Made by a program: the position numbers and the translations under genes
Shown: positions 1-64,000 of the stretch, in pieces
Layout: every line of letters begins with the position of its first letter
Numbering within the stretch: the stretch's first letter is position 1
DNA from: Halobellus litoreus
GTDB lineage: Archaea > Halobacteriota > Halobacteria > Halobacteriales > Haloferacaceae
DNA length: 64,000 nt
Assembly (NCBI RefSeq): GCF_024464595.1
Contig: NZ_JANHAW010000001.1
Location: forward strand, 1,443,083-1,507,082
Reading direction: 5' to 3'
Notes under the pieces: model-generated
Told to the model about the DNA's origin: nothing
What the model saw: only the letters and a program-made list of their open reading frames with translations
Database searches by the model: none

Positions 1-662
1 CCGAGGGCGACGAGGAGACCGAAATCGTCGTCGACCAGCGGGAACTCGACGCGGCCATCGCGAAGGACCTCTCGAAGCGCGAGGGCGTCCGCACGCGACT
101 GGAGACGTTGGCCGTCGGCGACTACGTCCTTTCGGACCGGGTCGCCGTCGAGCGCAAGTCGGTCGCGGACTTCCTGGACACGCTCCTCGGCGAGGAGCGC
201 TCCATCTTCGAGCAGATCGGCGATCTGTCGCGGGCGTACGCCCGCCCGGTGCTGATCGTCGAGGGCGACGGGCTATACGAGGAGCGGAACGTTCATCCGG
301 GGGCGATTCGAGGGGCGCTGGCCTCGCTGGCGGTCGATTTCGACGTGAGCGTCCTCCAGACGCGCGACGAGGACGACACCGCGGAGTTGCTTCTCACCAT
401 CGCCGAACGTGAACAGACGGAGCGGGACCGAACGGTGAGCGTGCACGGCGAAAAGAGCGCGAAGACGCTCGCCGAACAGCAGGAGTACGTCGTCTCCTCG
501 ATCGCGGACATCGGTCCCGTGACGGCGCAGTCGCTCCTTCAGGAGTTCGGAACGGTAGAGCAGGTGATGACCGCGCGGAAAGACGACCTCCGCGAGGTCG
601 GCGGGATCGGCGAGGTGACGGCCGAGCGGATCCGCGAGGTCGTGGGAAGCGACTACGAGTAG
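1..662 (+). CDS. hef: Hef helicase/nuclease, C-terminal part (5' end outside window)
   Basis: This is the C-terminal part of an XPF/ERCC4-family structure-specific nuclease that acts on stalled forks and branched DNA. The frame is open from base 3. The ERCC4 nuclease core is visible: DQRE near the window edge, GDYVLSD, then the catalytic VERKSVADF. A tandem helix-hairpin-helix domain follows (IADIGPVTAQSLL and VGGIGEVTAERI), which binds DNA and mediates dimerisation. In haloarchaea this arrangement belongs to Hef, which has an N-terminal superfamily 2 helicase. The helicase part would lie upstream and is not visible, so a nuclease-only XPF cannot be excluded. Confidence 0.9.
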   Translation, partial: EGDEETEIVVDQRELDAAIAKDLSKREGVRTRLETLAVGDYVLSDRVAVERKSVADFLDTLLGEERSIFEQIGDLSRAYARPVLIVEGDGLYEERNVHPGAIRGALASLAVDFDVSVLQTRDEDDTAELLLTIAEREQTERDRTVSVHGEKSAKTLAEQQEYVVSSIADIGPVTAQSLLQEFGTVEQVMTARKDDLREVGGIGEVTAERIREVVGSDYE

Positions 663-726
663 ACAGGCGCGGCGGGTCGCTCGTTCCGGCGGCAATATCT
701 ATGGCCGACGGTACCGATGGACGATA

Positions 727-1044
727 CTATCGGGGGAACTGTCGGGATCCGGCGGAGGACGGACTGGCGGCGATGACGCCATCGCGTGTGACGCGGATCT
801 CGTACCCCTGGTAGTCGAATCGGATCTCCGAGACGGCCCGCGATTCGGCGTCGGGCAGCAGCGCCCGAGTCACGGCCTCGATTTCGACGTGATCGTAGAG
901 GGACACGTCGTCGTCCGTCTCGTCGAGGCTGCCGAGCGCGTCGGAGAGTCGGACCAACAACTCGCCTTCGTCTTCCCAGGTATCGCGCGTGATGACGGAC
1001 CAGGAATCGAGGGAGCCGCGTCGGAAGTCACCTGCTTTTGACAT
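727..1044 (-). CDS. HalOD1 (halobacterial output domain 1) protein
   Basis: A small acidic protein of 105 residues whose C-terminal two thirds match the HalOD1 output domain of haloarchaeal signalling proteins: YDHVEIEAVTRALLPD followed by the sheet-forming IRFDYQGYEIRVTRDG. Stand-alone copies are common in haloarchaea and their biochemical role is unknown. I chose the start at 1044 (MSKAGDF) because a TATA-like TTTTATAT lies at 1067-1074, the distance expected for a leaderless transcript. A start at 1068 would fall inside that promoter. Confidence 0.75.
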   Translation of the reverse strand: MSKAGDFRRGSLDSWSVITRDTWEDEGELLVRLSDALGSLDETDDDVSLYDHVEIEAVTRALLPDAESRAVSEIRFDYQGYEIRVTRDGVIAASPSSAGSRQFPR

Positions 1045-1066
1045 ACAGCCCCGTAAAAATCGCATC

Positions 1067-1074
1067 ATATAAAA
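1067..1074 (-). promoter_or_regulatory. TATA-like element for the HalOD1 gene
   Basis: TTTTATAT on the minus strand, centred about 27 nt before the ATG at 1044. It fits a leaderless haloarchaeal promoter and settles the start. Confidence 0.6.
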
Positions 1075-1279
1075 CTTGGCGACAAAAGTATCGAATTCGA
1101 TAATCAGGGGCCGTCTTCCGCGAAGTTATGACGTTACATCCGGACTTTGCGCAGGGGGATCGGCGCCGACTGAGTCTGTCGTCGTCATATGCTCGTCTCT
1201 ACCGCTTCCCAGTCCGTGGCCGCTGTCGCCGGCTCTCTGTCCTCAGTCCGTTCCGCCGCTGCCTTCACCACCTGCGCCC

Positions 1280-2329
1280 TCAGGACGCTTCATCGCTGTT
1301 TTCATCGTCTGCGTCCGCGGTTCGATCCGTGGGTGTCTCGCGGCCCTCGGGATGCAACTCCGCCGAGAGGAGCGCCGCCGACTCGACGAACAGGCCGACC
1401 GCGAGCGGCCCCGCCACGACGCCGATCGGACCGAGCGTGAGCACGCCGCCGAAGAAGCCGACGAAGTAGAGGCTTCCCGGAATATCGGCCGTCTCGCGCG
1501 CGAGTCGCGGGCGGATGAGAACGTCGGGGAGCAACGCGATGACGAGCCCGCCGACGAGAAAGACGAGCACCGCGCGGAGCAGTTCGCCGACCGCGACGTG
1601 GTAGACAGCGAGTCCGGCGAGCAGGACGCTCGGGCCGACGACGGGCACGAACTGGAGGACCGCGGAGATAGTCGCAAGCGTCACGACCGAGTCGTATCCG
1701 AGGAGGAAGAACACCGGAAGCGCGAGGGCGAAGGTGCCGAGCGCGGTCGCCGCCTGCAGGACGTAGATGGCGAAGAGCGTCTCGCGGGTGCGTCGGTTCA
1801 GCGCCGCCGCGGCGTCGCCGTAGCCCGGCGGGACGAGCGCCAGCACCGCCTGTCGAGCGTCCGTGCCGTAGAACAGGAGCGAGTACACCAGGAAGACGAA
1901 CAGCGTCGCTTTCAGGACGAGGACCGGTGCCGCGGTGGCGGCGCGTCGGGCAGTGCGTTCGACGATGTCGACGACGACGGACGTGAGCGACTCGAGCGTC
2001 ATCGCGTACTGGAACCCGAACGCGTCGAGAATCAGTTCGTCCGGGAGCAGTCCGACCAGCGCAACGAAGGAATCGAATCGGAGGTAGACGACGACGGCGA
2101 GCGGAACCAACACGAGCACCGTCATCAGCAGCGCGCCGAGGGTCGCACCGCCGCTTGCGACCCGTCGGGAGAAGCCGCGGGCGACGAGTGTCCGTCGGAC
2201 GGGCCACAGCAGGTACGCGACGGTGACGGCGAAGAAGACGGTCCCGAGGACCGACTGTAAGAGAACCGCCGCCGTGAGACCGGCGAGGACGAACACCGCC
2301 CCCAGCGCGTACCGTCGGGTCCGAGTCAC
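1280..2329 (-). CDS. AI-2E family transporter (PF01594-type permease)
   Basis: An integral membrane protein of 349 residues with about eight hydrophobic segments: an N-terminal pair, a long soluble stretch (roughly residues 90-140), then a C-terminal cluster. Family hallmarks are the ALVPPGYGDAAAALNRRTRE segment, the ISAVLQFVPVVGP motif and the IRPRLARETADIPGSLYFVG segment before the last helices. Members export small molecules or act as Na+/H+ antiporters, so the substrate cannot be read from sequence. The tail is Asp/Glu-rich. The gene stands alone, divergent from thiB, with a degenerate tandem repeat between them. Confidence 0.85.
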   Translation of the reverse strand: MTRTRRYALGAVFVLAGLTAAVLLQSVLGTVFFAVTVAYLLWPVRRTLVARGFSRRVASGGATLGALLMTVLVLVPLAVVVYLRFDSFVALVGLLPDELILDAFGFQYAMTLESLTSVVVDIVERTARRAATAAPVLVLKATLFVFLVYSLLFYGTDARQAVLALVPPGYGDAAAALNRRTRETLFAIYVLQAATALGTFALALPVFFLLGYDSVVTLATISAVLQFVPVVGPSVLLAGLAVYHVAVGELLRAVLVFLVGGLVIALLPDVLIRPRLARETADIPGSLYFVGFFGGVLTLGPIGVVAGPLAVGLFVESAALLSAELHPEGRETPTDRTADADDENSDEAS

Positions 2330-2375
2330 GGATACGACTCACGGCCGACTGCCAAGAGCGTTGCTCCGCGGTCGA

Positions 2376-2503
2376 CCCAAGGAAGCGGTGTGGATCGTCG
2401 CCCAAGGAACCAGTGAGGACCGTCGCGGAAGAAAGTGGTGAGAAGGAAGTGGTGAGAAGGAGTGGTGAGAACCGTCGTCGAACGGAACCAGTGAGGATCG
2501 CCG
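2376..2503. repeat. Degenerate 25-bp tandem repeat between AI-2E gene and thiB
   Basis: Two adjacent 25-bp units, 2376-2400 and 2401-2425, share CCCAAGGAA and end in CGTCG. They are followed by shorter derived copies (AAGTGGTGAGAAGG and variants) and a last unit near 2482-2503 carrying GGAACCAGTGAGGATCG. It lies between two divergent promoters and has no visible coding role. Confidence 0.7.
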
Positions 2504-2568
2504 GATACGTCGGCGTCGGCCGAGGCGATGCATCACGATTAAGTACCACTCGGTGAAACTACCTGGTA

Positions 2569-3717
2569 ATGAAACGGAGAACGTTCGTACGAACGGTCGG
2601 TGCGGGCGGCATTGTCGGACTCGCCGGGTGCGTCGGCGGGGGCGGCGGCGATGGCGATAGTGGGTCAACCGCCGATACGGCCACCGAAGCCGACGGCGAC
2701 GCGACCGGAACGACGACGGGAACGCCGGGGTCGGAACCGCCCGAGCTGGTCGTCTCGACGTACGGCGCGTTCGTCGACGCGCCGTCGACGAGTCCCGGAC
2801 CGTGGCTCAAGGAGACCTTCGAGTCGGAGTTCGACGCCACGGTGACGTTCGCGACGCCCGACAGCGAGATCAACTACTACATCGAACGGGCGCTCCAGGG
2901 CGTCGACATCGAGTCGGACGTCTACGTCGGCCTCAACGTGGATATGCTCATCCGGATCGACGAGCGGCTCGACGACGGGCTGTTCACCGCCGTCGACGAC
3001 ATCGGCGGCCGTGGCGACGTGAAAGAGGGGCTGAACTTCGATCCCGAGGGCCGAATCGTTCCCTACGACACGAGTTACGTCAGCATCGTCTACAACGAGA
3101 CGATGAGCGAGGACGGCGACTTCGTCGCCCCGGAGACCTTCGAAGAACTGCTCGAACCCGAGTTCGAGGGCGACCTCCTCACCCAGAATCCGACGGGGAG
3201 CGCGACCGGGAAGTCGTTCCTGCTGCACACGGTCGACGCGAAGGGTCCCGACGGGTACCTCGACTACTGGGAAGACCTCCAGGCAAACGACGTTCGCGTC
3301 CTCTCGGACTGGTCGACGTCGTACAACGCGTTCTTAGAGGAGGAAGCGCCGATGGTCGTCTCCTACTCGACCGACCAAGTGTACGCCAACCGCGAGGGCC
3401 AGGACCTCGCGAAACACCAGATCCGATTCCTGAACGACGAGGGCTACGCCTACCCGGAGGGAATGTCGATCTTCGAGGGGACCGATCGCCCCGAACTGGC
3501 CCGTGAGTTCCTCGAATTTATGCTGCGTCCGGACGTCCAAGGCGAGATCGCCCAGCGGAACGTCGCCTTCCCGGCGACGACGACTGCGGAACTGCCGGGG
3601 GATTTCGCCGAGTACGCGCAGGCACCGCCGGAAGCAGTCACTTTCACGTACGACGAACTTCGAGACAACGTGAGTGAGTGGACCCAGGCGTGGGAGCGAC
3701 AGTTCGCGAGCAAGTGA
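2569..3717 (+). CDS. thiB: Thiamine ABC transporter substrate-binding lipoprotein
   Basis: An extracytoplasmic solute receptor of 382 residues, the first gene of a thiBPQ operon. The N-terminus has a twin-basic signal (MKRRTFVR), a hydrophobic core and the lipobox LAGC, with the modified Cys near residue 21, then a Gly/Asp-rich tether. The mature part has TbpA/ThiB-family features: ELVVSTYGAF at the first strand, IVPYDTSYVSIVYN, NPTGSATGKSFLL and MVVSYSTDQVYANREG. The order receptor, fused permease, ATPase supports thiamine or a phosphorylated form over iron. A weak TATA-like GATTAAG lies about 30 nt upstream of the ATG. I see no TPP riboswitch fold in the short leader. Confidence 0.85.
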   Translation: MKRRTFVRTVGAGGIVGLAGCVGGGGGDGDSGSTADTATEADGDATGTTTGTPGSEPPELVVSTYGAFVDAPSTSPGPWLKETFESEFDATVTFATPDSEINYYIERALQGVDIESDVYVGLNVDMLIRIDERLDDGLFTAVDDIGGRGDVKEGLNFDPEGRIVPYDTSYVSIVYNETMSEDGDFVAPETFEELLEPEFEGDLLTQNPTGSATGKSFLLHTVDAKGPDGYLDYWEDLQANDVRVLSDWSTSYNAFLEEEAPMVVSYSTDQVYANREGQDLAKHQIRFLNDEGYAYPEGMSIFEGTDRPELAREFLEFMLRPDVQGEIAQRNVAFPATTTAELPGDFAEYAQAPPEAVTFTYDELRDNVSEWTQAWERQFASK

Positions 3718-5641
3718 CGGCGACGCCGACAGCGACGGGTCGGGAGTCCCGAACGTGGGCGAAGGCGGCGCCGACAAAGCGGACGTCGATGAGGGCGACG
3801 CCGACGGAGCGAACGTCGGCGAGAGCGACGTCAAAAAGGCGAACGTCGGCGACGACTCCGGAACCGTGAGCGCGGCCCTCCGCGACGCCGCGTCGACGGT
3901 GTGGAGTCGGCTGGCCGGGGTGCGAGCGTCGGCGCGTTCGTTCGGGCGTCGCATCGAAGCGCGTGCACTCGCGCTGGCCGCCGTCGCGACGTCGCTGATC
4001 CTCCTCGTCGTCTTCTACTATCCGGTCGCGACGGTGTTCGCCGACGCGGTCTTCGTCGACGGTCGACCGACCGTCGAGCCGATCGTCTCGGTTCTCACGT
4101 CGCGGTTTTACCTCGTCGATATTTTCGGGTTCACCGCCTATCAGGCCCTGTTGTCGACGATCGCGTCCGTCTTGCTGGGGCTCCCGGGCGCGTGGGTCCT
4201 CGCGCGGTTCGAGTTCCCCGGTCGGGAGACGCTGCGCTCGCTGACGATCCTCCCGTTCGTGATGCCCTCGATTATGGTCGCGATCGGGTTCGTCGCCACC
4301 TTCGGACGGACCGGAACGCTGAACGCGGTTTTGCGGGCGATCGGACTGCCTCCGGTCGAGTTGCTGTTCACGATCGAGGCGATCGTGATCGCGCACGCGT
4401 TTTACAACGCTCCGCTCGTCGCGCGGGTGACGACGGCGGCCTGGGAGAGCGTCGACGCCTCCGCCGTGGAGACCGCCCGAAGTCTCGGCGCGTCGCCGAC
4501 GCGGGCGTTCCGCGACGTGGTGCTGCCGCAGTTGCTCCCGGCGGTCGCGATCGGTGCGACGCTGACCTTCGTCTTCACGTTCGCGTCGTTCCCGATCGTG
4601 CTCGCGCTCGGCGGGTTCCAGCTGGCGACCGTCGAGGTGTTCATCTACTCGCGGATCCAGAACCTCGCGTACGCCGAGGCGGCCGCCCTCGCCGTCGTCG
4701 AGACCGCGATCTCCATCGGCCTGACGTACTGGTACCTCCGCTACGAGGGTCGGAATCGGGGCTCGGGGCAGGGCGCGCGGCCGCAACCCCGGCGGTCGCT
4801 GTGGCCAGAGGCGTGGACGCCGAGCGCGCTCGGCGTGCGCATCGGCATCGGCGCGTACGGCGTCGTCGTGCTCGCGGTGTTCGTCGGCCCGATCGCGTCG
4901 ATGGTTCTCGCGAGTCTGACGGGTCCGGAGGGTGGGCTGACGCTCGAACACTACCTGTTCCTCCTCGAACGCCAGCAGACGGGCGCGTCTTACCAGGTGC
5001 GGCCGCTCCCGGCGATCACGAACTCGCTGCGGTTCGGGATCGGGACGCTGCTCGTCGCGGTGCCGATGGGCGTCGCTGTCGCGGTGTTGACGACGCGGGA
5101 GTTCCCCGGTCGGGCCGCCGTCGACGCGCTGGCGATGGCACCGCTGGCGGTCTCCGGGATCGTCGTCGGACTTGGGCTGCTCCGGGGCCTCGTCTTCGGC
5201 GTCGAGGCTTTCGGGACGCGGGTACAGGTGACCGGCGCCCTCGCCGTCGTGGCCGCGCACGCGGTCGGGGCGTACCCGTTCGTCACGAGAAACGTCGCGC
5301 CGCTGCTGGGGAATCTCGATCCGCGACTGGTGGAGTCCGCGCGGAGTCTCGGCGCGACTCGGGTTCGGGCGCTCGTCGACGTGGAGTTGCCGCTCGTGGC
5401 CGCCGGCGTCGTCGCCGGCGCGGCGTTCGCCTTTGCCATCTCGATCGGCGAGTTCGACTCGACGGTCGTCCTCGCGGAGGGGTCGACCAGCTACACGATG
5501 CCCGTCGCAGTCGAGCGGTATCTCGGACGGCGGCTCGGTCCGGCGACCGCGATGGGCTGTGTCCTGCTCGCGGTGACGAGTCTGAGCTTCGTGATCATCG
5601 AACGGTTCGGCGGTCGGTACGGCGGACGGGGAGGGTTCTGA
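3674..5641 (+). CDS. thiP: Thiamine ABC transporter, fused two-domain permease
   Basis: A permease of up to 655 residues with two MetI-type domains in one chain, as in bacterial ThiP. Each half has about six transmembrane segments and an EAA coupling loop (ETARSLGASPTRAFRDVVLP and ESARSLGATRVRALVDVELP) that docks on the ATPase. The frame opens with GTG at 3674, overlapping the end of thiB. The first ~65 residues are Asp/Gly/Ala-rich low complexity, so a later GTG (3866) could be the true start. The coding frame ends 2 nt before thiQ, which suggests translational coupling. Confidence 0.85.
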   Translation: MSGPRRGSDSSRASDGDADSDGSGVPNVGEGGADKADVDEGDADGANVGESDVKKANVGDDSGTVSAALRDAASTVWSRLAGVRASARSFGRRIEARALALAAVATSLILLVVFYYPVATVFADAVFVDGRPTVEPIVSVLTSRFYLVDIFGFTAYQALLSTIASVLLGLPGAWVLARFEFPGRETLRSLTILPFVMPSIMVAIGFVATFGRTGTLNAVLRAIGLPPVELLFTIEAIVIAHAFYNAPLVARVTTAAWESVDASAVETARSLGASPTRAFRDVVLPQLLPAVAIGATLTFVFTFASFPIVLALGGFQLATVEVFIYSRIQNLAYAEAAALAVVETAISIGLTYWYLRYEGRNRGSGQGARPQPRRSLWPEAWTPSALGVRIGIGAYGVVVLAVFVGPIASMVLASLTGPEGGLTLEHYLFLLERQQTGASYQVRPLPAITNSLRFGIGTLLVAVPMGVAVAVLTTREFPGRAAVDALAMAPLAVSGIVVGLGLLRGLVFGVEAFGTRVQVTGALAVVAAHAVGAYPFVTRNVAPLLGNLDPRLVESARSLGATRVRALVDVELPLVAAGVVAGAAFAFAISIGEFDSTVVLAEGSTSYTMPVAVERYLGRRLGPATAMGCVLLAVTSLSFVIIERFGGRYGGRGGF

Positions 5642-5643
5642 CG

Positions 5644-6969
5644 ATGCAACTGACGCTCGAAAACGTTCGAAAGGCGTACGGCGAGACGGTCGCGCTCGGT
5701 CGAGAGGGCGAAGATCGGGAGGGCGATGGTCGGGGGATCAGCTTCGAGATCGACGACGGTGAGTTCTTCACACTCGTCGGGCCCTCGGGGTGCGGGAAGA
5801 CGACGACGCTCCGCCTCGTGGCCGGGTTCGAACCGCCGACGGGCGGATCGATTCGGTTCGACGGCCGGGAGATGCGCGGAGTACCGCCCGAATCGCGGAG
5901 CGTGGGCGTCGTCTTCCAGAACTACGCGCTCTTTCCCCACCTCTCGGTCGCGGAGAACGTCGCCTACGGCCTCCGGTTCTCGGACCCGCCGGGCGGGGTG
6001 AGCCGGGACGAACGAGTCGCCGACCTCCTGGAACTCGTCGACCTGCCGGAGGCGGGCGACCGGGACCCGACGGAGCTTTCGGGTGGCCAACAGCAGCGCA
6101 TCGCGCTCGCTCGGGCGCTCGCGCCCGGTCCGGACCTCCTCCTGCTCGACGAACCGATGAGCGCCCTCGACGCGCGCCTCCGCGAGCGGCTTCGGATGCA
6201 GATCAAGGAGATCCAGTCGACGCTGGGGATCACGACCCTGTACGTCACCCACGACCAGGAGGAGGCGCTCGCGATTTCGGACCGCGTGGCCGTGATGAAC
6301 GACGGCGCGGTCGAACAGGTCGGGACGCCGCAGGCGGTCTACCGCCGCCCGGCGACCCGTTTCGTCGCGGAGTTCGTCGGCGACAACAACGTCTTCGAGG
6401 GCGAGGTCGTCTCCGTTCGCGGGAGGGACGAGGCCTGTTCCGCCCACGAGCGGGACGATGGAAAACAGTCCGCGTCGGCCCGCGAATCCGGTGAATCTCC
6501 AGTTGAAACGAAGGGGGTTCGGAGCGATGTCGTCGGTGCCGAGACAACGGACGACAGAGGAGAGCGGGTATGGAAGGTCGATGTCGACGTTGACGGGGTT
6601 CGGGTCGTGATATCGACTCGGGTAGCCCTGTCGGGCGGAGATCGGATCGTGTTCTGTGTCCGACCCGAAGCGATGCGCCTGCTCGGAACGGAAAGTTCCA
6701 GGGGCGAAACCGCCGGAATCGAGAAGTCGAATGGAACGTCCGAGAGCGAGACCGGCGGGTTCGAGAAGTCGAGTGGAACCTCTCGGAGCGAAACCAACAT
6801 CCTCGACGCGACGGTAACGGGGGCCGAGTTCCTCGGCGACGCGACCCGGACGTATCTCCGCTGGAACGATCGAGGACTGACGGTGCAGTCGACGGATCCA
6901 CCCACCGGCGACGTGCGGGTCGGTTTCGACTGCGCTTCGGCACACGTCGTGGACCGAGTCGACGACTGA
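5644..6969 (+). CDS. thiQ: Thiamine ABC transporter ATP-binding protein with expanded C-terminal region
   Basis: An ABC ATPase of 441 residues. Walker A is GPSGCGKTT, the Q-loop VFQNYALFPHLS, the signature LSGGQQQRIALARAL, Walker B LLLLDEP and the switch His is in YVTHDQEEA. ThiQ proteins are usually much shorter. Here an Arg/Glu/Asp/Gly linker is inserted before the Walker A strand, and the TOBE-like region after residue ~250 holds a Ser/Glu/Thr/Lys-rich insert with a duplicated 14-residue unit (about residues 358-385). The start at 5644 is 2 nt after thiP. A 45-bp tandem repeat runs across the stop codon. Confidence 0.85.
   Translation: MQLTLENVRKAYGETVALGREGEDREGDGRGISFEIDDGEFFTLVGPSGCGKTTTLRLVAGFEPPTGGSIRFDGREMRGVPPESRSVGVVFQNYALFPHLSVAENVAYGLRFSDPPGGVSRDERVADLLELVDLPEAGDRDPTELSGGQQQRIALARALAPGPDLLLLDEPMSALDARLRERLRMQIKEIQSTLGITTLYVTHDQEEALAISDRVAVMNDGAVEQVGTPQAVYRRPATRFVAEFVGDNNVFEGEVVSVRGRDEACSAHERDDGKQSASARESGESPVETKGVRSDVVGAETTDDRGERVWKVDVDVDGVRVVISTRVALSGGDRIVFCVRPEAMRLLGTESSRGETAGIEKSNGTSESETGGFEKSSGTSRSETNILDATVTGAEFLGDATRTYLRWNDRGLTVQSTDPPTGDVRVGFDCASAHVVDRVDD
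6715..6798 (+). repeat. 42-bp in-frame tandem duplication inside thiQ
   Basis: Two diverged 42-bp units, 6715-6756 and 6757-6798, both carry TCGAGAAGTCGA and encode the related peptides GIEKSNGTSESETG and GFEKSSGTSRSETN. The unit length is a multiple of three, so the frame is kept. Confidence 0.75.
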
Positions 6970-7066
6970 GTGATCGATCGGCCCACGGACTGCGGCCGCC
7001 GAGTCGACGACTGAGTGATCGATCGGCCCACGGACTACGGCCGCCGAGTCGACAGCTGAGTTATCG
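6956..7066. repeat. 45-bp tandem repeat spanning the thiQ stop codon
   Basis: Copies at 6956-7000 and 7001-7045 are nearly identical (both have GTGATCGATCGGCCCACGG). A partial third copy starts at 7046. The unit is 15 codons and contains the thiQ stop (6967-6969), so each copy repeats an in-frame TGA. Confidence 0.85.
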
Positions 7067-7114
7067 ACTCCCAAGTCGAAGCCGTCGAGCCGCTCGACCG
7101 TCGATCGACGCGTC

Positions 7115-7795
7115 TCAGCGGCTGACGCCGACAGTGAGAAGCGTTCCGAAGGTCCGGTAGCGCTCGACCATCGCCTCGCGGGACCCCCAGTCCTCGGTGG
7201 GGAACGCCTCCGCGGGCGGGATGTCGATCTCTCTATCCGGGATGAAGTCCTGTTCGGCCACGGCCAGGCCCGCCTGACGGAACGCCTGCCGGTACTCGTT
7301 GGCGGACCACCGCGTCATCTCGACGTCGATCCGCTCCTGCCACTCGTGGGAGTGGACGTTCTCCTCGTAGTAGTTCACGGCGCAGTAGAACGTGCCACCG
7401 GGGCGAAGAACGCGAGCCACCTCTTCGAGCGTGTGGATCGGGTCCGAGGCGTAGTAGAACGCCTCCATACTCCAGACGTGATCGACGCTATCGTCGGCGA
7501 AGGGCAGCGCGTCGAAGTCGCCGACGACGTAGCTGACGTTCGGGTCGTCCGTATAGGACCGCGCGTTTTTCACCATCTCCGGCGCGCCGTCGAGACCGTA
7601 GACGCGGCCGGCGTCGTTCGTCTCTCGAAGCGCCCGGCCGGCGTACCCGCTGCCGCATCCGAGATCCAGGATCGTGTCTCCGTGTTCGACCGGCATCCGT
7701 GCGAGTGCGTGCTTCGCGGTGTGCCAGTGGCGCTCTTCCATCCCCTTGTCGCGCCCGTCCGCCGCCCAGGCGTCGAATTCCGCTCTGACGCTCAT
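7115..7795 (-). CDS. Class I SAM-dependent methyltransferase
   Basis: A soluble protein of 226 residues with a Rossmann-type methyltransferase fold. Motif I is ILDLGCGSGYAGRAL, the acidic residue ending strand 2 is in VYGLDGAPEMV, motif II is VVGDFDALPFADDSVDHV and motif III is VLRPGGTFYCAV. This pattern is typical of the UbiE/Methyltransf_11 group. The substrate cannot be deduced. The gene is monocistronic, convergent with thiQ and divergent from the DUF2391 gene. Confidence 0.8.
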   Translation of the reverse strand: MSVRAEFDAWAADGRDKGMEERHWHTAKHALARMPVEHGDTILDLGCGSGYAGRALRETNDAGRVYGLDGAPEMVKNARSYTDDPNVSYVVGDFDALPFADDSVDHVWSMEAFYYASDPIHTLEEVARVLRPGGTFYCAVNYYEENVHSHEWQERIDVEMTRWSANEYRQAFRQAGLAVAEQDFIPDREIDIPPAEAFPTEDWGSREAMVERYRTFGTLLTVGVSR

Positions 7796-7889
7796 ACGCG
7801 TGCGTGACGGGGACGGACCAAGAACTGTTGGGATCGCAGGTCGAGACCCGTCAGGATCGGACCGACCGAAGCGGCCCGCCGGATGCGAC

Positions 7890-7899
7890 GCTATATAAG
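7890..7899 (+). promoter_or_regulatory. TATA box for the DUF2391-type gene
   Basis: CTATATAAGT, one of the cleaner TATA boxes in the window, centred 27-28 nt before the ATG at 7922. It marks that ATG as a leaderless start and excludes the upstream ATG at 7883. Confidence 0.75.
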
Positions 7900-7921
7900 T
7901 ACTGAAAGTCGAACGGGACGT

Positions 7922-8377
7922 ATGGTCGGACGTCGCCGGCGGTTCGCGCTTTCGGACACCGTCCAGCAGATCGTCGGCGGGTTCCTGCTGGCCGGCCCGT
8001 TCGTCGTCACCGAAGAAGTGTGGGTACTCGCACGGAGTATGGCACCGATTCAGGCGCTCCTCACCGTTGTCATCGTCTTCGCAATCGGATACGGGGCCCT
8101 CTACAAGGCCGACGATCGGAACCCCGACCGGGAGAGCGAAGTGGGCGGAGTCCCCCTCCGGTTCATTTCGCTCATTTCCGTCTCGTATCTCTCCGTGCTC
8201 ATTCTCGCCATCGCGTTCGACGCCCCGGGGACGTTCGTCGGAGCGTCGGAAACGTCGGCGTGGAAGCCACTGGGACTGCGGGTCGACCTCCCGCTGATCG
8301 GGGTGACGCTCAAAGCGATCAGCATCGGGGCGGTGTTCAGCGTCATCGGGGCCGCGACCGCCGACTCGCTATATTGA
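7922..8377 (+). CDS. DUF2391-type integral membrane protein
   Basis: A membrane protein of 151 residues with a basic N-terminus (MVGRRRRF) and about four hydrophobic segments: residues 17-35, 45-65, 85-105 and a C-terminal one. The pattern FLLAGPFVVTEEVW near the start and IGVTLKAISIGAVFSVIGAA at the end fits the DUF2391/TIGR02587 family of putative membrane proteins, whose function is unknown. The start at 7922 follows a strong TATA box. A 22-bp tandem repeat array begins 9 nt after its stop. Confidence 0.65.
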   Translation: MVGRRRRFALSDTVQQIVGGFLLAGPFVVTEEVWVLARSMAPIQALLTVVIVFAIGYGALYKADDRNPDRESEVGGVPLRFISLISVSYLSVLILAIAFDAPGTFVGASETSAWKPLGLRVDLPLIGVTLKAISIGAVFSVIGAATADSLY

Positions 8378-8385
8378 GCGACTGG

Positions 8386-8517
8386 AATCAATCTACTGGA
8401 CGGCCAGACTCGATCTACTGGGTGGCCGGACTCGATCTACTGGACGGCCGGACTCGATCTACTGGACGGCCGGACTCGATCTACTGGACGGCCAGAATCG
8501 GTCTACTTGGCGGCCGG
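8386..8517. repeat. Six-copy 22-bp tandem repeat
   Basis: Six head-to-tail 22-bp units in exact register: 8386, 8408, 8430, 8452, 8474 and 8496. The core is GATCTACTGGACGGCCGG. The central copies are nearly identical and the outer ones diverged, followed by a partial seventh. There are no spacers, so this is not a CRISPR array. It sits between two genes on the same strand. Confidence 0.9.
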
Positions 8518-8598
8518 ACTAGATCGGACGTGCCGAGCGGTGACAGCCGACGACGGAAACTCCCGCACGGTTAAGTCGTCGGGGTCGCACCTACGGGT

Positions 8599-9177
8599 AT
8601 GGATTACGCGCTCGCGATCGAGAACGCACCGGATTCGATCCCCGGCGGCACAGGTGTCCTGCTTCTGCACCCGAGTATCGGCGCGACCGACCGCATCGAC
8701 ACCGACTTTCTGAAGACCGACACCGACCACTTCCTCGTCATTTCGACTCGAACGACTGCCCGAGAGGTAGAACAGAAACTCGAATACTACGACGTCGACG
8801 AGTCGAAGGCGGAGGTTCTCGACACCCTGTCGGTCGAGCGCGGATACTCCCGCCGCAGGTCGGACAACGTCCACTACGTCTCCGCCCCCGACGACCTCGA
8901 CGGGATCGTCGAGAAGACGCGGGAGTTCCTGGAGTCTCACGACGGGAAAGTCCGGATCACCGTCGACTCGGTGACCGAGATGGCGTACTACGCCGACGTC
9001 GACGGCGCGTACGACGCGACCGAACGGCTTCTCGAACTCCTCGACGCACACGACGCAGTCGGGCTGTTCCACCTCTCGAACGAGGTCCACGACGAGGCGA
9101 CGATCGGGCGGTTCCGCGACCTCTTCGACGCCGTCGTCGAACTCGACGTGGACGGCGACGTCGCCGCTGAGTTCTGA
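8599..9177 (+). CDS. RecA/KaiC-like (HTR-like) protein without a P-loop
   Basis: An acidic soluble protein of 192 residues. The strand-helix pattern resembles the RAD55/KaiC RecA fold: GTGVLLLHPS where a Walker A would lie, HFLVISTRTTAREVEQKL, VRITVDSVTEMAYY where Walker B would lie, then the last strands AVGLFHLSNEVHD. The Walker A Gly-Lys-Thr is missing, so ATP hydrolysis is unlikely. Such degenerate paralogues are often called HTR-like in haloarchaea and are thought to be signalling partners. A TATA-like GGTTAAG lies about 29 nt upstream. The family call is by pattern only. Confidence 0.5.
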   Translation: MDYALAIENAPDSIPGGTGVLLLHPSIGATDRIDTDFLKTDTDHFLVISTRTTAREVEQKLEYYDVDESKAEVLDTLSVERGYSRRRSDNVHYVSAPDDLDGIVEKTREFLESHDGKVRITVDSVTEMAYYADVDGAYDATERLLELLDAHDAVGLFHLSNEVHDEATIGRFRDLFDAVVELDVDGDVAAEF

Positions 9178-9214
9178 ACCCAGCGTTCGATCAAAGGTAA
9201 TATCGAGTTCCGAA

Positions 9215-10015
9215 TCAGGCGTTCTCGTCGGCGTCGTCTTCGAGTTTCTCGAACGTCTTGGTCGCCCACCTGACGCCGTACTCGGGACCGTACTCGACGA
9301 AGGCCTGCGTGTCGAGCGCGGCGAAGGGCGCAGGAAGGTCTAACTCGTGTTTGATCGCAGAACAGGCGTACTCGGTCGCCTCTGCGAAGGAGGTCTCCCC
9401 GCGTGCGACAGCACGCGGGAGCGTCGAGAGTCGACCTTCCAGTCGGTTTCCGGCGTCCTTCCACGCGTCGAACAGCCGCGGTTGCGTGTCTTCCCAAGCG
9501 GCGAAGACGTCCCTGGTCTGGAGGCCGAGCCAGGCGTCGTAGAGGGCGGCCGCGATCTGATAGACGTCGGCGGGACCTAACGGCACGGCGGCGTCGAGAT
9601 CGCGGTACTGCGGTCCGAAGAACGGGAGAAAGTGTTCGGGGGCGTCGGTTCCGATCTGGACGAACGCCTCCGCGAGGAGGTATTCGAGGAACTCCTCGGG
9701 CGTCCCCTCGGCGCGTTTCTTCACGAGGACCGTCGGCGGCGACGTCTGGCGGGTCCACGCGACGGTTCCGTCGCCCGGCATCCCGACGGTGAAATCCGAA
9801 CTCGCGTACGCGACGAGGGCGCTCGGAGCGTCGTCTGGGAGCCACGCCGAGGGGTACGTCGCGGGGTCGAGCGCGTCGACGAGGAGGCCGAGATCCTCGG
9901 CCGCGGCGGGCGGTATCGTCTCGAAGTCGGCCGCAACGTCGAGCACGAGCGCGTCGGGCGCGTGGGCGTCGCGTACGGCAGCGACGTCGTCGGAGAGATG
10001 CCGTTGGTCGAACAT
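9215..10015 (-). CDS. Conserved haloarchaeal hypothetical protein
   Basis: A soluble acidic protein of 266 residues that I do not recognise. There is no signal peptide or membrane helix. The middle is rich in aromatic and helical stretches (AEAFVQIGTDAPEHFLPFFG, DVYQIAAALYDAWLGLQTRD). Codon use matches its neighbours and the frame is intact, so it is very likely a real gene. It faces the HTR-like gene in a convergent pair separated by 37 nt. Nothing around it suggests a pathway. Confidence 0.65.
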   Translation of the reverse strand: MFDQRHLSDDVAAVRDAHAPDALVLDVAADFETIPPAAAEDLGLLVDALDPATYPSAWLPDDAPSALVAYASSDFTVGMPGDGTVAWTRQTSPPTVLVKKRAEGTPEEFLEYLLAEAFVQIGTDAPEHFLPFFGPQYRDLDAAVPLGPADVYQIAAALYDAWLGLQTRDVFAAWEDTQPRLFDAWKDAGNRLEGRLSTLPRAVARGETSFAEATEYACSAIKHELDLPAPFAALDTQAFVEYGPEYGVRWATKTFEKLEDDADENA

Positions 10016-10108
10016 AGCGTTCGTTGGGGACGGGAGGGTATCAGGAGAACGGTCGAGGTCTGCACACGGACCGCTCCGGTGATTCGAAGCGAGTTACCCG
10101 GAGGCGAG

Positions 10109-10198
10109 TTATCCGAAAGCGAGCGCGAAAATGATCGCGATGGCGAGGACGGCCGACACACCCACGGTACCGAGGACGATCTTGGTCGCTTGACTCAT
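10109..10198 (-). CDS. 29-residue single-helix membrane peptide
   Basis: A very short gene encoding MSQATKIVLGTV followed by a hydrophobic helix (GVSAVLAIAIIFALAFG) to the stop. The peptide has a polar N-terminus with one Lys, one transmembrane segment and no loops. A TATA-like CTTTTAAGC on the minus strand around 10222-10231 is at leaderless distance from the ATG, which is the main evidence that it is expressed. It lies between the 9215-10015 gene and oapC, all on the same strand. Role unknown; it could be a subunit of a larger membrane complex. Confidence 0.55.
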   Translation of the reverse strand: MSQATKIVLGTVGVSAVLAIAIIFALAFG

Positions 10199-10298
10199 AG
10201 TGAGACTCTCTCGACGGGAGCGCTTAAAAGCTTCAATCTGACGCTGTGAGTCGTCCGGAAGGTGAAATACGGAATAGAAGTCCGATCACGACGTGCGG

Positions 10299-11279
10299 CT
10301 ACGTGTCCTCGGGCCCGCCGGGAGTCGTGTCCCACGTGTCCGGGACTTCGATGACGTACCGGCCGTCCTCCTGCAGCGAGATGATGTACTCCGTCCGGTC
10401 GTACAGTTCCATAAGGTTCAATTCGTACTCGCCCGGTGCGACGATGCGGATGCTCTCGAACTGTTCGTTGAGTTCGGCTCGGAGGTCTTCGAGGTCGGGA
10501 CGGTCGTCGCTCGACGGTTCGATGACCCGGCCCTCGGAGTCGCTCGGACGGTCCGCCGACGCTTGGGGGCCGGCCGCGTCGCCTGCGGGCGCGTCCGGAC
10601 TCACTGGCTCGTCGTCTACGGCCTCACTCCGACTCGCGGCGGCGAGTTCGTCGGGCGAGACGACCTCACTGCGAGCGCTCGCCTGTGCGGTGTCTTCGAT
10701 GGAGTCGTCGTCCGTCGACGACGCAGTTCCGTCGGCGTCGATGTCGACGCCGTCGTCCGAGTCCGGTGCAGTGTCGCCGGGTCCGCTCGGTTCCGGCGAG
10801 TCGGACGGTCGTGAATCTGTCCGAGTCGGAGCGTCTTCAGCCGAGTCTCTGTGATCGTCCGGAGTCGAAGCGGACCCCTGCGTGGACTCCTGGCGTTGAT
10901 TCGGCCACTCCCGCGAGGACGAGGAAACCCGCCGAGACGTCGACTCCGAATCCGGACTTGGCTCTGAACCCGAACTCGGCTTCGAATCCGGACTTGAATC
11001 CAGGTCGCCTTCGTCCCCGACAGCGCGCTCGGCGGCCTCGCTCCACGCCGTCGAACTCGATTTCGGTTCCGTCTGCTCCGCTGGACGTGACTGGCGATCG
11101 GGATCCGCCTCACCGGTCGGTGACGACGGTTTCGACGGCGACTCGGTCGAGTCGGACGAGTCAGTCGCCGACGACGGCCGGAACTGGAACTTGTTTCCGC
11201 CACAGTTCGGACACCCCGACAGCATCTCCTTCGACCCGTCGTCGAACACTCGTCCACAGGTTGTACATTCGTGAGGCAT
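10299..11279 (-). CDS. oapC: Origin-associated zinc-ribbon protein OapC
   Basis: A protein of 326 residues. The N-terminal zinc ribbon is HECTTCGRVF followed by GCPNCGGNKF, giving two CxxC pairs. A long disordered Ser/Asp/Glu/Pro-rich middle (about residues 35-235) follows, then a folded C-terminal region (LEDLRAELNEQFESIRIVAP, YELNLMELYDRTEYIISLQE, RYVIEVP). This arrangement and its place downstream of oapB-oapA next to orc1 match the OapC/ArvC family. The molecular role is unsettled. It starts 242 nt after oapB, so it may have its own promoter. Confidence 0.85.
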   Translation of the reverse strand: MPHECTTCGRVFDDGSKEMLSGCPNCGGNKFQFRPSSATDSSDSTESPSKPSSPTGEADPDRQSRPAEQTEPKSSSTAWSEAAERAVGDEGDLDSSPDSKPSSGSEPSPDSESTSRRVSSSSREWPNQRQESTQGSASTPDDHRDSAEDAPTRTDSRPSDSPEPSGPGDTAPDSDDGVDIDADGTASSTDDDSIEDTAQASARSEVVSPDELAAASRSEAVDDEPVSPDAPAGDAAGPQASADRPSDSEGRVIEPSSDDRPDLEDLRAELNEQFESIRIVAPGEYELNLMELYDRTEYIISLQEDGRYVIEVPDTWDTTPGGPEDT

Positions 11280-11363
11280 CGTGTTGAATTAGCGGGAGGG
11301 CGTCCGTTTCGTGTGCAGTGAGGGGATCGAGTGCAGCGGGCGTTTTCCCTCTCGGGAGCGGTT

Positions 11364-11426
11364 CGTATGGTTCAGGTGGGCCCGGTGAGCCCGGTGGTTC
11401 AGGTGGGTCCGGTGGTTCAGGTGTGC
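11364..11426. repeat. Short 18-bp repeats between oapB and oapC
   Basis: Two 18-bp units, 11391-11408 and 11409-11426, share CCGGTGGTTCAGGTG, preceded by a partial related unit with GGTTCAGGTGGG. No convincing gene lies in 11280-11521. Confidence 0.6.
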
Positions 11427-11521
11427 CCTTTGTTTCGTGTGGAGACTCCGAGACCGATCGAACACCGCGAGCGCGGCGTTGATACACTCCGGATTCCAGC
11501 GGTCGGTTGAGTAAAATTTCA

Positions 11522-11920
11522 TCACTTCCGAGAGACGAGCGCGCTGATGAGGTTCTCGTCTTTGTGCAGCGTCTCGATCTGATTTGCCGGGCCGATGACG
11601 GTGAGTTTCTTGTTCGACTCCTTGCCCATCAATCGGCCGAGGAAGCCCTTGCTTCCGCCGCCGGACTGGGGATAGGTTTCGATCTCGATGCCGTTGAACT
11701 CGTCGGGGCTGATCTCGGTCATCGTGACCTCGATGAGTTTCGACTCCTCGTCGGGCGAGAGCCCCTCTTCGAGGACGACGATGTTGCCGTCGCGCACCCC
11801 GTCAAGGATGAGCCGAATCTTCTCCATACTCGTCAACCCCTCCATCCGGGCGCCGCTGATGAGGTCGATCTGGACGCCGTTTCCGGTTTCGCCTGGTGTA
11901 ACTTCCGGCATCGTGCTCAC
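11522..11920 (-). CDS. oapB: Origin-associated protein OapB (DUF2073 type)
   Basis: A soluble protein of 132 residues with the DUF2073/OapB pattern: VQIDLISGARMEGLTSMEKI, VRDGNIVVLEEGLSPDEESKLIE, IEIETYPQ and KLTVIGPANQIETLHKDENL. It is almost always encoded beside the OapA GTPase, as here, where the two overlap by 4 nt (ATGA), so they are translationally coupled. The function is unproven; conservation at origins suggests a role in replication or chromosome maintenance. A second Met three codons in is an alternative start. Confidence 0.88.
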   Translation of the reverse strand: MSTMPEVTPGETGNGVQIDLISGARMEGLTSMEKIRLILDGVRDGNIVVLEEGLSPDEESKLIEVTMTEISPDEFNGIEIETYPQSGGGSKGFLGRLMGKESNKKLTVIGPANQIETLHKDENLISALVSRK

Positions 11921-12558
11921 CCGAAGTACTCCGCGATCTTCCCGTAGACTTCGTCCATGTTGTTCCCCTCGAGCGCCGACAGCGGAACCGTCTCGTGCTG
12001 CGGGAACGCGTTCGCGATGCGCTGGACGTTCGAGTCGTCGAGGTCGGTCTTGTTCGCGAAGATGAGCACGGGCAGGTCCTGGCTCTCGATGATCCCGATG
12101 AGCATCGTGTTGACCTGCGTGAACGGGTCCTCCGTGCTGTCGAGGACGTAGATGACGCCGTCGACGTCCTCGCGGAGCCAGTGCATCGCCTCCGCGACGC
12201 CCTCGGTCGCCTCGCGAGAGCGCCGGACGGCGTCGTCTTTCTCCATATCGTGTTCGAGGAACTCCTTGTAGTCGACTTTCGTCGTAACGCCCGGCGTGTC
12301 GACGATGTCGATGTTGACGGTCTTCCCGTTGCGTTCGATCTCGACGTTCTCCTTTCTGCGCGCGCGTCGTGTCTCGTGCGGGATGTGGCTCTCCGGGCCG
12401 ACGGCGTCACCCGTCCAGTCACGTGCGATTCGGTTTGCGAGGGTCGTCTTCCCGGCGTTCGGCGGTCCGTAAATGCCGATTCGTTTCGGTTCGGAGTCCG
12501 AAAACATCCGGTCGACGGCCCGTGAGATGCTGTCTCTGAGGTCTGTGAACAGTCCCAT
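11917..12558 (-). CDS. oapA: Origin-associated Era-like GTPase OapA
   Basis: A small GTPase of 213 residues. G1 is GIYGPPNAGKTTL, the effector region carries SHIPHETRRARR, G3 is DIVDTPGV, G4 is IFANKTDLDD and a G5-like LSALEGNN follows. It groups with the Era-like OapA/ArvA GTPases next to haloarchaeal origins. I start it at 12558 (MGLFTDL) because GGAGG lies 5 nt upstream as a good Shine-Dalgarno and the residues further upstream look non-conserved. It leads the oapA-oapB unit and points away from the origin. Confidence 0.9.
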   Translation of the reverse strand: MGLFTDLRDSISRAVDRMFSDSEPKRIGIYGPPNAGKTTLANRIARDWTGDAVGPESHIPHETRRARRKENVEIERNGKTVNIDIVDTPGVTTKVDYKEFLEHDMEKDDAVRRSREATEGVAEAMHWLREDVDGVIYVLDSTEDPFTQVNTMLIGIIESQDLPVLIFANKTDLDDSNVQRIANAFPQHETVPLSALEGNNMDEVYGKIAEYFG

Positions 12559-12727
12559 CCTGGCCTCCCGCGCCTCCCGATGCGTGTCGTGGAGGGGCGT
12601 ATGGAGGAACCACATTTCCGTGTTCACTTAAACACTGCGTCAGACAGACCCCGATATCGAAGTGATGTCCCACCTCTTCCGTCAGATACGTCGGCGAGTG
12701 GGAAGACTGGAGAAATGTTCTCAGTGA

Positions 12728-12781
12728 CAGTGCCGTCTGTAGCAGTGCCGTCTGTGACAGTCTCGTCTGTGGTAGTGCCGC
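12728..12781. repeat. 15-bp tandem repeat in the origin region
   Basis: Units begin at 12728, 12743, 12758 and (partial) 12773, with the consensus CAGTGCCGTCTGTGA. It lies on the oapA side of the left origin recognition box. It may be a protein-binding array or just a minisatellite. Confidence 0.7.
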
Positions 12782-12890
12782 AACTGGACACCGCCGTTCG
12801 CGGCCCGAGGTAACTCAATGGCTGTGTCGGCCGTTATTCGGTGGGTATTCTTTCGAGTGGATCGTTCCAGCCGTTCTCCGGGTGAGTCGT

Positions 12891-12927
12891 TCTCCCCCTC
12901 CCCCACCCCTTCGTTTCAACTGGAGAC
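12891..12927 (-). other. Left origin recognition box (ORB)
   Basis: On the minus strand it reads CTCCAGTTGAAACGAAGGGG followed by TGGGGGAGGGGGA. The 18-mer GAAACGAAGGGGTGGGGG (12900-12917 in plus coordinates) is identical to the right box but inverted. The long G-string is the haloarchaeal signature that gives Orc1 binding its direction. Confidence 0.85.
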
Positions 12928-12952
12928 TGTAGAAGGACGGGAACTCGTGGTC

Positions 12953-13072
12953 ACGTATAAAGAAATAGTAATAAAATTAAATATATAAAGCTGCTAAATT
13001 AATTATCTTACTGCGGTACGGGTATCGTTAAACATTTCAGAATATAAAACTACCGCTATATCATAGCCTCCG
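12953..13072. other. AT-rich duplex unwinding element
   Basis: A block of about 120 bp dominated by A and T (for example AATAAAATTAAATATATAAA at 12969-12988) in a chromosome that is otherwise about two thirds GC. It lies between the two inverted ORBs, the position of the unwinding element in characterised haloarchaeal origins. Confidence 0.8.
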
Positions 13073-13098
13073 TCATCACCCCCTCCCCCTCTATTTCG

Positions 13099-13132
13099 AG
13101 TTCCACACGAAACGAAGGGGTGGGGGGCGGGT
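13099..13132 (+). other. Right origin recognition box (ORB)
   Basis: It reads AGTTCCACACGAAACGAAGG then GGTGGGGGGCGGGT. The 18-mer GAAACGAAGGGGTGGGGG is at 13109-13126, in opposite orientation to the left box, so the G-strings of both point away from the AT-rich element. Confidence 0.85.
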
Positions 13133-13575
13133 GAGATTGGAGGAGACAGTCCCCTGAGAGCCAACACCGAGAGCGGTATACAGGGATCTCACGTCGCGGT
13201 CTCACGACGGGACGAACGAGAACATCGAATGTCGAGAGGAAATTCCACGCTAATCTCACCCTCGGCGACTCACTGCACTCGAATTCGTGAACTCACGTCA
13301 CGATTCGAGGAGGCAACCCAATCGGAAGAGAATGCCAGGAACTGGAAAACGTGAGCGGCGCTCGATAAACGACTCTTCGAACTCGATAGCCGGAGTGACA
13401 GCCCCCGGTTGCTCGCAGCGGAACAAGTAGAAAAGTGACGTGGGAAGAGACAAGCTTTTTGTAGCACGTGTTCCTCTGCTTCGTCTGCATCAACTGGACA
13501 CGTCACCGACGGAGAAACGACGCAGAATCGTTTTACTCCGCTGGATTGTACGCTTTACCGGCTATACCGGCATAA

Positions 13576-13597
13576 TTTCCAGTCGAAATTGGGGGGT
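13576..13597 (+). promoter_or_regulatory. ORB-like box between the orc1 TATA region and start codon
   Basis: TTTCCAGTCGAAATTGGGGG followed by GT keeps the TCCAGT, GAAA and G-string of the two main boxes. It overlaps a TATA-like CATAATTT (13571-13578) and ends 6 nt before the orc1 ATG, where bound Orc1 would block transcription. Confidence 0.6.
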
Positions 13598-13603
13598 ACA
13601 CGG

Positions 13604-15439
13604 ATGGACAAAGAAACACAATCCGACGACACTAACGGACCGGCGGATTCAGGCAAGTCAGATTCGCGGGAGGCGGATTCCGGCGAGAACGCGGATAGCG
13701 AAGAATCGGTCGCCTCAGATTCACAGTCGGCCGACACAACCGAGCGAAACACGGACCCGAACCCGGGGCCGACGGCGGGCACGGGGTCTCGTGGGAATTC
13801 GGACAGCGCGGATCGCGTTTCCGACTCGGAGAACGCCGACGACGCGTCCGGCGCAGAAAGCGCGGACACGCTCGACGAAGACGCTTCGGAATCGACGAAC
13901 GAGGGTTCCGCGAGCGGGGACCCGGTGACGGCCGAAGATATCGACATCGAAGAGAGCATCGGCCCCGAGGATCCCGACTCCGTCCGGGTCGGTGACGGCA
14001 GTACCGGAACGACGGACGTCAGCCTCGACGAAGTCGTGTTGGACGACGACGGCGATAGTCAGGGGCTGTTCGACGACCTGCTCTCCGGTGAGCCCATCTT
14101 CGAGAACAAGGAAGTCCTCCGGCCCTCCTACACGCCGCGGGAACTCCCCCACCGGACCGAACAGATCAACCAGATGGCGACCATCCTCGTGTCCGCACTT
14201 CGGGGCGAAACGCCCTCCAACATCTTGATTTACGGGAAGACGGGCACCGGGAAGACCGCGAGCGCGAAGTTCGTCAGTCAGGAACTCGAATCCACCTCGA
14301 AAAAGTACGACGTCCCCTGTGAAGTCGAGTACATCAACTGTGAGGTAACGGACACGCAGTATCGCGTACTCGCCCAGCTCGCGAACAAGTTCATCGAGAA
14401 GAACCAGGACGTGATCGAATCGGAACTCGACGATCTGAACGAACTCCACCCACAGGCGGTCGACGACCCGACGGCACTCTCCGGTTCGACGTACGAGACC
14501 GCCGACGCGGTCCGAGACCGGATCGAGGAACTGGAGGACGACCGCGACGAGATGGAACCGGTTCCGATGACGGGGTGGCCGACGGACCGCGTGTACTCGA
14601 CGTTCTTCGACGCCGTCGACTACCGGGAACGCGTGGTCGTGATTATGCTCGACGAGATCGACAAACTCGTCGAGAAGTCCGGGGACGACACGCTGTATAA
14701 CCTCTCGCGGATGAACTCGGAACTGGATAACTCACGGATCTCGATTATGGGGATCTCGAACGACCTGAAGTTCACCGACTTCCTCGATCCGCGGGTGAAA
14801 TCCAGCCTGGGCGAGGAGGAGATAGTCTTTCCGCCGTACGACGCCAACCAACTCCGCGACATCCTCCAACACCGCGCGAACGTGGCGTTCAAGGACGACG
14901 CGCTCACCGACGACGTCATCCCGCTGTGTGCGGCGTTCGCCGCGCAGGAGCACGGCGACGCCCGTCGCGCGCTGGATCTCCTTCGGACCGCCGGCGAACT
15001 CGCCGAGCGGGGACAGGCCGACACCGTCGAGGAGGCGCACGTCCGCCAGGCCCAGGACAAGATCGAACTGGACCGCGTCGTCGAGGTCGTCCGGACGCTG
15101 CCGACCCAATCGAAGATCGTCCTCTTCGCGACGATCCTGCTCGAAAAGAACGGCGTCCGCAACGTCAACACCGGCGAGGTGTTCAACATCTACAAGCGCC
15201 TCTGCGAGGAGATCGACGCCGACGTCCTCACGCAGCGTCGCGTGACCGATCTCATCTCCGAACTCGATATGCTCGGCATCGTCAACGCCGTCGTGGTCTC
15301 GAAGGGGCGGTACGGCCGGACGAAGGAAATCTCGCTGTCGGTTCCGATCGACGAAACCGAGGCGGTGCTGCTCTCGGACTCCCGACTCGGTGACATCGAG
15401 AACGCCCAGCCGTTCGTTCAGGCGCGCTTCGACAACTGA
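13604..15439 (+). CDS. orc1: Orc1/Cdc6 replication initiator
   Basis: An AAA+ initiator of 611 residues that binds ORBs and loads the MCM helicase. About 140 N-terminal residues form a Ser/Asp/Glu-rich disordered extension. The AAA+ core follows: LPHRTEQINQMATILVSALR, Walker A YGKTGTGKTASAKF (near residue 211), Walker B VVIMLDEIDKL (near 348), the sensor 1 region ISIMGISNDL and the sensor 2 region HGDARRALDLLRTAGE. A winged-helix domain closes the protein. Usual members are about 400-420 residues plus extension. The start at 13604 is preferred over TTG 13589 because the region before it is an ORB. The adjacent origin makes it the likely cognate initiator. Confidence 0.93.
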   Translation: MDKETQSDDTNGPADSGKSDSREADSGENADSEESVASDSQSADTTERNTDPNPGPTAGTGSRGNSDSADRVSDSENADDASGAESADTLDEDASESTNEGSASGDPVTAEDIDIEESIGPEDPDSVRVGDGSTGTTDVSLDEVVLDDDGDSQGLFDDLLSGEPIFENKEVLRPSYTPRELPHRTEQINQMATILVSALRGETPSNILIYGKTGTGKTASAKFVSQELESTSKKYDVPCEVEYINCEVTDTQYRVLAQLANKFIEKNQDVIESELDDLNELHPQAVDDPTALSGSTYETADAVRDRIEELEDDRDEMEPVPMTGWPTDRVYSTFFDAVDYRERVVVIMLDEIDKLVEKSGDDTLYNLSRMNSELDNSRISIMGISNDLKFTDFLDPRVKSSLGEEEIVFPPYDANQLRDILQHRANVAFKDDALTDDVIPLCAAFAAQEHGDARRALDLLRTAGELAERGQADTVEEAHVRQAQDKIELDRVVEVVRTLPTQSKIVLFATILLEKNGVRNVNTGEVFNIYKRLCEEIDADVLTQRRVTDLISELDMLGIVNAVVVSKGRYGRTKEISLSVPIDETEAVLLSDSRLGDIENAQPFVQARFDN

Positions 15440-15520
15440 TCGATACTCCGGAACGTCGCGCTCTCCCGCCGACTCGACGAGCGTCCAACCGCGACGACCT
15501 CGGCGGGCGCCCAAACGCTA

Positions 15521-15530
15521 CTATAATAGC
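15521..15530 (+). promoter_or_regulatory. TATA box of the ACT-domain gene
   Basis: CTATAATAG within this span, about 27-30 nt before the ATG at 15555. It supports a leaderless start and a transcript separate from orc1. Confidence 0.65.
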
Positions 15531-15554
15531 GCTGGCCGTGCACCCTTCTGACGG

Positions 15555-16058
15555 ATGTTCGACGAGATTATGCAGAAGTTCGAGGGAAGCCCGAGCCAAC
15601 AGGCGGTCATTCGCCTGCTCCTCGAACGCGGGTTCTCGGTGAACGACGACGGGCGCGTCGTCTCCGGCGGCATCGAGATCCCGAACACGGGCATCGCCCG
15701 CGAAATCGACGTCGACCGCCGCGTCGTCGACTCGACGACGACGGCGATCCTGGACGACGAGGAACTCAGACGCATCTTTCAGAACATCTCGTCGATTCCA
15801 AGCCTGATGGACCTCGCCCCGGTGCTCGACCTGTCGGTGTTGACCGTGGAGGTCAACGACGCCGAACGGCCCGGGATCGTCGCGGAGATCACGACCCGTC
15901 TCGCCGACCGCGACATCTCGATCCGACAGACGATCAGCGAGGACCCGGAGTTCACCGACGATCCGAAACTCTACGTCGTCACCGACGAGCCGATCCCCGG
16001 TGACCTACTGAACGAACTCGCAGACCTCGATTTCGTCCACCGGATCAGCATCGCTTGA
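15555..16058 (+). CDS. HTH plus ACT-domain regulatory protein
   Basis: A soluble protein of 167 residues. The N-terminal half looks like a winged-helix (SPSQQAVIRLLLERGFSV, NTGIAREIDVDRRVVDSTT). The C-terminal half is an ACT domain (LSVLTVEVNDAERPGIVAEI then RLADRDISIRQTISEDPEF), which usually binds an amino acid. This pairing is known from archaeal proteins of the COG1707 kind, whose ligand is uncharacterised. It could be an amino-acid-sensing regulator, but no target is evident here. A 24-bp tandem repeat starts at its last codons. Confidence 0.7.
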   Translation: MFDEIMQKFEGSPSQQAVIRLLLERGFSVNDDGRVVSGGIEIPNTGIAREIDVDRRVVDSTTTAILDDEELRRIFQNISSIPSLMDLAPVLDLSVLTVEVNDAERPGIVAEITTRLADRDISIRQTISEDPEFTDDPKLYVVTDEPIPGDLLNELADLDFVHRISIA

Positions 16059-16155
16059 GACGATGCGGTCGGCACCGCTTGAGACGAATCGTCCAACGTC
16101 ACTCGAGACGAATCGCTCAAGATCACTTGAGACGAATCGTTTGACATCGCTCGCG
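16054..16155. repeat. 24-bp tandem repeat starting at the ACT gene stop codon
   Basis: Four units at 16054, 16078, 16102 and 16126, each beginning CTTGAGACGA or CTCGAGACGA, with a partial fifth. The first unit contains the stop codon of the ACT-domain gene (16056-16058). Confidence 0.8.
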
Positions 16156-16196
16156 CCAACACGTCTCTCTCCGTGCGACGCGAACCCTTTTGACCG

Positions 16197-17081
16197 ATGG
16201 CGGCGCTACTCTCGGCCGTGACCGATCGATCCGACGACTCGGAGAGCCACCCGGAATCGTTCCGTACGGTAGCCGGTCCCGGCGAGGCCAGTTTCGAGGT
16301 GAAAGGCTCCGAGTTCATCGGGTACGCTTCGCCTGCAAACACGGTCGAGGAGGCGGAATCGTTCATCGAACGGGTCCGCGAACGGCATCCGGACGCCACG
16401 CACAACGTCCCCGCATACCGCGTTCCTGCGAGCGCGGGATCACCGTCGAGGCCGAGCGACGCGGATTCGGTGGGAAGTGACCCGGGTTCGACGGGGAGTG
16501 ACGCGGATTCGACGGGGAGTGACGCGGATCCGACCACCGGGCCGGGAGATGCGGTCGGGCCGGAATCCGGGTCTGGAGCCGGGACTGAGGGACCTGGAAA
16601 CGAGGCTGAAACGGGATCCGGCCCCGAAACCGCGTCCGGAACGGGAACCGGGTTCGGAACGGGGCCGATGCTTCGGGAGTACCAGTCCGACGACGGCGAA
16701 CCGAGCGGATCGTCCGGCAAACCGGCACTGAACGTCCTCGTCCAGCGCGACATCAGGAACGTCGCGACCGTCGTCACTCGGTACTACGGCGGAACGAACC
16801 TCGGGGTCGGCGGCCTGGCCAGAGCGTACTCGCGCGCGGTCAAGGACGCGGTCGACGACGCGGGCGTCGTCGAGACCGTGCCGCACGAACGCTTCGTCGT
16901 CACCGTCGAGTACGACGACTCGGGCACGGTCCGCGGACTTCTCGAAAGCTCGGGGGTAGAGTTCGAGGGCACCTACGAGGCCGACGTCGCCTTCGAGGTC
17001 CGCGCTCCCGTCGACGCGGCCGCGACGCTCCGCGACCGGATCCGGAGCGCGACGAGCGGCCGCGCCGACATCGACGCGTGA
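16197..17081 (+). CDS. IMPACT/YigZ-family (UPF0029) protein with a low-complexity insertion
   Basis: A protein of up to 294 residues. The UPF0029/Impact domain is clear but split: SFEVKGSEFIGYASPANTVE and DATHNVPAYR come first. Then come about 75 Ser/Gly/Asp/Thr/Pro-rich residues (about 80-155), and then EYQSDDGEPSGSSGKPALNV, VVTRYYGGTNLGVGGLARAY and a C-terminal DUF1949-like ferredoxin fold. Bacterial YigZ is about 205 residues, and the excess is this insertion plus a short N-terminus. The family is linked to ribosome and translation control. GTG at 16218 is an alternative start. Confidence 0.85.
   Translation: MAALLSAVTDRSDDSESHPESFRTVAGPGEASFEVKGSEFIGYASPANTVEEAESFIERVRERHPDATHNVPAYRVPASAGSPSRPSDADSVGSDPGSTGSDADSTGSDADPTTGPGDAVGPESGSGAGTEGPGNEAETGSGPETASGTGTGFGTGPMLREYQSDDGEPSGSSGKPALNVLVQRDIRNVATVVTRYYGGTNLGVGGLARAYSRAVKDAVDDAGVVETVPHERFVVTVEYDDSGTVRGLLESSGVEFEGTYEADVAFEVRAPVDAAATLRDRIRSATSGRADIDA
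16464..16526 (+). repeat. 21-bp in-frame tandem repeat inside the IMPACT-family gene
   Basis: Three 21-bp units (16464, 16485, 16506) with the consensus TTCGACGGGGAGTGACGCG encode a heptad close to DSTGSDA. They form the first part of the low-complexity insertion. Confidence 0.8.
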
Positions 17082-17408
17082 TCGCCACCGGGGACGCTCA
17101 CGAGCGGCTCGCGAGTGTCGTCACCGTTCGTCCCGCGGAGCCGGATCGATTCACCCGACCCGTGGGAACGTCCCTCATATGTCTGCTCCGGAGAGTACGG
17201 GGGTCCGTTTCCTTCGCTTCTTTTCGAAGTGATTTCGCCACACTGCGATGGGGTTCGAGACGAAAGAAGGGGGTTCGTCGGAGCCGTCGTCGACCCGCTC
17301 GCTCCGCACTCTTGATCCGCCGGACACGGTCCGCGCGGATCGCGCGAGACTGAAACGACCGTTTGTGCCACCGGTGCGGTATTGGTGTTCCGTTTCGAAG
17401 CGGTCGGT
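17082..17408. other. Gene-free stretch upstream of a membrane protein gene
   Basis: No convincing gene on either strand: the frames that stay open give very basic, Arg/Ser-rich peptides unlike haloarchaeal proteins. The right end holds the promoter of the next gene (GGTATTGGT at about 17376-17384). I recognise no RNA or repeat. Confidence 0.5.
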
Positions 17409-18260
17409 ATGGTCGACATCGACTCCGAGACGCTGTTCAACGCCGCGGCGGCGGCGCTCACGACGGTGGCCGTCCTCTTTTTCGTCTTCAGCGTCGACCT
17501 CGGCCTCTCGCCAGTCTCGAAGACGCTGCTCGCGCTGGGATTCCTCGCCGGCGTCTTCGCTATCTCCCAACGGACGACGGACCGACAGCTGACCCTCCTC
17601 GGGTACGGCGTCGTCGTCGTCTCGGTGGTGGGCATCTTCTTCGACTTCGTGAACACGTTCGACCTCGGCAACGAGGCGACCGTACTGGGGCTGCTGCTTC
17701 TCGCGGCCGCGCTGTTCGTCCTCCGAACGCGATTCGACGGCGGGAACCGACTGCTGACGGGCAGGCAGGCGACGTCCCTCTTCGGCGTCGTCGCCGCGCT
17801 CGTCGCGCTCGTCCTCGTCGTCGACGTCGTCACCGGCGGTCTCGCGTACGAACTCCAGCCCGAGAGTCGGATCGAGATCACGCAGTCGCCCCGCGGCGAC
17901 GTCCGGGTCGCCTCCGTCGTCGTGAACAACCCGACGCCGCTTCCGGAGCGCGTCGAGACGCCGAACTACGGCGTCTGCGTCGCCGGCGACTGGAGCGAAT
18001 ACAGACGTCCGAGCGAACCCGAGCGCGAGGAGCGACCGCCGGTGCGGGCCCATCTGAACGTCCAGGACGGCTACAACGAACACGTCTGGGGCTTCGGCTC
18101 GAAGACGTATCCGGTGACGCTGTATCTCGACGCCGCGAACACGACCGGCGAGTCGTTCCCGGTCGAGCGAACCGCCGCCTGTCCGGACGACGAGACGGGC
18201 GATCCCTACATCGCCGTCTTCCAGAGTGACACCGACGGTCCGCGTCGGTACGCGGTCTGA
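17409..18260 (+). CDS. Haloarchaeal membrane protein with a C-terminal extracytoplasmic domain
   Basis: A protein of 283 residues. Four to five hydrophobic helices fill the first ~150 residues (for example AAAALTTVAVLFFVFSVDLG, LLALGFLAGVFAIS, VVSVVGIFFDFVN, VVAALVALVLVVDVVTG). A C-terminal domain of about 130 residues follows, rich in beta-like strands with two Cys (GVCVAGD, AACPDD) that could form a disulphide outside the membrane. I do not recognise a named family. The start at 17409 is favoured over 17382 by a TATA-like element at about -27. Confidence 0.6.
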   Translation: MVDIDSETLFNAAAAALTTVAVLFFVFSVDLGLSPVSKTLLALGFLAGVFAISQRTTDRQLTLLGYGVVVVSVVGIFFDFVNTFDLGNEATVLGLLLLAAALFVLRTRFDGGNRLLTGRQATSLFGVVAALVALVLVVDVVTGGLAYELQPESRIEITQSPRGDVRVASVVVNNPTPLPERVETPNYGVCVAGDWSEYRRPSEPEREERPPVRAHLNVQDGYNEHVWGFGSKTYPVTLYLDAANTTGESFPVERTAACPDDETGDPYIAVFQSDTDGPRRYAV

Positions 18261-18307
18261 AACCCCCGCGCTCGACGCTCAGTCTGAGACGGTGTCGGCC
18301 GGGGGGC

Positions 18308-18520
18308 TCAATCCACGATGATGTCGGCGTCGCTGTCGGGGAGGCTCTCGCTCGCTCGCGGTTGCATCTCGGTTCGATAGCGCTCGATCCAGTCCGCGAA
18401 GCAGGCGGGACACAGTCGCTGACTGTCGACCTCCGAGCGATCGACGTTCAGTTGCACCGTCCGTGCGAGCGCCTCCTCGATCGGTTCACCGCAGGCATCG
18501 CAGGGTTCGCTCCCGGTCAT
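18308..18520 (-). CDS. Small zinc-finger protein with two CxxC pairs
   Basis: A 70-residue protein with CDACGEPIEEA near the start and LCPACFADWIERYR near the middle, two CxxC knuckles that together would bind one zinc ion. Small proteins of this type are abundant in haloarchaea and are often regulatory or adaptor proteins. The tail is acidic. It follows upp on the same strand by about 100 nt but may be separately transcribed. Its target is unknown. Confidence 0.7.
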   Translation of the reverse strand: MTGSEPCDACGEPIEEALARTVQLNVDRSEVDSQRLCPACFADWIERYRTEMQPRASESLPDSDADIIVD

Positions 18521-18617
18521 AGGTCCCTCTGGGAAGCCCGCGGGTAAAGTTGTTCACGTCGCCGGGGGCGTCACCTCCCGATTCCGTCCGGCCGCCGCGT
18601 CGTTTCGATCTTCCGGG

Positions 18618-19298
18618 CTAGGTCGTTCTGAACGCCCGGTCACCGGCGTCGCCGAGACCGGGAACGATGTACCCGTCGTCGTCGAGGCGGTCGTCGATCG
18701 CGACGGTCAGGAGATCTGTCTGGGGGAACTCCTCGTCGACGCGCAGGAGGCCGTCCGGCGCGGAGACGGCCGAGAGGACGAACAGATCGGCCGGATCGGC
18801 CGCCGTAGATTCGAGCACGTGATCGAGCACGGCGCACATCGTCGACCCGGTCGCGAGCATCGGATCGGCGACGATGACCGTGTCGTCCTCGGTGATCTCC
18901 GGCAGCTTCACGTAGTCGATGGTGATCGGGAAGCTTCCCTCCTCGTCCATCCCGGCGCTCTCGTCGCGGCCGGCGCTGATGACGCCCTGCTTCGCCCGGG
19001 GGAACGCTTTCAATAGGCCCTCGACGAACGGCGTCGCCGCCCGGAGGACGTTGACGATCACGACGTCGTCGAGCCCTTTGACTCGCTCGCCCGTCGTCTC
19101 CGTCAGCGGCGTCTGCACGGAGACGTACTCGGTCTCCATCGCTCCGTCGATGATCTCGTAGCCGCAGATCCGCCCGAGTTTGACGAGGCCCTTCCGGAAC
19201 GCGACCTGTTCGGTTTCGACGTCGCGAAGCCGCGAGAGGGTGTCTTTCGCGAGCGCGTGTGTGATCAGGTATGCGTCGTCGCGGTCTTCGATAGCCAT
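18618..19298 (-). CDS. upp: Uracil phosphoribosyltransferase
   Basis: An enzyme of 226 residues that makes UMP from uracil and PRPP in pyrimidine salvage. The PRPP-binding loop reads [20 protein letters not shown] and the C-terminal uracil-binding segment [16 protein letters not shown] matches the family's conserved [12 protein letters not shown]. The length equals the family norm when started at [10 protein letters not shown] (19298). That start lies 1 nt after the end of the cupin gene, so the two form an operon. The cytosine deaminase gene near 28 kb would supply its substrate. Confidence 0.95.
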
Positions 19299-19299
19299 C

Positions 19300-19746
19300 T
19301 CAGACACCCCCGGCTTCCGATTCGGCATCGGCTTCCTCGGACGCCGTGTCGACCCCCCCGTCGGTCTCCTCGGAGTCCGGGTCGTACTCGTTGGCGTCGC
19401 CCTCGACTGCGGGAGCGCCCACGGCCAGCACTTCGACGGCCTCGTCCGCGTCGGTCGGATTATAGGCTCTGTGCGGCGATCCCGGCGTCGCGGTGAACAG
19501 CGACTCCGGCTCGACCTGATACGTCCCGTCCGGCGTCTCGACGTGCAGCGTCCCCGAGAGGACGTAGAACGCCTCCTCCTGTTCGTCGTGGTAGTGATAC
19601 GCGAGCGGGATCTGTTCGCCCGGCTCCGCGCGGAATCGGTTGATCGCGAGGTTCGACATCTCCGCGGCCTCGGAGAGTCGGCGTAGTTCGCACGGCCGCC
19701 CCTCGGCCGGACTCACCGCCGACTGGCTCACTACGGTGTATCCCAT
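19300..19746 (-). CDS. Cupin-domain protein
   Basis: A protein of 148 residues with one cupin barrel. The metal-binding motif 1 region is [20 protein letters not shown] (His, His, Glu) with LSGTLHV behind it, and motif 2 is [12 protein letters not shown]. The last ~40 residues are acidic and disordered. The start at 19746 (MGYTVVSQ) fits a TATA-like CTTTTG at leaderless distance. It is directly upstream of upp, 1 nt apart. Small cupins of this type bind metals or small ligands, and no activity can be assigned. Confidence 0.8.
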
Positions 19747-19849
19747 ACGCGATACATCTCGGTTCGGCACAAAAGCCTCTCGGGTCGGCGCAGCGATGTC
19801 CTGCCCAGATCGAGGTAGCGTGAGACGCGCTCGCAACCTTCGGAGTAGA

Positions 19850-19859
19850 GTTTTATACC
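19850..19859 (+). promoter_or_regulatory. TATA box of the DUF5828-type gene
   Basis: GTTTTATACC, ending 27 nt before the ATG at 19886. It supports that start rather than the upstream Met codons in the same frame. Confidence 0.7.
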
Positions 19860-19885
19860 TTGACGAACGTACCTTTCGCGAGACG

Positions 19886-20569
19886 ATGGAAGAGAGCGTC
19901 TCCGGATTCAAAGTCCGGGGGACTTGGGGCGACGTCGTCGAACACGGCGAACGCATCACACGAGCACTCCGGGACGCGGGCGTCGATAGCGACGCCTTCG
20001 AGGAGTGGGACGAGTGGCGGCCGAAGTCGCACGAGCGACTCGGCGAGGACGTGAGCGAGAAGACCGCAGACCAGGCGAGCGTCGCGGAGGGCGAGGGCGA
20101 AAAAGCCGGGAAGGACCCGGACGAAGACCTCCAGACCGCCGGGGAGCGGCTTTCGGAATCCTACGAACACGTCGAGAACGGCGACAACGACGAGGCCGTC
20201 GAGCGCTGGTCGGAGTCGCTCGGCTACGTGGCGCGCGCGGCCGACTCCGCGGGTCGTCGGGCGCTCCGGCGCGTCGAGAACACCGTCTATCAGCGGGTGA
20301 TGACGCAACTGGCTCCGTACTACTTCGACAACGAACTCGTCAGCGCCAACATCCAGAAATCGACGCGCGGCGAGGACGTCTCGTTCATCTTCGAGGTGAA
20401 CGTCAACGACGACGACCTGAAACAGCAGGTGAGCGAACGCCTCGGCGAGTTCGACGACGAGGTGACGCGCTGGCACGTCGACACCGAAAAGGAAACCGAG
20501 ACCGCCGAGGCCGTCGAGGGAGTCGAGCCACCGGAATCGGAGAACCGGTCCCGGTCGACGACGAACTGA
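19886..20569 (+). CDS. DUF5828-type haloarchaeal protein
   Basis: A soluble, strongly charged protein of 227 residues. The N-terminus (MEESVSGFKVRGTWGDVVEH) and a central helical region (RRALRRVENTVYQRVMTQLA, PYYFDNELVSANIQK) followed by VSFIFEVNVNDDDLKQQVSE fit the haloarchaeal DUF5828 family as I remember it. Its function is unknown. The tail is Glu/Ser-rich. It is divergent from the cupin-upp operon with about 140 nt between starts, and a good TATA box fixes the start. Confidence 0.65.
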   Translation: MEESVSGFKVRGTWGDVVEHGERITRALRDAGVDSDAFEEWDEWRPKSHERLGEDVSEKTADQASVAEGEGEKAGKDPDEDLQTAGERLSESYEHVENGDNDEAVERWSESLGYVARAADSAGRRALRRVENTVYQRVMTQLAPYYFDNELVSANIQKSTRGEDVSFIFEVNVNDDDLKQQVSERLGEFDDEVTRWHVDTEKETETAEAVEGVEPPESENRSRSTTN

Positions 20570-20680
20570 CTGTCCGCTCTGCGACCGGCGTTCTCATCGC
20601 CGTTCTCTCTCGTCCGTCGAACGTACCGAATTCCCGACTCGACGGACAACAGTCATATCCTCGGCCTCGAATGCTAGCGT

Positions 20681-20920
20681 ATGTCCGAACCACTCCGCAT
20701 CGAATCCGGCGAGTTGACCGGCAGGGAGATCCTCGATGCGCTCCAGAGCGGCCGCCGGGTCGTCGTCGAAGCGGAACTCCTCGGCGGGACCCATCAGCTC
20801 TCACTCCGCCACGACGGGGAGACGTACTACTGTGACACGCCGACGACGCTCCACAAACACGAAGACGAGGAGGGAATGCTCACCTGCATCGAGAAGATGG
20901 GCTACGGCCGCATCGAGTGA
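20681..20920 (+). CDS. Small haloarchaeal protein, function unknown
   Basis: A 79-residue protein with an intact frame, typical codon use and a TATA-like CATATCC about 30 nt upstream. It looks like one compact beta-rich domain: LTGREILDALQSGRRVVVEA, LLGGTHQLSLRHDGETYYCD, EEGMLTCIEKMGYGRIE. There is no metal-binding cluster. It precedes an HTH regulator gene by 77 nt. I cannot name a family. Confidence 0.6.
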   Translation: MSEPLRIESGELTGREILDALQSGRRVVVEAELLGGTHQLSLRHDGETYYCDTPTTLHKHEDEEGMLTCIEKMGYGRIE

Positions 20921-20997
20921 GTTGACTGGGGCGCAGCGAACGACCTGAACTGCCGGCGACGCGGGACTTTAGTCGTGGCGGTGGCGAATGGGATGGT

Positions 20998-21375
20998 ATG
21001 AGCGACGTGCCAGAGATGAGCGACCTTCTGGAAACCGAAGATCCGGGGTTCCAGCAGGTGCTCGCCTGCGTCTTCGGAATTCAGCGCCACGAGAGCCGAA
21101 CGTATCTCACGCTTCTGGAGAACCCGGGGAGTACGGTCGCCGAACTCGCTGACATCCTCGATCGGGACCGGAGTAACGTCAACCGGTCGCTGACGACGCT
21201 GATGGAGAAGGGGCTCGCGCAGCGCGAGCGGCGGCTGCTCGACTCCGGCGGCTACATCTATCAGTACACGGGGACGGAGTTGCCGGAGGCCAAAGAGATG
21301 CTTCACGAGGCCCTCGACGAGTGGGCCGAGCGCGTCCACCGGAGCATCGACGAGTACGGCGCTGCGGAGGAGTGA
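20998..21375 (+). CDS. Winged-helix transcriptional regulator (TrmB/MarR-like)
   Basis: A protein of 125 residues with a single winged-helix domain: SRTYLTLLENPGSTVAELAD, the recognition helix ILDRDRSNVNRSLTTLMEKG and a wing around RRLLDSGGYIYQYTG. A C-terminal helix (EMLHEALDEWAERVHRSIDE) probably dimerises. This resembles the DNA-binding part of TrmB-type regulators without a sugar-binding domain. It lies 40 nt upstream of thrC, but thrC has its own TATA-like element, so control of thrC is only a guess. Confidence 0.75.
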   Translation: MSDVPEMSDLLETEDPGFQQVLACVFGIQRHESRTYLTLLENPGSTVAELADILDRDRSNVNRSLTTLMEKGLAQRERRLLDSGGYIYQYTGTELPEAKEMLHEALDEWAERVHRSIDEYGAAEE

Positions 21376-21415
21376 ACCGCCCCCCTTTTCACCGCCGAAC
21401 GCGAGGGATTCCACA

Positions 21416-22681
21416 ATGAGCCTCGAACTCACTGCTCCCGCGCCGGACGCTCCCGACGTCGCCGAGGACGGCGTCTGGCTCGCGGACATCGAGACGGGCG
21501 AGACGTACGCTCCCTTCGACGAGATCCGATACACCGGCGAGGGCGGAAACCTGCTCGAAGTGCGCTACGCCGAGCCGCCGACCTTCGAGGACTTTCAGGG
21601 CCAGGGTCGCGGCGTCTGGCGCTACCGCGCCGCGCTCCCGTTCGAGGAGGGCGTCACGCTCCCCGAGGGCGACACGCCGCTGCACGAGGCCCCGCGACTC
21701 CGCGAGGACGTGGGCGTCGAGACGCTCCGGATCAAACACGAGGGGATGAACCCGACCGGATCGTTCAAGGACCGCGGGATGACCGTCGGCGTCCGCGTCG
21801 CGAAGGAACTCGGCGTCGGTCGCCTGGCCTGTGCGTCGACCGGGAACACCTCCGCCGCGCTCGCCGCCTACGGCGCTCGCGGCGGGATGGAGACGCTCGT
21901 CCTCCTCCCGTCCGGAAAGGTCGCGGCCGGCAAGATCGCCCAGGCCGCGCTCCACGACGCGCGTATCCTCGAAGTCGACGGCAACTTCGACGCCTGTCTC
22001 GACCTGGTGCAGGAACTCGCCGCCCGCGGCGAGGTGTACCTGCTCAACTCGCTGAACCCCTTCCGTCTGGAGGGCCAGAAGACGATCGGTCTGGAGATCT
22101 TAGAGGAGTTCCGCGACGACTACGGCCGCTTCCCCGACCGCATCGTCCTGCCCGTCGGCAACGCGGGCAACACCTCTGCGCTGTACAAGGCCTTCCGCGA
22201 ACTCGTCCAGTCGGGCGCGCTCGACCCCGCTGAGGTGCCGAAACTCACCGGCGTCCAGGCCGAGGGGGCCGCGCCGATGGTCGAGGCGATCGAGAACGGC
22301 TGGGCGGACACCCAGCGCTGGGAGGAGGTCGAGACTCGCGCGACGGCGATCCGCATCGGCAACCCGGTCAACGCGCCGAAGGCGCTGCCGGGGATCCGCG
22401 GCACCGGCGGCACCGCGGTCGCCGTCTCCGACGAGGCGATCACCGAGGCTCAGCGCGACCTGGCCCGCGAGGGAATCGGCGTCGAACCCGCCTCTGCAGC
22501 GTCGGTGGCCGGACTCAGGAAGCTCCGCGACCGCGGCGTCGTCGACGCCGGCGAGGACGTCGTCTGCCTCACGACCGGTCACCTGCTGAAAGATCCCGAC
22601 GCCGCGTTCGAGGCGGGCGGAAAGCCCGAACCCGTGCCGAACGATCTGGACGCGATCCTCGATCACATCGGCGCGAACTGA
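21416..22681 (+). CDS. thrC: Threonine synthase
   Basis: A PLP enzyme of 421 residues converting O-phosphohomoserine to threonine. The PLP lysine is in NPTGSFKDRGMTVGV, preceded by the substrate loop EGDTPLHEAPRL. ACASTGNTSAALAAYGARGG binds the PLP phosphate side, and VLPVGNAGNTSALYKAF is the Gly-rich loop. An N-terminal extension (EVRYAEPPTFEDFQGQGRGV) is typical of the type found in archaea. TATA-like CCTTTTC near 21389 suggests its own leaderless promoter. Length and motifs are complete. Confidence 0.92.
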   Translation: MSLELTAPAPDAPDVAEDGVWLADIETGETYAPFDEIRYTGEGGNLLEVRYAEPPTFEDFQGQGRGVWRYRAALPFEEGVTLPEGDTPLHEAPRLREDVGVETLRIKHEGMNPTGSFKDRGMTVGVRVAKELGVGRLACASTGNTSAALAAYGARGGMETLVLLPSGKVAAGKIAQAALHDARILEVDGNFDACLDLVQELAARGEVYLLNSLNPFRLEGQKTIGLEILEEFRDDYGRFPDRIVLPVGNAGNTSALYKAFRELVQSGALDPAEVPKLTGVQAEGAAPMVEAIENGWADTQRWEEVETRATAIRIGNPVNAPKALPGIRGTGGTAVAVSDEAITEAQRDLAREGIGVEPASAASVAGLRKLRDRGVVDAGEDVVCLTTGHLLKDPDAAFEAGGKPEPVPNDLDAILDHIGAN

Positions 22682-22739
22682 CGGACGCACGTGCGGTGGA
22701 TCGCGCCGGTCGATGCCCGTTTCTTCTACTTCGGGACGC

Positions 22740-23711
22740 CTACTCCGTCGCGTCCCCGACCGTCGTCTCGGTGCCCGGGGTGGAGGGCGTCTCGGTCCCC
22801 GGTGTCGTAGTCGTCTCGTCTCCTGGCGTGGTCGTCGACCCGTTTTCGGGAGTCGCCGTTTCGTCCCCGGGGGTGGCAGTACCGTCGCCTGGCGTCGTCG
22901 TTTGGTCGTCTCCGCCGCTTCCGTCGTCGTCGCCGCTCCCGTCGTCATCGTCTCCGCCGTCGCCATCGTCTCCGTCGTCGGACTCGATGAGCCCCTCGAT
23001 GGCGTCGAGCACCTCCTGCTGTGACTGGGCCGGATCGAACGCGTTCGCGAACGGCGACTCACCATTGACCTCGTTCAACACCGCCGCGTGGCGGGCTTCG
23101 ACGCTGTGGATAGAGAGCGCGGTAGACAGCAGATCCGGACTCTCGACGAACGGGGCTGCGCCCGCGTAGGCGGCGACGCCGGTGTTCTCGAGGACCTGCG
23201 CGAGTTCGAGGAAGTCGCCGACGCTCTCGACGCCGAAGTCGTACGAGTCCTCCTCGACGGGCGTCCCGCCGAGCAGTTCGATCGCCTGCGTGAGCACGTC
23301 GACGTGGGTGGCTTCCTGCTCGGCGATCGCCCCGATTCGGTCGAACACCTGGGTCTGGCGGTCCCCGTCGTAGGACTCCAGGGACGGGGCACCGACGAAT
23401 TCGTCCACGCTGAACCTCGCCAGTCCCTCGCGATAGAACGCGTTCTCGACGTGTTCGAGGGACAACGCGTAGTTCAGGACGTCGACGTCCGTCCCCTCGA
23501 CGTCGTCGAAGGCTGCGGCTCCCTCCGCCGAGTCGTCGTCTTCCTGTCCGAGGACGGATCCCGTCGCTCCACCGAGCGCCAGCAAGCTCCCGCCGGCGAT
23601 CGCGGAACGAGTCAGGAAACTCCGCCGAGAACGCTCTTCGGAACTCAGTCTGTCCTTCACCGAGGCGGCGATCTCCGCTGCGCGCGCATCTGGGTCTGTT
23701 GGCTTCGTCAT
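22740..23711 (-). CDS. Tat-exported ferritin-like protein with a Thr/Pro/Gly tail
   Basis: A protein of 323 residues. The N-terminus carries a twin-arginine signal (ERSRRSFLTRSAIAGG) with a hydrophobic core. The ferritin-like four-helix domain (about residues 70-225) has the expected acidic/His positions: LSLEHVENAFYREGLARF, AIAEQEATHVDVLTQAIELL and SIHSVEARHAAVLNEVNG. It resembles desiccation-related or DUF4439-like secreted ferritins. The last ~95 residues are Asp/Gly then TTPGDETATPG-like repeats, probably a glycosylated linker with no anchor helix. An oxidative or metal role outside the cell is inferred. Confidence 0.8.
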   Translation of the reverse strand: MTKPTDPDARAAEIAASVKDRLSSEERSRRSFLTRSAIAGGSLLALGGATGSVLGQEDDDSAEGAAAFDDVEGTDVDVLNYALSLEHVENAFYREGLARFSVDEFVGAPSLESYDGDRQTQVFDRIGAIAEQEATHVDVLTQAIELLGGTPVEEDSYDFGVESVGDFLELAQVLENTGVAAYAGAAPFVESPDLLSTALSIHSVEARHAAVLNEVNGESPFANAFDPAQSQQEVLDAIEGLIESDDGDDGDGGDDDDGSGDDDGSGGDDQTTTPGDGTATPGDETATPENGSTTTPGDETTTTPGTETPSTPGTETTVGDATE

Positions 23712-24020
23712 AGTTGTGTCGGGGTCGTTCCCGACGGACTCTCCCTCACCTCATCCGGAGATTGTTATGCGCTCCCTCGCTCGGGGTAAGATCGCTCAAA
23801 ATTTTCCCCTCCCGAAATAAGTCCGTTCAAAGATCCGTATCGTCAGACATAACGGCGGATATGCGCACGATCCGCCCTCGGCGCGACAAAGGGTCGCCCC
23901 CGTTTGCGAGAGAAACGAATTCGCGTATCCGTCGTTTTCGGGGCTCTGAAGCCGCTGACTGACGTCCGTTCGCCCTGTGTCTGACGGGTCTTCTTAGTCG
24001 TGTGGTGCCAATTCACATAT
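23712..24020. other. Gene-free stretch between divergent genes
   Basis: Divergent promoters are expected here. A TATA-like TCTTAGTCG near 23991-23999 fits the gene starting at 24021. An AT-richer patch with CAAAATTTTCCCC and AAATAAG lies at 23800-23820. I see no small gene, RNA or repeat. Confidence 0.45.
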
Positions 24021-24515
24021 ATGTCTGCGGAGTTCTCTGACCCCCCGGTCTGCGGCGACGGATCGGCCACAGATTCCCACGAGCGCGGAACCGTCTGCGG
24101 CGTACAGAGTGACGATCTCGGCCCACGAGAGTCCGGACCGAGCGGTGCGGCACCCTCCGATACCGACGAACGTGGATCCGTTTCGGACCAACGAGTGGAC
24201 CGCGATAGCGTCGACCCCGCCCTCCAGGCGTCGACGCTCCTGGATCTCGTCGTCGAACTTCAACGCGACAACGAGCAGTTACGCGAGACGGTCCGACGGC
24301 TCGAAGAAGAAAACTCGCGACTGGCGCAAAAACTCGAACGTCGCGGCCGGGAGCGCCAGTACGTTCTCGATCACTACGAACATCGTCTCAGAGACGCCAA
24401 TCAGGAGTTAGAACAGGAGAAGGAAGATTCGGGTGCGGAGACGCGCCCCGGCCGCCTCGTCGACGCGCTCGTGTCTCGGGTGACCCAACTAGTTCCGGGC
24501 TTCCGACGACGGTAG
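24021..24515 (+). CDS. Coiled-coil protein, function unknown
   Basis: A protein of 164 residues. The N-terminal half is polar and disordered (Ser/Asp/Glu/Gly-rich, two isolated Cys). The C-terminal half is a strongly predicted coiled coil: LLDLVVELQRDNEQLRETVR, RLEEENSRLAQKLERRGRER, YEHRLRDANQELEQEKED. It ends in a basic amphipathic tail (VTQLVPGFRRR) that could touch membrane or nucleic acid. No signal peptide. The start at 24021 fits a TATA-like element at about -27. I do not recognise a family. Confidence 0.6.
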   Translation: MSAEFSDPPVCGDGSATDSHERGTVCGVQSDDLGPRESGPSGAAPSDTDERGSVSDQRVDRDSVDPALQASTLLDLVVELQRDNEQLRETVRRLEEENSRLAQKLERRGRERQYVLDHYEHRLRDANQELEQEKEDSGAETRPGRLVDALVSRVTQLVPGFRRR

Positions 24516-24591
24516 CTTTCCGGGTGGCTCCCCTGCGCCCCGACGGCCAATCCCCCCGCGGTGGGGTCCGTCGACCGCCTCTCGCGGCCGA

Positions 24592-26190
24592 CTACTCCTC
24601 GTCGTCCGCGCCGTTGAGCGTGAGGTACTTCACGTCGATCATCCGGTCGTCGGCGAGGATCTTCTCGACGACTTCGGTGGGAACGGGGTCGTCGAGGTTG
24701 TAGACGGTGAGCGCCTCGCCGCCCTCCTCGTCGCGGCGGGCGTTGAACATCCCCGCGATGTTGATGTCGTAATCGCCGAGCACCGAGCCGATGAACCCGA
24801 TGACGCCCGGTTTGTCGGCGTTGCGCGCGACGAGCATCTTCCCGTGGGGAATCGCGTCGACGCGGTAACCGTCGATGCGGACGATCCGCGGGTCGTCACC
24901 GGCGAAGAGGGTTCCACAGACGCCGAGGGAGTCCTCCTCGTTGCCGACGGTGACCGTCACGAGACTCTGGAAGTCCTCGGACTGGAGCCGCTTCGACTCT
25001 TTCACGTCGATACCGCGTTCCTCGGCGATCTGCGGCGCGTTGACGGCGTTGACCTGCCACTCCAGGGGCTCGAAGACGCCCTTCAGCGCCGACGCCGTGA
25101 CGAGTTCGACGTCCTCCTCGGCGATGTCGCCCTCGTAGGCGACTTCGACCGACGAGATCCGGCCGTCGAGCAGCTGTGCGGCGACCTTTCCGGCGGTCTC
25201 GGCGAGGCCGATGTACGGCCGGATGCGCGGGAAGACGCTCTCGTCGACCGACGGCGCGTTCAGCGCGTTCATCACCGGTTCGCCCGCGAACGCCGCGTCG
25301 ATCTGGTCGGCGATCGAGGTCGCGACGTTCTCCTGCGCCGCCTCGGTCGACGCCCCGAGGTGCGGGGTGACGATGATGTCGTCGACGTCGAGCAGCGGGC
25401 TGTCCGGCGAGACGGGCTCCTCGGCGAACACGTCGATCGCCGCGCCGTCGAGGACGCCGTCGTCGACCGCCGCGGCGAGCGCGTCCTCGTCGACGACGCC
25501 GCCGCGAGCGCAGTTGACGAGGTAGCCGCCGCCCATCAGTTCCAACTCTCCAGTCGAAATCATCCCCTCGGTCTCGGGCGTCAGCGGCGTGTGGACGGTC
25601 AGGAAGTCGGCCTGTTCGAGACACGCCTCGAACTCGACGAGTTCGGCGCCCAGTCGATCGGCGCGCTCCTCGCTGATGTAGGGGTCGTAGGCGACGAGGT
25701 TCATCCCGAGACCGTCGAGACGCTTCGCGACCTCCTGGCCGACGCGGCCGAGGCCGACGATGCCGAGCGTCTTGCCGTTGAGTTCCGTGCCGAGGTAGTC
25801 GCTCTTGGCCCACTCACCCATCTTGAGTCGGGCGTGGGCCTGCGGGATCGACCGCGCCGCGGCGAACGACATCGCGACCGTGTGCTCGGCGGCCGCGCGG
25901 ACGTTCCCCTCGGGCGCGTTCGCGACGATGACGCCGTGTTCGGTCGCGGCGTCGATGTCGATGTTGTCGACCCCGATGCCGGCGCGACCGACGATGACGA
26001 GATCCGACGCGGCCTCGAAGACCGCCTCGGTCACCTCCGTTCCGGACCGGACGACGAGCGCGTTGGCGTCCGCGACTGCATCCAGAAGCGCCTCACCGTC
26101 TACGTCGTAGGCCGTCTCGACGTCGTGGCCCGCCTCTCTGAGGCGTTCCAGACCGGCGTCGTCGATCGGGTCCGTAATAAGGACCTTCAT
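24592..26190 (-). CDS. serA: D-3-phosphoglycerate dehydrogenase
   Basis: An enzyme of 532 residues catalysing the first step of serine biosynthesis. The NAD-binding motif is TLGIVGLGRVGQEVAKRL, with catalytic residues in NCARGGVVDEDAL (Arg), the Glu in VFAEEPVSPDSPL and the His in TPHLGASTEAAQ. The long form also has an allosteric substrate-binding domain and a C-terminal ACT domain (LVARNADKPGVIGFIGSVLG then INIAGMFNARRDEEGGEA) for serine feedback. A TATA-like CGTTTAAC at about 26212-26219 fits the start. It is divergent from serB. Confidence 0.95.
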   Translation of the reverse strand: MKVLITDPIDDAGLERLREAGHDVETAYDVDGEALLDAVADANALVVRSGTEVTEAVFEAASDLVIVGRAGIGVDNIDIDAATEHGVIVANAPEGNVRAAAEHTVAMSFAAARSIPQAHARLKMGEWAKSDYLGTELNGKTLGIVGLGRVGQEVAKRLDGLGMNLVAYDPYISEERADRLGAELVEFEACLEQADFLTVHTPLTPETEGMISTGELELMGGGYLVNCARGGVVDEDALAAAVDDGVLDGAAIDVFAEEPVSPDSPLLDVDDIIVTPHLGASTEAAQENVATSIADQIDAAFAGEPVMNALNAPSVDESVFPRIRPYIGLAETAGKVAAQLLDGRISSVEVAYEGDIAEEDVELVTASALKGVFEPLEWQVNAVNAPQIAEERGIDVKESKRLQSEDFQSLVTVTVGNEEDSLGVCGTLFAGDDPRIVRIDGYRVDAIPHGKMLVARNADKPGVIGFIGSVLGDYDINIAGMFNARRDEEGGEALTVYNLDDPVPTEVVEKILADDRMIDVKYLTLNGADDEE

Positions 26191-26420
26191 ATCCTAACCC
26201 ATCCCTGGTTCCCGGTTAAACGTTTCTTCATCGGTCTCACAGGCGATCTGTTGCCTGTTACCGTCCCCCGTGGATAGCGTGACAGCTCGGTTCAAGACCT
26301 CGATAAGACTACTCTTCGGAGCCCCATATGAACGCCCGCTCCCGGAGTCGCGATCCGTGTGAACGTCCGTCCTCAGGTCGCGATAGGTGATTTGAAAGCC
26401 TCCGCCGACGATTCCCGCGT

Positions 26421-27071
26421 ATGCGACTCGTGGCCTTCGATTTCGACGGAACGCTCTCGGACTCCGAGATGACCGTGCTGCTCGGCGAGCGCGAGGGCGT
26501 TGCCGAGCGAATGCAGGACATCACCGACCGGGCGATGAACGACGAACTCTCCTACGCGGAGAGCCTCAGGGAGCGCGCGTCGCTGCTCGACGGGCTCTCA
26601 GAGGAGGACGCTGAGGACGCCTTCGGCGAGGTTCGACTCCGCCCGGGCGCGGCGGAACTCATCGCCCGCCTCCGCGAGGCCGGTCACCACGTCGCGATCC
26701 TGACCGGCGGATTCGAGCGCGGTGTCGAGCGCGCCCTCGAACGCGAGGGCGTCGAGGTCGACACCGTCGTCGCCAACCGACTCCCGATCGAGGGGGGCCG
26801 CTTGACGGGCGAGGTCGAGGGGCCGCTCATCACCGGGACGAAGGACGACGCCCTGGAGTCGCTCGCCGCCGACCTCGACGTGCCGCTCTCCCGAACCATC
26901 GCGGTCGGCGACGGCGCGAACGACCTGCCGATGCTGGAGGTCGCGGGGCTGTCCATCGGCTACCTTCCCAAGGACGCCGTCCGCCCCTCCTGCGACGTCG
27001 TCGTCGCGTCTATGCATCGACTCGGGAAGGTGCTGGAAGGGTACAACGTGGTTCGGCGGGAAGACGAGTAA
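26421..27071 (+). CDS. serB: Phosphoserine phosphatase
   Basis: A HAD-superfamily enzyme of 216 residues that makes serine from phosphoserine. Motif I is VAFDFDGTLSDSE with both catalytic Asp, motif II is VAILTGGFERGVERAL and motif III/IV is TIAVGDGANDLPMLEVAG. A small helical cap (ITDRAMNDELSYAESLRERA) follows motif I as in SerB. It lies back to back with serA, separated by 230 nt that hold both promoters. A TATA-like GATTTGAAAG precedes the start by about 30 nt. Confidence 0.92.
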   Translation: MRLVAFDFDGTLSDSEMTVLLGEREGVAERMQDITDRAMNDELSYAESLRERASLLDGLSEEDAEDAFGEVRLRPGAAELIARLREAGHHVAILTGGFERGVERALEREGVEVDTVVANRLPIEGGRLTGEVEGPLITGTKDDALESLAADLDVPLSRTIAVGDGANDLPMLEVAGLSIGYLPKDAVRPSCDVVVASMHRLGKVLEGYNVVRREDE

Positions 27072-27103
27072 CGAAGTCCGAGGCGACTACTGCGACCCGA
27101 CTC

Positions 27104-28165
27104 TCACTCCGCGCCGGCGGCGCGACTCCGCTCCATCGCCGCCAGGTCCTCGGCCAGCGCCTCCGCGATGGCCTTCGAGAGCCCCGGCGGGACGGCGTTG
27201 CCGACGACCTTCAACTGCGTGCTCTTGGGGCCCTGGAACACGTAATCGTCGGGGAACGACTGCAGGATCGCACATTCGCGGACGGTCCCGACGCGGTCCT
27301 CGACGGGGTGGACGAACGGCGCGTTGTGGTTCTCCTTGATCGTGATCGAGGGCTCGTCGCGGGGGAGTCGCCGCCAGCTGTCGCCGTAGCTCTCGTAGAG
27401 GCTCTCGCCGGGGTCGACCTCCGAAATCCGCTCGACCATCTCCTCGGAGTGGTTCGTCTTCTCGTGGTTCGGCAGGCGTTCGACGGCTGTCCCGTCCCCG
27501 TCCGCGCCCCGCTCCAAGAGCGCCTCCTCGACGGTCACGTACGGCTCTAACCGCTTCCCCGTGAGCGTCGCCTGTTTCGAGGGGCCGTGGGTCCGCTCGG
27601 GATACGTCGGGATCGACCCGTCGCGCCGCCCCTGGAAGATCACCCGGCGGCGGTTCTGCGGGACGCCGTAGTCGGCGGCGTTCAGCGTCTCGTACGCCGG
27701 CTTCTCGTAGCCGGCGCGCTCGAAGCCCTCCAGGATCGCCCGCAGGGTGTCGCCCTCTTCCATCGACTTGATCCCCGGGACGTTCTCCATCACGAACGCC
27801 GCGGGCCCGACGTACTCGACGAAGTCGATGAAGTTGCCGACGAGGTAGTTCCGCTCGTCGTCGGGGTCGCGGTGGCCCGCGATGCTGAACCCCTTGCAGG
27901 GCGGGCCGCCGATCACGACGTCGATCTCCTCCTGGTCGATCGGGTGCTCCGCGAAGAACGCCTCGGGATCGACTTCCGAGAGGTCTGCCTGGATCGCGAG
28001 CGCGTCCTCGTGGTTGTGCTCGTACGTCGCGAGGAAGTCCTCGTCGACGTCGACGCCGGCGACGACGTCGTAGCCGGCCTGCAGGAAGCCCTCCGAGAGG
28101 CCGCCGCCGCCGCAGAACAGATCGAGCACCGTGATCGAGGAGCGATCGAAGTCGGAGTTCGGCAT
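27104..28165 (-). CDS. DNA (cytosine-5)-methyltransferase
   Basis: A complete C5 methyltransferase of 353 residues. Motif I is VLDLFCGGGGLSEGF, motif IV is VIGGPPCKGFS with catalytic Cys90, motif VI is AFVMENVPG, motif VIII is VPQNRRRVIFQGRR and motif X is VVGNAVPPGLSKAIAEAL. The target recognition region lies between about residues 190 and 290. No restriction enzyme is adjacent on the same strand, but an HNH nuclease gene lies 3 kb away beyond codA-codB. It may be a solitary enzyme or part of a split system. The start (MPNSDFDRS) follows an AT-rich patch (GTATTTAAAG) suitable for a promoter. Confidence 0.92.
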   Translation of the reverse strand: MPNSDFDRSSITVLDLFCGGGGLSEGFLQAGYDVVAGVDVDEDFLATYEHNHEDALAIQADLSEVDPEAFFAEHPIDQEEIDVVIGGPPCKGFSIAGHRDPDDERNYLVGNFIDFVEYVGPAAFVMENVPGIKSMEEGDTLRAILEGFERAGYEKPAYETLNAADYGVPQNRRRVIFQGRRDGSIPTYPERTHGPSKQATLTGKRLEPYVTVEEALLERGADGDGTAVERLPNHEKTNHSEEMVERISEVDPGESLYESYGDSWRRLPRDEPSITIKENHNAPFVHPVEDRVGTVRECAILQSFPDDYVFQGPKSTQLKVVGNAVPPGLSKAIAEALAEDLAAMERSRAAGAE

Positions 28166-28264
28166 TCGGAATCTGTCCGGTTCTCGTTCGCGATCGTATT
28201 TAAAGACCGCGGGGTGTCGCGGCCGGCGGGCGGGGGTCTGCTTTCGGGGCCCGCTACAGTCCGA

Positions 28265-29548
28265 CTACCGCTTGTAGTCGACGTCGACCGCCTCGTCCGA
28301 TCGGTGCACCGTCGTCGCGCTCGGTTCGGTCTCCGCGATCGGTTTCCCCTCTCGGAGCACCAGCGTTCGCGGCGCTCGTCGCCGGAGCGCGTTGAACGCG
28401 TCGGGGCTGTCGTAGACGACCAGCGAGCCCTCGGTGCCCTCGCTGAGGCCGTACTCGTCCGCGCCGAAGATCTCGGCGTTGGCGTCGGTCAGCATCTCCC
28501 AGAGCACCTCGACGTCGCCGCGGCCCGCCATGTGGGCGTAGTGTGCGAGGATGAACGCCGCGTCCAGGGGGTCGGCGACGCCGTAGTGGTACCACGGATC
28601 GAGGACGGAGTCGTGTCCGATCCCGACCGTGACGCCGGCCTCACGGAGTTCGTCGATCCGGGTGTGGCCGCGCCGACGCGGGTAGTCGTCGTACGCACCC
28701 TGGAGAACCGAGTTGTCCGGCGGGTTCGTCACCACGGAGACGCCGCTCTCGGCGAGCATCGAGATGAGTTTGTCGGCGTAGGCGTTGTTGTACGAGTGCG
28801 TCGCCGTCGTGTGACTCGCGGTGACGCGGTCGCCGATCCCTCGTTTTATCGCCTCGCTGGCGAGGACTTCCGTGAACCGCGAGCTCGGGTCGTCCGTCTC
28901 GTCGATGTGGAGGTCCAGCGGCAGGTCGTGTCGCTCCGCCAGGTCGCACGCGATCTCGACGCTCTTGACCCCGTCCTCGCGGGTGTACTCGTTGTGCGGG
29001 ATCCCGCCCACCAGGTCCACACCCATCTCCACCGCGTCCCGGAGCAGATCCTCGTGAGACTCGTCGGTGAGGACCCCGTCCTGCGGGAACGCGACGACCT
29101 GCAGGTCGACGAGGTCTGACACCCGCGATTTCAACTCCACTAGGGCCTCGACGGTCGTCAGCGACGGCTCGGTCGTGTCGGCGTGCGTCCGGATCCGCGT
29201 CACGCCGTGGGACGCGTACCACTCGACGGTCTTCGTCGCCCGTTCGACGATGTCGTCGACGGTGATGTCCGTTTTGTACTCCGCCCAGACCTCGATGCCC
29301 TCCGCGAGCGTGCCGCTGTCGTTCCAGGAGGGATCGCCGGCCGTCCCGGTCGCGTCGAGGTGGACGTGGGGCTCGATGAGGGGCGGGGTCACCAGTCGAC
29401 CGTCGGCGTCGTAGCGGCGCTCGGCGGGAAACGCCTCGGGATTGCCGTCACCGGCGGGGACGATCCGATCGATCGCTCCCGCGCGGATCTCGATGTCGAC
29501 GGCGTCGCCGGCCAGCGTCCGGCCGCTCGTGACGATGTACTCGGACAT
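28265..29548 (-). CDS. codA: Cytosine deaminase-type amidohydrolase
   Basis: An enzyme of 427 residues with an amidohydrolase metal barrel. The first metal pair is in PLIEPHVHLDATGTAGDPSW, followed by TRIRTHADTTEPS, LDLHIDETDDPSS, TASHTTATHS and the Asp in GIGHDSVLDPWYHYGVADPL, matching CodA-type cytosine or isocytosine deaminases. Related enzymes act on other N-heterocycles, so cytosine is inferred from the divergent permease. The start at 29548 (MSEYIVTSG) fits a TATA-like GATTAACC near 29570-29577. The frame stays open far upstream, but that part is antisense to codB. Confidence 0.88.
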   Translation of the reverse strand: MSEYIVTSGRTLAGDAVDIEIRAGAIDRIVPAGDGNPEAFPAERRYDADGRLVTPPLIEPHVHLDATGTAGDPSWNDSGTLAEGIEVWAEYKTDITVDDIVERATKTVEWYASHGVTRIRTHADTTEPSLTTVEALVELKSRVSDLVDLQVVAFPQDGVLTDESHEDLLRDAVEMGVDLVGGIPHNEYTREDGVKSVEIACDLAERHDLPLDLHIDETDDPSSRFTEVLASEAIKRGIGDRVTASHTTATHSYNNAYADKLISMLAESGVSVVTNPPDNSVLQGAYDDYPRRRGHTRIDELREAGVTVGIGHDSVLDPWYHYGVADPLDAAFILAHYAHMAGRGDVEVLWEMLTDANAEIFGADEYGLSEGTEGSLVVYDSPDAFNALRRRAPRTLVLREGKPIAETEPSATTVHRSDEAVDVDYKR

Positions 29549-29640
29549 ATCCGGGAGAGACGGACACGTACGGTTAATCATTTCCGCTATCTCTCCGCTG
29601 ATCGCCGAACTGTAACAACAAATCTGGTCCCAATCCCCAA

Positions 29641-29652
29641 TTTTATAAAAAT
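29641..29652 (+). promoter_or_regulatory. TATA box of codB
   Basis: TTTTATAAAAAT, centred about 26 nt before the ATG at 29672, the best TATA box in the window. The 124 nt between codA and codB starts must hold both promoters and any operator. Confidence 0.8.
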
Positions 29653-29671
29653 AGGACGAATTCCGGACCCA

Positions 29672-31066
29672 ATGGCAACGGAAGACGACACGCCCGCGTG
29701 GCGACGGTTCGTGTTCGGCGACGAGAACCTCCCCGACCCCGACTATCCGCTCGATCACGTCCCCGGCGACGAACGGAAGGGCTTGGTGAGCATCTCTGCC
29801 GTCCTTCTCGGCTTCGTGTTCTTCGCTGGCACGCTCTGGGCCGGTGCCGAGGTCGGCGCAGCGATGGGATTCGGACCGATGCTGACGGCGATGGCCGCCG
29901 GGTACGCGATCTTGGGCGTCTACGTCGCGACGCTCTGCGGCATCGCCGCGAAGGCCGGGTTGACGACGGTGCTCCTCGCGCGGTACAGCTTCGGTAGTTG
30001 GGGCGCGAAGTTCGCCGACCTGATCCTCGGCGGCACGCAGGTCGGCTGGTTCGGCGTCACGATTCCGATGGTCGCGATCCCGACGGCGACGTTCTTCGGC
30101 CTCGACACGCCGACGTTCACGGCCGCCCTCATCCTGATCTGGGGGATCCTGCACCTCGCGACCGCGTACTTCGGCTACGAGGGAATGGAGCGGCTGTCGC
30201 TCGTGGCCGTTCCGATTCTCGTCATCGTCGGCCTCCTCTCGATCTTCATCGCCGTGGGGGACGTCGGCGGCCTCTCGGGCCTGTTCGGCGGTGCGTCCGG
30301 CAGCGAGATGGGATTCGCCGCCGCCGTCACCATCGTCGTGGGGACGTTCATCAGCGGCGGCACACAGGCCCCGAACTGGGCGCGGTTCGCCAGCAGCACC
30401 CGCGTCGGCTTCTGGGCGGGGCTCATCGCCTTCCTCGTCGGGAACGGCTTCCTCTTTCTGTCGGGCGCTGTCGGCGGATCGGTCTACGACGTCACCCCCG
30501 CCGGCGACCTCTACGAGGTGCTCGCGGCGCAGGGACTCGCGGCGGTCGGCCTCCTCGCGCTGATTCTCAACATCTGGACGACGAACGACAACGCCGCCTA
30601 CGCCTTCGGCGTCGCCGGCAGCGAGGCCTTCGAGTTCGACCGCAAGCGGCCGTTCATCCTGGTCGGCGGCGCGATCGGTATTCTTCTCGCGCTGGTCGGC
30701 GCCGACAGCCTCCTCATTCCGTGGCTGTCGACGCTCGGCCAGTACGTCCCGCCGCTCGGCGGCGTCGTCATCGCCGACTTCCTGCTGTGCTGGCGGATGC
30801 GCGTCCCGAAGATGGAGGACGTCCGGTTCGCGGGCGTCCGGTGGACGGGCGTCCTCGCCTACGTCGTCGGGGCCGTCGTCGCGGTGCTCACGGCCGGGCA
30901 GGTCGTTCCGGGACTGGCGGCACCGCAGGTGATCCCCGGTCCCGTCGGGGCGGCGCTGAACGGACTCGTCGCCGCGTTCGTCGCCCACGTCGCGCTCTAC
31001 TACCTCCTCGAAGCGAACGGGATCGTCGACGGCCACGACGTCGCTCCCGACGCGGAGCGTCTCTGA
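29672..31066 (+). CDS. codB: NCS1-family cytosine/purine permease
   Basis: A transporter of 464 residues with about twelve transmembrane helices. NCS1 features are the N-terminal LGFVFFAGTLWAGAEVGAAM segment (helix 1 with an unwound substrate-binding region), LLARYSFGSWGAKFADLILG (helix 3), VGTFISGGTQAPNWARFASS (helix 6 and loop) and NIWTTNDNAAYAFGVAGS (helix 8). It imports a nucleobase with a proton or Na+. It is divergent from codA, and together they would feed uracil to upp. An excellent TATA box fixes the start. Confidence 0.9.
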   Translation: MATEDDTPAWRRFVFGDENLPDPDYPLDHVPGDERKGLVSISAVLLGFVFFAGTLWAGAEVGAAMGFGPMLTAMAAGYAILGVYVATLCGIAAKAGLTTVLLARYSFGSWGAKFADLILGGTQVGWFGVTIPMVAIPTATFFGLDTPTFTAALILIWGILHLATAYFGYEGMERLSLVAVPILVIVGLLSIFIAVGDVGGLSGLFGGASGSEMGFAAAVTIVVGTFISGGTQAPNWARFASSTRVGFWAGLIAFLVGNGFLFLSGAVGGSVYDVTPAGDLYEVLAAQGLAAVGLLALILNIWTTNDNAAYAFGVAGSEAFEFDRKRPFILVGGAIGILLALVGADSLLIPWLSTLGQYVPPLGGVVIADFLLCWRMRVPKMEDVRFAGVRWTGVLAYVVGAVVAVLTAGQVVPGLAAPQVIPGPVGAALNGLVAAFVAHVALYYLLEANGIVDGHDVAPDAERL

Positions 31067-31177
31067 GGCGTCCGGGCTTACGGCCCTAACGGCCGGCCGC
31101 TCTGGATCGACGCCGACGGCGGACTGCTCTCGACCGACGCCGACGGCTCGGCTCCGACTGTTTCGAAAAACTCCGAA

Positions 31178-32071
31178 CTACCCGTCGAGTTCCGCCTGCA
31201 ACGCCGCCCGCCACTCCTGGGGGTTATACCAGCCACATCCCACGCAACCGACGTCTTCCTCGTACTCCTCGCCGCCTTCGTAGTAGTACTCGATCTGCAT
31301 GAACGGCGGGTGCTTCCCGCTCTCGACGCAGGCCTCGCACTTCCGGCTCTTCAGGAGGTTGTGCTTCCGCGAGAGGAGCTGGAAGTGCTCCTCGATCTCC
31401 TCGCCGCTCATCGATTCGTAGTCGAAGCTCTCCGATTCCTCCCAGCGCACCTCCGGCACGCGGTGGTCGACCTCCAGGGTCGTGCTCGGCGAGGAACCGT
31501 CGAACGCGTCGCGGTGGTCGTAGCGGTCGCGGACCCGACGCTTGAACGAGGCGGGCATATCCTGTCGCGTGATCGATTTCTGGGTCGGAAACGGATATTT
31601 GAGCTTTCTGTGGAAGGTCGTGTCCTCGCAGTTCTCGCAGTGCCGGTAATCGCCCTGGCCCTGGCCGGTGTTCTGCACGAACTCGAAACCCTCCTTGCGG
31701 AGCATCTGGATGTCTTTCGCGGGCTGGGAACTGGGGAGTTCACACGCTGAGCAGTGCCACTCGCAGTCGGCGAGCGTCTCGAACGTCGCCGCGCGCTTCG
31801 TCCCCTCGTTCGAGGGGTTCCACTCGCGCGTCGCGTACTCGTGGACCCGTTCGCCGAAGTCGGTGAGAACGTACCTCTCGCCGTCGCGCTCGACGATCCC
31901 GTCGTCCGTCAGTGCCGCGAGCACCGTCTCGGCGTCTGCGTTGGCGGCGGTTTCGTACCCGTTCTTCACGGTCTTCGGGCCGTCTGCGAGATGCGAGAGA
32001 ACTGCCTTCCGCTGCGGGTCGCTCCGTACTGACTGGATCAGTTCGGCCGTCTCCGCGTCCATTCCAGGCAT
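31178..32071 (-). CDS. HNH endonuclease with winged-helix and zinc-ribbon domains
   Basis: A protein of 297 residues, possibly a Type II restriction enzyme. Residues 8-85 look like a winged helix (RKAVLSHLADGPKTVKNGYE, YVLTDFGERVHEYA). A zinc ribbon uses C107/C110 and C145/C148. The HNH core is TLEVDHRVPEVRW (His203) and LLSRKHNLLKSRKCEACVES (His237, Asn238). Further CxxC pairs at 245/248 and 276/279 would bind structural zinc. RDMP-like QDMPASFKRRVRDRYDHRDA before the HNH resembles the approach seen in HNH restriction enzymes. The start at 32071 fits a TATA-like GGCTTTGACC. The cytosine methyltransferase 3 kb away could be its partner. Confidence 0.75.
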   Translation of the reverse strand: MPGMDAETAELIQSVRSDPQRKAVLSHLADGPKTVKNGYETAANADAETVLAALTDDGIVERDGERYVLTDFGERVHEYATREWNPSNEGTKRAATFETLADCEWHCSACELPSSQPAKDIQMLRKEGFEFVQNTGQGQGDYRHCENCEDTTFHRKLKYPFPTQKSITRQDMPASFKRRVRDRYDHRDAFDGSSPSTTLEVDHRVPEVRWEESESFDYESMSGEEIEEHFQLLSRKHNLLKSRKCEACVESGKHPPFMQIEYYYEGGEEYEEDVGCVGCGWYNPQEWRAALQAELDG

Positions 32072-32133
32072 ACCCCGGACTGCGGCCTCCGGGGTCAAAG
32101 CCGTATGGGGAATGCCGCGGTCCCGACCGCGGT

Positions 32134-32547
32134 TCACAGCGCGATCAAGACCACGGCGACGACGGCGAGCGTCAGGCCGGCCACGTTCGCGGCACTGAGT
32201 GCGACGTCGAGATAGACGACGCCGACGAACGCCGGGACGACGAAATACAGGGCTGCGATCGCGGAGACGATCGCCATATTCCCCCGCGTGAGCGCCGCGT
32301 AGAAACTGATGCTCCCCGCCGCGAGAAATGCACCCGAAACGAGCGCGAAGGCGACGTCCGTCCGCGTCCCAGTGATCGGCCGCTTCGCGAGAAGGACGTA
32401 GGCACCCGCGATGGCGATGCTCGCCACGTAGGACAGGAAGACGGCGTTGACGGCCGACACCGACCGCGTCGCCAGCCCCGCGGTCACGGCCCAGCCGCCG
32501 AACAGTACCAACGCGGCGATCGCCAGCGCGACGCCCGTCGAGATCAT
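32134..32547 (-). CDS. Single-domain EamA-type (DMT superfamily) transporter
   Basis: A membrane protein of 137 residues with five predicted helices, the size of one EamA repeat: ISTGVALAIAALVLFGGWAV, AVFLSYVASIAIAGAYVLLA, FALVSGAFLAAGSISFYAAL, AIVSAIAALYFVVPAFVGVV and a last VAGLTLAVVAVVLIAL. Proteins this short must dimerise to form a ten-helix carrier. The substrate is unknown. The start at 32547 fits a TATA-like CGTTTTTGTG at leaderless distance. Confidence 0.8.
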   Translation of the reverse strand: MISTGVALAIAALVLFGGWAVTAGLATRSVSAVNAVFLSYVASIAIAGAYVLLAKRPITGTRTDVAFALVSGAFLAAGSISFYAALTRGNMAIVSAIAALYFVVPAFVGVVYLDVALSAANVAGLTLAVVAVVLIAL

Positions 32548-32656
32548 AGCTGCAGGTCCCGGCCCGGGACACAAAAACGCCCGTGGGACCGATCGCTCCC
32601 GAAACGGGCGGCTCCGCGGCCGCTCGCGCGCCGCTTCCGACGCCGCTTTTCTCCCG

Positions 32657-33571
32657 CTAGTCGTCGGACACCCGCCCGCTCGGGCTCGGTCCCGTCCGCT
32701 CCAGTGATCCGTCCACGGTCCGGTGCGGATAGGGGATGGTGATCCCCGCCGCCTCGAAGCGCTCGGTGACCGATTGGACGAACCGACCGCGGATCCCGAG
32801 GAAATCCGAGTTTCCGGGGTCTTCGATCCAGATGCGGCTCTGCAGTCCGAAGGACGCCTCGTTTATTTCCACGAGGCGCACGGACGGCTCCGGATCGCTC
32901 AGGATCCCGTCCCGTGCCCGCGCCTCCTCGACGATGATGTCCATCGCCTCGTCGATGTCGTCGTCGAAGCCGATCCGGAACGTGAACTTCAATCGCAGCG
33001 TGCCGTTCTTGTCGTAGTTCTTGATCACGCCGTCGGTGAGCTGAGAGTTCGGGACCGTGAGGTGCTCGTTGTCGAAGGTTCGCACCCGACTCACCCGCAG
33101 GCTGATGTCCTCGATGTAGCCGGAGTTGCCCTCCCACTCGATCCAATCGCCCGTCCGGAACGGTTCGTCAGTGTAGATGAACACCCCGGCGACGAAGTTC
33201 TTCAGCACGTCCTGCATCGCGAACCCGACGGCGAGGGTCGCGGCGGCCGTCACCGTCGAGAGCGCCACCAGGATGTTCCCGAAGCCGGCGAAGGAGAAGG
33301 CGAGGCCGACGGCGACGAACAACAGGAGGCCGTAGACGACGAGGGTGAGGGGCTTTCGAACGTGCTCCTCGACGCCGCGCCTGTCGAGCAGCCTGGCGAC
33401 CAGCGGCACGACCACGAGTTTGCTGACGACGTAGACTCCGACGAACACTACGAGAAACACGAGCGCCGAGGCGACCGCGTTCGCGAGCTGCGTCGGGAGC
33501 CCGACGCTCGCGAGCAGTTCGCTGAGATAACTGTCCGGTCTCGCGGTCGTCTGTAACCCGACTGGACTCAT
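32657..33571 (-). CDS. mscS: MscS-type small-conductance mechanosensitive channel
   Basis: A channel of 304 residues. Three helices precede the pore: VASALVFLVVFVGVYVVSKL, KPLTLVVYGLLLFVAVGLAF and the Gly/Ala-rich pore helix ALSTVTAAATLAVGFAMQDV. The MscS beta domain follows (FVAGVFIYTDEPFRTGDWIE then DISLRVSRVRTFDNEHLTVP), then an alpha/beta vestibule ending with VTERFEAAGITIPYPHRTVD. It would release solutes on hypo-osmotic shock, important for a halophile. It is divergent from a universal stress protein gene. Confidence 0.93.
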   Translation of the reverse strand: MSPVGLQTTARPDSYLSELLASVGLPTQLANAVASALVFLVVFVGVYVVSKLVVVPLVARLLDRRGVEEHVRKPLTLVVYGLLLFVAVGLAFSFAGFGNILVALSTVTAAATLAVGFAMQDVLKNFVAGVFIYTDEPFRTGDWIEWEGNSGYIEDISLRVSRVRTFDNEHLTVPNSQLTDGVIKNYDKNGTLRLKFTFRIGFDDDIDEAMDIIVEEARARDGILSDPEPSVRLVEINEASFGLQSRIWIEDPGNSDFLGIRGRFVQSVTERFEAAGITIPYPHRTVDGSLERTGPSPSGRVSDD

Positions 33572-33733
33572 CCGCCGCCCCGCTGAGACCGCGTCGCTGT
33601 CGAGTCTCTGCCGTCACGCGTGTTGGACATAACGTCTCGATATGAGAAGCAGGATGGATATTCTTTGATACGGACTGTCGTACCGGGTTGCAGTCTCCCA
33701 AACGCTTACTTCACACCTGCGAGTGTACTGGGT

Positions 33734-34180
33734 ATGACCATCGTGGCAGCGATCGACGGACGCAAGCAGACGGATCCCGTCGTCTCGGTCGGGGCCGACC
33801 TCGCGGAGGCGTACGGCGAGGAGTTGGTCGTCCTCCACGTCGTTCCCGAAGACGAGTTCGAAGAACACCGCCGAGAGATCACTCGGTTGGACGGGTCGGC
33901 CGATTACTCGTTCACGCAGGAAGAACAGAGCGCCGAACGCCTCGTCGACGACGTCGTCGACGAGACGCTCGGAGCGCACGAGGCCTCTGTCACGTCGGTC
34001 GGGCGAGTGGGATCTCCGACCGAAGCGATCCTCTCGCTCGCGAGAGACCGGGACGCGAGATACCTCGTCATCGGCGGCAAAAAGCGTTCGCCGGTCGGGA
34101 AAGCGGTCTTCGGAAGCGTCACCCAGAGCGTCCTCCTGGACGCCGATCGACCGGTGGTCACCGCGATCGACGACGAGTGA
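33734..34180 (+). CDS. Universal stress protein (UspA family)
   Basis: A protein of 148 residues with a single Usp domain. Strand 1 is TIVAAIDGRKQTDPVVSVGA, and strand 2 is ELVVLHVVPEDEF. The C-terminal half has RYLVIGGKKRSPVGKAVFGS then VTQSVLLDADRPVVTA, matching the ATP-binding Gx2Gx9G(S/T) pattern, so this is likely an ATP-binding type. A TATA-like CGCTTACTT lies about 30 nt before the ATG. It is divergent from mscS. Confidence 0.88.
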   Translation: MTIVAAIDGRKQTDPVVSVGADLAEAYGEELVVLHVVPEDEFEEHRREITRLDGSADYSFTQEEQSAERLVDDVVDETLGAHEASVTSVGRVGSPTEAILSLARDRDARYLVIGGKKRSPVGKAVFGSVTQSVLLDADRPVVTAIDDE

Positions 34181-34198
34181 ACCGCGCCCGCGGCGCGT

Positions 34199-35764
34199 TC
34201 AGAGTCCCAGCCGCTCTTTCACCGCGTTCCGGTCGAGTTTCCCGCTCGACGTCTTTTCGAGTTCATCCACGAAGTGATAGGCCCGCGGCCGTTCGTGGTC
34301 CGCCACGAGGTCGCTCTCGAGGCACCACTCGTCCAGTTCCTCGCTCGTGAGGCTTTCGGCCGCGGGCACGACGATCGCCGTGACTCGCTGCCCGTACTCC
34401 TCGTCGTCGACGCCGACGACTGCCGACCGTGTCACGTCCGGGTGATCGTTCAGGGCCTCCTCGACCCGCTCGGGGATGATCTTCACGCCGCGCGATTTGA
34501 TCTGGTTGTCGACTCTGCCTTCGAGATAGAGGTACCCCCCCTCGTCACGGTAGCCCAAATCACCGGAATACCACCAGCCGTCTCGGAACCCGTCGGTGGT
34601 CTTTGCGGTGTTCCGCCAGGCCCACGCGGGCACGTCGGGGCCTCGGATGATGATCTCACCCAGTGCCCCCGGCTCGCGGACGTCGTCGGGAGCGCCGCCC
34701 TCCTCGACGATACGAACCTCCGTGCCCGTCTGGGCCTTCCCGACGCTGTCGATCCGATCGCCGGTCATTTCCTCGTTGTACAGGACTGTCCCGTACATCT
34801 CGGTGGATCCGTACGACTGGGTGACGTTCCGGCAGACGTGGTCCCGAAGTCGATCGAGCGTTCCGCTGTCCATCTTCTCGCCGGTCGAATAGACGACTTC
34901 GAGCGAACTGAAATCGCGGTCCGCGACGCCCCGCTGGAGGACTTCACGCCACATCGTGGCGACCAGTCCGGTGTGCGTGATGTCCTCCCGTTCCACGATG
35001 TCGACGAACTCCGCCGCGTCCCACCCCCGCAAGAACCGGACGCTCTCACACCCCATCATCGCCTTCACGACCGGGTTGTACCAGGCCCCGAACGACGGCG
35101 AGAACACGACGAGCGTCCGTCCGGATCGGTCGACGCCGTACCTGGCCGCGCCCTTCATCGCCTTGAGATACATTCCGCGGTGCGTGTGACACCAGCCCTT
35201 CGGGCGTCCCGTGCTCCCCGACGTCCACCAGATCGTCGCCAGGTCCTCCTCGTTGATGAGCACGTCCGGTGACCGGGCCGCTGCGCCCTCCAGAAACGAG
35301 CCGTGGGTCTGTTCGCCCTCGTCGGCGTCGTCCCCGACGACGACCACCGTCGACACGGACCGCATCGCGTCCTCGTCGAGTTCGCTTCGGACCCGGTCGG
35401 CGACGTGCTCGTCCACGACGACCACTGCGGGTCGGGTCTCCGCAACACTCCGTTTCATCACGTCCGAGGCGGACTTGAGGTGGACGTTCGTCACCACACA
35501 GCCGGCCTTCATCGCTCCGAAGAGGAGCACGGTCTGCGTCACCGAGGACTCACACAGGAACGCGACGCGGTCGCCCCGCGAAACGTAGTCGAGAAACGAG
35601 TCCGCCGCCCGGTCCGTTTCGCGGTCGAACTCGCCCCACGTCACTGACCGGTCCCCGTCGTCGAACGCCGGCGCGTCGGGACTTCGGTCCGCGTTCTGCC
35701 GACAGACGTCGACCAGGGACGGCAGATCGACGTGTTGGTTGGCTGTGGTCGTCATCGGGGTCAC
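34199..35764 (-). CDS. AMP-dependent acyl-CoA synthetase
   Basis: An ANL-superfamily enzyme of 521 residues that activates a carboxylic acid through an acyl-AMP. The phosphate loop is TIWWTSGSTGRPKGWCHTHR, A5 is QSYGSTEMYGT, A7 is WWYSGDLGYRDEGGYLYLEG, A8 is RVDNQIKSRGVKIIPERVEE and the C-terminal catalytic Lys is in KTSSGKLDRNAVKERL. The acid cannot be told from sequence. The gene lies next to an ABC importer and, further on, an amidohydrolase, so it may belong to one catabolic locus. GTG at 35764 and ATG at 35755 are alternative starts. Confidence 0.88.
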   Translation of the reverse strand: MTPMTTTANQHVDLPSLVDVCRQNADRSPDAPAFDDGDRSVTWGEFDRETDRAADSFLDYVSRGDRVAFLCESSVTQTVLLFGAMKAGCVVTNVHLKSASDVMKRSVAETRPAVVVVDEHVADRVRSELDEDAMRSVSTVVVVGDDADEGEQTHGSFLEGAAARSPDVLINEEDLATIWWTSGSTGRPKGWCHTHRGMYLKAMKGAARYGVDRSGRTLVVFSPSFGAWYNPVVKAMMGCESVRFLRGWDAAEFVDIVEREDITHTGLVATMWREVLQRGVADRDFSSLEVVYSTGEKMDSGTLDRLRDHVCRNVTQSYGSTEMYGTVLYNEEMTGDRIDSVGKAQTGTEVRIVEEGGAPDDVREPGALGEIIIRGPDVPAWAWRNTAKTTDGFRDGWWYSGDLGYRDEGGYLYLEGRVDNQIKSRGVKIIPERVEEALNDHPDVTRSAVVGVDDEEYGQRVTAIVVPAAESLTSEELDEWCLESDLVADHERPRAYHFVDELEKTSSGKLDRNAVKERLGL

Positions 35765-35890
35765 GAACCGTTCCGCGGGACGGTCATACCCGCCTGGCTG
35801 TTCGCCGCAGATGTATATGATCCCGCGAGTCGCCGTGGTCTCGTCTCCATAGGGGGCCGGAGACCCCGGACTACTATCAATCCTCTCCCG

Positions 35891-35907
35891 TGAAACACCG
35901 CGTTTCA
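35891..35907. promoter_or_regulatory. Inverted repeat, candidate operator site 1 of the ABC locus
   Basis: TGAAAC-ACCGC-GTTTCA, a perfect 6-bp inverted repeat between the divergent acyl-CoA synthetase and DppC-like permease genes. Its arms match those of the site upstream of the DppD-like gene (37877-37890). Confidence 0.5.
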
Positions 35908-35948
35908 GCCTGTTAGACCCGTTACGCTAGTGAACGGTCTGGCCGCTG

Positions 35949-35967
35949 ATTCCGCTCTCGGCGGAAT
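35949..35967. promoter_or_regulatory. Inverted repeat next to the DppC-like gene promoter
   Basis: ATTCCGC-TCTCG-GCGGAAT, a perfect 7-bp inverted repeat immediately upstream of the TATA-like GCTTATGCG (35968-35976) that serves the ATG at 36000. The position overlaps the BRE, suitable for an activator or repressor. Confidence 0.5.
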
Positions 35968-35999
35968 GCTTATGCGCACCCACCCGACTTTGTGAGGGT

Positions 36000-36920
36000 A
36001 TGTCACTGTCGAATGTACTCCCCGACGGTGGGTTGCGCCAGCACCCGCTCGTTCGAAACCTCCGTGAGGGGATTGCACTCATCGCGAACGACCGGACGAC
36101 GCTGTTCTACCTCTCCTTTCTCGTCTTCGTGATCCTCCTGGGGGCGATCGGACCGGAGATCGCACCGTACCCCTACGACGAGCCGATGTACGCTGGGGGG
36201 GAGCCGCTCCTCTCGGAGCCGCCCTCGGTTACTCACCCGCTCGGCACCACGTCGTCGGGCTACGACGTGTTCTCTCGCATCCTCGTCGGGGCGCGCCCGA
36301 CCGTGATCACCGGGCTGCTCGGTGGGACGATCATCATCACGATCGGTTCGGCGATCGGAATCACCGCCGGCTACGTCGGCGGCCGCACCGAAGACGTCCT
36401 GATGCGGATCACGGACATCGCCTACGGCGTGCCGCTCATTCCGTTCGCGATCGTCCTGCTCGCCCTGTTCGGCGTCGGATTCCTGATGTCCGTCGTCGTC
36501 ATCGGACTGCTCCTCTGGCGGGGGCCCGCGCGGGTGTTGCGGTCGCAGGTCCTGCAGATCCGTCAGCGGCCCTTCATCCTCGCGGCGAAGGCGACCGGGG
36601 CGAGCACGCCGCGCATCATCTACAAGCACATCCTCCCGAACGTCGCGCCGATGGCGATAATGTACTTCGCGCTCGGTATCGGTCTCTCGATCCTGCTTCA
36701 GGCGGGGCTGGCGTTCATCGGCGTCTCCAACCCCCTCGTCCCCTCGTGGGGCATTATGATCCGCAACGCGTACACCTCGGGGCAGATGACCACGACGTGG
36801 TGGTGGTCGATTTCCCCCGGCATCTTCATCTCACTCACCGTGATGTCGACGATTATGCTGGGTCGCCGCTACGAGGAACTCGTCGGCCAGACCGACGGCG
36901 AAGCCGTCGCGACCGCGTAG
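36000..36920 (+). CDS. Dpp/Opp-type ABC transporter permease (DppC-like)
   Basis: A membrane protein of 306 residues with six helices and a cytoplasmic start. The OppC-type N-terminal segment (TTLFYLSFLVFVILLGAIGP) and HPLGTTSSGYDVFSRILVGA come first. GRTEDVLMRITDIAYGVPLI follows, and the EAA loop is ILAAKATGASTPRIIYKHIL. It would pair with the DppB-like protein at 40090-41079. Unusually it is separated from the rest of the transporter by an opposite-strand gene and has its own promoter. Confidence 0.9.
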   Translation: MSLSNVLPDGGLRQHPLVRNLREGIALIANDRTTLFYLSFLVFVILLGAIGPEIAPYPYDEPMYAGGEPLLSEPPSVTHPLGTTSSGYDVFSRILVGARPTVITGLLGGTIIITIGSAIGITAGYVGGRTEDVLMRITDIAYGVPLIPFAIVLLALFGVGFLMSVVVIGLLLWRGPARVLRSQVLQIRQRPFILAAKATGASTPRIIYKHILPNVAPMAIMYFALGIGLSILLQAGLAFIGVSNPLVPSWGIMIRNAYTSGQMTTTWWWSISPGIFISLTVMSTIMLGRRYEELVGQTDGEAVATA

Positions 36921-37110
36921 GCGGCGAACGGTCTCGGTTTCGCAGCTGCCCGACTCGCGGCCCGGACGGGGTCGCAACCGCCCTTTTGCCGTCGCTTGGA
37001 GCCACTTTCCTGCCCTCGCTCGGGGCCGAACGCTCGGCAACTCCCGTAGCCAAACTCTCTCGCACCCGCTCACGGACGCATTATCGGCCCCGCCGGCCTC
37101 TCGGTACGAT

Positions 37111-37767
37111 CTACCGCATCTCGGCGGTCTCGCGGATCTTCGCGACCTCCGCTTCGATCGTGGACGCGTGCTGGGCACCGAACAGTCGGGAGTCCACCCG
37201 ACCGCCCGCGACGAACAGCAGCGCCGGCGCGCCGGCGACGTCGTACTCGTCCATCACACCGAGAGCGTTCGGTCCGTAGATCGCGAGCAACGCCAGGTCG
37301 TCCGGCGGATCCTCGAAGATCTCCTCCAGCACGGAACGCTGGTCGTCACACGGTTCACAGTCCTCTTTCCAGACGTATACCACTGCTCTCTCACAGGCGC
37401 GGAGGAGCGGCGTGAAACTGCTCCCGACGATCGGGCTGAACGGCTCCGGGACCCCGTCGGTCCGCCCCGGCGTTTCGACGAACTGCATCACGACCGGTGC
37501 GAGGCGTTCGGGGGCCGCATCGGAGAGGTCTTCGACGTGCTCTCCGATGGCTCGTTTGGTCGCTAACAGCTCTCGTTGGTGCCGCTCCTCCGCGCCCTCG
37601 CCGATCGAACCGAGTTCCGATTCGACCTCGACTGCGTCCATTTCACTCACCGCACGCCGGTGTTCGGCCCGGGACTCGACGAATTCGGGGGTCAGTTCGG
37701 CCGTTTCGCCCTCCGCGGTGAGGACGCCGGCTTCCACGAGCCGTTCGAGCAGCTCCGAGGGATTCAT
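37111..37767 (-). CDS. Thioredoxin-fold protein with a CEPC active site
   Basis: A protein of 218 residues. The C-terminal ~100 residues have a thioredoxin fold: strand AVVYVWKEDCEPCDDQRSVL with a CxxC, DLALLAIYGPNALGVMDEYD, the cis-Pro in VAGAPALLFVAGG and a last helix. The N-terminal ~110 residues are helical (MNPSELLERLVEAGVLTAEG, KRAIGEHVEDLSDAAPERLA) and I do not recognise them; they may resemble a winged helix. The start at 37767 is set by a TATA-like CTTATACG at 37795-37802. It sits antisense inside the ABC importer locus, divergent from the DppD-like gene. Confidence 0.75.
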   Translation of the reverse strand: MNPSELLERLVEAGVLTAEGETAELTPEFVESRAEHRRAVSEMDAVEVESELGSIGEGAEERHQRELLATKRAIGEHVEDLSDAAPERLAPVVMQFVETPGRTDGVPEPFSPIVGSSFTPLLRACERAVVYVWKEDCEPCDDQRSVLEEIFEDPPDDLALLAIYGPNALGVMDEYDVAGAPALLFVAGGRVDSRLFGAQHASTIEAEVAKIRETAEMR

Positions 37768-37876
37768 CCTTCCGTCCACTGAGAGGGGCACCTCGTATAA
37801 GGGCACTGCCGACGGCGCGCTCGTGGTCGATTGCCGGGGCGGAACGCGCGTCGGTACCGTTCGTCGTGGATTTCGC

Positions 37877-37890
37877 GAAACGCCTGTTTC
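37877..37890. promoter_or_regulatory. Candidate operator site 2 of the ABC locus
   Basis: GAAACGCCTGTTTC, an inverted repeat (GAAAC/GTTTC) between the thioredoxin-like and DppD-like genes. The 12-mer AACGCCTGTTTC recurs exactly at 41113-41124 upstream of the substrate-binding protein gene. Confidence 0.55.
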
Positions 37891-37959
37891 AGTTTATTTC
37901 AGCCGTTGAGAGCGTCGAAACCGTTAATTAGGACTGTGAGCTATGCGAGACCATCACAC

Positions 37960-39003
37960 ATGAGCGAACCCCTCCTCGAAATCGAGGATCTTACGATACA
38001 ATACCGGACGGACCAGGGTCCACTCACGGCCGTCTCCGGTGCCTCGTTCACCATCGACGACGGCGAGTACTTCGGCCTCGTCGGCGAATCCGGGTGTGGG
38101 AAGAGCACCCTCGCCAAGTCGTTGCTCCGAGGACTCGACGACAACGGCGAAATCACCGCCGGATCCGTTCGGTACCGCGGCGAAGAGATCCACGAGTACG
38201 GGGAGCGGGAGATGAACGAGAAACTCCGATGGAAGGAGATCTCGTGGATCCCACAGAGCTCGATGAACAGCCTGGACCCGCTCCAGCGGGTCAGCGAACA
38301 GGCGCTGGAACTGGCCGAGGTGCACACGGATCTCTCCGAGGCGGCGGCTCGGGAGAAATTCCGCGACCTCTTCGAGGTCGTCGGGCTGCCGAAAGACCGC
38401 ATCGACGACTATCCACACCAGTTCTCCGGCGGAATGCAACAGCGGGCCATCATCGCTCTCGCGCTGTTTCTGGACCCGTCGCTCATCATCGCCGACGAGC
38501 CGACGACGGCGCTCGACGTCATTATGCAGGACATGGTGTTCAAGTACCTCGACGAGATCAAGGAGGCGACCGAGACGAGCCTCCTCCTCATCACCCACGA
38601 CATCAGCGTCGTCTTCGAGAGCTGTGAGTCGATGGCGATTATGCACGGCGGGCAGGTCGCAGAGACGGGTGACGTCGTGGAACTGTTCGATTCGCCCCGG
38701 CACCCGTACTCGATTCTCCTGCAGGAAGCGTTCCCGGACATCCGCCACCCGGAGCGCGACCTCGCGGTCATCGAAGGCCGGCCCCCGCAGTCGATGGGGG
38801 ACGTCGAGTCGTGCACCTTCGCCGACCGCTGTCCGTGGGCGGTCGAAGAGTGCCGCCGGTCCGCCCCACCACTCGAAGAAGTCGCGCAGGACGCGTCCGG
38901 TCACCACCGCGCGGCGTGCTTCCGCAAAGACGAGGTCCTGGAGCTGTACCGCTCGGAGGGCGCGCCACCGGTGGACCCGACGTCGGAGGCACCGCAGCGA
39001 TGA
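37960..39003 (+). CDS. Dpp/Opp-type ABC transporter ATPase (DppD-like)
   Basis: An ATPase of 347 residues. Walker A is LVGESGCGKSTLAKSLLRGL, the Q-loop region ISWIPQSSMNSLDPLQRVSE, the signature FSGGMQQRAIIALAL, Walker B LIIADEPTTALDV and the switch His is in LLLITHDISVVFE. The C-terminal oligopeptide-transporter domain has four Cys (ESCTFADRCPWAVEECR and a later AACFRK), as in DppD/OppD with an Fe-S cluster. A TATA-like GTTAATTAG lies near 37922-37930. The end overlaps the next gene by 4 nt. Confidence 0.92.
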   Translation: MSEPLLEIEDLTIQYRTDQGPLTAVSGASFTIDDGEYFGLVGESGCGKSTLAKSLLRGLDDNGEITAGSVRYRGEEIHEYGEREMNEKLRWKEISWIPQSSMNSLDPLQRVSEQALELAEVHTDLSEAAAREKFRDLFEVVGLPKDRIDDYPHQFSGGMQQRAIIALALFLDPSLIIADEPTTALDVIMQDMVFKYLDEIKEATETSLLLITHDISVVFESCESMAIMHGGQVAETGDVVELFDSPRHPYSILLQEAFPDIRHPERDLAVIEGRPPQSMGDVESCTFADRCPWAVEECRRSAPPLEEVAQDASGHHRAACFRKDEVLELYRSEGAPPVDPTSEAPQR

Positions 39004-40034
39004 CGGACGAGACCCCCCTCCTCGAAACCGAGAACCTCAAACGGTACTTCGATCAGGACACGGGCTTTCTCGACGCCTTCCTGGGTGGGGGAAGCCAACC
39101 GGTTCAGGCGGTCGACGGGGTTTCGCTCGCGCTCTATGAGAACGACTCGATCGGGATCATCGGCGAGAGCGGATGCGGCAAGACGACGCTTCTCCAGACG
39201 CTCGCGCGGCTGCAAGAGCAGACCGACGGCGAACTCCGGTTCGAAGGGAACCCGATCTCGGAGTTCTCCAAGAAGGAGATGAAGGCGTTCCGACGGCAGG
39301 TCCAGATCATCTTCCAGGACCCGTTCAACTCGTTCGACCCGAAACTGACCGTCCGCGAATCGCTGCTCGAACCGCTGCGCATCCACGGGATGGACGACCG
39401 CGATCGGCGGGTCCGCGAAGCGCTCGAACGCGCCGAACTCAACCCGCCGGAAAAGTACCTCGAACGGCGCCCGACGCAGCTGAGCGGCGGCGAACTGCAG
39501 CGGGTCTCTATCGCACGGGCGCTCGTCCTCGAACCAAAGGTAATACTCGCGGACGAGCCCGTCTCGATGCTCGACGTCTCGACGCAGGCGTCCATCCTGA
39601 ACCTCCTCTCCGATCTGACCGCCGAACTCGACGTGGCGCTTTTGTACATCTCACACGATCTCTCGACGGTCTCGTACGTCTGCGATCGGATCGACGTGAT
39701 GTACCTGGGTCGCGTCGTCGAATCGGCACCGACTCACGACCTGCTCGACTCCCCGAAACACCCCTACACGCAAGCGCTCGTGAACGCGATCCCGATTCCG
39801 GACCCCCACGACGATCGGGAGCGGACGACCATCGACGGAACCCCGGGCAATCCGGTCGGCATCGGCGAGGGGTGTCGCTTTCGCGACCGGTGCCCCGAGC
39901 GAATGGATATCTGCGAACGGACGCCTCGGAACGTCTCCGTGGACGCCGAGAACCACCGCGTCGCCTGCCACCTCTACTACGACCACGAGGAGGAGCAACG
40001 CCGCGGCGAAGCGATAGCCGAGGGACAGAAATGA
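39000..40034 (+). CDS. Dpp/Opp-type ABC transporter ATPase (DppF-like)
   Basis: An ATPase of 344 residues and second NBD of the importer. Walker A is IIGESGCGKTTLLQTLARLQ, the Q-loop VQIIFQDPFNSFDPKLTVRE, the signature LSGGELQRVSIARALVLEPK, Walker B VILADEPVSMLDVSTQASIL and the switch is LLYISHDLSTVSYVC. The C-terminal Cys cluster is CRFRDRCPERMDICERTPRN then RVACHLYYD. Its ATG overlaps the stop of the DppD-like gene (ATGA), so the two are coupled. It is followed 55 nt later by the DppB-like permease. Confidence 0.92.
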   Translation: MTDETPLLETENLKRYFDQDTGFLDAFLGGGSQPVQAVDGVSLALYENDSIGIIGESGCGKTTLLQTLARLQEQTDGELRFEGNPISEFSKKEMKAFRRQVQIIFQDPFNSFDPKLTVRESLLEPLRIHGMDDRDRRVREALERAELNPPEKYLERRPTQLSGGELQRVSIARALVLEPKVILADEPVSMLDVSTQASILNLLSDLTAELDVALLYISHDLSTVSYVCDRIDVMYLGRVVESAPTHDLLDSPKHPYTQALVNAIPIPDPHDDRERTTIDGTPGNPVGIGEGCRFRDRCPERMDICERTPRNVSVDAENHRVACHLYYDHEEEQRRGEAIAEGQK

Positions 40035-40089
40035 CACCCCACTCATTCCCGGCTCACCGTGTGCCGACCGACGACGGAGGGACAGCCCG

Positions 40090-41079
40090 ATGACCCGCAA
40101 GCGATACTTCGCGTACCGGACGGTTCAGACCGTGGTCCTCCTCTGGTTCCTCCTGACGTTCCTGTTCTTCTTCTTCCGGCTGATGCCGGGGAGCTTCACC
40201 GACATTATGCTGCAGCAGGGTGCGTCCGAGTCGGCGGTTATGGCCTTCCGCGATCGGTGGGGGCTGAACGATCCGCTGTACGTTCAGTACCTCCGATATC
40301 TCGGGAACTTCGTCGTCTTCGACTTCGGCACGTCGATCCAGTTCCGAACGCCGGTCATCGAGCACGTCGGCATCCGGATCTTCAACTCGTTCGTCCTCAT
40401 CGCCCCGGCGATCACGGCGGCGTACGTGATCGGCTCGATCTACGGAACGATCCTCGGCACGCAACGCGGCAGCACCTTGGAGAAGCACGGACTGCTCCCG
40501 TTCATCCTCTTCGCGTCGGTCCCGTCGTTCTTCCTCGCGATCGTCGCGATCGTCGTGTTCTCGGGGTACTTCGGGTGGTTCCCGTCGTTCGGGATGATCA
40601 CGCCGGACACGTACACGCAGTTCAGGGACGCTCCCTTCTGGCGGCCGTATCTCACGAGCGACTTCGCGATGCACTATATGCTGCCCTTCGCCGTCATCGT
40701 GATCAGATACACCTACCTGCCGCTTCTGATTATGCGGACGAGCGTCGTCGAGACCATCGGACAGGAGTTCACGTTCTATCACCGGCTCTCGGGACTGCCG
40801 AAGTCGCGTCAGCTTCGACACATCGGCAAGCACTCGATCCTGCCCGTCGTGACGCTGTATCCGGTGTCGATGACGCGAGCACTCGGCGGCCTCGTACTTA
40901 TCGAATCGGTGTTCAACTGGCCGGGTATCGGGTTCACGCTGGTCCAGGCGGTGCTGGCGCGCGACTTCCCGGTCGTCCAGTTCGTGTTCTTCCTGGTCGC
41001 CGGATTCATCATCGTCGCCAACTTCGGCGTGGACCTCCTCTACGGCGTGATCGATCCGCGCGTCAGTGTCGACGAGTAG
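40090..41079 (+). CDS. Dpp/Opp-type ABC transporter permease (DppB-like)
   Basis: A membrane protein of 329 residues with six helices. DppB features are the first helix TVVLLWFLLTFLFFFFRLMP, the periplasmic MPGSFTDIMLQQG and LNDPLYVQYLRYLGNFVVFD stretch and the EAA-like loop in FTFYHRLSGLPKSRQLRHIG. The C-terminal VLIESVFNWPGIGFTLVQAV and VLARDFPVVQFVFFLVAGFI complete the match. It is probably cotranscribed with the two ATPase genes and forms the channel with the DppC-like protein. Confidence 0.92.
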   Translation: MTRKRYFAYRTVQTVVLLWFLLTFLFFFFRLMPGSFTDIMLQQGASESAVMAFRDRWGLNDPLYVQYLRYLGNFVVFDFGTSIQFRTPVIEHVGIRIFNSFVLIAPAITAAYVIGSIYGTILGTQRGSTLEKHGLLPFILFASVPSFFLAIVAIVVFSGYFGWFPSFGMITPDTYTQFRDAPFWRPYLTSDFAMHYMLPFAVIVIRYTYLPLLIMRTSVVETIGQEFTFYHRLSGLPKSRQLRHIGKHSILPVVTLYPVSMTRALGGLVLIESVFNWPGIGFTLVQAVLARDFPVVQFVFFLVAGFIIVANFGVDLLYGVIDPRVSVDE

Positions 41080-41110
41080 CCTTTCGACCCGAATCCTGTT
41101 TTGAGTGCCT

Positions 41111-41124
41111 GTAACGCCTGTTTC
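41111..41124. promoter_or_regulatory. Candidate operator site 3 of the ABC locus
   Basis: GTAACGCCTGTTTC upstream of the substrate-binding protein gene shares the 12-mer AACGCCTGTTTC with site 2. It lies 23 nt upstream of the TATA-like CATTAACTA (41148-41156). Confidence 0.5.
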
Positions 41125-41174
41125 TCGCTGTTTCGCCCCACAACATTCATTAACTATCAGGGAGTTCAAAGTGT

Positions 41175-42998
41175 ATGTCACAGAGTGACAAAAACCGAGG
41201 ATCAGTACAGCGACGGCGCGTGCTTCAGATGCTCGGTGGCGTCGGGATCGCGAGTCTCGCCGGATGTAACGAGGGCGGTAATGGCGGGGGTGATGGCGGA
41301 GACAGCGGCGGGGGTGGCGGTGACCAACAGGAACTCGGCGAACGCGTGCCCGAGATTGCGATCGAATACTGGGCGAACATCGGGACGAGTTCGACGCTGA
41401 TGGAGAACTCGCTGAACCAGTTCCAGAACGGCGTCGAGGAGCTCGGCATCTCGCTGAACATTCTCCCGACGGACTTCGCCACCCAGAACAGCAACGCGTT
41501 CTCGGACGCCCGACGCTCGCACCTCCAGTACTGGACGCATTCCTCGCCGCCGTCCCGCCTCGATCCGGACGAACTCGTCTCGCAGTTCACCGCGGACCGC
41601 GCGGGGGCCGACGGTGCGAACCCGGCGAACTACGCGAACTGCGAGTACACCGATGCCGCCTTCGCGCAACGACGCGCCACCTCCGAGGAGGAACGGCGCG
41701 AGCTGGTGAATTCGGCGCTGGGGACGGCCGCCGAGGACGCCTACATCATCCCGATTCACCCCAGGGTGACGACGGGCGCCTACAGACCGGCGAACGTCGA
41801 GATCGGCGGCACCGGAGACGCGGGGCTGAAGCCGTTCGTGAACCCGTACGTCTTCTTCAGATCCACGCCGACCAACAGCGACACGCTCCGCACGCACGTC
41901 GATCCGCAACTGCTGGAGACGACGAACTTCCCCACGTCGACGAGCCCCACGGTGACGGCCCCGTGGAGTCACCTCGTCCACTCGACGCTGGTCGAGTTCG
42001 ACGAGAACTACGACCTCCAGAATATGCTCGCAGAGAGCATCGAGACCTCCGACGACGGCCTCGTGCTCACCGTCTCGCTCAGGGACGCGACCTTCCACAA
42101 CGGCGATCCGATCACCGCCGAGGACGTGAAGTTCACCTTCGAGTTCATCTCCGACAACGCGGGCATCTTCCCCACCGCGACCTCCCCGCCCTACGAGAGC
42201 ATCGAGGTCGTCGACGAGAGTACGGTGGAATTCACCCTCTCGGAGGTGTTCCGACCGCTCATCCGAAACACGTTCGGCAGGTGGGGGATCCTCCACCGCG
42301 ACACCTGGAGCGCCGCCGTGGGGAACGCGGGAGAGTTCGACTTCGATCCGATCATCGGCTCCGGGCCCTTCCAGGTGGACGACATCCAGCGGGGTTCGTT
42401 TATGCGGCTCACTCCGCACGACGGACACCCCGTCCACGACGTCGGCCACAACGTGTTGCTCCAAGCGTTCGCGGACAACGAATCGATCGTTCAGGCCTTC
42501 CAGAACGACGACCTCGATATGGTGTCGCAGATCGGGCCGAGCACCCAGGAGCAGTTGAGCGACACGATGGGCGATTCGGTGGCGTTCGTCGAGCAGGCGG
42601 AGCCGACCGGGTTCTACCTCTACCCCCAGCACCCACAGAGCCCCGTGAAGTTCCGGGAGTTCCGGCAGGCGCTCGGGATGTCGTTCAACAGACAGCAGAT
42701 CCACGACATCGTGTGGCGCGGCGCGGGCGAGATCGAGTACTCCTCCTGCGTGTTCACCGAGAGTCACCCCTGGCGGCCGCCGGCGGACCGCCTCGGGCAG
42801 TTCACCGACGACCCGGAGGGCGACGTCGAGGGAGCCCGCGAGTTGCTGTCGGAGAACGGATGGGGATGGGACGGTAACGACAACCTCCGGTACCCCGCCG
42901 ACGCGGACCTCTCGCCGCTGTGGCCGCAGGGCGAGAACCCCACCGGCGAGGACTTCCCGTGCCTCGACGAGAACGGGGAGTACGCCGGCGGGAACTGA
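41175..42998 (+). CDS. Substrate-binding lipoprotein of the ABC importer, apparently circularly permuted SBP_bac_5
   Basis: An exported receptor of 607 residues. The signal has VQRRRVLQML and the lipobox SLAGC (Cys31), then a Gly/Asp tether. Residues ~57-212 carry elements that normally end an SBP_bac_5 protein: IAIEYWANIG, VEELGISLNILPTDF, YWTHSSPPSRLDP, ANYANCEYTDAAF, RRELVNSALGTAAEDAYIIP and AYRPANVEI. Residues ~265-600 then carry what normally starts it: HSTLVEFDENYDLQNMLAES, LTVSLRDATFHNGDPITAED, VEVVDEST-like, PIIGSGPFQVDDI, KFREFRQALGMSFNRQQIHD and GARELLSENGWGWDG at the end. I believe close haloarchaeal relatives share this order. The ligand is unknown. TATA-like CATTAACTA gives it its own promoter. 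Confidence 0.85.
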   Translation: MSQSDKNRGSVQRRRVLQMLGGVGIASLAGCNEGGNGGGDGGDSGGGGGDQQELGERVPEIAIEYWANIGTSSTLMENSLNQFQNGVEELGISLNILPTDFATQNSNAFSDARRSHLQYWTHSSPPSRLDPDELVSQFTADRAGADGANPANYANCEYTDAAFAQRRATSEEERRELVNSALGTAAEDAYIIPIHPRVTTGAYRPANVEIGGTGDAGLKPFVNPYVFFRSTPTNSDTLRTHVDPQLLETTNFPTSTSPTVTAPWSHLVHSTLVEFDENYDLQNMLAESIETSDDGLVLTVSLRDATFHNGDPITAEDVKFTFEFISDNAGIFPTATSPPYESIEVVDESTVEFTLSEVFRPLIRNTFGRWGILHRDTWSAAVGNAGEFDFDPIIGSGPFQVDDIQRGSFMRLTPHDGHPVHDVGHNVLLQAFADNESIVQAFQNDDLDMVSQIGPSTQEQLSDTMGDSVAFVEQAEPTGFYLYPQHPQSPVKFREFRQALGMSFNRQQIHDIVWRGAGEIEYSSCVFTESHPWRPPADRLGQFTDDPEGDVEGARELLSENGWGWDGNDNLRYPADADLSPLWPQGENPTGEDFPCLDENGEYAGGN

Positions 42999-43123
42999 GC
43001 GGACGCGGGCGCTCCTCCCGGCTCCGTTACGGGTTCTGTTCCGCCGCGTTCGATGCGGTTATTCTGGACGTAGCGGGCTCGAAACTACCGAATTTACGAC
43101 CCTCGCGAAAGAGCTATTAGTGT

Positions 43124-43142
43124 GTGTGGTAGCTGACCACAC
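43124..43142. promoter_or_regulatory. Inverted repeat between TATA element and start of the amidohydrolase gene
   Basis: GTGTGGT-AGCTG-ACCACAC, a perfect 7-bp inverted repeat just after a TATA-like GCTATTAG (43112-43120) and 3 nt before the ATG at 43146. A protein bound here would cover the transcription start, so it is a good repressor operator candidate. Confidence 0.6.
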
Positions 43143-43145
43143 GTA

Positions 43146-44213
43146 ATGAGACTAGGACGATTCGTGGTGGAGACTCACTGCCACGCGCAGCGTCACGCGG
43201 TCCGGATCGGGGAGGGCGAGGGCGACTACGCGAACCTCGCAGACGCGATGAAAACGGCGGTGATGGCCGACGACGCCGACGAGGACACGGACGTCGTCGT
43301 GTACGACAACTCGGAGCGGCTGCTGTACGACATGGACACCTACGACGTGGATATGTGCGTTCTCCTGTCAGCGTTCGGGATGACGAACGAGCTCAACCGG
43401 CAGATGATCGAGGCCAACCCGGAGAAGTTCGTCGCGGCGGCGGCCCCGGTACAGACGAAGAAACGCGCCCTCCGCGGCGAGGAAGCGTGGTCCTGGGAGG
43501 CCGCGGCCGACGAACTGGACGAGTGGCTCTCGAAAGACGGCTTCGTGATGACCGGCGAGGGGATTCGGGGGGACCCGACGCGGACCGAACCCGTGCCGTG
43601 GCGGGAGCGAAAGAAACACCTCCGACACGTGTTCGACGTGGCCGCCGACCACGGCGTTCCGGTCCGCTGGCACACCGGCTACACGTCCGGATACGGCGGG
43701 AACCACCTGTTTCATCTCTACCCCGACTGGCAGGACCCGACGCTCGCGTCCCAGCTCAAAGCCGAGTATCCGGAGGTCCCGATCGTGTTCGATCACGGCG
43801 GGATGCAGGCCGGATGGCGCGAGGACTACGTCGACAAGGTGACGCAGGTGGCGGGCACCTTCGACGACGTGTACCTCGAGATCGGGCTCTACTGGGGCGA
43901 ACTGATGAAGAAGCCGATCAACGACCCCAACATCGCCATCGACCAGCTCCTCTGGGGGAGCGACTGGGGCGCGTCGATGGTGCAGCACAGCCAGCCGAAC
44001 GAGTACCCGCCGACGTACTGGGAGCAGATCTCGAGCAAGGGACTGCCGGCGCATCAGCCCGACTACTGGGGGGCTAACCAGCGGCAACTGCTCAAGTTCG
44101 CGCTGGACACCGATCTCCCGCAGGACGACCTGAACCTCATCCTCGGCGGCAACGCCGTTCGGCTGCTCGACCTCGACGTCCCCCACAGCCGGCTGTTCCC
44201 CGAGTTCAAATAG
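43146..44213 (+). CDS. Amidohydrolase-2 family (PF04909) metal-dependent enzyme
   Basis: An enzyme of 355 residues with the TIM-barrel metal ligands of the ACMSD-like amidohydrolase-2 family. These are the HxH pair in VETHCHAQ (His11, His13), His176 in VRWHTGY, His217 in IVFDHGGMQAGW and Asp273 in LLWGSDWG. The closing GGNAVRLLDLDVP is also typical. Members are decarboxylases or hydrolases of carboxylated rings, dienes or lactones. It follows the importer genes, so it may process the imported compound. An inverted repeat overlaps its transcription start. Confidence 0.85.
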   Translation: MRLGRFVVETHCHAQRHAVRIGEGEGDYANLADAMKTAVMADDADEDTDVVVYDNSERLLYDMDTYDVDMCVLLSAFGMTNELNRQMIEANPEKFVAAAAPVQTKKRALRGEEAWSWEAAADELDEWLSKDGFVMTGEGIRGDPTRTEPVPWRERKKHLRHVFDVAADHGVPVRWHTGYTSGYGGNHLFHLYPDWQDPTLASQLKAEYPEVPIVFDHGGMQAGWREDYVDKVTQVAGTFDDVYLEIGLYWGELMKKPINDPNIAIDQLLWGSDWGASMVQHSQPNEYPPTYWEQISSKGLPAHQPDYWGANQRQLLKFALDTDLPQDDLNLILGGNAVRLLDLDVPHSRLFPEFK

Positions 44214-44243
44214 CGGCCGAGTTCGATAGCCCTCGCCCGGTCC

Positions 44244-45047
44244 CTATCGGTGCTCGATGACCGCACGCAGGATTTTCATCTCCTCGGCCTCGGTGATCCG
44301 GTCCGACGCCATACACGCGTGAACGACCTTATGTGTCAATTCGACGTCACCGAAGAGACATTCGCCGGATTCCCCGGTATTCGCCGGACACCGATCGTCC
44401 TCCGTTTCGGTCGACTCTCCTCCGGAGAATCCGTCCGCTTCGGAGAGCCCGTCCGCTCCGGGTAGCGGTGGCTCCCAGCCGTTTCGCGTTCCGTCCGGTC
44501 GTCCGGGCTCCTCCCCGTCGAGTGCCGCCGTCGCGAACGCCGCACGCTCGTCCCACTCGAACCCCTCGATGGAGTTGACGCGCCTGTTGATCGTCGCGCA
44601 GCTCACGTCGACGAGGTCGGCGAGGTCACGCTGCGTCGCGTTCGGGTGCTCCCGGATCGCCGCGAGGACCTCGTACTGCTCGGCGCTCAGTGCCTGCTCC
44701 CGTTCGGCGTCCGCTTCAGCGATCGAGGCCGTCGTCTCCGAGTCGGCTCCGGTGTCGGTTCGCCCCGCGTCGGCGTCAGAGGCCTCCTCCGTCTCGGCGG
44801 TCGCGGTTTTCTGTGCGGTGTCGCTCCGCTCCGTCCCGTCCCCGCGGGCACCTGGGTCACCGTACTCTTCGAGGACTCGCGCTACGAGGTCGGGTCGAGC
44901 GCCGCTTACCGACTTCGACAACTCCCCCACTGTCGCGTTCGGGTCTCTCTCTGCCACGCTGAGGATCCGTTTGTGAATCATCGCTTTCGGAATCGGGGAT
45001 CGGGTGCTCGTGCCGTCGCGAATCTGTGTCAGCGGTGAGTTGCTCAT
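44244..45047 (-). CDS. Two-winged-helix transcriptional regulator
   Basis: A protein of 267 residues with two helix-turn-helix segments. The first is MIHKRILSVAERDPNATVGE with LSKSVSGARPDLVARVLEEY, and the second LSAEQYEVLAAIREHPNATQ with RDLADLVDVSCATINRRVNS. Between them is a Thr/Ala/Asp/Glu-rich linker. The C-terminal part has a CPANTGESGECLF stretch and a conserved-looking ELTHKVVHACMASDRITEAE helix. Such haloarchaeal regulators are poorly characterised. It is convergent with the amidohydrolase gene (30 nt apart) and is a candidate regulator of the locus. An in-frame GTG at 45080 is an alternative start. Confidence 0.75.
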   Translation of the reverse strand: MSNSPLTQIRDGTSTRSPIPKAMIHKRILSVAERDPNATVGELSKSVSGARPDLVARVLEEYGDPGARGDGTERSDTAQKTATAETEEASDADAGRTDTGADSETTASIAEADAEREQALSAEQYEVLAAIREHPNATQRDLADLVDVSCATINRRVNSIEGFEWDERAAFATAALDGEEPGRPDGTRNGWEPPLPGADGLSEADGFSGGESTETEDDRCPANTGESGECLFGDVELTHKVVHACMASDRITEAEEMKILRAVIEHR

Positions 45048-45187
45048 TTTGGTGCGGCCGAGCGTGGTCGTCTCACACACTCAGTCTGTATCTTTGAAGG
45101 CGTGAGTCACACCTTACGCTACCTATTTACTATGTAATGTTTTATCACTACTTTTCGGAGCCGATCGCGAAATCGACGCCACGTCGG

Positions 45188-45829
45188 TCACAACAGCGTG
45201 CTCTCGATGAGTTGCTCGTGGCCGCGACGCAGCCGCCCGGCGAGCGCCTGCCGCGAGATCGAGAGCTCCGATGCGATCTCCTCCAACGAGGCCTCTCGCG
45301 TTGACGCGAAGTACCCGCGTTCGTGCGCCAGCACCAACGCCTCCTGCTGTGCATCGGTGAGCCCGTACTGGTCGAGCGCGTCACTGCTGTCCTCCTGATA
45401 GATGCTGTCGAGCTTGAACGGGATCCCCAGCTCTCGACAGCGTTCCCGAAACGAGTAGAGCGCGTCCCTGGTCGGGACCTGCGACCGGAAGTGGACGCCT
45501 TCGTCGGTCGAATGAGCGCCGAGAAAGACGATATCGAAGTTCGATGCCTCCGGGTAGGTCATCTTCTGTCTCGCCTCGGACGTGAAGTTCACGCGGTACA
45601 GCGATCGGTCCCCGACGGTAGTGAGAACGGCGAACTCCGCGACGGAGGGATCCTCGAACAGGGCTTCCTCGAACGCCTCCGGATCGACGTTGTCGATCCA
45701 GAAGACGTACTTCGCCTGTCCGTCCTGAAGGATCTGGAGGTCCTCCATCTCCAGGACCGCGTCCGGGAGGCGATCGTGCGTCTCTTTCAGCACTGGCGAG
45801 TCGATCGTGTATTCGGCGATGAATCCCAT
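45188..45829 (-). CDS. Bat-type HTH_10 transcriptional regulator
   Basis: A protein of 213 residues. The C-terminal HTH_10 domain is clear: YGLTDAQQEALVLAHERGYF, STREASLEEIASELSISRQA, LAGRLRRGHEQLIESTLL. The N-terminal ~150 residues resemble the Bat-associated sensor (MGFIAEYTIDSPVLKETHDR and VYVFWIDNVD-like AKYVFWIDNVDPEAFEEALF). Members activate metabolic genes in response to unknown signals. It is next to the other regulator, facing away from lipA only by direction of reading (all three are minus strand). A role in the importer locus is a guess. Confidence 0.85.
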   Translation of the reverse strand: MGFIAEYTIDSPVLKETHDRLPDAVLEMEDLQILQDGQAKYVFWIDNVDPEAFEEALFEDPSVAEFAVLTTVGDRSLYRVNFTSEARQKMTYPEASNFDIVFLGAHSTDEGVHFRSQVPTRDALYSFRERCRELGIPFKLDSIYQEDSSDALDQYGLTDAQQEALVLAHERGYFASTREASLEEIASELSISRQALAGRLRRGHEQLIESTLL

Positions 45830-45872
45830 TTCCGGATGCGTACGCCCTTGGTACGTGAGAGCCTTTCCGTGG

Positions 45873-46805
45873 TCAGTCGCCGGCCGTGTGGGCCCGTTGT
45901 CTGGCGGCGGCGACGCTCTTGCCCTCCCGCAGCACGGCGTCGACGAACAGTTCGCCGGCCTTGTACGACGACCGGACCATCGGCCCCGACGCGCAGTAGA
46001 GGAAGTCGAGTTCCTCCTCGGCCACGCGCCGCCACGTCTCGAAGGAATCGGGGTGGACGTACTCGAAGACGTCCAGGTGCGACCGCGAGGGCTGGAGGTA
46101 CTGTCCCAGCGTGACGACGTCGACGTCGGCCTCCCGCAGGTCCGACAGCGTCTGGTAGATCTCGTGGTCGTACTCGCCGAGACCGAGCATAATGGAGGTC
46201 TTCGTGTAGACGTCGGACTCCGCCGAGACCTGTTCGAGCACCGATAGCGACTGCTCGTAGTCGGCGCGGCGGTCCCGCACGGGCCACTGGAGCCGTTCGA
46301 CCGTCTCGATGTTGTGCGCGATCACGTCCGGACCGGCGTCGATGATCTGCCGGACCAACTCGGGTTCGCCCTGGAAGTCGGGGATGAGTACCTCCACGAG
46401 GATCCCCGGATCGCGATCCTTGATCTCGCGGATCGTCCGCGCGAAGTGCCCCGCGCCCTGGTCCGGCAGGTCGTCGCGGTCCACCGAGGTCAGGACGACG
46501 TAGTCCAGTCCGATCTCGGCGACGGCGTCGGCGACGTTCGCCGGCTCCTCGGGATCGAGCGCTTCCATCCCCCCGGTCGCGACGTCGCAGAAGTTACAGC
46601 CCCGCGAGCACCGATCGCCCATCAGCATAAACGTCGCCGTCCCCGGACCGTTGCGGCCGCTCCAGCACTCGCCCATATTCGGGCAGTTGGCCTCCTCGCA
46701 GACGGTGTGGAGATCCCGGTCGCGAAGCGTCTCCTTGATGTCCGTGAACTGTCGTCCCGACGGCGGACGCATCTTCAACCAGTCCGGCTTCCGCCTTCCG
46801 CTCAT
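45873..46805 (-). CDS. lipA: Lipoyl synthase
   Basis: A radical SAM enzyme of 310 residues that inserts two sulphurs into octanoyl groups on lipoyl domains. The auxiliary cluster motif CX4CX5C is in VCEEANCPNMGECW, the radical SAM CX3CX2C is in RCSRGCNFCDV, and the conserved C-terminal RSSYKAGELF is present. VVLTSVDRDDLPDQGAGHFA is another family block. Length is as expected. It is a single gene with no lipoate ligase or protein H nearby. Confidence 0.95.
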   Translation of the reverse strand: MSGRRKPDWLKMRPPSGRQFTDIKETLRDRDLHTVCEEANCPNMGECWSGRNGPGTATFMLMGDRCSRGCNFCDVATGGMEALDPEEPANVADAVAEIGLDYVVLTSVDRDDLPDQGAGHFARTIREIKDRDPGILVEVLIPDFQGEPELVRQIIDAGPDVIAHNIETVERLQWPVRDRRADYEQSLSVLEQVSAESDVYTKTSIMLGLGEYDHEIYQTLSDLREADVDVVTLGQYLQPSRSHLDVFEYVHPDSFETWRRVAEEELDFLYCASGPMVRSSYKAGELFVDAVLREGKSVAAARQRAHTAGD

Positions 46806-46933
46806 ACGCCTATGTTCGGGCGCCCGAGCAAAAGCCTACGGGTACCGCCGCGCCGGTCGGCCGCGTCGAGTCCCCGACCGTCGCCAGTCTCACCCCAAAA
46901 ATGCTTATTATTTCGACGCCGTACGTTCGAGAA

Positions 46934-48610
46934 ATGCTTCACGCCAAAGGTCCGCTCCTCGAAGTCGATCTCGCCGAGCGAACGGCGACCCGGACCGACA
47001 TCGACGACCTGCTCGCCGCGACGGTCGGCGGTCGGGCCACCGCCACGCATCTCGCGCACGACCGCATCCCGTTCGACGCCGACCCGCTCGGTCCGGAGAA
47101 CCGCGCGTATCTCTCGACGGGGCCGCTGCAGCACTCCCGGATGAGCTTCACCGGCCGGATGAACATGACGTCGCTGTCCCCGCTGACCGACGGCCTCTGC
47201 TCGACGAACGCCGGGGGCTACCTCTCGCGGAACTTCGCGGACACGGGCATCAGCGCCCTCGAACTCGTCGGCGAGAGCGACGAACTCCTCGCCGTCCACG
47301 TCCGCGACGACGGCGTGACCTTCGAGCCGGTGCCGGAGCTCGAAGGCGCGCTCGTCCCCGAGGTGAGCGACTACGCCGCGGAACGCCACGACCTCGGGCC
47401 GGAGCACTGCGTCGCGATCGGGCCCGCGGGCGAGAACCTCGTCCGGTTCGCCAGCGTGATGACGTTCGACTCCCGGGCGTTCGGTCGCGGCGGCCTGGGC
47501 GCCGTCCTCGGTTCGAAGAACGTCAAACTCCTCACGTTCGAGGGCGACGCCCGCCCGCCCGTCGAGGTCCCAGCCGACGCCGCGGCCGAGATCCACCGCG
47601 CGGCGGCCACCGCCGACGACAATATGAAGCGGCAGGGGACGACCGGCGGCACCGAGTTCATCAACGACAACTTCTCGCTGCCGACGCGGTACTTCTCCGA
47701 GTACGAGTTCGAACACGCCGCCGACATCGGGGGCGACGCTGTCGAGGAGAAGAAGTACAAGAAGGCGGCCTGCTCGCAGTGCGCGTTCGCGTGCAAACTG
47801 CCGACTCGCGACGAGGAAGCCGGCATCGAGACGGAGGGCCCGGAGTTCGAGACCGTCTACTCGTTCGGTTCGAGCCAGGGCGTCGGCGACATCGTCGACG
47901 TGATGAAGGCCAACGAGCTCTGTGACCTGTACGGGCTGGACACCATCTCCGCGGGCGTCACCGTCGCCGCCTACCTCGCGAGCGAGGACGAGTTCGGGAA
48001 CGCCGAACTCGCCCGCGAGGTGACGGAACTGATCGCCCGCCGCGAGGGCGTCGGCGACCTGCTGGCGGAGGGCGTCCACCGCGCCCACGACGAACTGGGC
48101 GTCGACGACATGACGATGAAGGGGATGGAGTTCGCCGCCCACGACGGCCGCGTGCTGCACGGCCTCGGCCTCCAGTACGCCGTCGCGAACCGCGGCGGCG
48201 ACCATATGTACGGCGAGATGATGGGCCTCGCCTACAGCGGCGTGCACGATCCCGAGGGGACCGCGGGCAAGGCCGAGACGCTGGTCGAACAGGAGAACTA
48301 CTGCGCGTTCCGCGACTCGGGGATCGTCTGCGCGTTCTCGGGGGACTACATCGACCCCGAGGCGTTCGAGGCGCTCTTCGACGCCGACTACGAGACCCTC
48401 CTGGAAGTCGGTGCCGGCGTCGTCGAGCGCGAGCGCCACTTCAACAACCGACGCGGGTACGACCGCGCGGACGACGACCTCCCCTACGAGATTCCCGATC
48501 TGGACTCGTCGCTGGAGGAGTACTACGCGGCGCGGGGCTGGAACGACGACGGGACCGTTCCCGAGAGTCGGTTCGATTCCGGCACGACCGCGACTCCGGC
48601 GGACGACTGA
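46934..48610 (+). CDS. Aldehyde:ferredoxin oxidoreductase family protein
   Basis: A tungsten- or molybdenum-pterin enzyme of 558 residues that oxidises aldehydes and reduces ferredoxin. Conserved blocks are VGGRATATHLAHDRIPFDAD, STGPLQHSRMSFTGRMNMTS (AOR_N), FGRGGLGAVLGSKNVKLL and the 4Fe-4S ligands ACSQCAFACKL with a later Cys in RDSGIVCAFS. The AOR family also shows EGPEFETVYSFGSSQGVGDI and ANELCDLYGLDTIS. The start at 46934 fits a TATA-like GCTTATTATT. Downstream lie a MoaD/SAMP-like gene and a ferredoxin gene. The aldehyde cannot be inferred. Confidence 0.92.
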   Translation: MLHAKGPLLEVDLAERTATRTDIDDLLAATVGGRATATHLAHDRIPFDADPLGPENRAYLSTGPLQHSRMSFTGRMNMTSLSPLTDGLCSTNAGGYLSRNFADTGISALELVGESDELLAVHVRDDGVTFEPVPELEGALVPEVSDYAAERHDLGPEHCVAIGPAGENLVRFASVMTFDSRAFGRGGLGAVLGSKNVKLLTFEGDARPPVEVPADAAAEIHRAAATADDNMKRQGTTGGTEFINDNFSLPTRYFSEYEFEHAADIGGDAVEEKKYKKAACSQCAFACKLPTRDEEAGIETEGPEFETVYSFGSSQGVGDIVDVMKANELCDLYGLDTISAGVTVAAYLASEDEFGNAELAREVTELIARREGVGDLLAEGVHRAHDELGVDDMTMKGMEFAAHDGRVLHGLGLQYAVANRGGDHMYGEMMGLAYSGVHDPEGTAGKAETLVEQENYCAFRDSGIVCAFSGDYIDPEAFEALFDADYETLLEVGAGVVERERHFNNRRGYDRADDDLPYEIPDLDSSLEEYYAARGWNDDGTVPESRFDSGTTATPADD

Positions 48611-48625
48611 GCCCCGTCACTCTCC

Positions 48626-48704
48626 GATTCGACGGCCTGACGCCCTTCAGACGGTCGAGTCGACGGCCTGACGCCCTTCGGACGGTCGAGTCGACGGCGA
48701 CTGA
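48626..48704. repeat. 31-bp tandem repeat after the AOR gene
   Basis: Units at 48626-48656 and 48657-48687 share TCGACGGCCTGACGCCCTTC and differ at two positions, followed by a partial third copy. It fills most of the gap between the two convergent genes. Confidence 0.85.
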
Positions 48705-48739
48705 CGCTCCCCGCGCGACCGTTCCGCCGCCCGACGACG

Positions 48740-49015
48740 CTACCCGCCGTACACCGCGGGGGTCATCCGTATCACGTCACCGTCCGACAGCGGGGTTTCG
48801 AGGCCGTCCTCGTGCTGGACGTGTCTGCCGTTCCACGTCACGACGAGGTCGCCGACCAACTCGCCCCCGTCGAGCAGTCGCCCGTCGAGCCCCGGATACG
48901 CGGCTTCGAGCTCCGCGAGGAGCGCACCGACGGTTTCGGCGTCCGTGTCGACGACGACCGTCTTCGTCCCCACGGGCTCGCGGAGCGGCCCGAAGAAGGC
49001 GCACTCGATTTCCAT
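48740..49015 (-). CDS. MoaD/ThiS-family ubiquitin-like protein (SAMP-like)
   Basis: A beta-grasp protein of 91 residues ending in Gly-Gly (TPAVYGG), the feature needed for adenylation by an E1-like UbaA and thiocarboxylate formation. The family pattern is clear: IECAFFGPLREPVGTKTVVV, VGALLAELEAAYPGL, GDLVVTWNGRHVQ and LSDGDVIRMTPAVYGG. In haloarchaea such proteins act in molybdopterin/tungstopterin synthesis or as protein modifiers. Its place beside the AOR gene points to the pterin cofactor. A TATA-like CATTAGC lies about 27-30 nt upstream. Confidence 0.88.
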   Translation of the reverse strand: MEIECAFFGPLREPVGTKTVVVDTDAETVGALLAELEAAYPGLDGRLLDGGELVGDLVVTWNGRHVQHEDGLETPLSDGDVIRMTPAVYGG

Positions 49016-49144
49016 AGCGGGAGTTTCGGATCCGGTGCTAATGAGCCGTGGGGTCGCAGCCGCGTTCGATCCGGGGATCGTCCCTGGCCGATCGGAGGCA
49101 CGGCCGGCCGACAGAGTGAGGCCTCAGGCGCCCGACGCAGAGAT

Positions 49145-49495
49145 ATGGACGATCCCGTCTCGCTGACGATCGTCGACGGCGACGACGAGACGACCGTCGA
49201 GGTCGAGCGCGGCGTCGTGCTCCGCGACGCGCTGCTCGAACGGGGCTTCCCGGTCTACGGCACCGTCTCCCGATACGCCAACTGCGGCGGCCGCGGCCTG
49301 TGTGCGACCTGCACCGTCGAGGTCGATCCCGCCCCGGAGCCGACACACTGGCACGACGCCGCCGCGCGCCGGTTCGGCTACCCGCGGCTCTCCTGTCAGA
49401 TCCGGGTCGACGCGCCGATGACCGTCCGGCTGCTCGACAAGCGCGTCTGGGGGCAGGTCCTCCCCGGCCGCCGCGGCGGGTCGTCGTCAGAGTGA
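49145..49495 (+). CDS. 2Fe-2S ferredoxin
   Basis: A plant-type ferredoxin of 116 residues. The cluster ligands are in NCGGRGLCATCTVEV (CX5CX2C) with the fourth Cys in YPRLSCQIRVDAPM. The N-terminal beta-grasp strand pair is VSLTIVDGDDETTVEVERGV. It is divergent from the MoaD/SAMP-like gene and near AOR, so it is the obvious candidate electron acceptor for the oxidoreductase. The tail is short and polar. Confidence 0.9.
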   Translation: MDDPVSLTIVDGDDETTVEVERGVVLRDALLERGFPVYGTVSRYANCGGRGLCATCTVEVDPAPEPTHWHDAAARRFGYPRLSCQIRVDAPMTVRLLDKRVWGQVLPGRRGGSSSE

Positions 49496-49656
49496 CGCGG
49501 TCGCCGACGCGTCCGCGCCGATGGAGAAACGACTTTGCCGCCGGAGCCCCCGGTGTCGGATATGACTCGTTTCGCTCCGATCTCTACTCCTCCCCGACCC
49601 GTTCGGTGCCGCCCGCCGAGCGCCGTTCGCCACCCGTCCGCACGGGGGTCCGACGC

Positions 49657-51996
49657 GTGAAAGTCACCGAGGTCGTCCCGGAGTTCGCCGACGCCTTCGG
49701 CTTCGAGGAGTTCAATCGGATGCAGCGCGAGGCCGCGCCGGCGATCCTCGACGGCGACGAGAACGTCGTCGCCGCCGCGCCGACCGCCTCCGGCAAGACC
49801 GCGCTCGCGGAACTCGCGATCTGTCGGACGCTCGACCGCGGCGGCACCGCGCTCTTCATCGCGCCGCTGCGCGCGCTCACCAACGAGAAGGAGTCCGAGT
49901 GGGAGCGCTTCGAGGAACTGGGGTACTCCGTCTACGTCGTCACCGGCGAACGGGACCTCAATCCGCGACGCGCCGAGCGCGCGGACATCCTCGTGATGAC
50001 GCCCGAGAAGACCGACTCGGCGACGCGGAAGCACGACTCCGCACGGTACTCGTTTATCGCCGACGTCGACTGCTGCGTCATCGACGAGGTCCACCTGCTC
50101 GACTCCGACACCCGCGGCGGGGTCCTCGAAGTGACCGTCTCGCGACTCCGCCGCATCTGCGACCCGCGCGTCGTCGCGCTCTCGGCGACGATGCCGAACA
50201 TCCAGGACGTTGCCGCGTGGCTGGACGCCCCGCCGGAGACGACCTTCGAGTTCGGCGACGAATACCGCCCGGTCGACCTCCACGCGGACGTGAAGACGTA
50301 CACCCACGGCGACAACGCCTTCGCCGACAAGTACCGCCGGCTCTACAGTGCCCTCGACCTCGCGGAGGAGCACATCCGCGAGGACGGGCAGGCGCTCGTG
50401 TTCGTCTCCTCCCGGCAGGACGCCGTGCGGGCCGCCGGAAAATCCAGGGACGAGATCGCCAAGCGCGACATCCCGATGGGCGCGCGCGGCGACTTCGACT
50501 TCCACACCGACGCGAAGGAACTCTCCGACGACGAACTCGCCAAGGCCGCGCCCGACGGCGTCGCGTTCCACCACGCCGGGCTCTCGAAGGACGACCGCGA
50601 CCGCGTCGAGGAGTGGTTCAAGGAGGGCAAGATCCAACTGCTGTTCTCCACGTCGACGCTCGCGTGGGGCGTGAACCTCCCGGCGCGCTGCGTCGTCATC
50701 CGCGATACGAAGTACCACGATCCCCTGGAGGGCGAAGTCGACATCTCGCCGCTCGACATCCTCCAGATGCTCGGCCGGGCGGGGCGGCCCGGCTACGACG
50801 ACGTCGGCTACGGCTGGGTCGTCTGCGACCGCGCCGACGCCGACAAGTACCGAAAACTGCTGCGCGAGGGCAAAGAGATCGAGTCGCGGCTGGCGGAGGA
50901 CCTGGATTCGCACCTCAACGCCGAGATCGCGATGGGCACGATCCGGGACCTCGACGACGTGATGTCGTGGCTGGAGACGACGTTCTATTACCAGCGCGCG
51001 AAGTCGAAGCCGGCAGAGTACGACTTCGAGAACCTCCGCGGGCGCGTGCGAGAGACGCTCGAATCGCTCGTCGCCCGCGGCTTCGTCGAGATGGGCGAGG
51101 ACCTCTCGGTCGGGGGGACCGCGCTCGGCCGCCTCGCCTCGAAGTACTACCTCCGATTGGAGACCGCCGAACGCTTCCACGACCTCTGCGAGCGCGAGAC
51201 CGTCTCCGCGGACGGCATCTTGGAGGCCGTCGCCGGCGCGGAAGAGTTCCACTCGGTCTCCGCGCGGCAGTCCGAGTCCGACGCCGTCGACGCGGTCCTC
51301 TCGGACGTGTCGACGGGATTGGAGGACGGCCCGCGGAAGGTGCTCGCGATCCTTCACGCCGGGATGGAGAACAGCACGCCCGCGGACCTCCGCTCGGACG
51401 CCTGGATCATCCGCCAAAACGCGCTCAGGTTGCTCTCGGCGCTCCGCGAGTTCCTCGCTGAGTTCGCCGGGCCGCGGGCGGCGAACCTCGCCCGACGGGT
51501 GGAGGCCCGCGTCGAACACGGCGTTCCGCGCGACGCGGTCGGCCTCACGGCCGTCGACGGTATCGGCCCGACCCGGGCGCGGACGCTCGCGACGGGTGGG
51601 CTCCACAGCCCCGCCGACGTCGTCGACGCCGGAGCAGACGAACTCGAACGCGCGGGGCTCTCCGCTGGCGTCGCCGAGCGGATCGTGACGAACGCGCGTG
51701 AATTCCCCGCTATCGAGGTCTCGTGGGGGTCGTTCCCCGACGGTATCGCCCTCGGCGAGAACGAGTTGTGCGAGGTCACCGTCCGCAACGCGGGCGGCGG
51801 CGCGGCCGTGGGAGTCCGCGTGACCGTCAACGACGTCGAGATGACGACGAAGGAGGCGTACCTCTCCGATTCGCTCTCGGTCCCGGTGGGCGTCTTCGGC
51901 GCGAACGCCGAGGAACTGGAGTTCGTCGTCGAGGTGACGTTCCCCGACGAGCCGCTGCACCCCGTTCGGGCGACGCGGACGGTCGACGTGACGTAG
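49657..51996 (+). CDS. Hel308-type (Ski2-like) DNA helicase with a C-terminal Ig-like domain
   Basis: A superfamily 2 helicase of 779 residues. The Q-motif region is FGFEEFNRMQREAAPAILDG, motif I is AAAPTASGKTALAEL, motif Ia is LFIAPLRALTNEK, motif II is CCVIDEVHLLDS, motif III is VVALSATMPN, motif IV/V is FSTSTLAWGVNLPARCVVI and motif VI is QMLGRAGRPGYDD. A winged helix, ratchet and helix-hairpin-helix (GLTAVDGIGPTRARTLATGG) follow, as in Hel308. After that about 90 residues look like a CARDB/Ig-type beta domain (ENELCEVTVRNAGGGAAVGV). The GTG start (49657, MKVTEVVPEF) is chosen by similarity to the family N-terminus. Confidence 0.88.
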   Translation: MKVTEVVPEFADAFGFEEFNRMQREAAPAILDGDENVVAAAPTASGKTALAELAICRTLDRGGTALFIAPLRALTNEKESEWERFEELGYSVYVVTGERDLNPRRAERADILVMTPEKTDSATRKHDSARYSFIADVDCCVIDEVHLLDSDTRGGVLEVTVSRLRRICDPRVVALSATMPNIQDVAAWLDAPPETTFEFGDEYRPVDLHADVKTYTHGDNAFADKYRRLYSALDLAEEHIREDGQALVFVSSRQDAVRAAGKSRDEIAKRDIPMGARGDFDFHTDAKELSDDELAKAAPDGVAFHHAGLSKDDRDRVEEWFKEGKIQLLFSTSTLAWGVNLPARCVVIRDTKYHDPLEGEVDISPLDILQMLGRAGRPGYDDVGYGWVVCDRADADKYRKLLREGKEIESRLAEDLDSHLNAEIAMGTIRDLDDVMSWLETTFYYQRAKSKPAEYDFENLRGRVRETLESLVARGFVEMGEDLSVGGTALGRLASKYYLRLETAERFHDLCERETVSADGILEAVAGAEEFHSVSARQSESDAVDAVLSDVSTGLEDGPRKVLAILHAGMENSTPADLRSDAWIIRQNALRLLSALREFLAEFAGPRAANLARRVEARVEHGVPRDAVGLTAVDGIGPTRARTLATGGLHSPADVVDAGADELERAGLSAGVAERIVTNAREFPAIEVSWGSFPDGIALGENELCEVTVRNAGGGAAVGVRVTVNDVEMTTKEAYLSDSLSVPVGVFGANAEELEFVVEVTFPDEPLHPVRATRTVDVT

Positions 51997-52000
51997 CCGC

Positions 52001-52660
52001 CTACGCCGCGCGATCGAGCAGCAACGCCCGCAGTTCCTCGAAGCTGCCGACCTCGGCGTCGGCGCGGGAGAGGTCCAGGTCGGCGTTGTGCGTCGAGCGG
52101 AAGGCGACCGTGAACGCCCCCGAGCGCACGGCCGACTCGATGCCGTTGACCGAGTCCTCGACGACGACGCACTCGGCCGGATCGAGTCCCAATTCCGCCG
52201 CGGCGTGCTCGTAGACGTGCGGTTCCGGCTTTCCGGGCTCGTCGATCTCCTCCGCGCTCAACACCAGGTCGAGTGGGTCGAGACCAAAGCGTTCGCGGAC
52301 GATATTTATCCAGGAGCGCCGAGCCGAAGAGACGATGGCCAGCGTCCGGCCGTCGGCCCGGATCGCGTCGAACAGCTCCCGGACACCCGCGGTCAACGCC
52401 ACCTGCTCGCCGTACAGCGACTCCGCGCGCTCCTCGTACGTCGCCAGAAACCGCTCTCTGGGCACCGCGGTCCCGTACTCCGCGTCGAGGTAGTCGTAGA
52501 TCTCGTAGTACGGCATCCCGGTGACCTCCTCGTGAGCGGGCGACCCGCTCTCGATCGCTTCGGCGAACACCCACTCGTCCTCGAAGCGGTGCCAGTACGT
52601 CTCAGAATCGACCAACACTCCGTCCATATCGAACAGCACCGCGCCGTCGGGCACGTCCAT
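52001..52660 (-). CDS. HAD-superfamily phosphatase (beta-phosphoglucomutase-like)
   Basis: A protein of 219 residues with HAD subfamily I features. Motif I is AVLFDMDGVLVDSE, motif II is LAIVSSARRSWINIV, the Lys is in DEPGKPEPHVYEHAAAELGL and motif III is CVVVEDSVNGIESAVRSG. A helical cap lies between motifs I and II. Substrates of this group include sugar phosphates and phosphoglycolate. A TATA-like GTCTTTGCAC at leaderless distance supports the start at 52660. It is divergent from the next gene. Confidence 0.9.
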   Translation of the reverse strand: MDVPDGAVLFDMDGVLVDSETYWHRFEDEWVFAEAIESGSPAHEEVTGMPYYEIYDYLDAEYGTAVPRERFLATYEERAESLYGEQVALTAGVRELFDAIRADGRTLAIVSSARRSWINIVRERFGLDPLDLVLSAEEIDEPGKPEPHVYEHAAAELGLDPAECVVVEDSVNGIESAVRSGAFTVAFRSTHNADLDLSRADAEVGSFEELRALLLDRAA

Positions 52661-52736
52661 ACGGGGTGCTCGCACGCCCTCGTGCAAAGACCTTCGTGAG
52701 AGCGTTTATCACCGAAAACGGGGCCAGGCCCCCCGT

Positions 52737-53477
52737 ATGTCAGAGACGATCCGCGTCTTCGCCGGCGACTGTACGACCACCTTCGAGGGCGCTCGCGCCC
52801 GAACCCAGCGCGGCCGCGTCGCGGTCGTGGTCAAGCCCGATCGGACCACGCTGGTCCACGACGCCGACGGCTACCAGCCCGTGGCGTGGCTGACCCGTCC
52901 CGATTCACTCACGGTCGAGACCGACGAGGGCGGCTTCGGCCTCGTCGCACGCGCGGGCGAGCAGGTCCTCCGCGTGGTCTCCCACGAGTCCGCCGGGTGG
53001 GTCGAGTATCCCGTCACCGAGGCCGGCGTCCCGGTCGGCTCCCACCCCGAGACGGGCGAACCGCTCGTCCGAGCGGGCGGCGACGTCCGCGGGCTCGACT
53101 CCGACGTTCGGTACTCCCTCCCCGCGGGTGCGACCGTCCTCGACGACACTTGCGAGTCCTGCGGCCTGCCGAAGATCCGCGCGGAGGCCGGCGACGCCTT
53201 CGAGATCTGCCTCGACCGCTCGTGTGAGTCGCTCGACGACGCCGTCCGCGAGCGGTTCGACGGCGAGTGGACGTGTCCGGACTGCGGATCCGACCTCCGC
53301 ATCATCCGTCGCGGCGGTCGCCTGCTCGCCGGCTGCGACGCCTACCCCGACTGCGAGACCGCATTCGCGATCCCCGCCGGCGTCGTCGTCGACGACTGCG
53401 CCTGCGGGCTCCCCGTCTTCGAGACCGCGCGCGGCCGTCGGTGTCTGGACGCCACGTGCGACGCGTTCGAGGGGTGA
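52737..53477 (+). CDS. NucS N-terminal-like domain fused to topoisomerase-type zinc ribbons
   Basis: A protein of 246 residues. The N-terminus (IRVFAGDCTTTFEGARARTQ, GRVAVVVKPDRTTLVHDADG, YQPVAWLTRPDSL) matches the DNA-binding, dimerising N-terminal domain of the mismatch endonuclease NucS/EndoMS. The NucS nuclease motifs are absent. The C-terminal third has topoisomerase-type C4 zinc fingers: CESCGLPK with a later CLDRSC, CPDCGSDLRIIRRGGRLLAG with CDAYPDC, and CACGLP with CLDATC. It is therefore probably a DNA-binding adaptor for repair rather than a nuclease. Confidence 0.75.
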   Translation: MSETIRVFAGDCTTTFEGARARTQRGRVAVVVKPDRTTLVHDADGYQPVAWLTRPDSLTVETDEGGFGLVARAGEQVLRVVSHESAGWVEYPVTEAGVPVGSHPETGEPLVRAGGDVRGLDSDVRYSLPAGATVLDDTCESCGLPKIRAEAGDAFEICLDRSCESLDDAVRERFDGEWTCPDCGSDLRIIRRGGRLLAGCDAYPDCETAFAIPAGVVVDDCACGLPVFETARGRRCLDATCDAFEG

Positions 53478-53531
53478 CCGCGACGCAGGTGTGATCGTGT
53501 CTCCGGGCTCAGCCCCAATGGGTGTAAACCG

Positions 53532-53885
53532 CTAGCGCAGTTCGTCGACGAGAGCGGCCACCGCCTCGTCGACCAAGTCCGGTTCCAGACGTCCCTGCCA
53601 GAAATCGATGTCTTCGCGGTCGATCGACTGGACGCCCCACGGAACAACTCGGCTCTCGTCGGGCGTCCCACCACGAAGCCAACTCTCTTCGGGAACGTCG
53701 AGGAGGCCGTCCATCCACGACTTCGAGGTGAGCGTCAGTGCGATGTACTGGTCGCCGTGGAACGGACGACCTTCGTGATTCGAGAGTACGAGCCAGGGAC
53801 GAGCAGCGCCACCCTCTTTGAACGGATCGGCACCGTAGACGACGTCACCGCGCTCGAAGGTGGGGGCAGGTCCCTCGTCGGTCAC
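53532..53885 (-). CDS. PemK/MazF-like toxin
   Basis: A 117-residue protein with the PemK/MazF SH3-like pattern: FERGDVVYGADPFKEGGAAR, PWLVLSNHEGRPFHGDQYIA, LTLTSKSWMDGLL and the later strand SRVVPWGVQSIDREDI. MazF-type toxins cut RNA. Its start overlaps the stop of the upstream winged-helix gene (ATGA), the order antitoxin then toxin that is common in such modules. Whether it is a true toxin or a housekeeping relative cannot be told from sequence. Confidence 0.75.
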   Translation of the reverse strand: MTDEGPAPTFERGDVVYGADPFKEGGAARPWLVLSNHEGRPFHGDQYIALTLTSKSWMDGLLDVPEESWLRGGTPDESRVVPWGVQSIDREDIDFWQGRLEPDLVDEAVAALVDELR

Positions 53886-54253
53886 TGCTCGGTCTCCGCG
53901 TTCGGATGTGGCTCGTCAGGGGCGTGTTCGCGCCACGTCTCCTTGTCTTCCTCACCGAACTGCTCGTTGAAAAGCGCGGTCGCCCGCTCGTAGCCGGCGT
54001 ATCCGGAGATCCGGTCCGCGTCGTCGGTCACCGCCCAGTACGTCGCCTTGTGTTCGACCAAACCGCGGTCTTTCAACCGAGAGAGTGCGGTACTGACCGC
54101 ACCCTCGTCGAGGCCGGTTTGCGAGGCGATTTCGTGCGCCTTGAACGCGCGGTCCTCGTTGGCACCGAGGAAGCCGAGCACTCGATCCGGGACGGACAGC
54201 TCTTCGAGCTCGTCCTCACTCGCGTTCTCGAATGTATCCCGGTCGATCGACAT
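53882..54253 (-). CDS. Winged-helix protein, probable antitoxin partner of the PemK-like toxin
   Basis: A protein of 123 residues. A MarR-like winged helix occupies the middle: ELSVPDRVLGFLGANEDRAF, KAHEIASQTGLDEGAVSTAL, SRLKDRGLVEHKATYWAVTD. The C-terminal ~40 residues (GYERATALFNEQFGEEDKET then an acidic end) could wrap the toxin. It overlaps the toxin gene by 4 nt. TATA-like GCTAATAACG at about 54280-54289 sets the start at 54253. The typical MazE/AbrB fold is not seen here. Confidence 0.7.
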   Translation of the reverse strand: MSIDRDTFENASEDELEELSVPDRVLGFLGANEDRAFKAHEIASQTGLDEGAVSTALSRLKDRGLVEHKATYWAVTDDADRISGYAGYERATALFNEQFGEEDKETWREHAPDEPHPNAETEQ

Positions 54254-54433
54254 CGGTGACTGAGAATATGCCGTCAACCGTTATTAGCGTTAGGACTGTA
54301 ATACACGAGAATATTGAAAGGACTGATCGGGTGTATCGTGCTCGGCCTCTCCCACGAAGTGATCAGAAAGTGTGCATTGAGACGACTGCCAGTGATCGCA
54401 GCCCCTATGTCGCCGCCGGCCGCCAGAGAGAGT

Positions 54434-55594
54434 ATGGACGGGACACTGGCCGACGGCGTGGTCCGCGTCGGCGGCGACGCCAGACAGCGGTTCTACGACG
54501 CCCGCGGGTACGGCCGCCCGCTCGACCGCAACCGCATCGAACTGGCGCCCGTGGAGGCCGCCCACCTCCTCTCCCGCGGCGACCTCGACGCCGTCGTCGA
54601 CGAAGGAGACGCGGCCGCCGATTCGGACGCGGCCGACGCTCCCCGCCTGGACTTCCGCGAGTTCCTCGTGAAAACGGGCGCGACGCTCCGGTTCGCGGTC
54701 TACAAGGACCTCCGGGACCGCGGGTTCTATCTCTCGCCCGCGCGGGAGGACTGGCCCGGCGTCGACGACGTCGCGGGCGGAACCGGCGATGCGCCCAGCA
54801 GCGCGTCCGGGGGCTCCGATGCGGCACCCGACGCTGCATCCGACGCCGGGATCCACTTCGTCGTCTTCCCCCGCGGCAAGGGGCCGTGGGACGACGAGGT
54901 CGCCTATCGAATCCGCGTCGCGGGCGAGCGCGAGCGGATCGCCGCGTCGGCACTCGGCGATCTCGTCCTCGCGATCGTCGACGAGGACGGCGACCTGACG
55001 TACTTCGAGACCGACGGCGACCCGGCGATCGGCGACGCGGGGGACGGCGAGACTGCGGGCGCCGCCGCGGACCTCCCGACTGAAGTCGACGCCGACCTAC
55101 TCGGCGACCGGGTCGTCTGCGACGAGACCGCAGAAACCCTCTACGAGCGACAGTTCTACGGGCAGCGGCTGTTCGGCCGCAACGCCGAGTCGGGGCCGCT
55201 TCAGCTCTCGCTCGTCGAGGGCGCGTACCTCGCCCAGCGCGGCGTCGTCGACGTCGCCCCCGACGCCGTCGCGGCGCTCGGTCGCGACGTGGAGGGCGAG
55301 CGCTTCGACCGACGACTCCGGACCTACGCCGCTCTTCGGGACCGCGGCGTCGTCCCGAAGAGCGGCTTCAAGTTCGGCGCCGACTTCCGCGTCTACGAGG
55401 AGTTCACCGACGTCGACTCGCTGAGTCACTCGACGGACCTCGTGCGCGTGGCCGCTCCCGGGCACAGCTTCTACCCGCGGGACCTCTCGCTCGACGTCCG
55501 TCTGGCCGGCGGGGTCCGGAAGCGAATGGTTTTTGCGCTCACCGCGGCGAACGGCGAGATAGACTGGCTCTCGGTAGCCCGCGTTACCCCATGA
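54434..55594 (+). CDS. endA: tRNA-splicing endonuclease (fused two-repeat type)
   Basis: An enzyme of 386 residues that cuts bulge-helix-bulge introns from tRNA precursors. It contains two homologous EndA repeats in one chain, the haloarchaeal form. The C-terminal repeat is catalytic: RTYAALRDRGVVPKSGFKFG, the Tyr in DFRVYEEF, the His in VAAPGHSFYPRDLS and the Lys in GGVRKRMVFALTA. The N-terminal repeat keeps the fold (FAVYKDLRDRGFYLSPARED, IHFVVFPRGKGPWDD) but not all catalytic residues. A Ser/Gly/Asp/Ala-rich loop lies inside the first repeat. The end overlaps trpS by 4 nt. Confidence 0.92.
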   Translation: MDGTLADGVVRVGGDARQRFYDARGYGRPLDRNRIELAPVEAAHLLSRGDLDAVVDEGDAAADSDAADAPRLDFREFLVKTGATLRFAVYKDLRDRGFYLSPAREDWPGVDDVAGGTGDAPSSASGGSDAAPDAASDAGIHFVVFPRGKGPWDDEVAYRIRVAGERERIAASALGDLVLAIVDEDGDLTYFETDGDPAIGDAGDGETAGAAADLPTEVDADLLGDRVVCDETAETLYERQFYGQRLFGRNAESGPLQLSLVEGAYLAQRGVVDVAPDAVAALGRDVEGERFDRRLRTYAALRDRGVVPKSGFKFGADFRVYEEFTDVDSLSHSTDLVRVAAPGHSFYPRDLSLDVRLAGGVRKRMVFALTAANGEIDWLSVARVTP

Positions 55595-57270
55595 CACGAG
55601 ACCTCGACGACCGCGAGACCGACGACGGCGACGTCACCGAGACCGCGCGTACCGACGCGCCGGCAGCGCCCGACACCGCCCGGCCACGGACGGACGGCGG
55701 TACGGAGAGCGACTCGGCCCCCGGCGCGGACGACGTCGCGCTCGACCCGTGGGGGTCCTCGACCGTCTCCGACTACCGAAAGCTCTTCGAGGAGTTCGGC
55801 ATCGGCGAGTTCGACGACGTCCTCCCCGACGTTCCGAACCCTCACTACCTGATGCGCCGCGGCGTCATCTTCGGCCACCGCGACTACTCTCCCGTCGCCG
55901 ACGCCCTGCGGAACGACGAGCCGGCGGCCGTCCTCTCGGGCTTTATGCCCACTGGCGACCCCCACATCGGCCACAAACTCGTCTTCGACGAGATCATCTG
56001 GCACCAGGAGCAGGGCGCAGACGCCTACGGGCTGATCGCCGACCTGGAGGCGCACGCCGCCCGCGGGATGACCTGGGCGGAGATCGACGAGCACGCCCGC
56101 GATTACCTCCTGAGCCTGCTCGCGCTCGGTTTCGACCCCGAGGAGGGCGAACTCTACCGCCAGTCGGACAACCGCGAACTCCAGGACCTCGCCTTCGAAC
56201 TCGGCTCGAAGGCGAACTTCTCGGAGTTCCAGGGCATCTACGGCTTCGACGGCGAGACCAACGTCTCGCACATGCAGTCGGTGGTCACGCAGATGGCCGA
56301 CATCCTCTACCCGCAGTTGGAGGAGCCGAAGCCGACCGTCATCCCTGTCGGGCCGGACCAGGACCCGCACGTCCGGTTCGCCCGCGACCTCGCGGCGCGG
56401 ATGCGCTTCTTCAAGGTGACCGAGGCGTACGCGAGCTTCGAACTCGACGACGCCGAGCGCGCGCTCGTCGCGGCCGTCTACGAGGAGCGCGAGGCGTACG
56501 CCGAGGAGCCGGAGCGTCCCCGGTGTGAGGAGGCGGGCGAGTGGCTCGCCGGCCTCGACGACGACGCCCTCGACGCCCTCGGCGTCGCCGTCGACGATGC
56601 GGTCCGCGACTCCGCCGTCGAGAAGCTCGAAAACGCCGGGATGGAGCCGCTCCGCCCCCGCGTGCGCTTCCTCGATCTCAACGCCACCGACGACGCCTTC
56701 GAGGCGCTCGTCGAGACGATCGACGGGGAGAAGCGCCGCTACGACGCGCACGTCGACGCTTTCGACCTCGACGCGAGCGAGGCCGAGGAACTCGCGCGGG
56801 AGGTCGAACTCGACCACGGCGGCTACGGCTTCGTCCCGCCGTCGTCGATCTACCACCGCTTTATGACCGGCCTGACAGGCGGGAAGATGTCCTCGTCGAT
56901 CCCGGCCTCGCACATCTCGCTGCTCGACGACCCCGAGGAGGGCTACGACAAGGTGAAGGCGGCGACGACCGGCGGCCGCGACACGGCCGAAGAACAGCGG
57001 GAACTGGGTGGCGAGGCCGACGAGTGTCCGGTCTACGAACTGTACGCCTACCTGCTCGCGGGCGACGACGACGAGTTCGCCAAGGAGGTCTACGACGAGT
57101 GCGTCGGCGGCGAGCGCCTCTGCGGCGGCTGTAAGGAGCAGGCCGCCGAGCTGATGCGCGCGTTCCTCGAAGAGCACCAGGAGAAGCGCGCGGAGGTCGA
57201 GGATCTCCTCGAAGGTCTCGACATCTCCCTGGAGTCGCCGCGGCGGGGCGTCGCACCTGGCGACGACTGA
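55591..57270 (+). CDS. trpS: Tryptophanyl-tRNA synthetase
   Basis: A class I synthetase of 559 residues, archaeal type. The HIGH-like motif is FMPTGDPHIGHKLVFDEI and the KMSKS-like motif TGGKMSSSIPASHISL. Other blocks are EFQGIYGFDGETNVSHMQSV and VIPVGPDQDPHVRFARDLAA. About 50 N-terminal residues are disordered and acidic. A stretch at about 295-415 expands the catalytic region. It is coupled to endA (overlap ATGA), a pairing that makes sense because haloarchaeal tRNA-Trp has a large EndA-spliced intron. Confidence 0.95.
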   Translation: MTRDLDDRETDDGDVTETARTDAPAAPDTARPRTDGGTESDSAPGADDVALDPWGSSTVSDYRKLFEEFGIGEFDDVLPDVPNPHYLMRRGVIFGHRDYSPVADALRNDEPAAVLSGFMPTGDPHIGHKLVFDEIIWHQEQGADAYGLIADLEAHAARGMTWAEIDEHARDYLLSLLALGFDPEEGELYRQSDNRELQDLAFELGSKANFSEFQGIYGFDGETNVSHMQSVVTQMADILYPQLEEPKPTVIPVGPDQDPHVRFARDLAARMRFFKVTEAYASFELDDAERALVAAVYEEREAYAEEPERPRCEEAGEWLAGLDDDALDALGVAVDDAVRDSAVEKLENAGMEPLRPRVRFLDLNATDDAFEALVETIDGEKRRYDAHVDAFDLDASEAEELAREVELDHGGYGFVPPSSIYHRFMTGLTGGKMSSSIPASHISLLDDPEEGYDKVKAATTGGRDTAEEQRELGGEADECPVYELYAYLLAGDDDEFAKEVYDECVGGERLCGGCKEQAAELMRAFLEEHQEKRAEVEDLLEGLDISLESPRRGVAPGDD

Positions 57271-57290
57271 GTCGTTTCCGCCTCCGTTCG

Positions 57291-57578
57291 CTACTCGATC
57301 GACAGGCCGCTGTCGGCGGCGGCGTCGTCTTCTCCGCCTTCGTCCCACTCCAGTTCGAACTCGATGCTCAGTTCGCCTGGCGCGCCGGTCGGCCCTTCGC
57401 GCTCGGCTTTCACCTCGAACGTCGGCTGCGCCGGGGGCTCCATCGTCACCGACTCGCCGCCGGCGCTGAGGGTGATGGCTTCGCCGGAGTCGAGTTTGTC
57501 GGCGACCGATCGTAGGTACGCCGCGATCTCTTCTCGGCTCTGACGACTCTCCGATTTGAACAGGATCTCTTCGGGCAT
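57291..57578 (-). CDS. amphi-Trp domain protein
   Basis: A 95-residue protein matching the amphi-Trp domain: EEILFKSESRQSREEIAAYL, RSVADKLDSGEAITLSAGGE, SVTMEPPAQPTFEVKAER and ELSIEFELEWDEG with the conserved Trp. The tail is acidic. Its function is unknown. The start at 57578 fits a TATA-like GTTTATGA about 27 nt upstream; a Met at 57605 is inside that promoter. It is convergent with trpS (20 nt apart). Confidence 0.8.
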   Translation of the reverse strand: MPEEILFKSESRQSREEIAAYLRSVADKLDSGEAITLSAGGESVTMEPPAQPTFEVKAEREGPTGAPGELSIEFELEWDEGGEDDAAADSGLSIE

Positions 57579-58013
57579 ACCACTGGGTACGCTGTCCCGA
57601 CTCATAAACGCGCGCCCCGACGGACGTCGTTCCGTGCGACCACACCGCACGCTTCCGCAACTGTTTTGTCTGCCCACTGGTCTCTCTCACGTATGCGCTT
57701 CGGACCCGATTCCACGGCGCTCGGCGTCGACACGCAATCGATCGACAGCGACGGGTCCGACTTCTTTTTCCGGACCGCGTGAGGGCGGTGGATCCGACGA
57801 ACTCGGCGCGTTCCCTTTCCGACGGGGCGTCGCAGTCGGCGAAACCGTTCGATTCGGTCCGGAGTGGCCGCGGACGCGTCGTCCTCCCCCGAGGCGTTCC
57901 ACGCTCGCCGGCGGTCCTGCGACTCGGGACCGCCCGTAGTCTTCGGAACTGCTAACTGGCGGCCGGTCGGTAGACGCGACAACGACCGACGCTGCAGCGA
58001 GACTCACGAAGCA
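57579..58013. other. Leader/promoter stretch upstream of pheS
   Basis: About 430 nt between the amphi-Trp and pheS starts. It contains the amphi-Trp promoter on the minus strand and a TATA-like CTGTTTTGTC at 57661-57670 on the plus strand, at leaderless distance from a small reading frame at 57693. I see no good TATA element close to pheS itself, so a transcript starting near 57693 may carry a long leader. Confidence 0.45.
57693..57782 (+). CDS. Possible 29-codon reading frame with three consecutive Phe codons
   Basis: A short frame starting MRFGPDSTALGV and ending SDFFFRTA before TGA, with Phe codons TTC TTT TTC near its end and one more Phe near its start. It begins 27 nt after a TATA-like element and ends 231 nt before pheS. 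This may be chance. If translated, it would look like a phenylalanine-sensing leader peptide, a type of control not established in haloarchaea. I see no attenuator-like hairpin followed by T residues after it. Confidence 0.25.
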   Translation: MRFGPDSTALGVDTQSIDSDGSDFFFRTA

Positions 58014-59552
58014 ATGAAACTACCCGAACCACAGGTCGCGGTGCTGAACGCCGCGAGCGCGACAGAGGAACAGTCGATCGACCGACTCGCCGAGGAGACC
58101 GGCCTGAAGCCGGAGACGGCGACGCAGGCCGTCTTCGAGCTCCGCGACGACGGGCTCCTCGACGTCACGGAGACGGAATCGATCGAGTACGAACTGACCG
58201 AGGAGGGCCGCACGTACGTCGACAGGGGGCTCCCCGAGGTGCGACTGTACCGCGCCGCCGTCGACGCGGGCGCGGCCGACGAGCCGGTGGAGATGGGGCG
58301 CGTCATCGGCACGGCCGACCTCGATGGCCCCGAAGTCGATATCGCGCTGGCGAACTTCGGGCGGAAGGGATACGGGGAGATCGACGGCGGCGAACTCTCC
58401 GCCGACGGCGACGCCGACACCGAATCCGATCCCGAGACCGTCGCGCTCGCCGCGCTGGCGGATCTGGCCCGCGCGGGCGAGGCGAGCGCGTCGGACGTGC
58501 TCGCCGACGTCGAGCGCGACGTCCTCGACCAACTCGTCTCCCGAAACCTCCTCGAGCGCCACGAGCGGACCGTCAGGACGGTCGCGCTCACCGACGCGGG
58601 CGTCACCGCGCTGATGGAGGGCGTCGAGGCCGCGGAGACGGTCGACCGTTTGACTCCCGAGATGCTCACCTCCGGCGAGTGGGCGGACGTCGAGTTCACC
58701 GAGTACAACGTCGAGGCCGACGCCCCGGAGGTCCGCGGCGGCAAGACGCACGTCCTCAGACAGACCGCCGAGCGCGTGAAGGACGTCCTCGTCGGGATGG
58801 GCTTCCAGGAGATGGACGGCCCGCACGCCGACGCGGACTTCTGGATCAACGACTGTCTGTTTATGCCGCAGGACCACCCGGCGCGGACTCACTGGGACCG
58901 CTTCGCGCTGGACGTGCCGCCGATCGAGGACCTCCCCGACGACCTCGTCGACAACGTCGAGCGCGCCCACCGCGAGGGCGTCGGCGAGGACGGCGACGGC
59001 TACCACTCGCCGTGGTCGGAGGACTTCGCGCGCGCCATCGCGCTGCGCGGCCACACCACGTCGCTGTCGATGCGCTACCTCTCCGGTACCCAAGTCGGCG
59101 AGCTCGAACCCCCGCAGCGGTACTTCTCCGTGGAGAAGGTGTACCGTAACGACACGCTGGACGCGACCCATCTGCTCGAGTTCTTCCAGATCGAGGGGTG
59201 GGTGATGGCCGAGGACCTCTCAGTCAGGGACCTGATGGGTACCTTCGTCGAGTTCTACGAGCAGTTCGGCATCACCGACGTCCAGTTCAAGCCGCACTAC
59301 AACCCCTACACGGAGCCCTCGTTCGAGCTGTTCGGCCGCCACCCCACGACGGGCGAACTGATCGAGATAGGTAATTCAGGAATGTTCCGCGACGAGGTGC
59401 TGGAACCGCTCGGCGTCGAGCACGACGTGATGGCGTGGGGGCTGGCGCTGGAACGGCTCGCGATGCTCACGACGGGCGCGGAGGACATCCGCGACCTGCA
59501 CGGGACGTTAGCCGACCTTGACTTCCTCCGCGGCGCGGAGGTGACCTACTGA
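58014..59552 (+). CDS. pheS: Phenylalanyl-tRNA synthetase alpha subunit
   Basis: A class II synthetase subunit of 512 residues with the catalytic core. The N-terminal winged-helix repeats (VLNAASATEEQSIDRLAEET, QAVFELRDDGLLDVTETESI) are those of archaeal and eukaryotic-type PheS. Motif 1 covers VLVGMGFQEMDGPHADADFW, motif 2 VEKVYRNDTLDATHLLEFFQ and motif 3 DVMAWGLALERLAMLTTGA. MFRDEVLEPLG lies near motif 3. The stop overlaps the pheT ATG by 1 nt (TGATG), so the two subunits are coupled. Confidence 0.95.
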   Translation: MKLPEPQVAVLNAASATEEQSIDRLAEETGLKPETATQAVFELRDDGLLDVTETESIEYELTEEGRTYVDRGLPEVRLYRAAVDAGAADEPVEMGRVIGTADLDGPEVDIALANFGRKGYGEIDGGELSADGDADTESDPETVALAALADLARAGEASASDVLADVERDVLDQLVSRNLLERHERTVRTVALTDAGVTALMEGVEAAETVDRLTPEMLTSGEWADVEFTEYNVEADAPEVRGGKTHVLRQTAERVKDVLVGMGFQEMDGPHADADFWINDCLFMPQDHPARTHWDRFALDVPPIEDLPDDLVDNVERAHREGVGEDGDGYHSPWSEDFARAIALRGHTTSLSMRYLSGTQVGELEPPQRYFSVEKVYRNDTLDATHLLEFFQIEGWVMAEDLSVRDLMGTFVEFYEQFGITDVQFKPHYNPYTEPSFELFGRHPTTGELIEIGNSGMFRDEVLEPLGVEHDVMAWGLALERLAMLTTGAEDIRDLHGTLADLDFLRGAEVTY

Positions 59553-61309
59553 TGCCTGTCGTCGACATCGATCCCGAGGAACTCCGGGAACTGACCGGCC
59601 ACGAGGAGAAGGGCGACGAGGAACTGAAATCCGATCTGTTCGGCCTCGGGTTGGAGTTCGAGGGCGAGACCGAGGAGGGCCTCCTGCAGTTCGAGTTCGG
59701 CCCCGACCGCCTGGATCGGCTCTCCGTCGAGGGCGTCGCCCGTTCGCTGCGGTATCACTACGGCGACGACCGCGGCGTCGACGTGCCGAGCACGAACGAT
59801 CCCGACTTCACGTACGTCGTCGACGGCGACGTCCCCGACGAGCGGCCGTACGTCACGGGCGCGATCGTCCGCGGCGTCGATCTCGACGAGTCCGCGCTTG
59901 ACTCTTTGATCCAGTTGCAGGAGAAACTCCACGCGACGATGGGTCGCAAGCGCGCGAAGGGCGCGATCGGGATTCACGACCTGGTGGCGATCAAGGGCGA
60001 TGCTCTCACGGACGAGGGTGACGGCAACTCGATCACCTACACGGGAATCGATCCCGACGGCGACACGTTCGTCCCGCTGGACAGCGATCGCGAGATGACG
60101 CCCGCCGAGGTGCTCGAAGAGCACCCGACCGGCGAGACGTACGCCGACATCGTCTCCGAGTACGACCGCTACCCGGCGATCTACGACGAACTCGGCCTGT
60201 TCTCGTTCCCGCCAGTGATCAACGGTCGCCGGACCGAGGTCTCGACCGAGTCCCGCGAACTGCTCGTCGAACTCACCGGAACGGACCAGTGGACGATCGA
60301 CCGGATGTGCAACATCATCTGCTACGCGCTCTCGGCGCGCGGCGCGACGATCGAGGAGGTCGAGGTCGAGTACGGCGCGTCGTCGCCGGAGGGCCAGCGA
60401 ACCCTCGTGCGACCCGACTTCGAGGTCGAGACGAAGTCCGTCTCCCACGACCGCATCGAGACGATGCTGGGCGTCGACCTCGACGTCGACGAAGTCGTCG
60501 ACCTCTTCGAGCGCTCCGGCCTCGGCGCGGTCGTCGAGCGCGACGACGACGCGGAGACGGCGGCCAGCGGAACCGCCTACGAGGTGTCGATCCCGCCGTA
60601 CCGGACGGACGTGCTTCATCCCCTCGACCTCGTCGACGACGTCGGCCGCGCGTACGGTTTCGACGAACTCGAACCGCGTTACCCCGACGTGGGGACGGTC
60701 GGCGGCCGACACGAGCGTTCGCGGCTCGAAGCCGCGACCAGAACCGCCCTGACCGGCCTCGGCTTCGAGGACCTGCTGAACTTCCATATGACGAGCGAGG
60801 CCGAGGCGTACGACCGGATGAACGTCGCGGCCGGCGGCGACTACCTCGGCGGCGGCGACCCGGTCCGGATCACCGAGCCCTACAGCGAGGACTACACGAT
60901 TCTGCGACCGTGGGCGCTGCCCTCGCTGGTGATGGTCCTGGAGAACAACACCCACCGCGCGTACCCGCAGGACCTCGCGGAGGTCGGCCTCGTGGCCGAG
61001 CGCGACGACGACGTGAACACCCGCGTCCGCGAGCGTCGGCACGTCGCGGGCGTTCTCGCTCGCAACGACGCCACCTACGAGGACGCGAAGGCGCGCCTGC
61101 AGGCCGTCTGCCGCGACTTCGACGCGGCGTTGGAGACGCCGCCGACCGAGCACCCCTCGTTCATCGACGGCCGCGTCGCCTCGGTCGTGATCGACGGCGA
61201 GACCGCCGGCGTCGTCGGCGAACTGCATCCCGAAATCCTGGTCGAGCACGACCTCGAACTGCCGGTGGCGGCCTTCGAGTTCGACCTCGCAGCCCTCGGC
61301 GGCGAGTAG
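59552..61309 (+). CDS. pheT: Phenylalanyl-tRNA synthetase beta subunit
   Basis: A protein of 585 residues, the archaeal form of the beta subunit. The N-terminal VVDIDPEELRELTG and B3/B4 editing domain (about residues 85-270: YVTGAIVRGVDLDESALDSL, KRAKGAIGIHDLVAIKGDAL) come first. They are followed by the B5 domain (LVRPDFEVETKSVSHDRIET) and a class II-like core (PPYRTDVLHPLDLVDDVGRA, NNTHRAYPQDLAEVGLVAER). It forms the heterotetramer with PheS and hydrolyses mischarged Tyr-tRNA. It is directly coupled to pheS. Confidence 0.95.
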   Translation: MPVVDIDPEELRELTGHEEKGDEELKSDLFGLGLEFEGETEEGLLQFEFGPDRLDRLSVEGVARSLRYHYGDDRGVDVPSTNDPDFTYVVDGDVPDERPYVTGAIVRGVDLDESALDSLIQLQEKLHATMGRKRAKGAIGIHDLVAIKGDALTDEGDGNSITYTGIDPDGDTFVPLDSDREMTPAEVLEEHPTGETYADIVSEYDRYPAIYDELGLFSFPPVINGRRTEVSTESRELLVELTGTDQWTIDRMCNIICYALSARGATIEEVEVEYGASSPEGQRTLVRPDFEVETKSVSHDRIETMLGVDLDVDEVVDLFERSGLGAVVERDDDAETAASGTAYEVSIPPYRTDVLHPLDLVDDVGRAYGFDELEPRYPDVGTVGGRHERSRLEAATRTALTGLGFEDLLNFHMTSEAEAYDRMNVAAGGDYLGGGDPVRITEPYSEDYTILRPWALPSLVMVLENNTHRAYPQDLAEVGLVAERDDDVNTRVRERRHVAGVLARNDATYEDAKARLQAVCRDFDAALETPPTEHPSFIDGRVASVVIDGETAGVVGELHPEILVEHDLELPVAAFEFDLAALGGE

Positions 61310-61410
61310 CCGCGCCGTCCTCTTCGAGTCCGCTCGTCCGTTCTCTGCCTCGACCGAGTCCCGGTAATCGAGTGACTTAACACGCCGCCCGCCGGTATCT
61401 TCTCCCGAGA

Positions 61411-64000
61411 ATGCCGAGCGGAGAATACGACCCCGAAACCGTCGAGCAGAAGTGGCAAGACAGGTGGGTCGACGACGAGACCTACGCGTACGAGGGCGGT
61501 GCAGAAGACCCCGATACCGCCTTCTCTATCGATTCGCCGCCGCCGACGGTATCCGGGAGCCTCCACTGGGGGCACGTCTACGGCTTCACGCTGCAGGACT
61601 TCGTCGCTCGGTTCAACCGAATGAGAGGAAAGGACGTCTACTTCCCGTTCGGCTACGACGACAACGGCATCGCCTCCGAGCGCCTGGCGGAGGAGGAACT
61701 CGACGTCCGCCACCAGGACTACGAGCGCCGGGAGTTCCAGCGGATGACCCAGGAGGTCTGTGCGGAGTACGAGTCGGAGTTCACCGAGAAGATGCAGAAC
61801 CTCGGGATCTCGATCGACTGGAACCAGACGTACCAGACCATCTCTCCCGAGGTCCGGCGGATCTCCCAGCTCTCCTTCATCGACCTCCACGAGCAGGGTC
61901 GCGAGTACCGCCAGCGCGCGCCGGCGATCTGGTGTCCGGAGTGTGAGACGGCCATCTCGCAGGTCGAGACCGAGGACGACGAGCAGCCGAGCCACTTTCA
62001 CGACATCGCCTTCGAGGTCGTCGGCGAAGACGAAACGTTCACCATCTCGACGACTCGCCCGGAACTCCTGCCCGCCTGCGTCGCGGTGTTCGTCCACCCC
62101 GACGACGACGAGAACCAGTACCTCGTCGGCGAGGCGGCGCGGATCCCCCTCTTCGATCAGGAAGTCCCGATCATCGCGGACGAGCGGGTCGATATGGAGA
62201 CCGGATCCGGCGTCGTGATGTGCTGTACGTTCGGCGACCAGACCGACATCGAGTGGTACCAGGCCCACGACCTCGACCTCCGGATCGCCATCGACGAGTC
62301 GGGGACGCTGACCGACGTCGCGGGCGAGTACGAGGGACTCTCCTCCGAGGAGGCCCGCGAGGCGATCGTTTCCGACCTCGACGACGACGGGGCGCTTCTG
62401 GACCGTCGCGCGATCACCCACACGGTGAACGTCCACGAGCGCTGCGGGACGAGCGTCGAGTTCCTCGTCAAGGACCAGTGGTACGTCGAACTGCTCGACA
62501 AGACCGACGAGTACCTGCAGGCGGGCCGGGAGATGGACTGGTACCCCGAGAAGATGTTCACCCGGTACCGGAACTGGATCGAGGGGCTCCAGTGGGACTG
62601 GGCCATCTCCCGGCAGCGCTCCTCGGGCATCCCGTTCCCGGTGTGGTACTGCGCCGACTGCGAGCACGTCGTCCTCGCCGAGAAGGCGTCGCTCCCGGTC
62701 GACCCGCTGAGCGACGACCCGCCGGTCGACGCCTGTCCTGAGTGCGGCCACGGGGAGTTCGTCCCCGAGGACGACGTCCTCGACACCTGGGCGACCTCGT
62801 CGCTCACGCCGCTGATCAACGCCGGGTGGGACTGGGACGAGGAAGCGGGAGAATACACGTTCGAGAATCCCGAACTCTACCAGTTCGATCTCCGCCCACA
62901 GGGTCACGATATCATCTCCTTCTGGCTGTTCCACACGGTCGTGAAGTGCTACGAGCACACCGGCGAGGTGCCGTTCGACAGCGTGATGATCAACGGGATG
63001 GTGCTCGACGAGAACAGAGAGAAGATGTCGAAATCGAAGGGGAACATCGTCGCGCCCGACGAGGTCGTCTCGAAGTACCCGGTCGACGCCGCGCGCTACT
63101 GGGCCGCGGGGTCAGCCGTCGGCGACGACCTCCCCTACTCGGAGAAGGGCTTGCGCGCGGGCGAGAAGCTCCTCCGAAAGCTCTGGAACGCGTCGAAACT
63201 CGTCGAGAGCCTGACCGCGGACGCCCCCGCCGAGTTCGACCACGACGACCTCACCGAACTCGACCGCTGGCTGCTCGCCTCCCTGGACCGGGAGATCGAG
63301 CGGGTCACCGATCGCTTCGAGAGCCGGGAGTTCTCGAAGGCCCGCGACGGCCTCCGCGGGTTCTTCTGGCACACGTTCTGCGACGACTACCTCGAAATCG
63401 CGAAACAGCGCGTCCGCGAGGGCGACGGCGACGCCTCCGCAGCGTACACGCTCGAAGTCGCTCACCGGCGGTTCCTCGAACTGTTCTCGCCGATCCTCGC
63501 GCACGCGACCGAAGAGCTGTGGCACGATATGTACGACGACGACGAGAGCGTCCACAACAGCGGCTGGCCGGAACCGCTCGGCGTCGACGCCGACTTCGAG
63601 GCGGGCGAGACCGCGATGGCGGTCGTCGGCGCGCTCCGGAAGTACAAGAGCGACGAACAGCTGTCGATGAACGCCGAACTCGACCGCGTCGAGGTCTGGG
63701 GCGACATCTCTGGGTTCGAGGCGGACATCTCCGGCGTGATGCACGTCGATGAGTTGGCGACGCTCGACGAGCGCCCCGCGGTCGAGTCGGTCGTCACCGG
63801 CGTCGACCTCGACTACTCCCTGGTCGGTCCGGAGTTCGGTAGTCAGGTCTCCGACATCGAGGCCGCGCTCGCGGAGGGCGACTACGAGACCGCGGACGGC
63901 AAACTCCACGTCGCCGGCGTCGAGTTGGCTCCCGAGATGTTCGAGATCGAAGAGGAGCGACAGTACCTCGGCGACGGCGAGATGGTCGAGGCCGGCGACG
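61411..64000 (+). CDS. valS: Valyl-tRNA synthetase, N-terminal part (runs off the window)
   Basis: A class I synthetase, 863 codons visible and open at the right edge. The HIGH motif is PPPTVSGSLHWGHVYGFTLQ and KMSKS is in NREKMSKSKGNIVAPDEVVS. The editing (CP1) domain includes FTISTTRPELLPACVAVFVH, a zinc-binding knuckle (WCPECETAISQVET) lies at its entry and a second one (VDACPECGHGEF) later. RPQGHDIISFWLFHTVVKCY precedes KMSKS. The anticodon-binding domain begins near residue 610. A TATA-like ACTTAACAC at 61374-61382 fits a leaderless start. The missing end is the C-terminal coiled coil. Confidence 0.95.
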   Translation, partial: MPSGEYDPETVEQKWQDRWVDDETYAYEGGAEDPDTAFSIDSPPPTVSGSLHWGHVYGFTLQDFVARFNRMRGKDVYFPFGYDDNGIASERLAEEELDVRHQDYERREFQRMTQEVCAEYESEFTEKMQNLGISIDWNQTYQTISPEVRRISQLSFIDLHEQGREYRQRAPAIWCPECETAISQVETEDDEQPSHFHDIAFEVVGEDETFTISTTRPELLPACVAVFVHPDDDENQYLVGEAARIPLFDQEVPIIADERVDMETGSGVVMCCTFGDQTDIEWYQAHDLDLRIAIDESGTLTDVAGEYEGLSSEEAREAIVSDLDDDGALLDRRAITHTVNVHERCGTSVEFLVKDQWYVELLDKTDEYLQAGREMDWYPEKMFTRYRNWIEGLQWDWAISRQRSSGIPFPVWYCADCEHVVLAEKASLPVDPLSDDPPVDACPECGHGEFVPEDDVLDTWATSSLTPLINAGWDWDEEAGEYTFENPELYQFDLRPQGHDIISFWLFHTVVKCYEHTGEVPFDSVMINGMVLDENREKMSKSKGNIVAPDEVVSKYPVDAARYWAAGSAVGDDLPYSEKGLRAGEKLLRKLWNASKLVESLTADAPAEFDHDDLTELDRWLLASLDREIERVTDRFESREFSKARDGLRGFFWHTFCDDYLEIAKQRVREGDGDASAAYTLEVAHRRFLELFSPILAHATEELWHDMYDDDESVHNSGWPEPLGVDADFEAGETAMAVVGALRKYKSDEQLSMNAELDRVEVWGDISGFEADISGVMHVDELATLDERPAVESVVTGVDLDYSLVGPEFGSQVSDIEAALAEGDYETADGKLHVAGVELAPEMFEIEEERQYLGDGEMVEAGD

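Follow-up and report, generated by a model that had tools for sequence, protein, structure and literature searches.

The substrate-binding protein (SBP) encoded on the plus strand at positions 41175-42998 of the window, a 64,000-nucleotide stretch of Halobellus litoreus DNA, is very probably a circularly permuted member of SBP_bac_5 (cluster C), with the C-terminal part of the normal chain placed in front of the N-terminal part; no folding, binding or transport experiment stands behind this reading. The C-then-N order is a family trait found in many archaea and some bacteria. The gene is an intact open reading frame (ORF) with an ATG at 41175 and a stop ending at 42998, and encodes 607 amino acids. 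The protein starts with a twin-arginine type signal and a lipobox, RRRVLQMLGGVGIASLAGC, ending at Cys31, followed by a Gly-rich tether, and a twin-arginine signal with lipobox is also present in most of its permuted relatives. The gene is the last of a full DppB/C/D/F-type operon in the order PermC-DppD-DppF-PermB-SBP. The features of the operon and of the SBP gene are as follows.

36000..36920, plus strand: DppC-like permease (BPD_transp_1; Pfam 2e-25), kept beside relatives.
37111..37806, minus strand: thioredoxin-like protein inside the operon region (Pfam 1.6e-05).
37831..39003, plus strand: DppD-like ATPase (ABC_tran and oligo_HPY; Pfam), kept beside relatives; longest ORF, the true start lies further in.
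38811..40034, plus strand: DppF-like ATPase (ABC_tran and oligo_HPY; Pfam), kept beside relatives; longest ORF, the true start lies further in.
40090..41079, plus strand: DppB-like permease (BPD_transp_1; Pfam 1.8e-26), kept beside relatives.
41175..41267, plus strand: twin-arginine type signal with lipobox (LAGC), residues 1-31, read from the sequence.
41268..41333, plus strand: Gly-rich tether, residues 32-53, read from the sequence; pLDDT of residues 1-50 below 50.
41334..41852, plus strand: moved front segment corresponding to the C-terminal third of a normal SBP5, residues 54-226 (canC HMM 7e-13; CtaP chain 354-466, NikZ 326-494, OppA 350-516).
41844..41894, plus strand: new joint fusing the normal C and N termini, about residues 224-240 (alignments A1/A2); a contiguous match across it was seen only in permuted proteins.
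41880..42902, plus strand: segment corresponding to the first two thirds of a normal SBP5, residues 236-576, terminating in the helix GARELLSENGW (Pfam SBP_bac_5 4.8e-50, canN HMM 5e-66, structural match Z 20-23).
42903..42998, plus strand: C-terminal tail past the cut, residues 577-607 and the stop (alignment A1, tail lengths), missing from shorter permuted subfamilies.

Membership in SBP_bac_5, the sole Pfam family above its cut-off in the window protein, was established by a score of 171 bits versus a cut-off of 32.4. The match was limited to residues 281-577, corresponding to profile positions 2-288 of 368, and the remaining profile positions, which lie behind that point in solved homologues, were found in front of it in the window protein. 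In a phmmer comparison with CtaP (5isu), window residues 279-563 matched chain positions 56-336 (i-E 7e-19) and residues 77-195 matched chain positions 354-466, the latter weakly on its own (i-E 0.14). Since the two CtaP stretches were matched in reverse, the segment order is swapped in the window protein. Among NCBIfam models, only TIGR04028 (SBP_KPN_01854) matched both the front segment (positions 362-478) and the rear segment (42-339), with the parts reversed and far below its cut-off (51 versus 468.5 bits); the NCBIfam matches were SBPs of the peptide/nickel type.

The order was analyzed with two split HMMs, canN and canC, built from 69 normal-order homologues cut after the 'AxxLLxEAGW' helix. 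In the 614-aa open frame, whose numbering runs 7 above that of the protein, canC was located at 82-216 (45.5 bits, 7e-13), preceding canN at 238-570 (219.6 bits, 5e-66). In protein numbering, the C part thus covers about residues 75-209 and the N part residues 231-563, which does not meet the N-then-C order of normal SBPs. The same test on all ORFs of the fetched loci returned 79 in N-C order and 38 in C-N order, the window protein among the latter, and the 79 normal-order ORFs argue that the C-N order is not an artefact of the method. After more loci were added, the counts were 91 and 88, respectively, with overlapping loci and genes that are not independent. A joint profile, A2, aligned without a break to permuted proteins and split into two reversed pieces on normal ones; in a Chloroflexia genome (49 matches) and a Thermomicrobiaceae genome (85 matches), only the two-piece type occurred among the listed rows. 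The best 60 PDB sequence matches included no structure in the permuted order.

AlphaFold2 predicted one closed fold for the whole window protein (pLDDT 89, pTM 0.84), disorder being limited to residues 1-50, from an alignment depth of 34 relatives, all permuted. In Foldseek and VIA-align comparisons, model residues 233-576 aligned to NikZ 2-329 (Z 22.8, rmsd 4.0, 324 residues aligned) and also matched AppA, DppA and OppA. The C part modelled alone (residues 54-236, pLDDT 78) aligned to NikZ 326-494 and OppA 350-516 with Z of 5.6-7.4 and an rmsd of about 7, and nearly all of the listed structural rows were C-terminal parts of SBP5 proteins. The low Z is as expected for a half-lobe folded alone, and the evidence lies in the consistency of the matched range. 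The C-terminal third of the SBP_bac_5 fold is thus present, as shown by the canC HMM and the structural match to chain ends. Matches of the C part to single solved chains are weak alone; the strength of the case comes from profiles and relatives.

Collinear homologues, 35-48% identical, were detected in many genera, and collinear relatives in many genera of haloarchaea; some come from plasmid records and some from single-contig genomes. The plasmid records belong to ten haloarchaeal strains and a Nitratireductor, and where annotated, these relatives are labelled just 'ABC transporter substrate-binding protein'. At E ≤ 1e-35, the joint profile found permuted proteins in 49 of the 393 genomes of the window's phylum. 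With the threshold at E ≤ 1e-30, the family to which Sulfitobacter sp. F26204 belongs yielded them in 14 of 248 genomes, and the order containing an Acidiferrobacteraceae MAG in 3 of 109, with one further truncated match left undecided. In Pseudomonadota, the profile hit 1 of 398 genomes, namely, the centre genome itself, and in Thermoproteota, 2 of 29 genomes. The original prediction, made without database searches, had inferred a circular permutation, believed to be shared by haloarchaeal relatives. Both inferences held, the first by phmmer, split HMMs and structure comparison, the second by the collinear relatives in many haloarchaeal genera and the junction profile. All sequence blocks it quoted are present in the window protein, each of the two parts aligned to the portion of solved SBP5 chains that it had predicted, and the full-length model gave the single closed fold it had anticipated. 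A second C-terminal part behind the N part in homologues, which would have refuted it, was not found in any relative; the 1324-aa frame of L045/L024 is uninformative on this point because of a run of unknown bases.

The presence of permease and oligo_HPY ATPase genes in the same operon is consistent with an SBP_bac_5 protein. In close relatives, permease and ATPase genes likewise adjoin the SBP gene, as they do at the bacterial loci L046 and L068. The thioredoxin-like gene has counterparts, 32-39% identical, at five haloarchaeal loci (L039-L043). An Amidohydro_2 gene (43146-44213, plus strand) lies directly downstream of the window SBP gene; as a clue to the substrate it was rejected, being absent beside the relatives examined.

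Cut sites, read from separate HMM domains, differed between groups of permuted proteins. In most of them, the opening lies behind the 'AxxLLxEAGW' helix (cut A). Proteins of L209-L212 (genomes G008, G012, G010, and G001; the window's own genus) open before this helix (cut B), and the cut in L213 resembles cut B. Proteins encoded at L233-L235, in a different family of archaea, have their opening further along the chain, behind 'GWVPDYLDTDNWVGPLYYG' (cut C); at L233 (2325-4424, minus strand), L234 and L235 they are single ORFs with the cut inside the C part. For phylogeny, both parts were restored to normal order, and the permuted group was defined by chain order, not by the tree. A 53-row tree required five changes of order and none of its bootstrap trees united the permuted proteins; a single permuted clade was rejected by the AU test on these rows (log-likelihood difference 505, p-AU 2.9e-8). 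The tree with more rows required six changes, five of them forced by well-supported branches. Multiple origins are thus shown, and the exact number of changes remains uncertain because long branches are present. The main clade comprises haloarchaea, Rhodobacteraceae and Acidiferrobacterales (support 91/84), and in another tree it held 39 permuted rows and one long-branch normal row. A bolder reading, probably correct, is that SBP_bac_5 is a natural hot spot of circular permutation, with at least six independent events, mostly in archaea, three cut sites in the second lobe and one event so recent that a single genus still has both orders at 83-86% identity, the permuted form lying next to the operon that in sister genera includes the normal form.

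Both orders were found within one genus, g111, of the archaeal family f21, which we take to be Archaeoglobi-like from its PGF-CTERM-like C terminus. Four genomes carry the normal-order SBP (loci L226-L229) and three carry a cut-A permuted version (L222, L223, and L224), and the two forms are 83-86% identical in both parts. The permuted gene adjoins a permease gene in divergent orientation; in sister genera, permeases 81-84% identical have a normal-order SBP as immediate neighbour on their own strand. In G581, about 84 kb of one contig separates the normal-order SBP gene from the permease. Because the outgroup genera have the normal order, the permuted form of g111 is most likely the derived one.

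A lipobox was detected by a simple pattern in 69 of 85 permuted ORFs, and those lacking it were nearly all bacterial with cleavable signals. In the proteins of L217, L250 and L251, the N-terminal lipid is replaced by a hydrophobic C-terminal stretch with basic residues behind it, the end of L217 resembling a PGF-CTERM protein. The Archaeoglobi-like SBPs of normal order are likewise lipoproteins. Since bacterial permuted members lack a lipobox, lipid anchoring is not required for the permuted order; a lipid on the new N terminus is common among permuted SBPs and not needed. The proposal that the new anchor may alter membrane geometry therefore remains an inference, given these bacterial clade members and the archaeal ones anchored C-terminally.

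In OppA and DppA, an Asp three residues after a conserved Trp binds the peptide amino group. The window protein has Ser at this position (WTHS), which makes an ordinary peptide ligand less likely. An Arg directly preceding the conserved D/E-P of the C part was present in 46 of 77 main-clade proteins versus 4 of 110 normal-order ones, and this residue, near the DP motif, may be a ligand contact. Together, the Ser and Arg residues hint at a different ligand class and identify none; this is inferred from sequence, with no binding data.

In the proposed mechanism, the gene product would be a lipoprotein that binds substrate for an ABC importer of the Dpp/Opp type, its normal N and C termini joined via a short linker and its chain cut open anew behind the helix 'ARELLSENGW', ahead of the next strand of the second lobe. 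Export by the twin-arginine type signal would be followed by lipid attachment at Cys31, and the lipid tether would lead into the second lobe, not the first. The protein may then close on its ligand as other SBPs do and pass it to the permeases. Export route, lipidation, ligand closure and transport are all inferred, and substrate and transport are without experiment.

Several other explanations were weighed. An artefact of assembly, or a chance rearrangement confined to one genome with no real family behind it, could not be excluded from the window genome alone, yet no support for it was found, and it was rejected and all but ruled out by the collinear homologues (35-48% identity) found across many genera, among plasmid records and in single-contig genomes. 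That residues 54-226 are a different domain, fused before a truncated SBP unable to close alone, is favored only by the restriction of the Pfam match to residues 281-577. This fusion was rejected as highly improbable: the canC HMM recognizes the segment in the window protein (7e-13) and in permuted relatives (up to 1e-31), the structural matches fall on the C-terminal ends of SBP5 chains, and the moved part of the Archaeoglobi-like proteins shares 83-85% identity with the C-terminal part of a normal-order homologue.

Under a further alternative, one ancient event gave rise to every permuted SBP_bac_5 protein, with some lineages returning to the normal order afterwards. The main clade is compatible with a single event. 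For the permuted proteins as a whole, this alternative is very hard to sustain, as one clade was rejected by the AU test, five of the six changes of order are forced and the cut sites differ. An adaptation to lipid anchoring, as proposed for TpMglB-2 (PMC4990184), is in keeping with the fact that the haloarchaeal members and TpMglB-2 are all lipoproteins. It is nevertheless unlikely in view of the bacterial members of the same clade with cleavable signals and no lipobox, the normal-order Archaeoglobi-like lipoproteins, and the C-terminal hydrophobic anchor on some permuted archaeal SBPs.

Circular permutation of an SBP_bac_5 protein, the reading preferred here, sets the window protein apart from the cluster C SBPs DppA, OppA, AppA, NikA, NikZ and CtaP. 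It shares with them both segments, the predicted fold, the signal with lipobox and an operon encoding a pair of permeases and a pair of oligo_HPY ATPases, but runs C then N, opens after the AxxLLxEAGW helix and has the normal termini fused. Searches of open-access PMC text turned up no earlier case of permutation in cluster C or SBP_bac_5. The sole permuted SBP found in that literature was TpMglB-2 (Tp0684) of Treponema pallidum, a cluster B glucose-binding lipoprotein described as 'Type Ic / cluster Bc', for which glucose binding with conformational change was measured (PMC4990184), so permutation need not harm SBP function. Both are lipoproteins and natural circular permutations of the binding protein of an ABC importer. 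TpMglB-2 differs in its cluster B sugar-binding fold, in the transfer of the first N-lobe strands to the C terminus and in belonging to an unrelated sequence family; the window protein does not meet the cluster B family criterion and meets the permuted-order criterion of Type Ic with another cut and another fold class. The anchoring data bear on the proposal for TpMglB-2 that ties permutation to membrane anchoring.

Natural circular permutations are usually known only as ancient differences, and here a large transporter family shows several. With the states before and after the event in one genus, what permutation does to folding, ligand closure, anchoring and permease docking becomes directly measurable. 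Profile-based annotation and truncated Pfam matches conceal the rearranged fold.

The window's own genome contains six SBP_bac_5 genes, two of them permuted (the window gene and C2:1352004) and four normal. At L219 (G003:C17:181000-199000), two permuted SBP genes and two full permease/ATPase sets lie side by side, possibly a duplicated operon.
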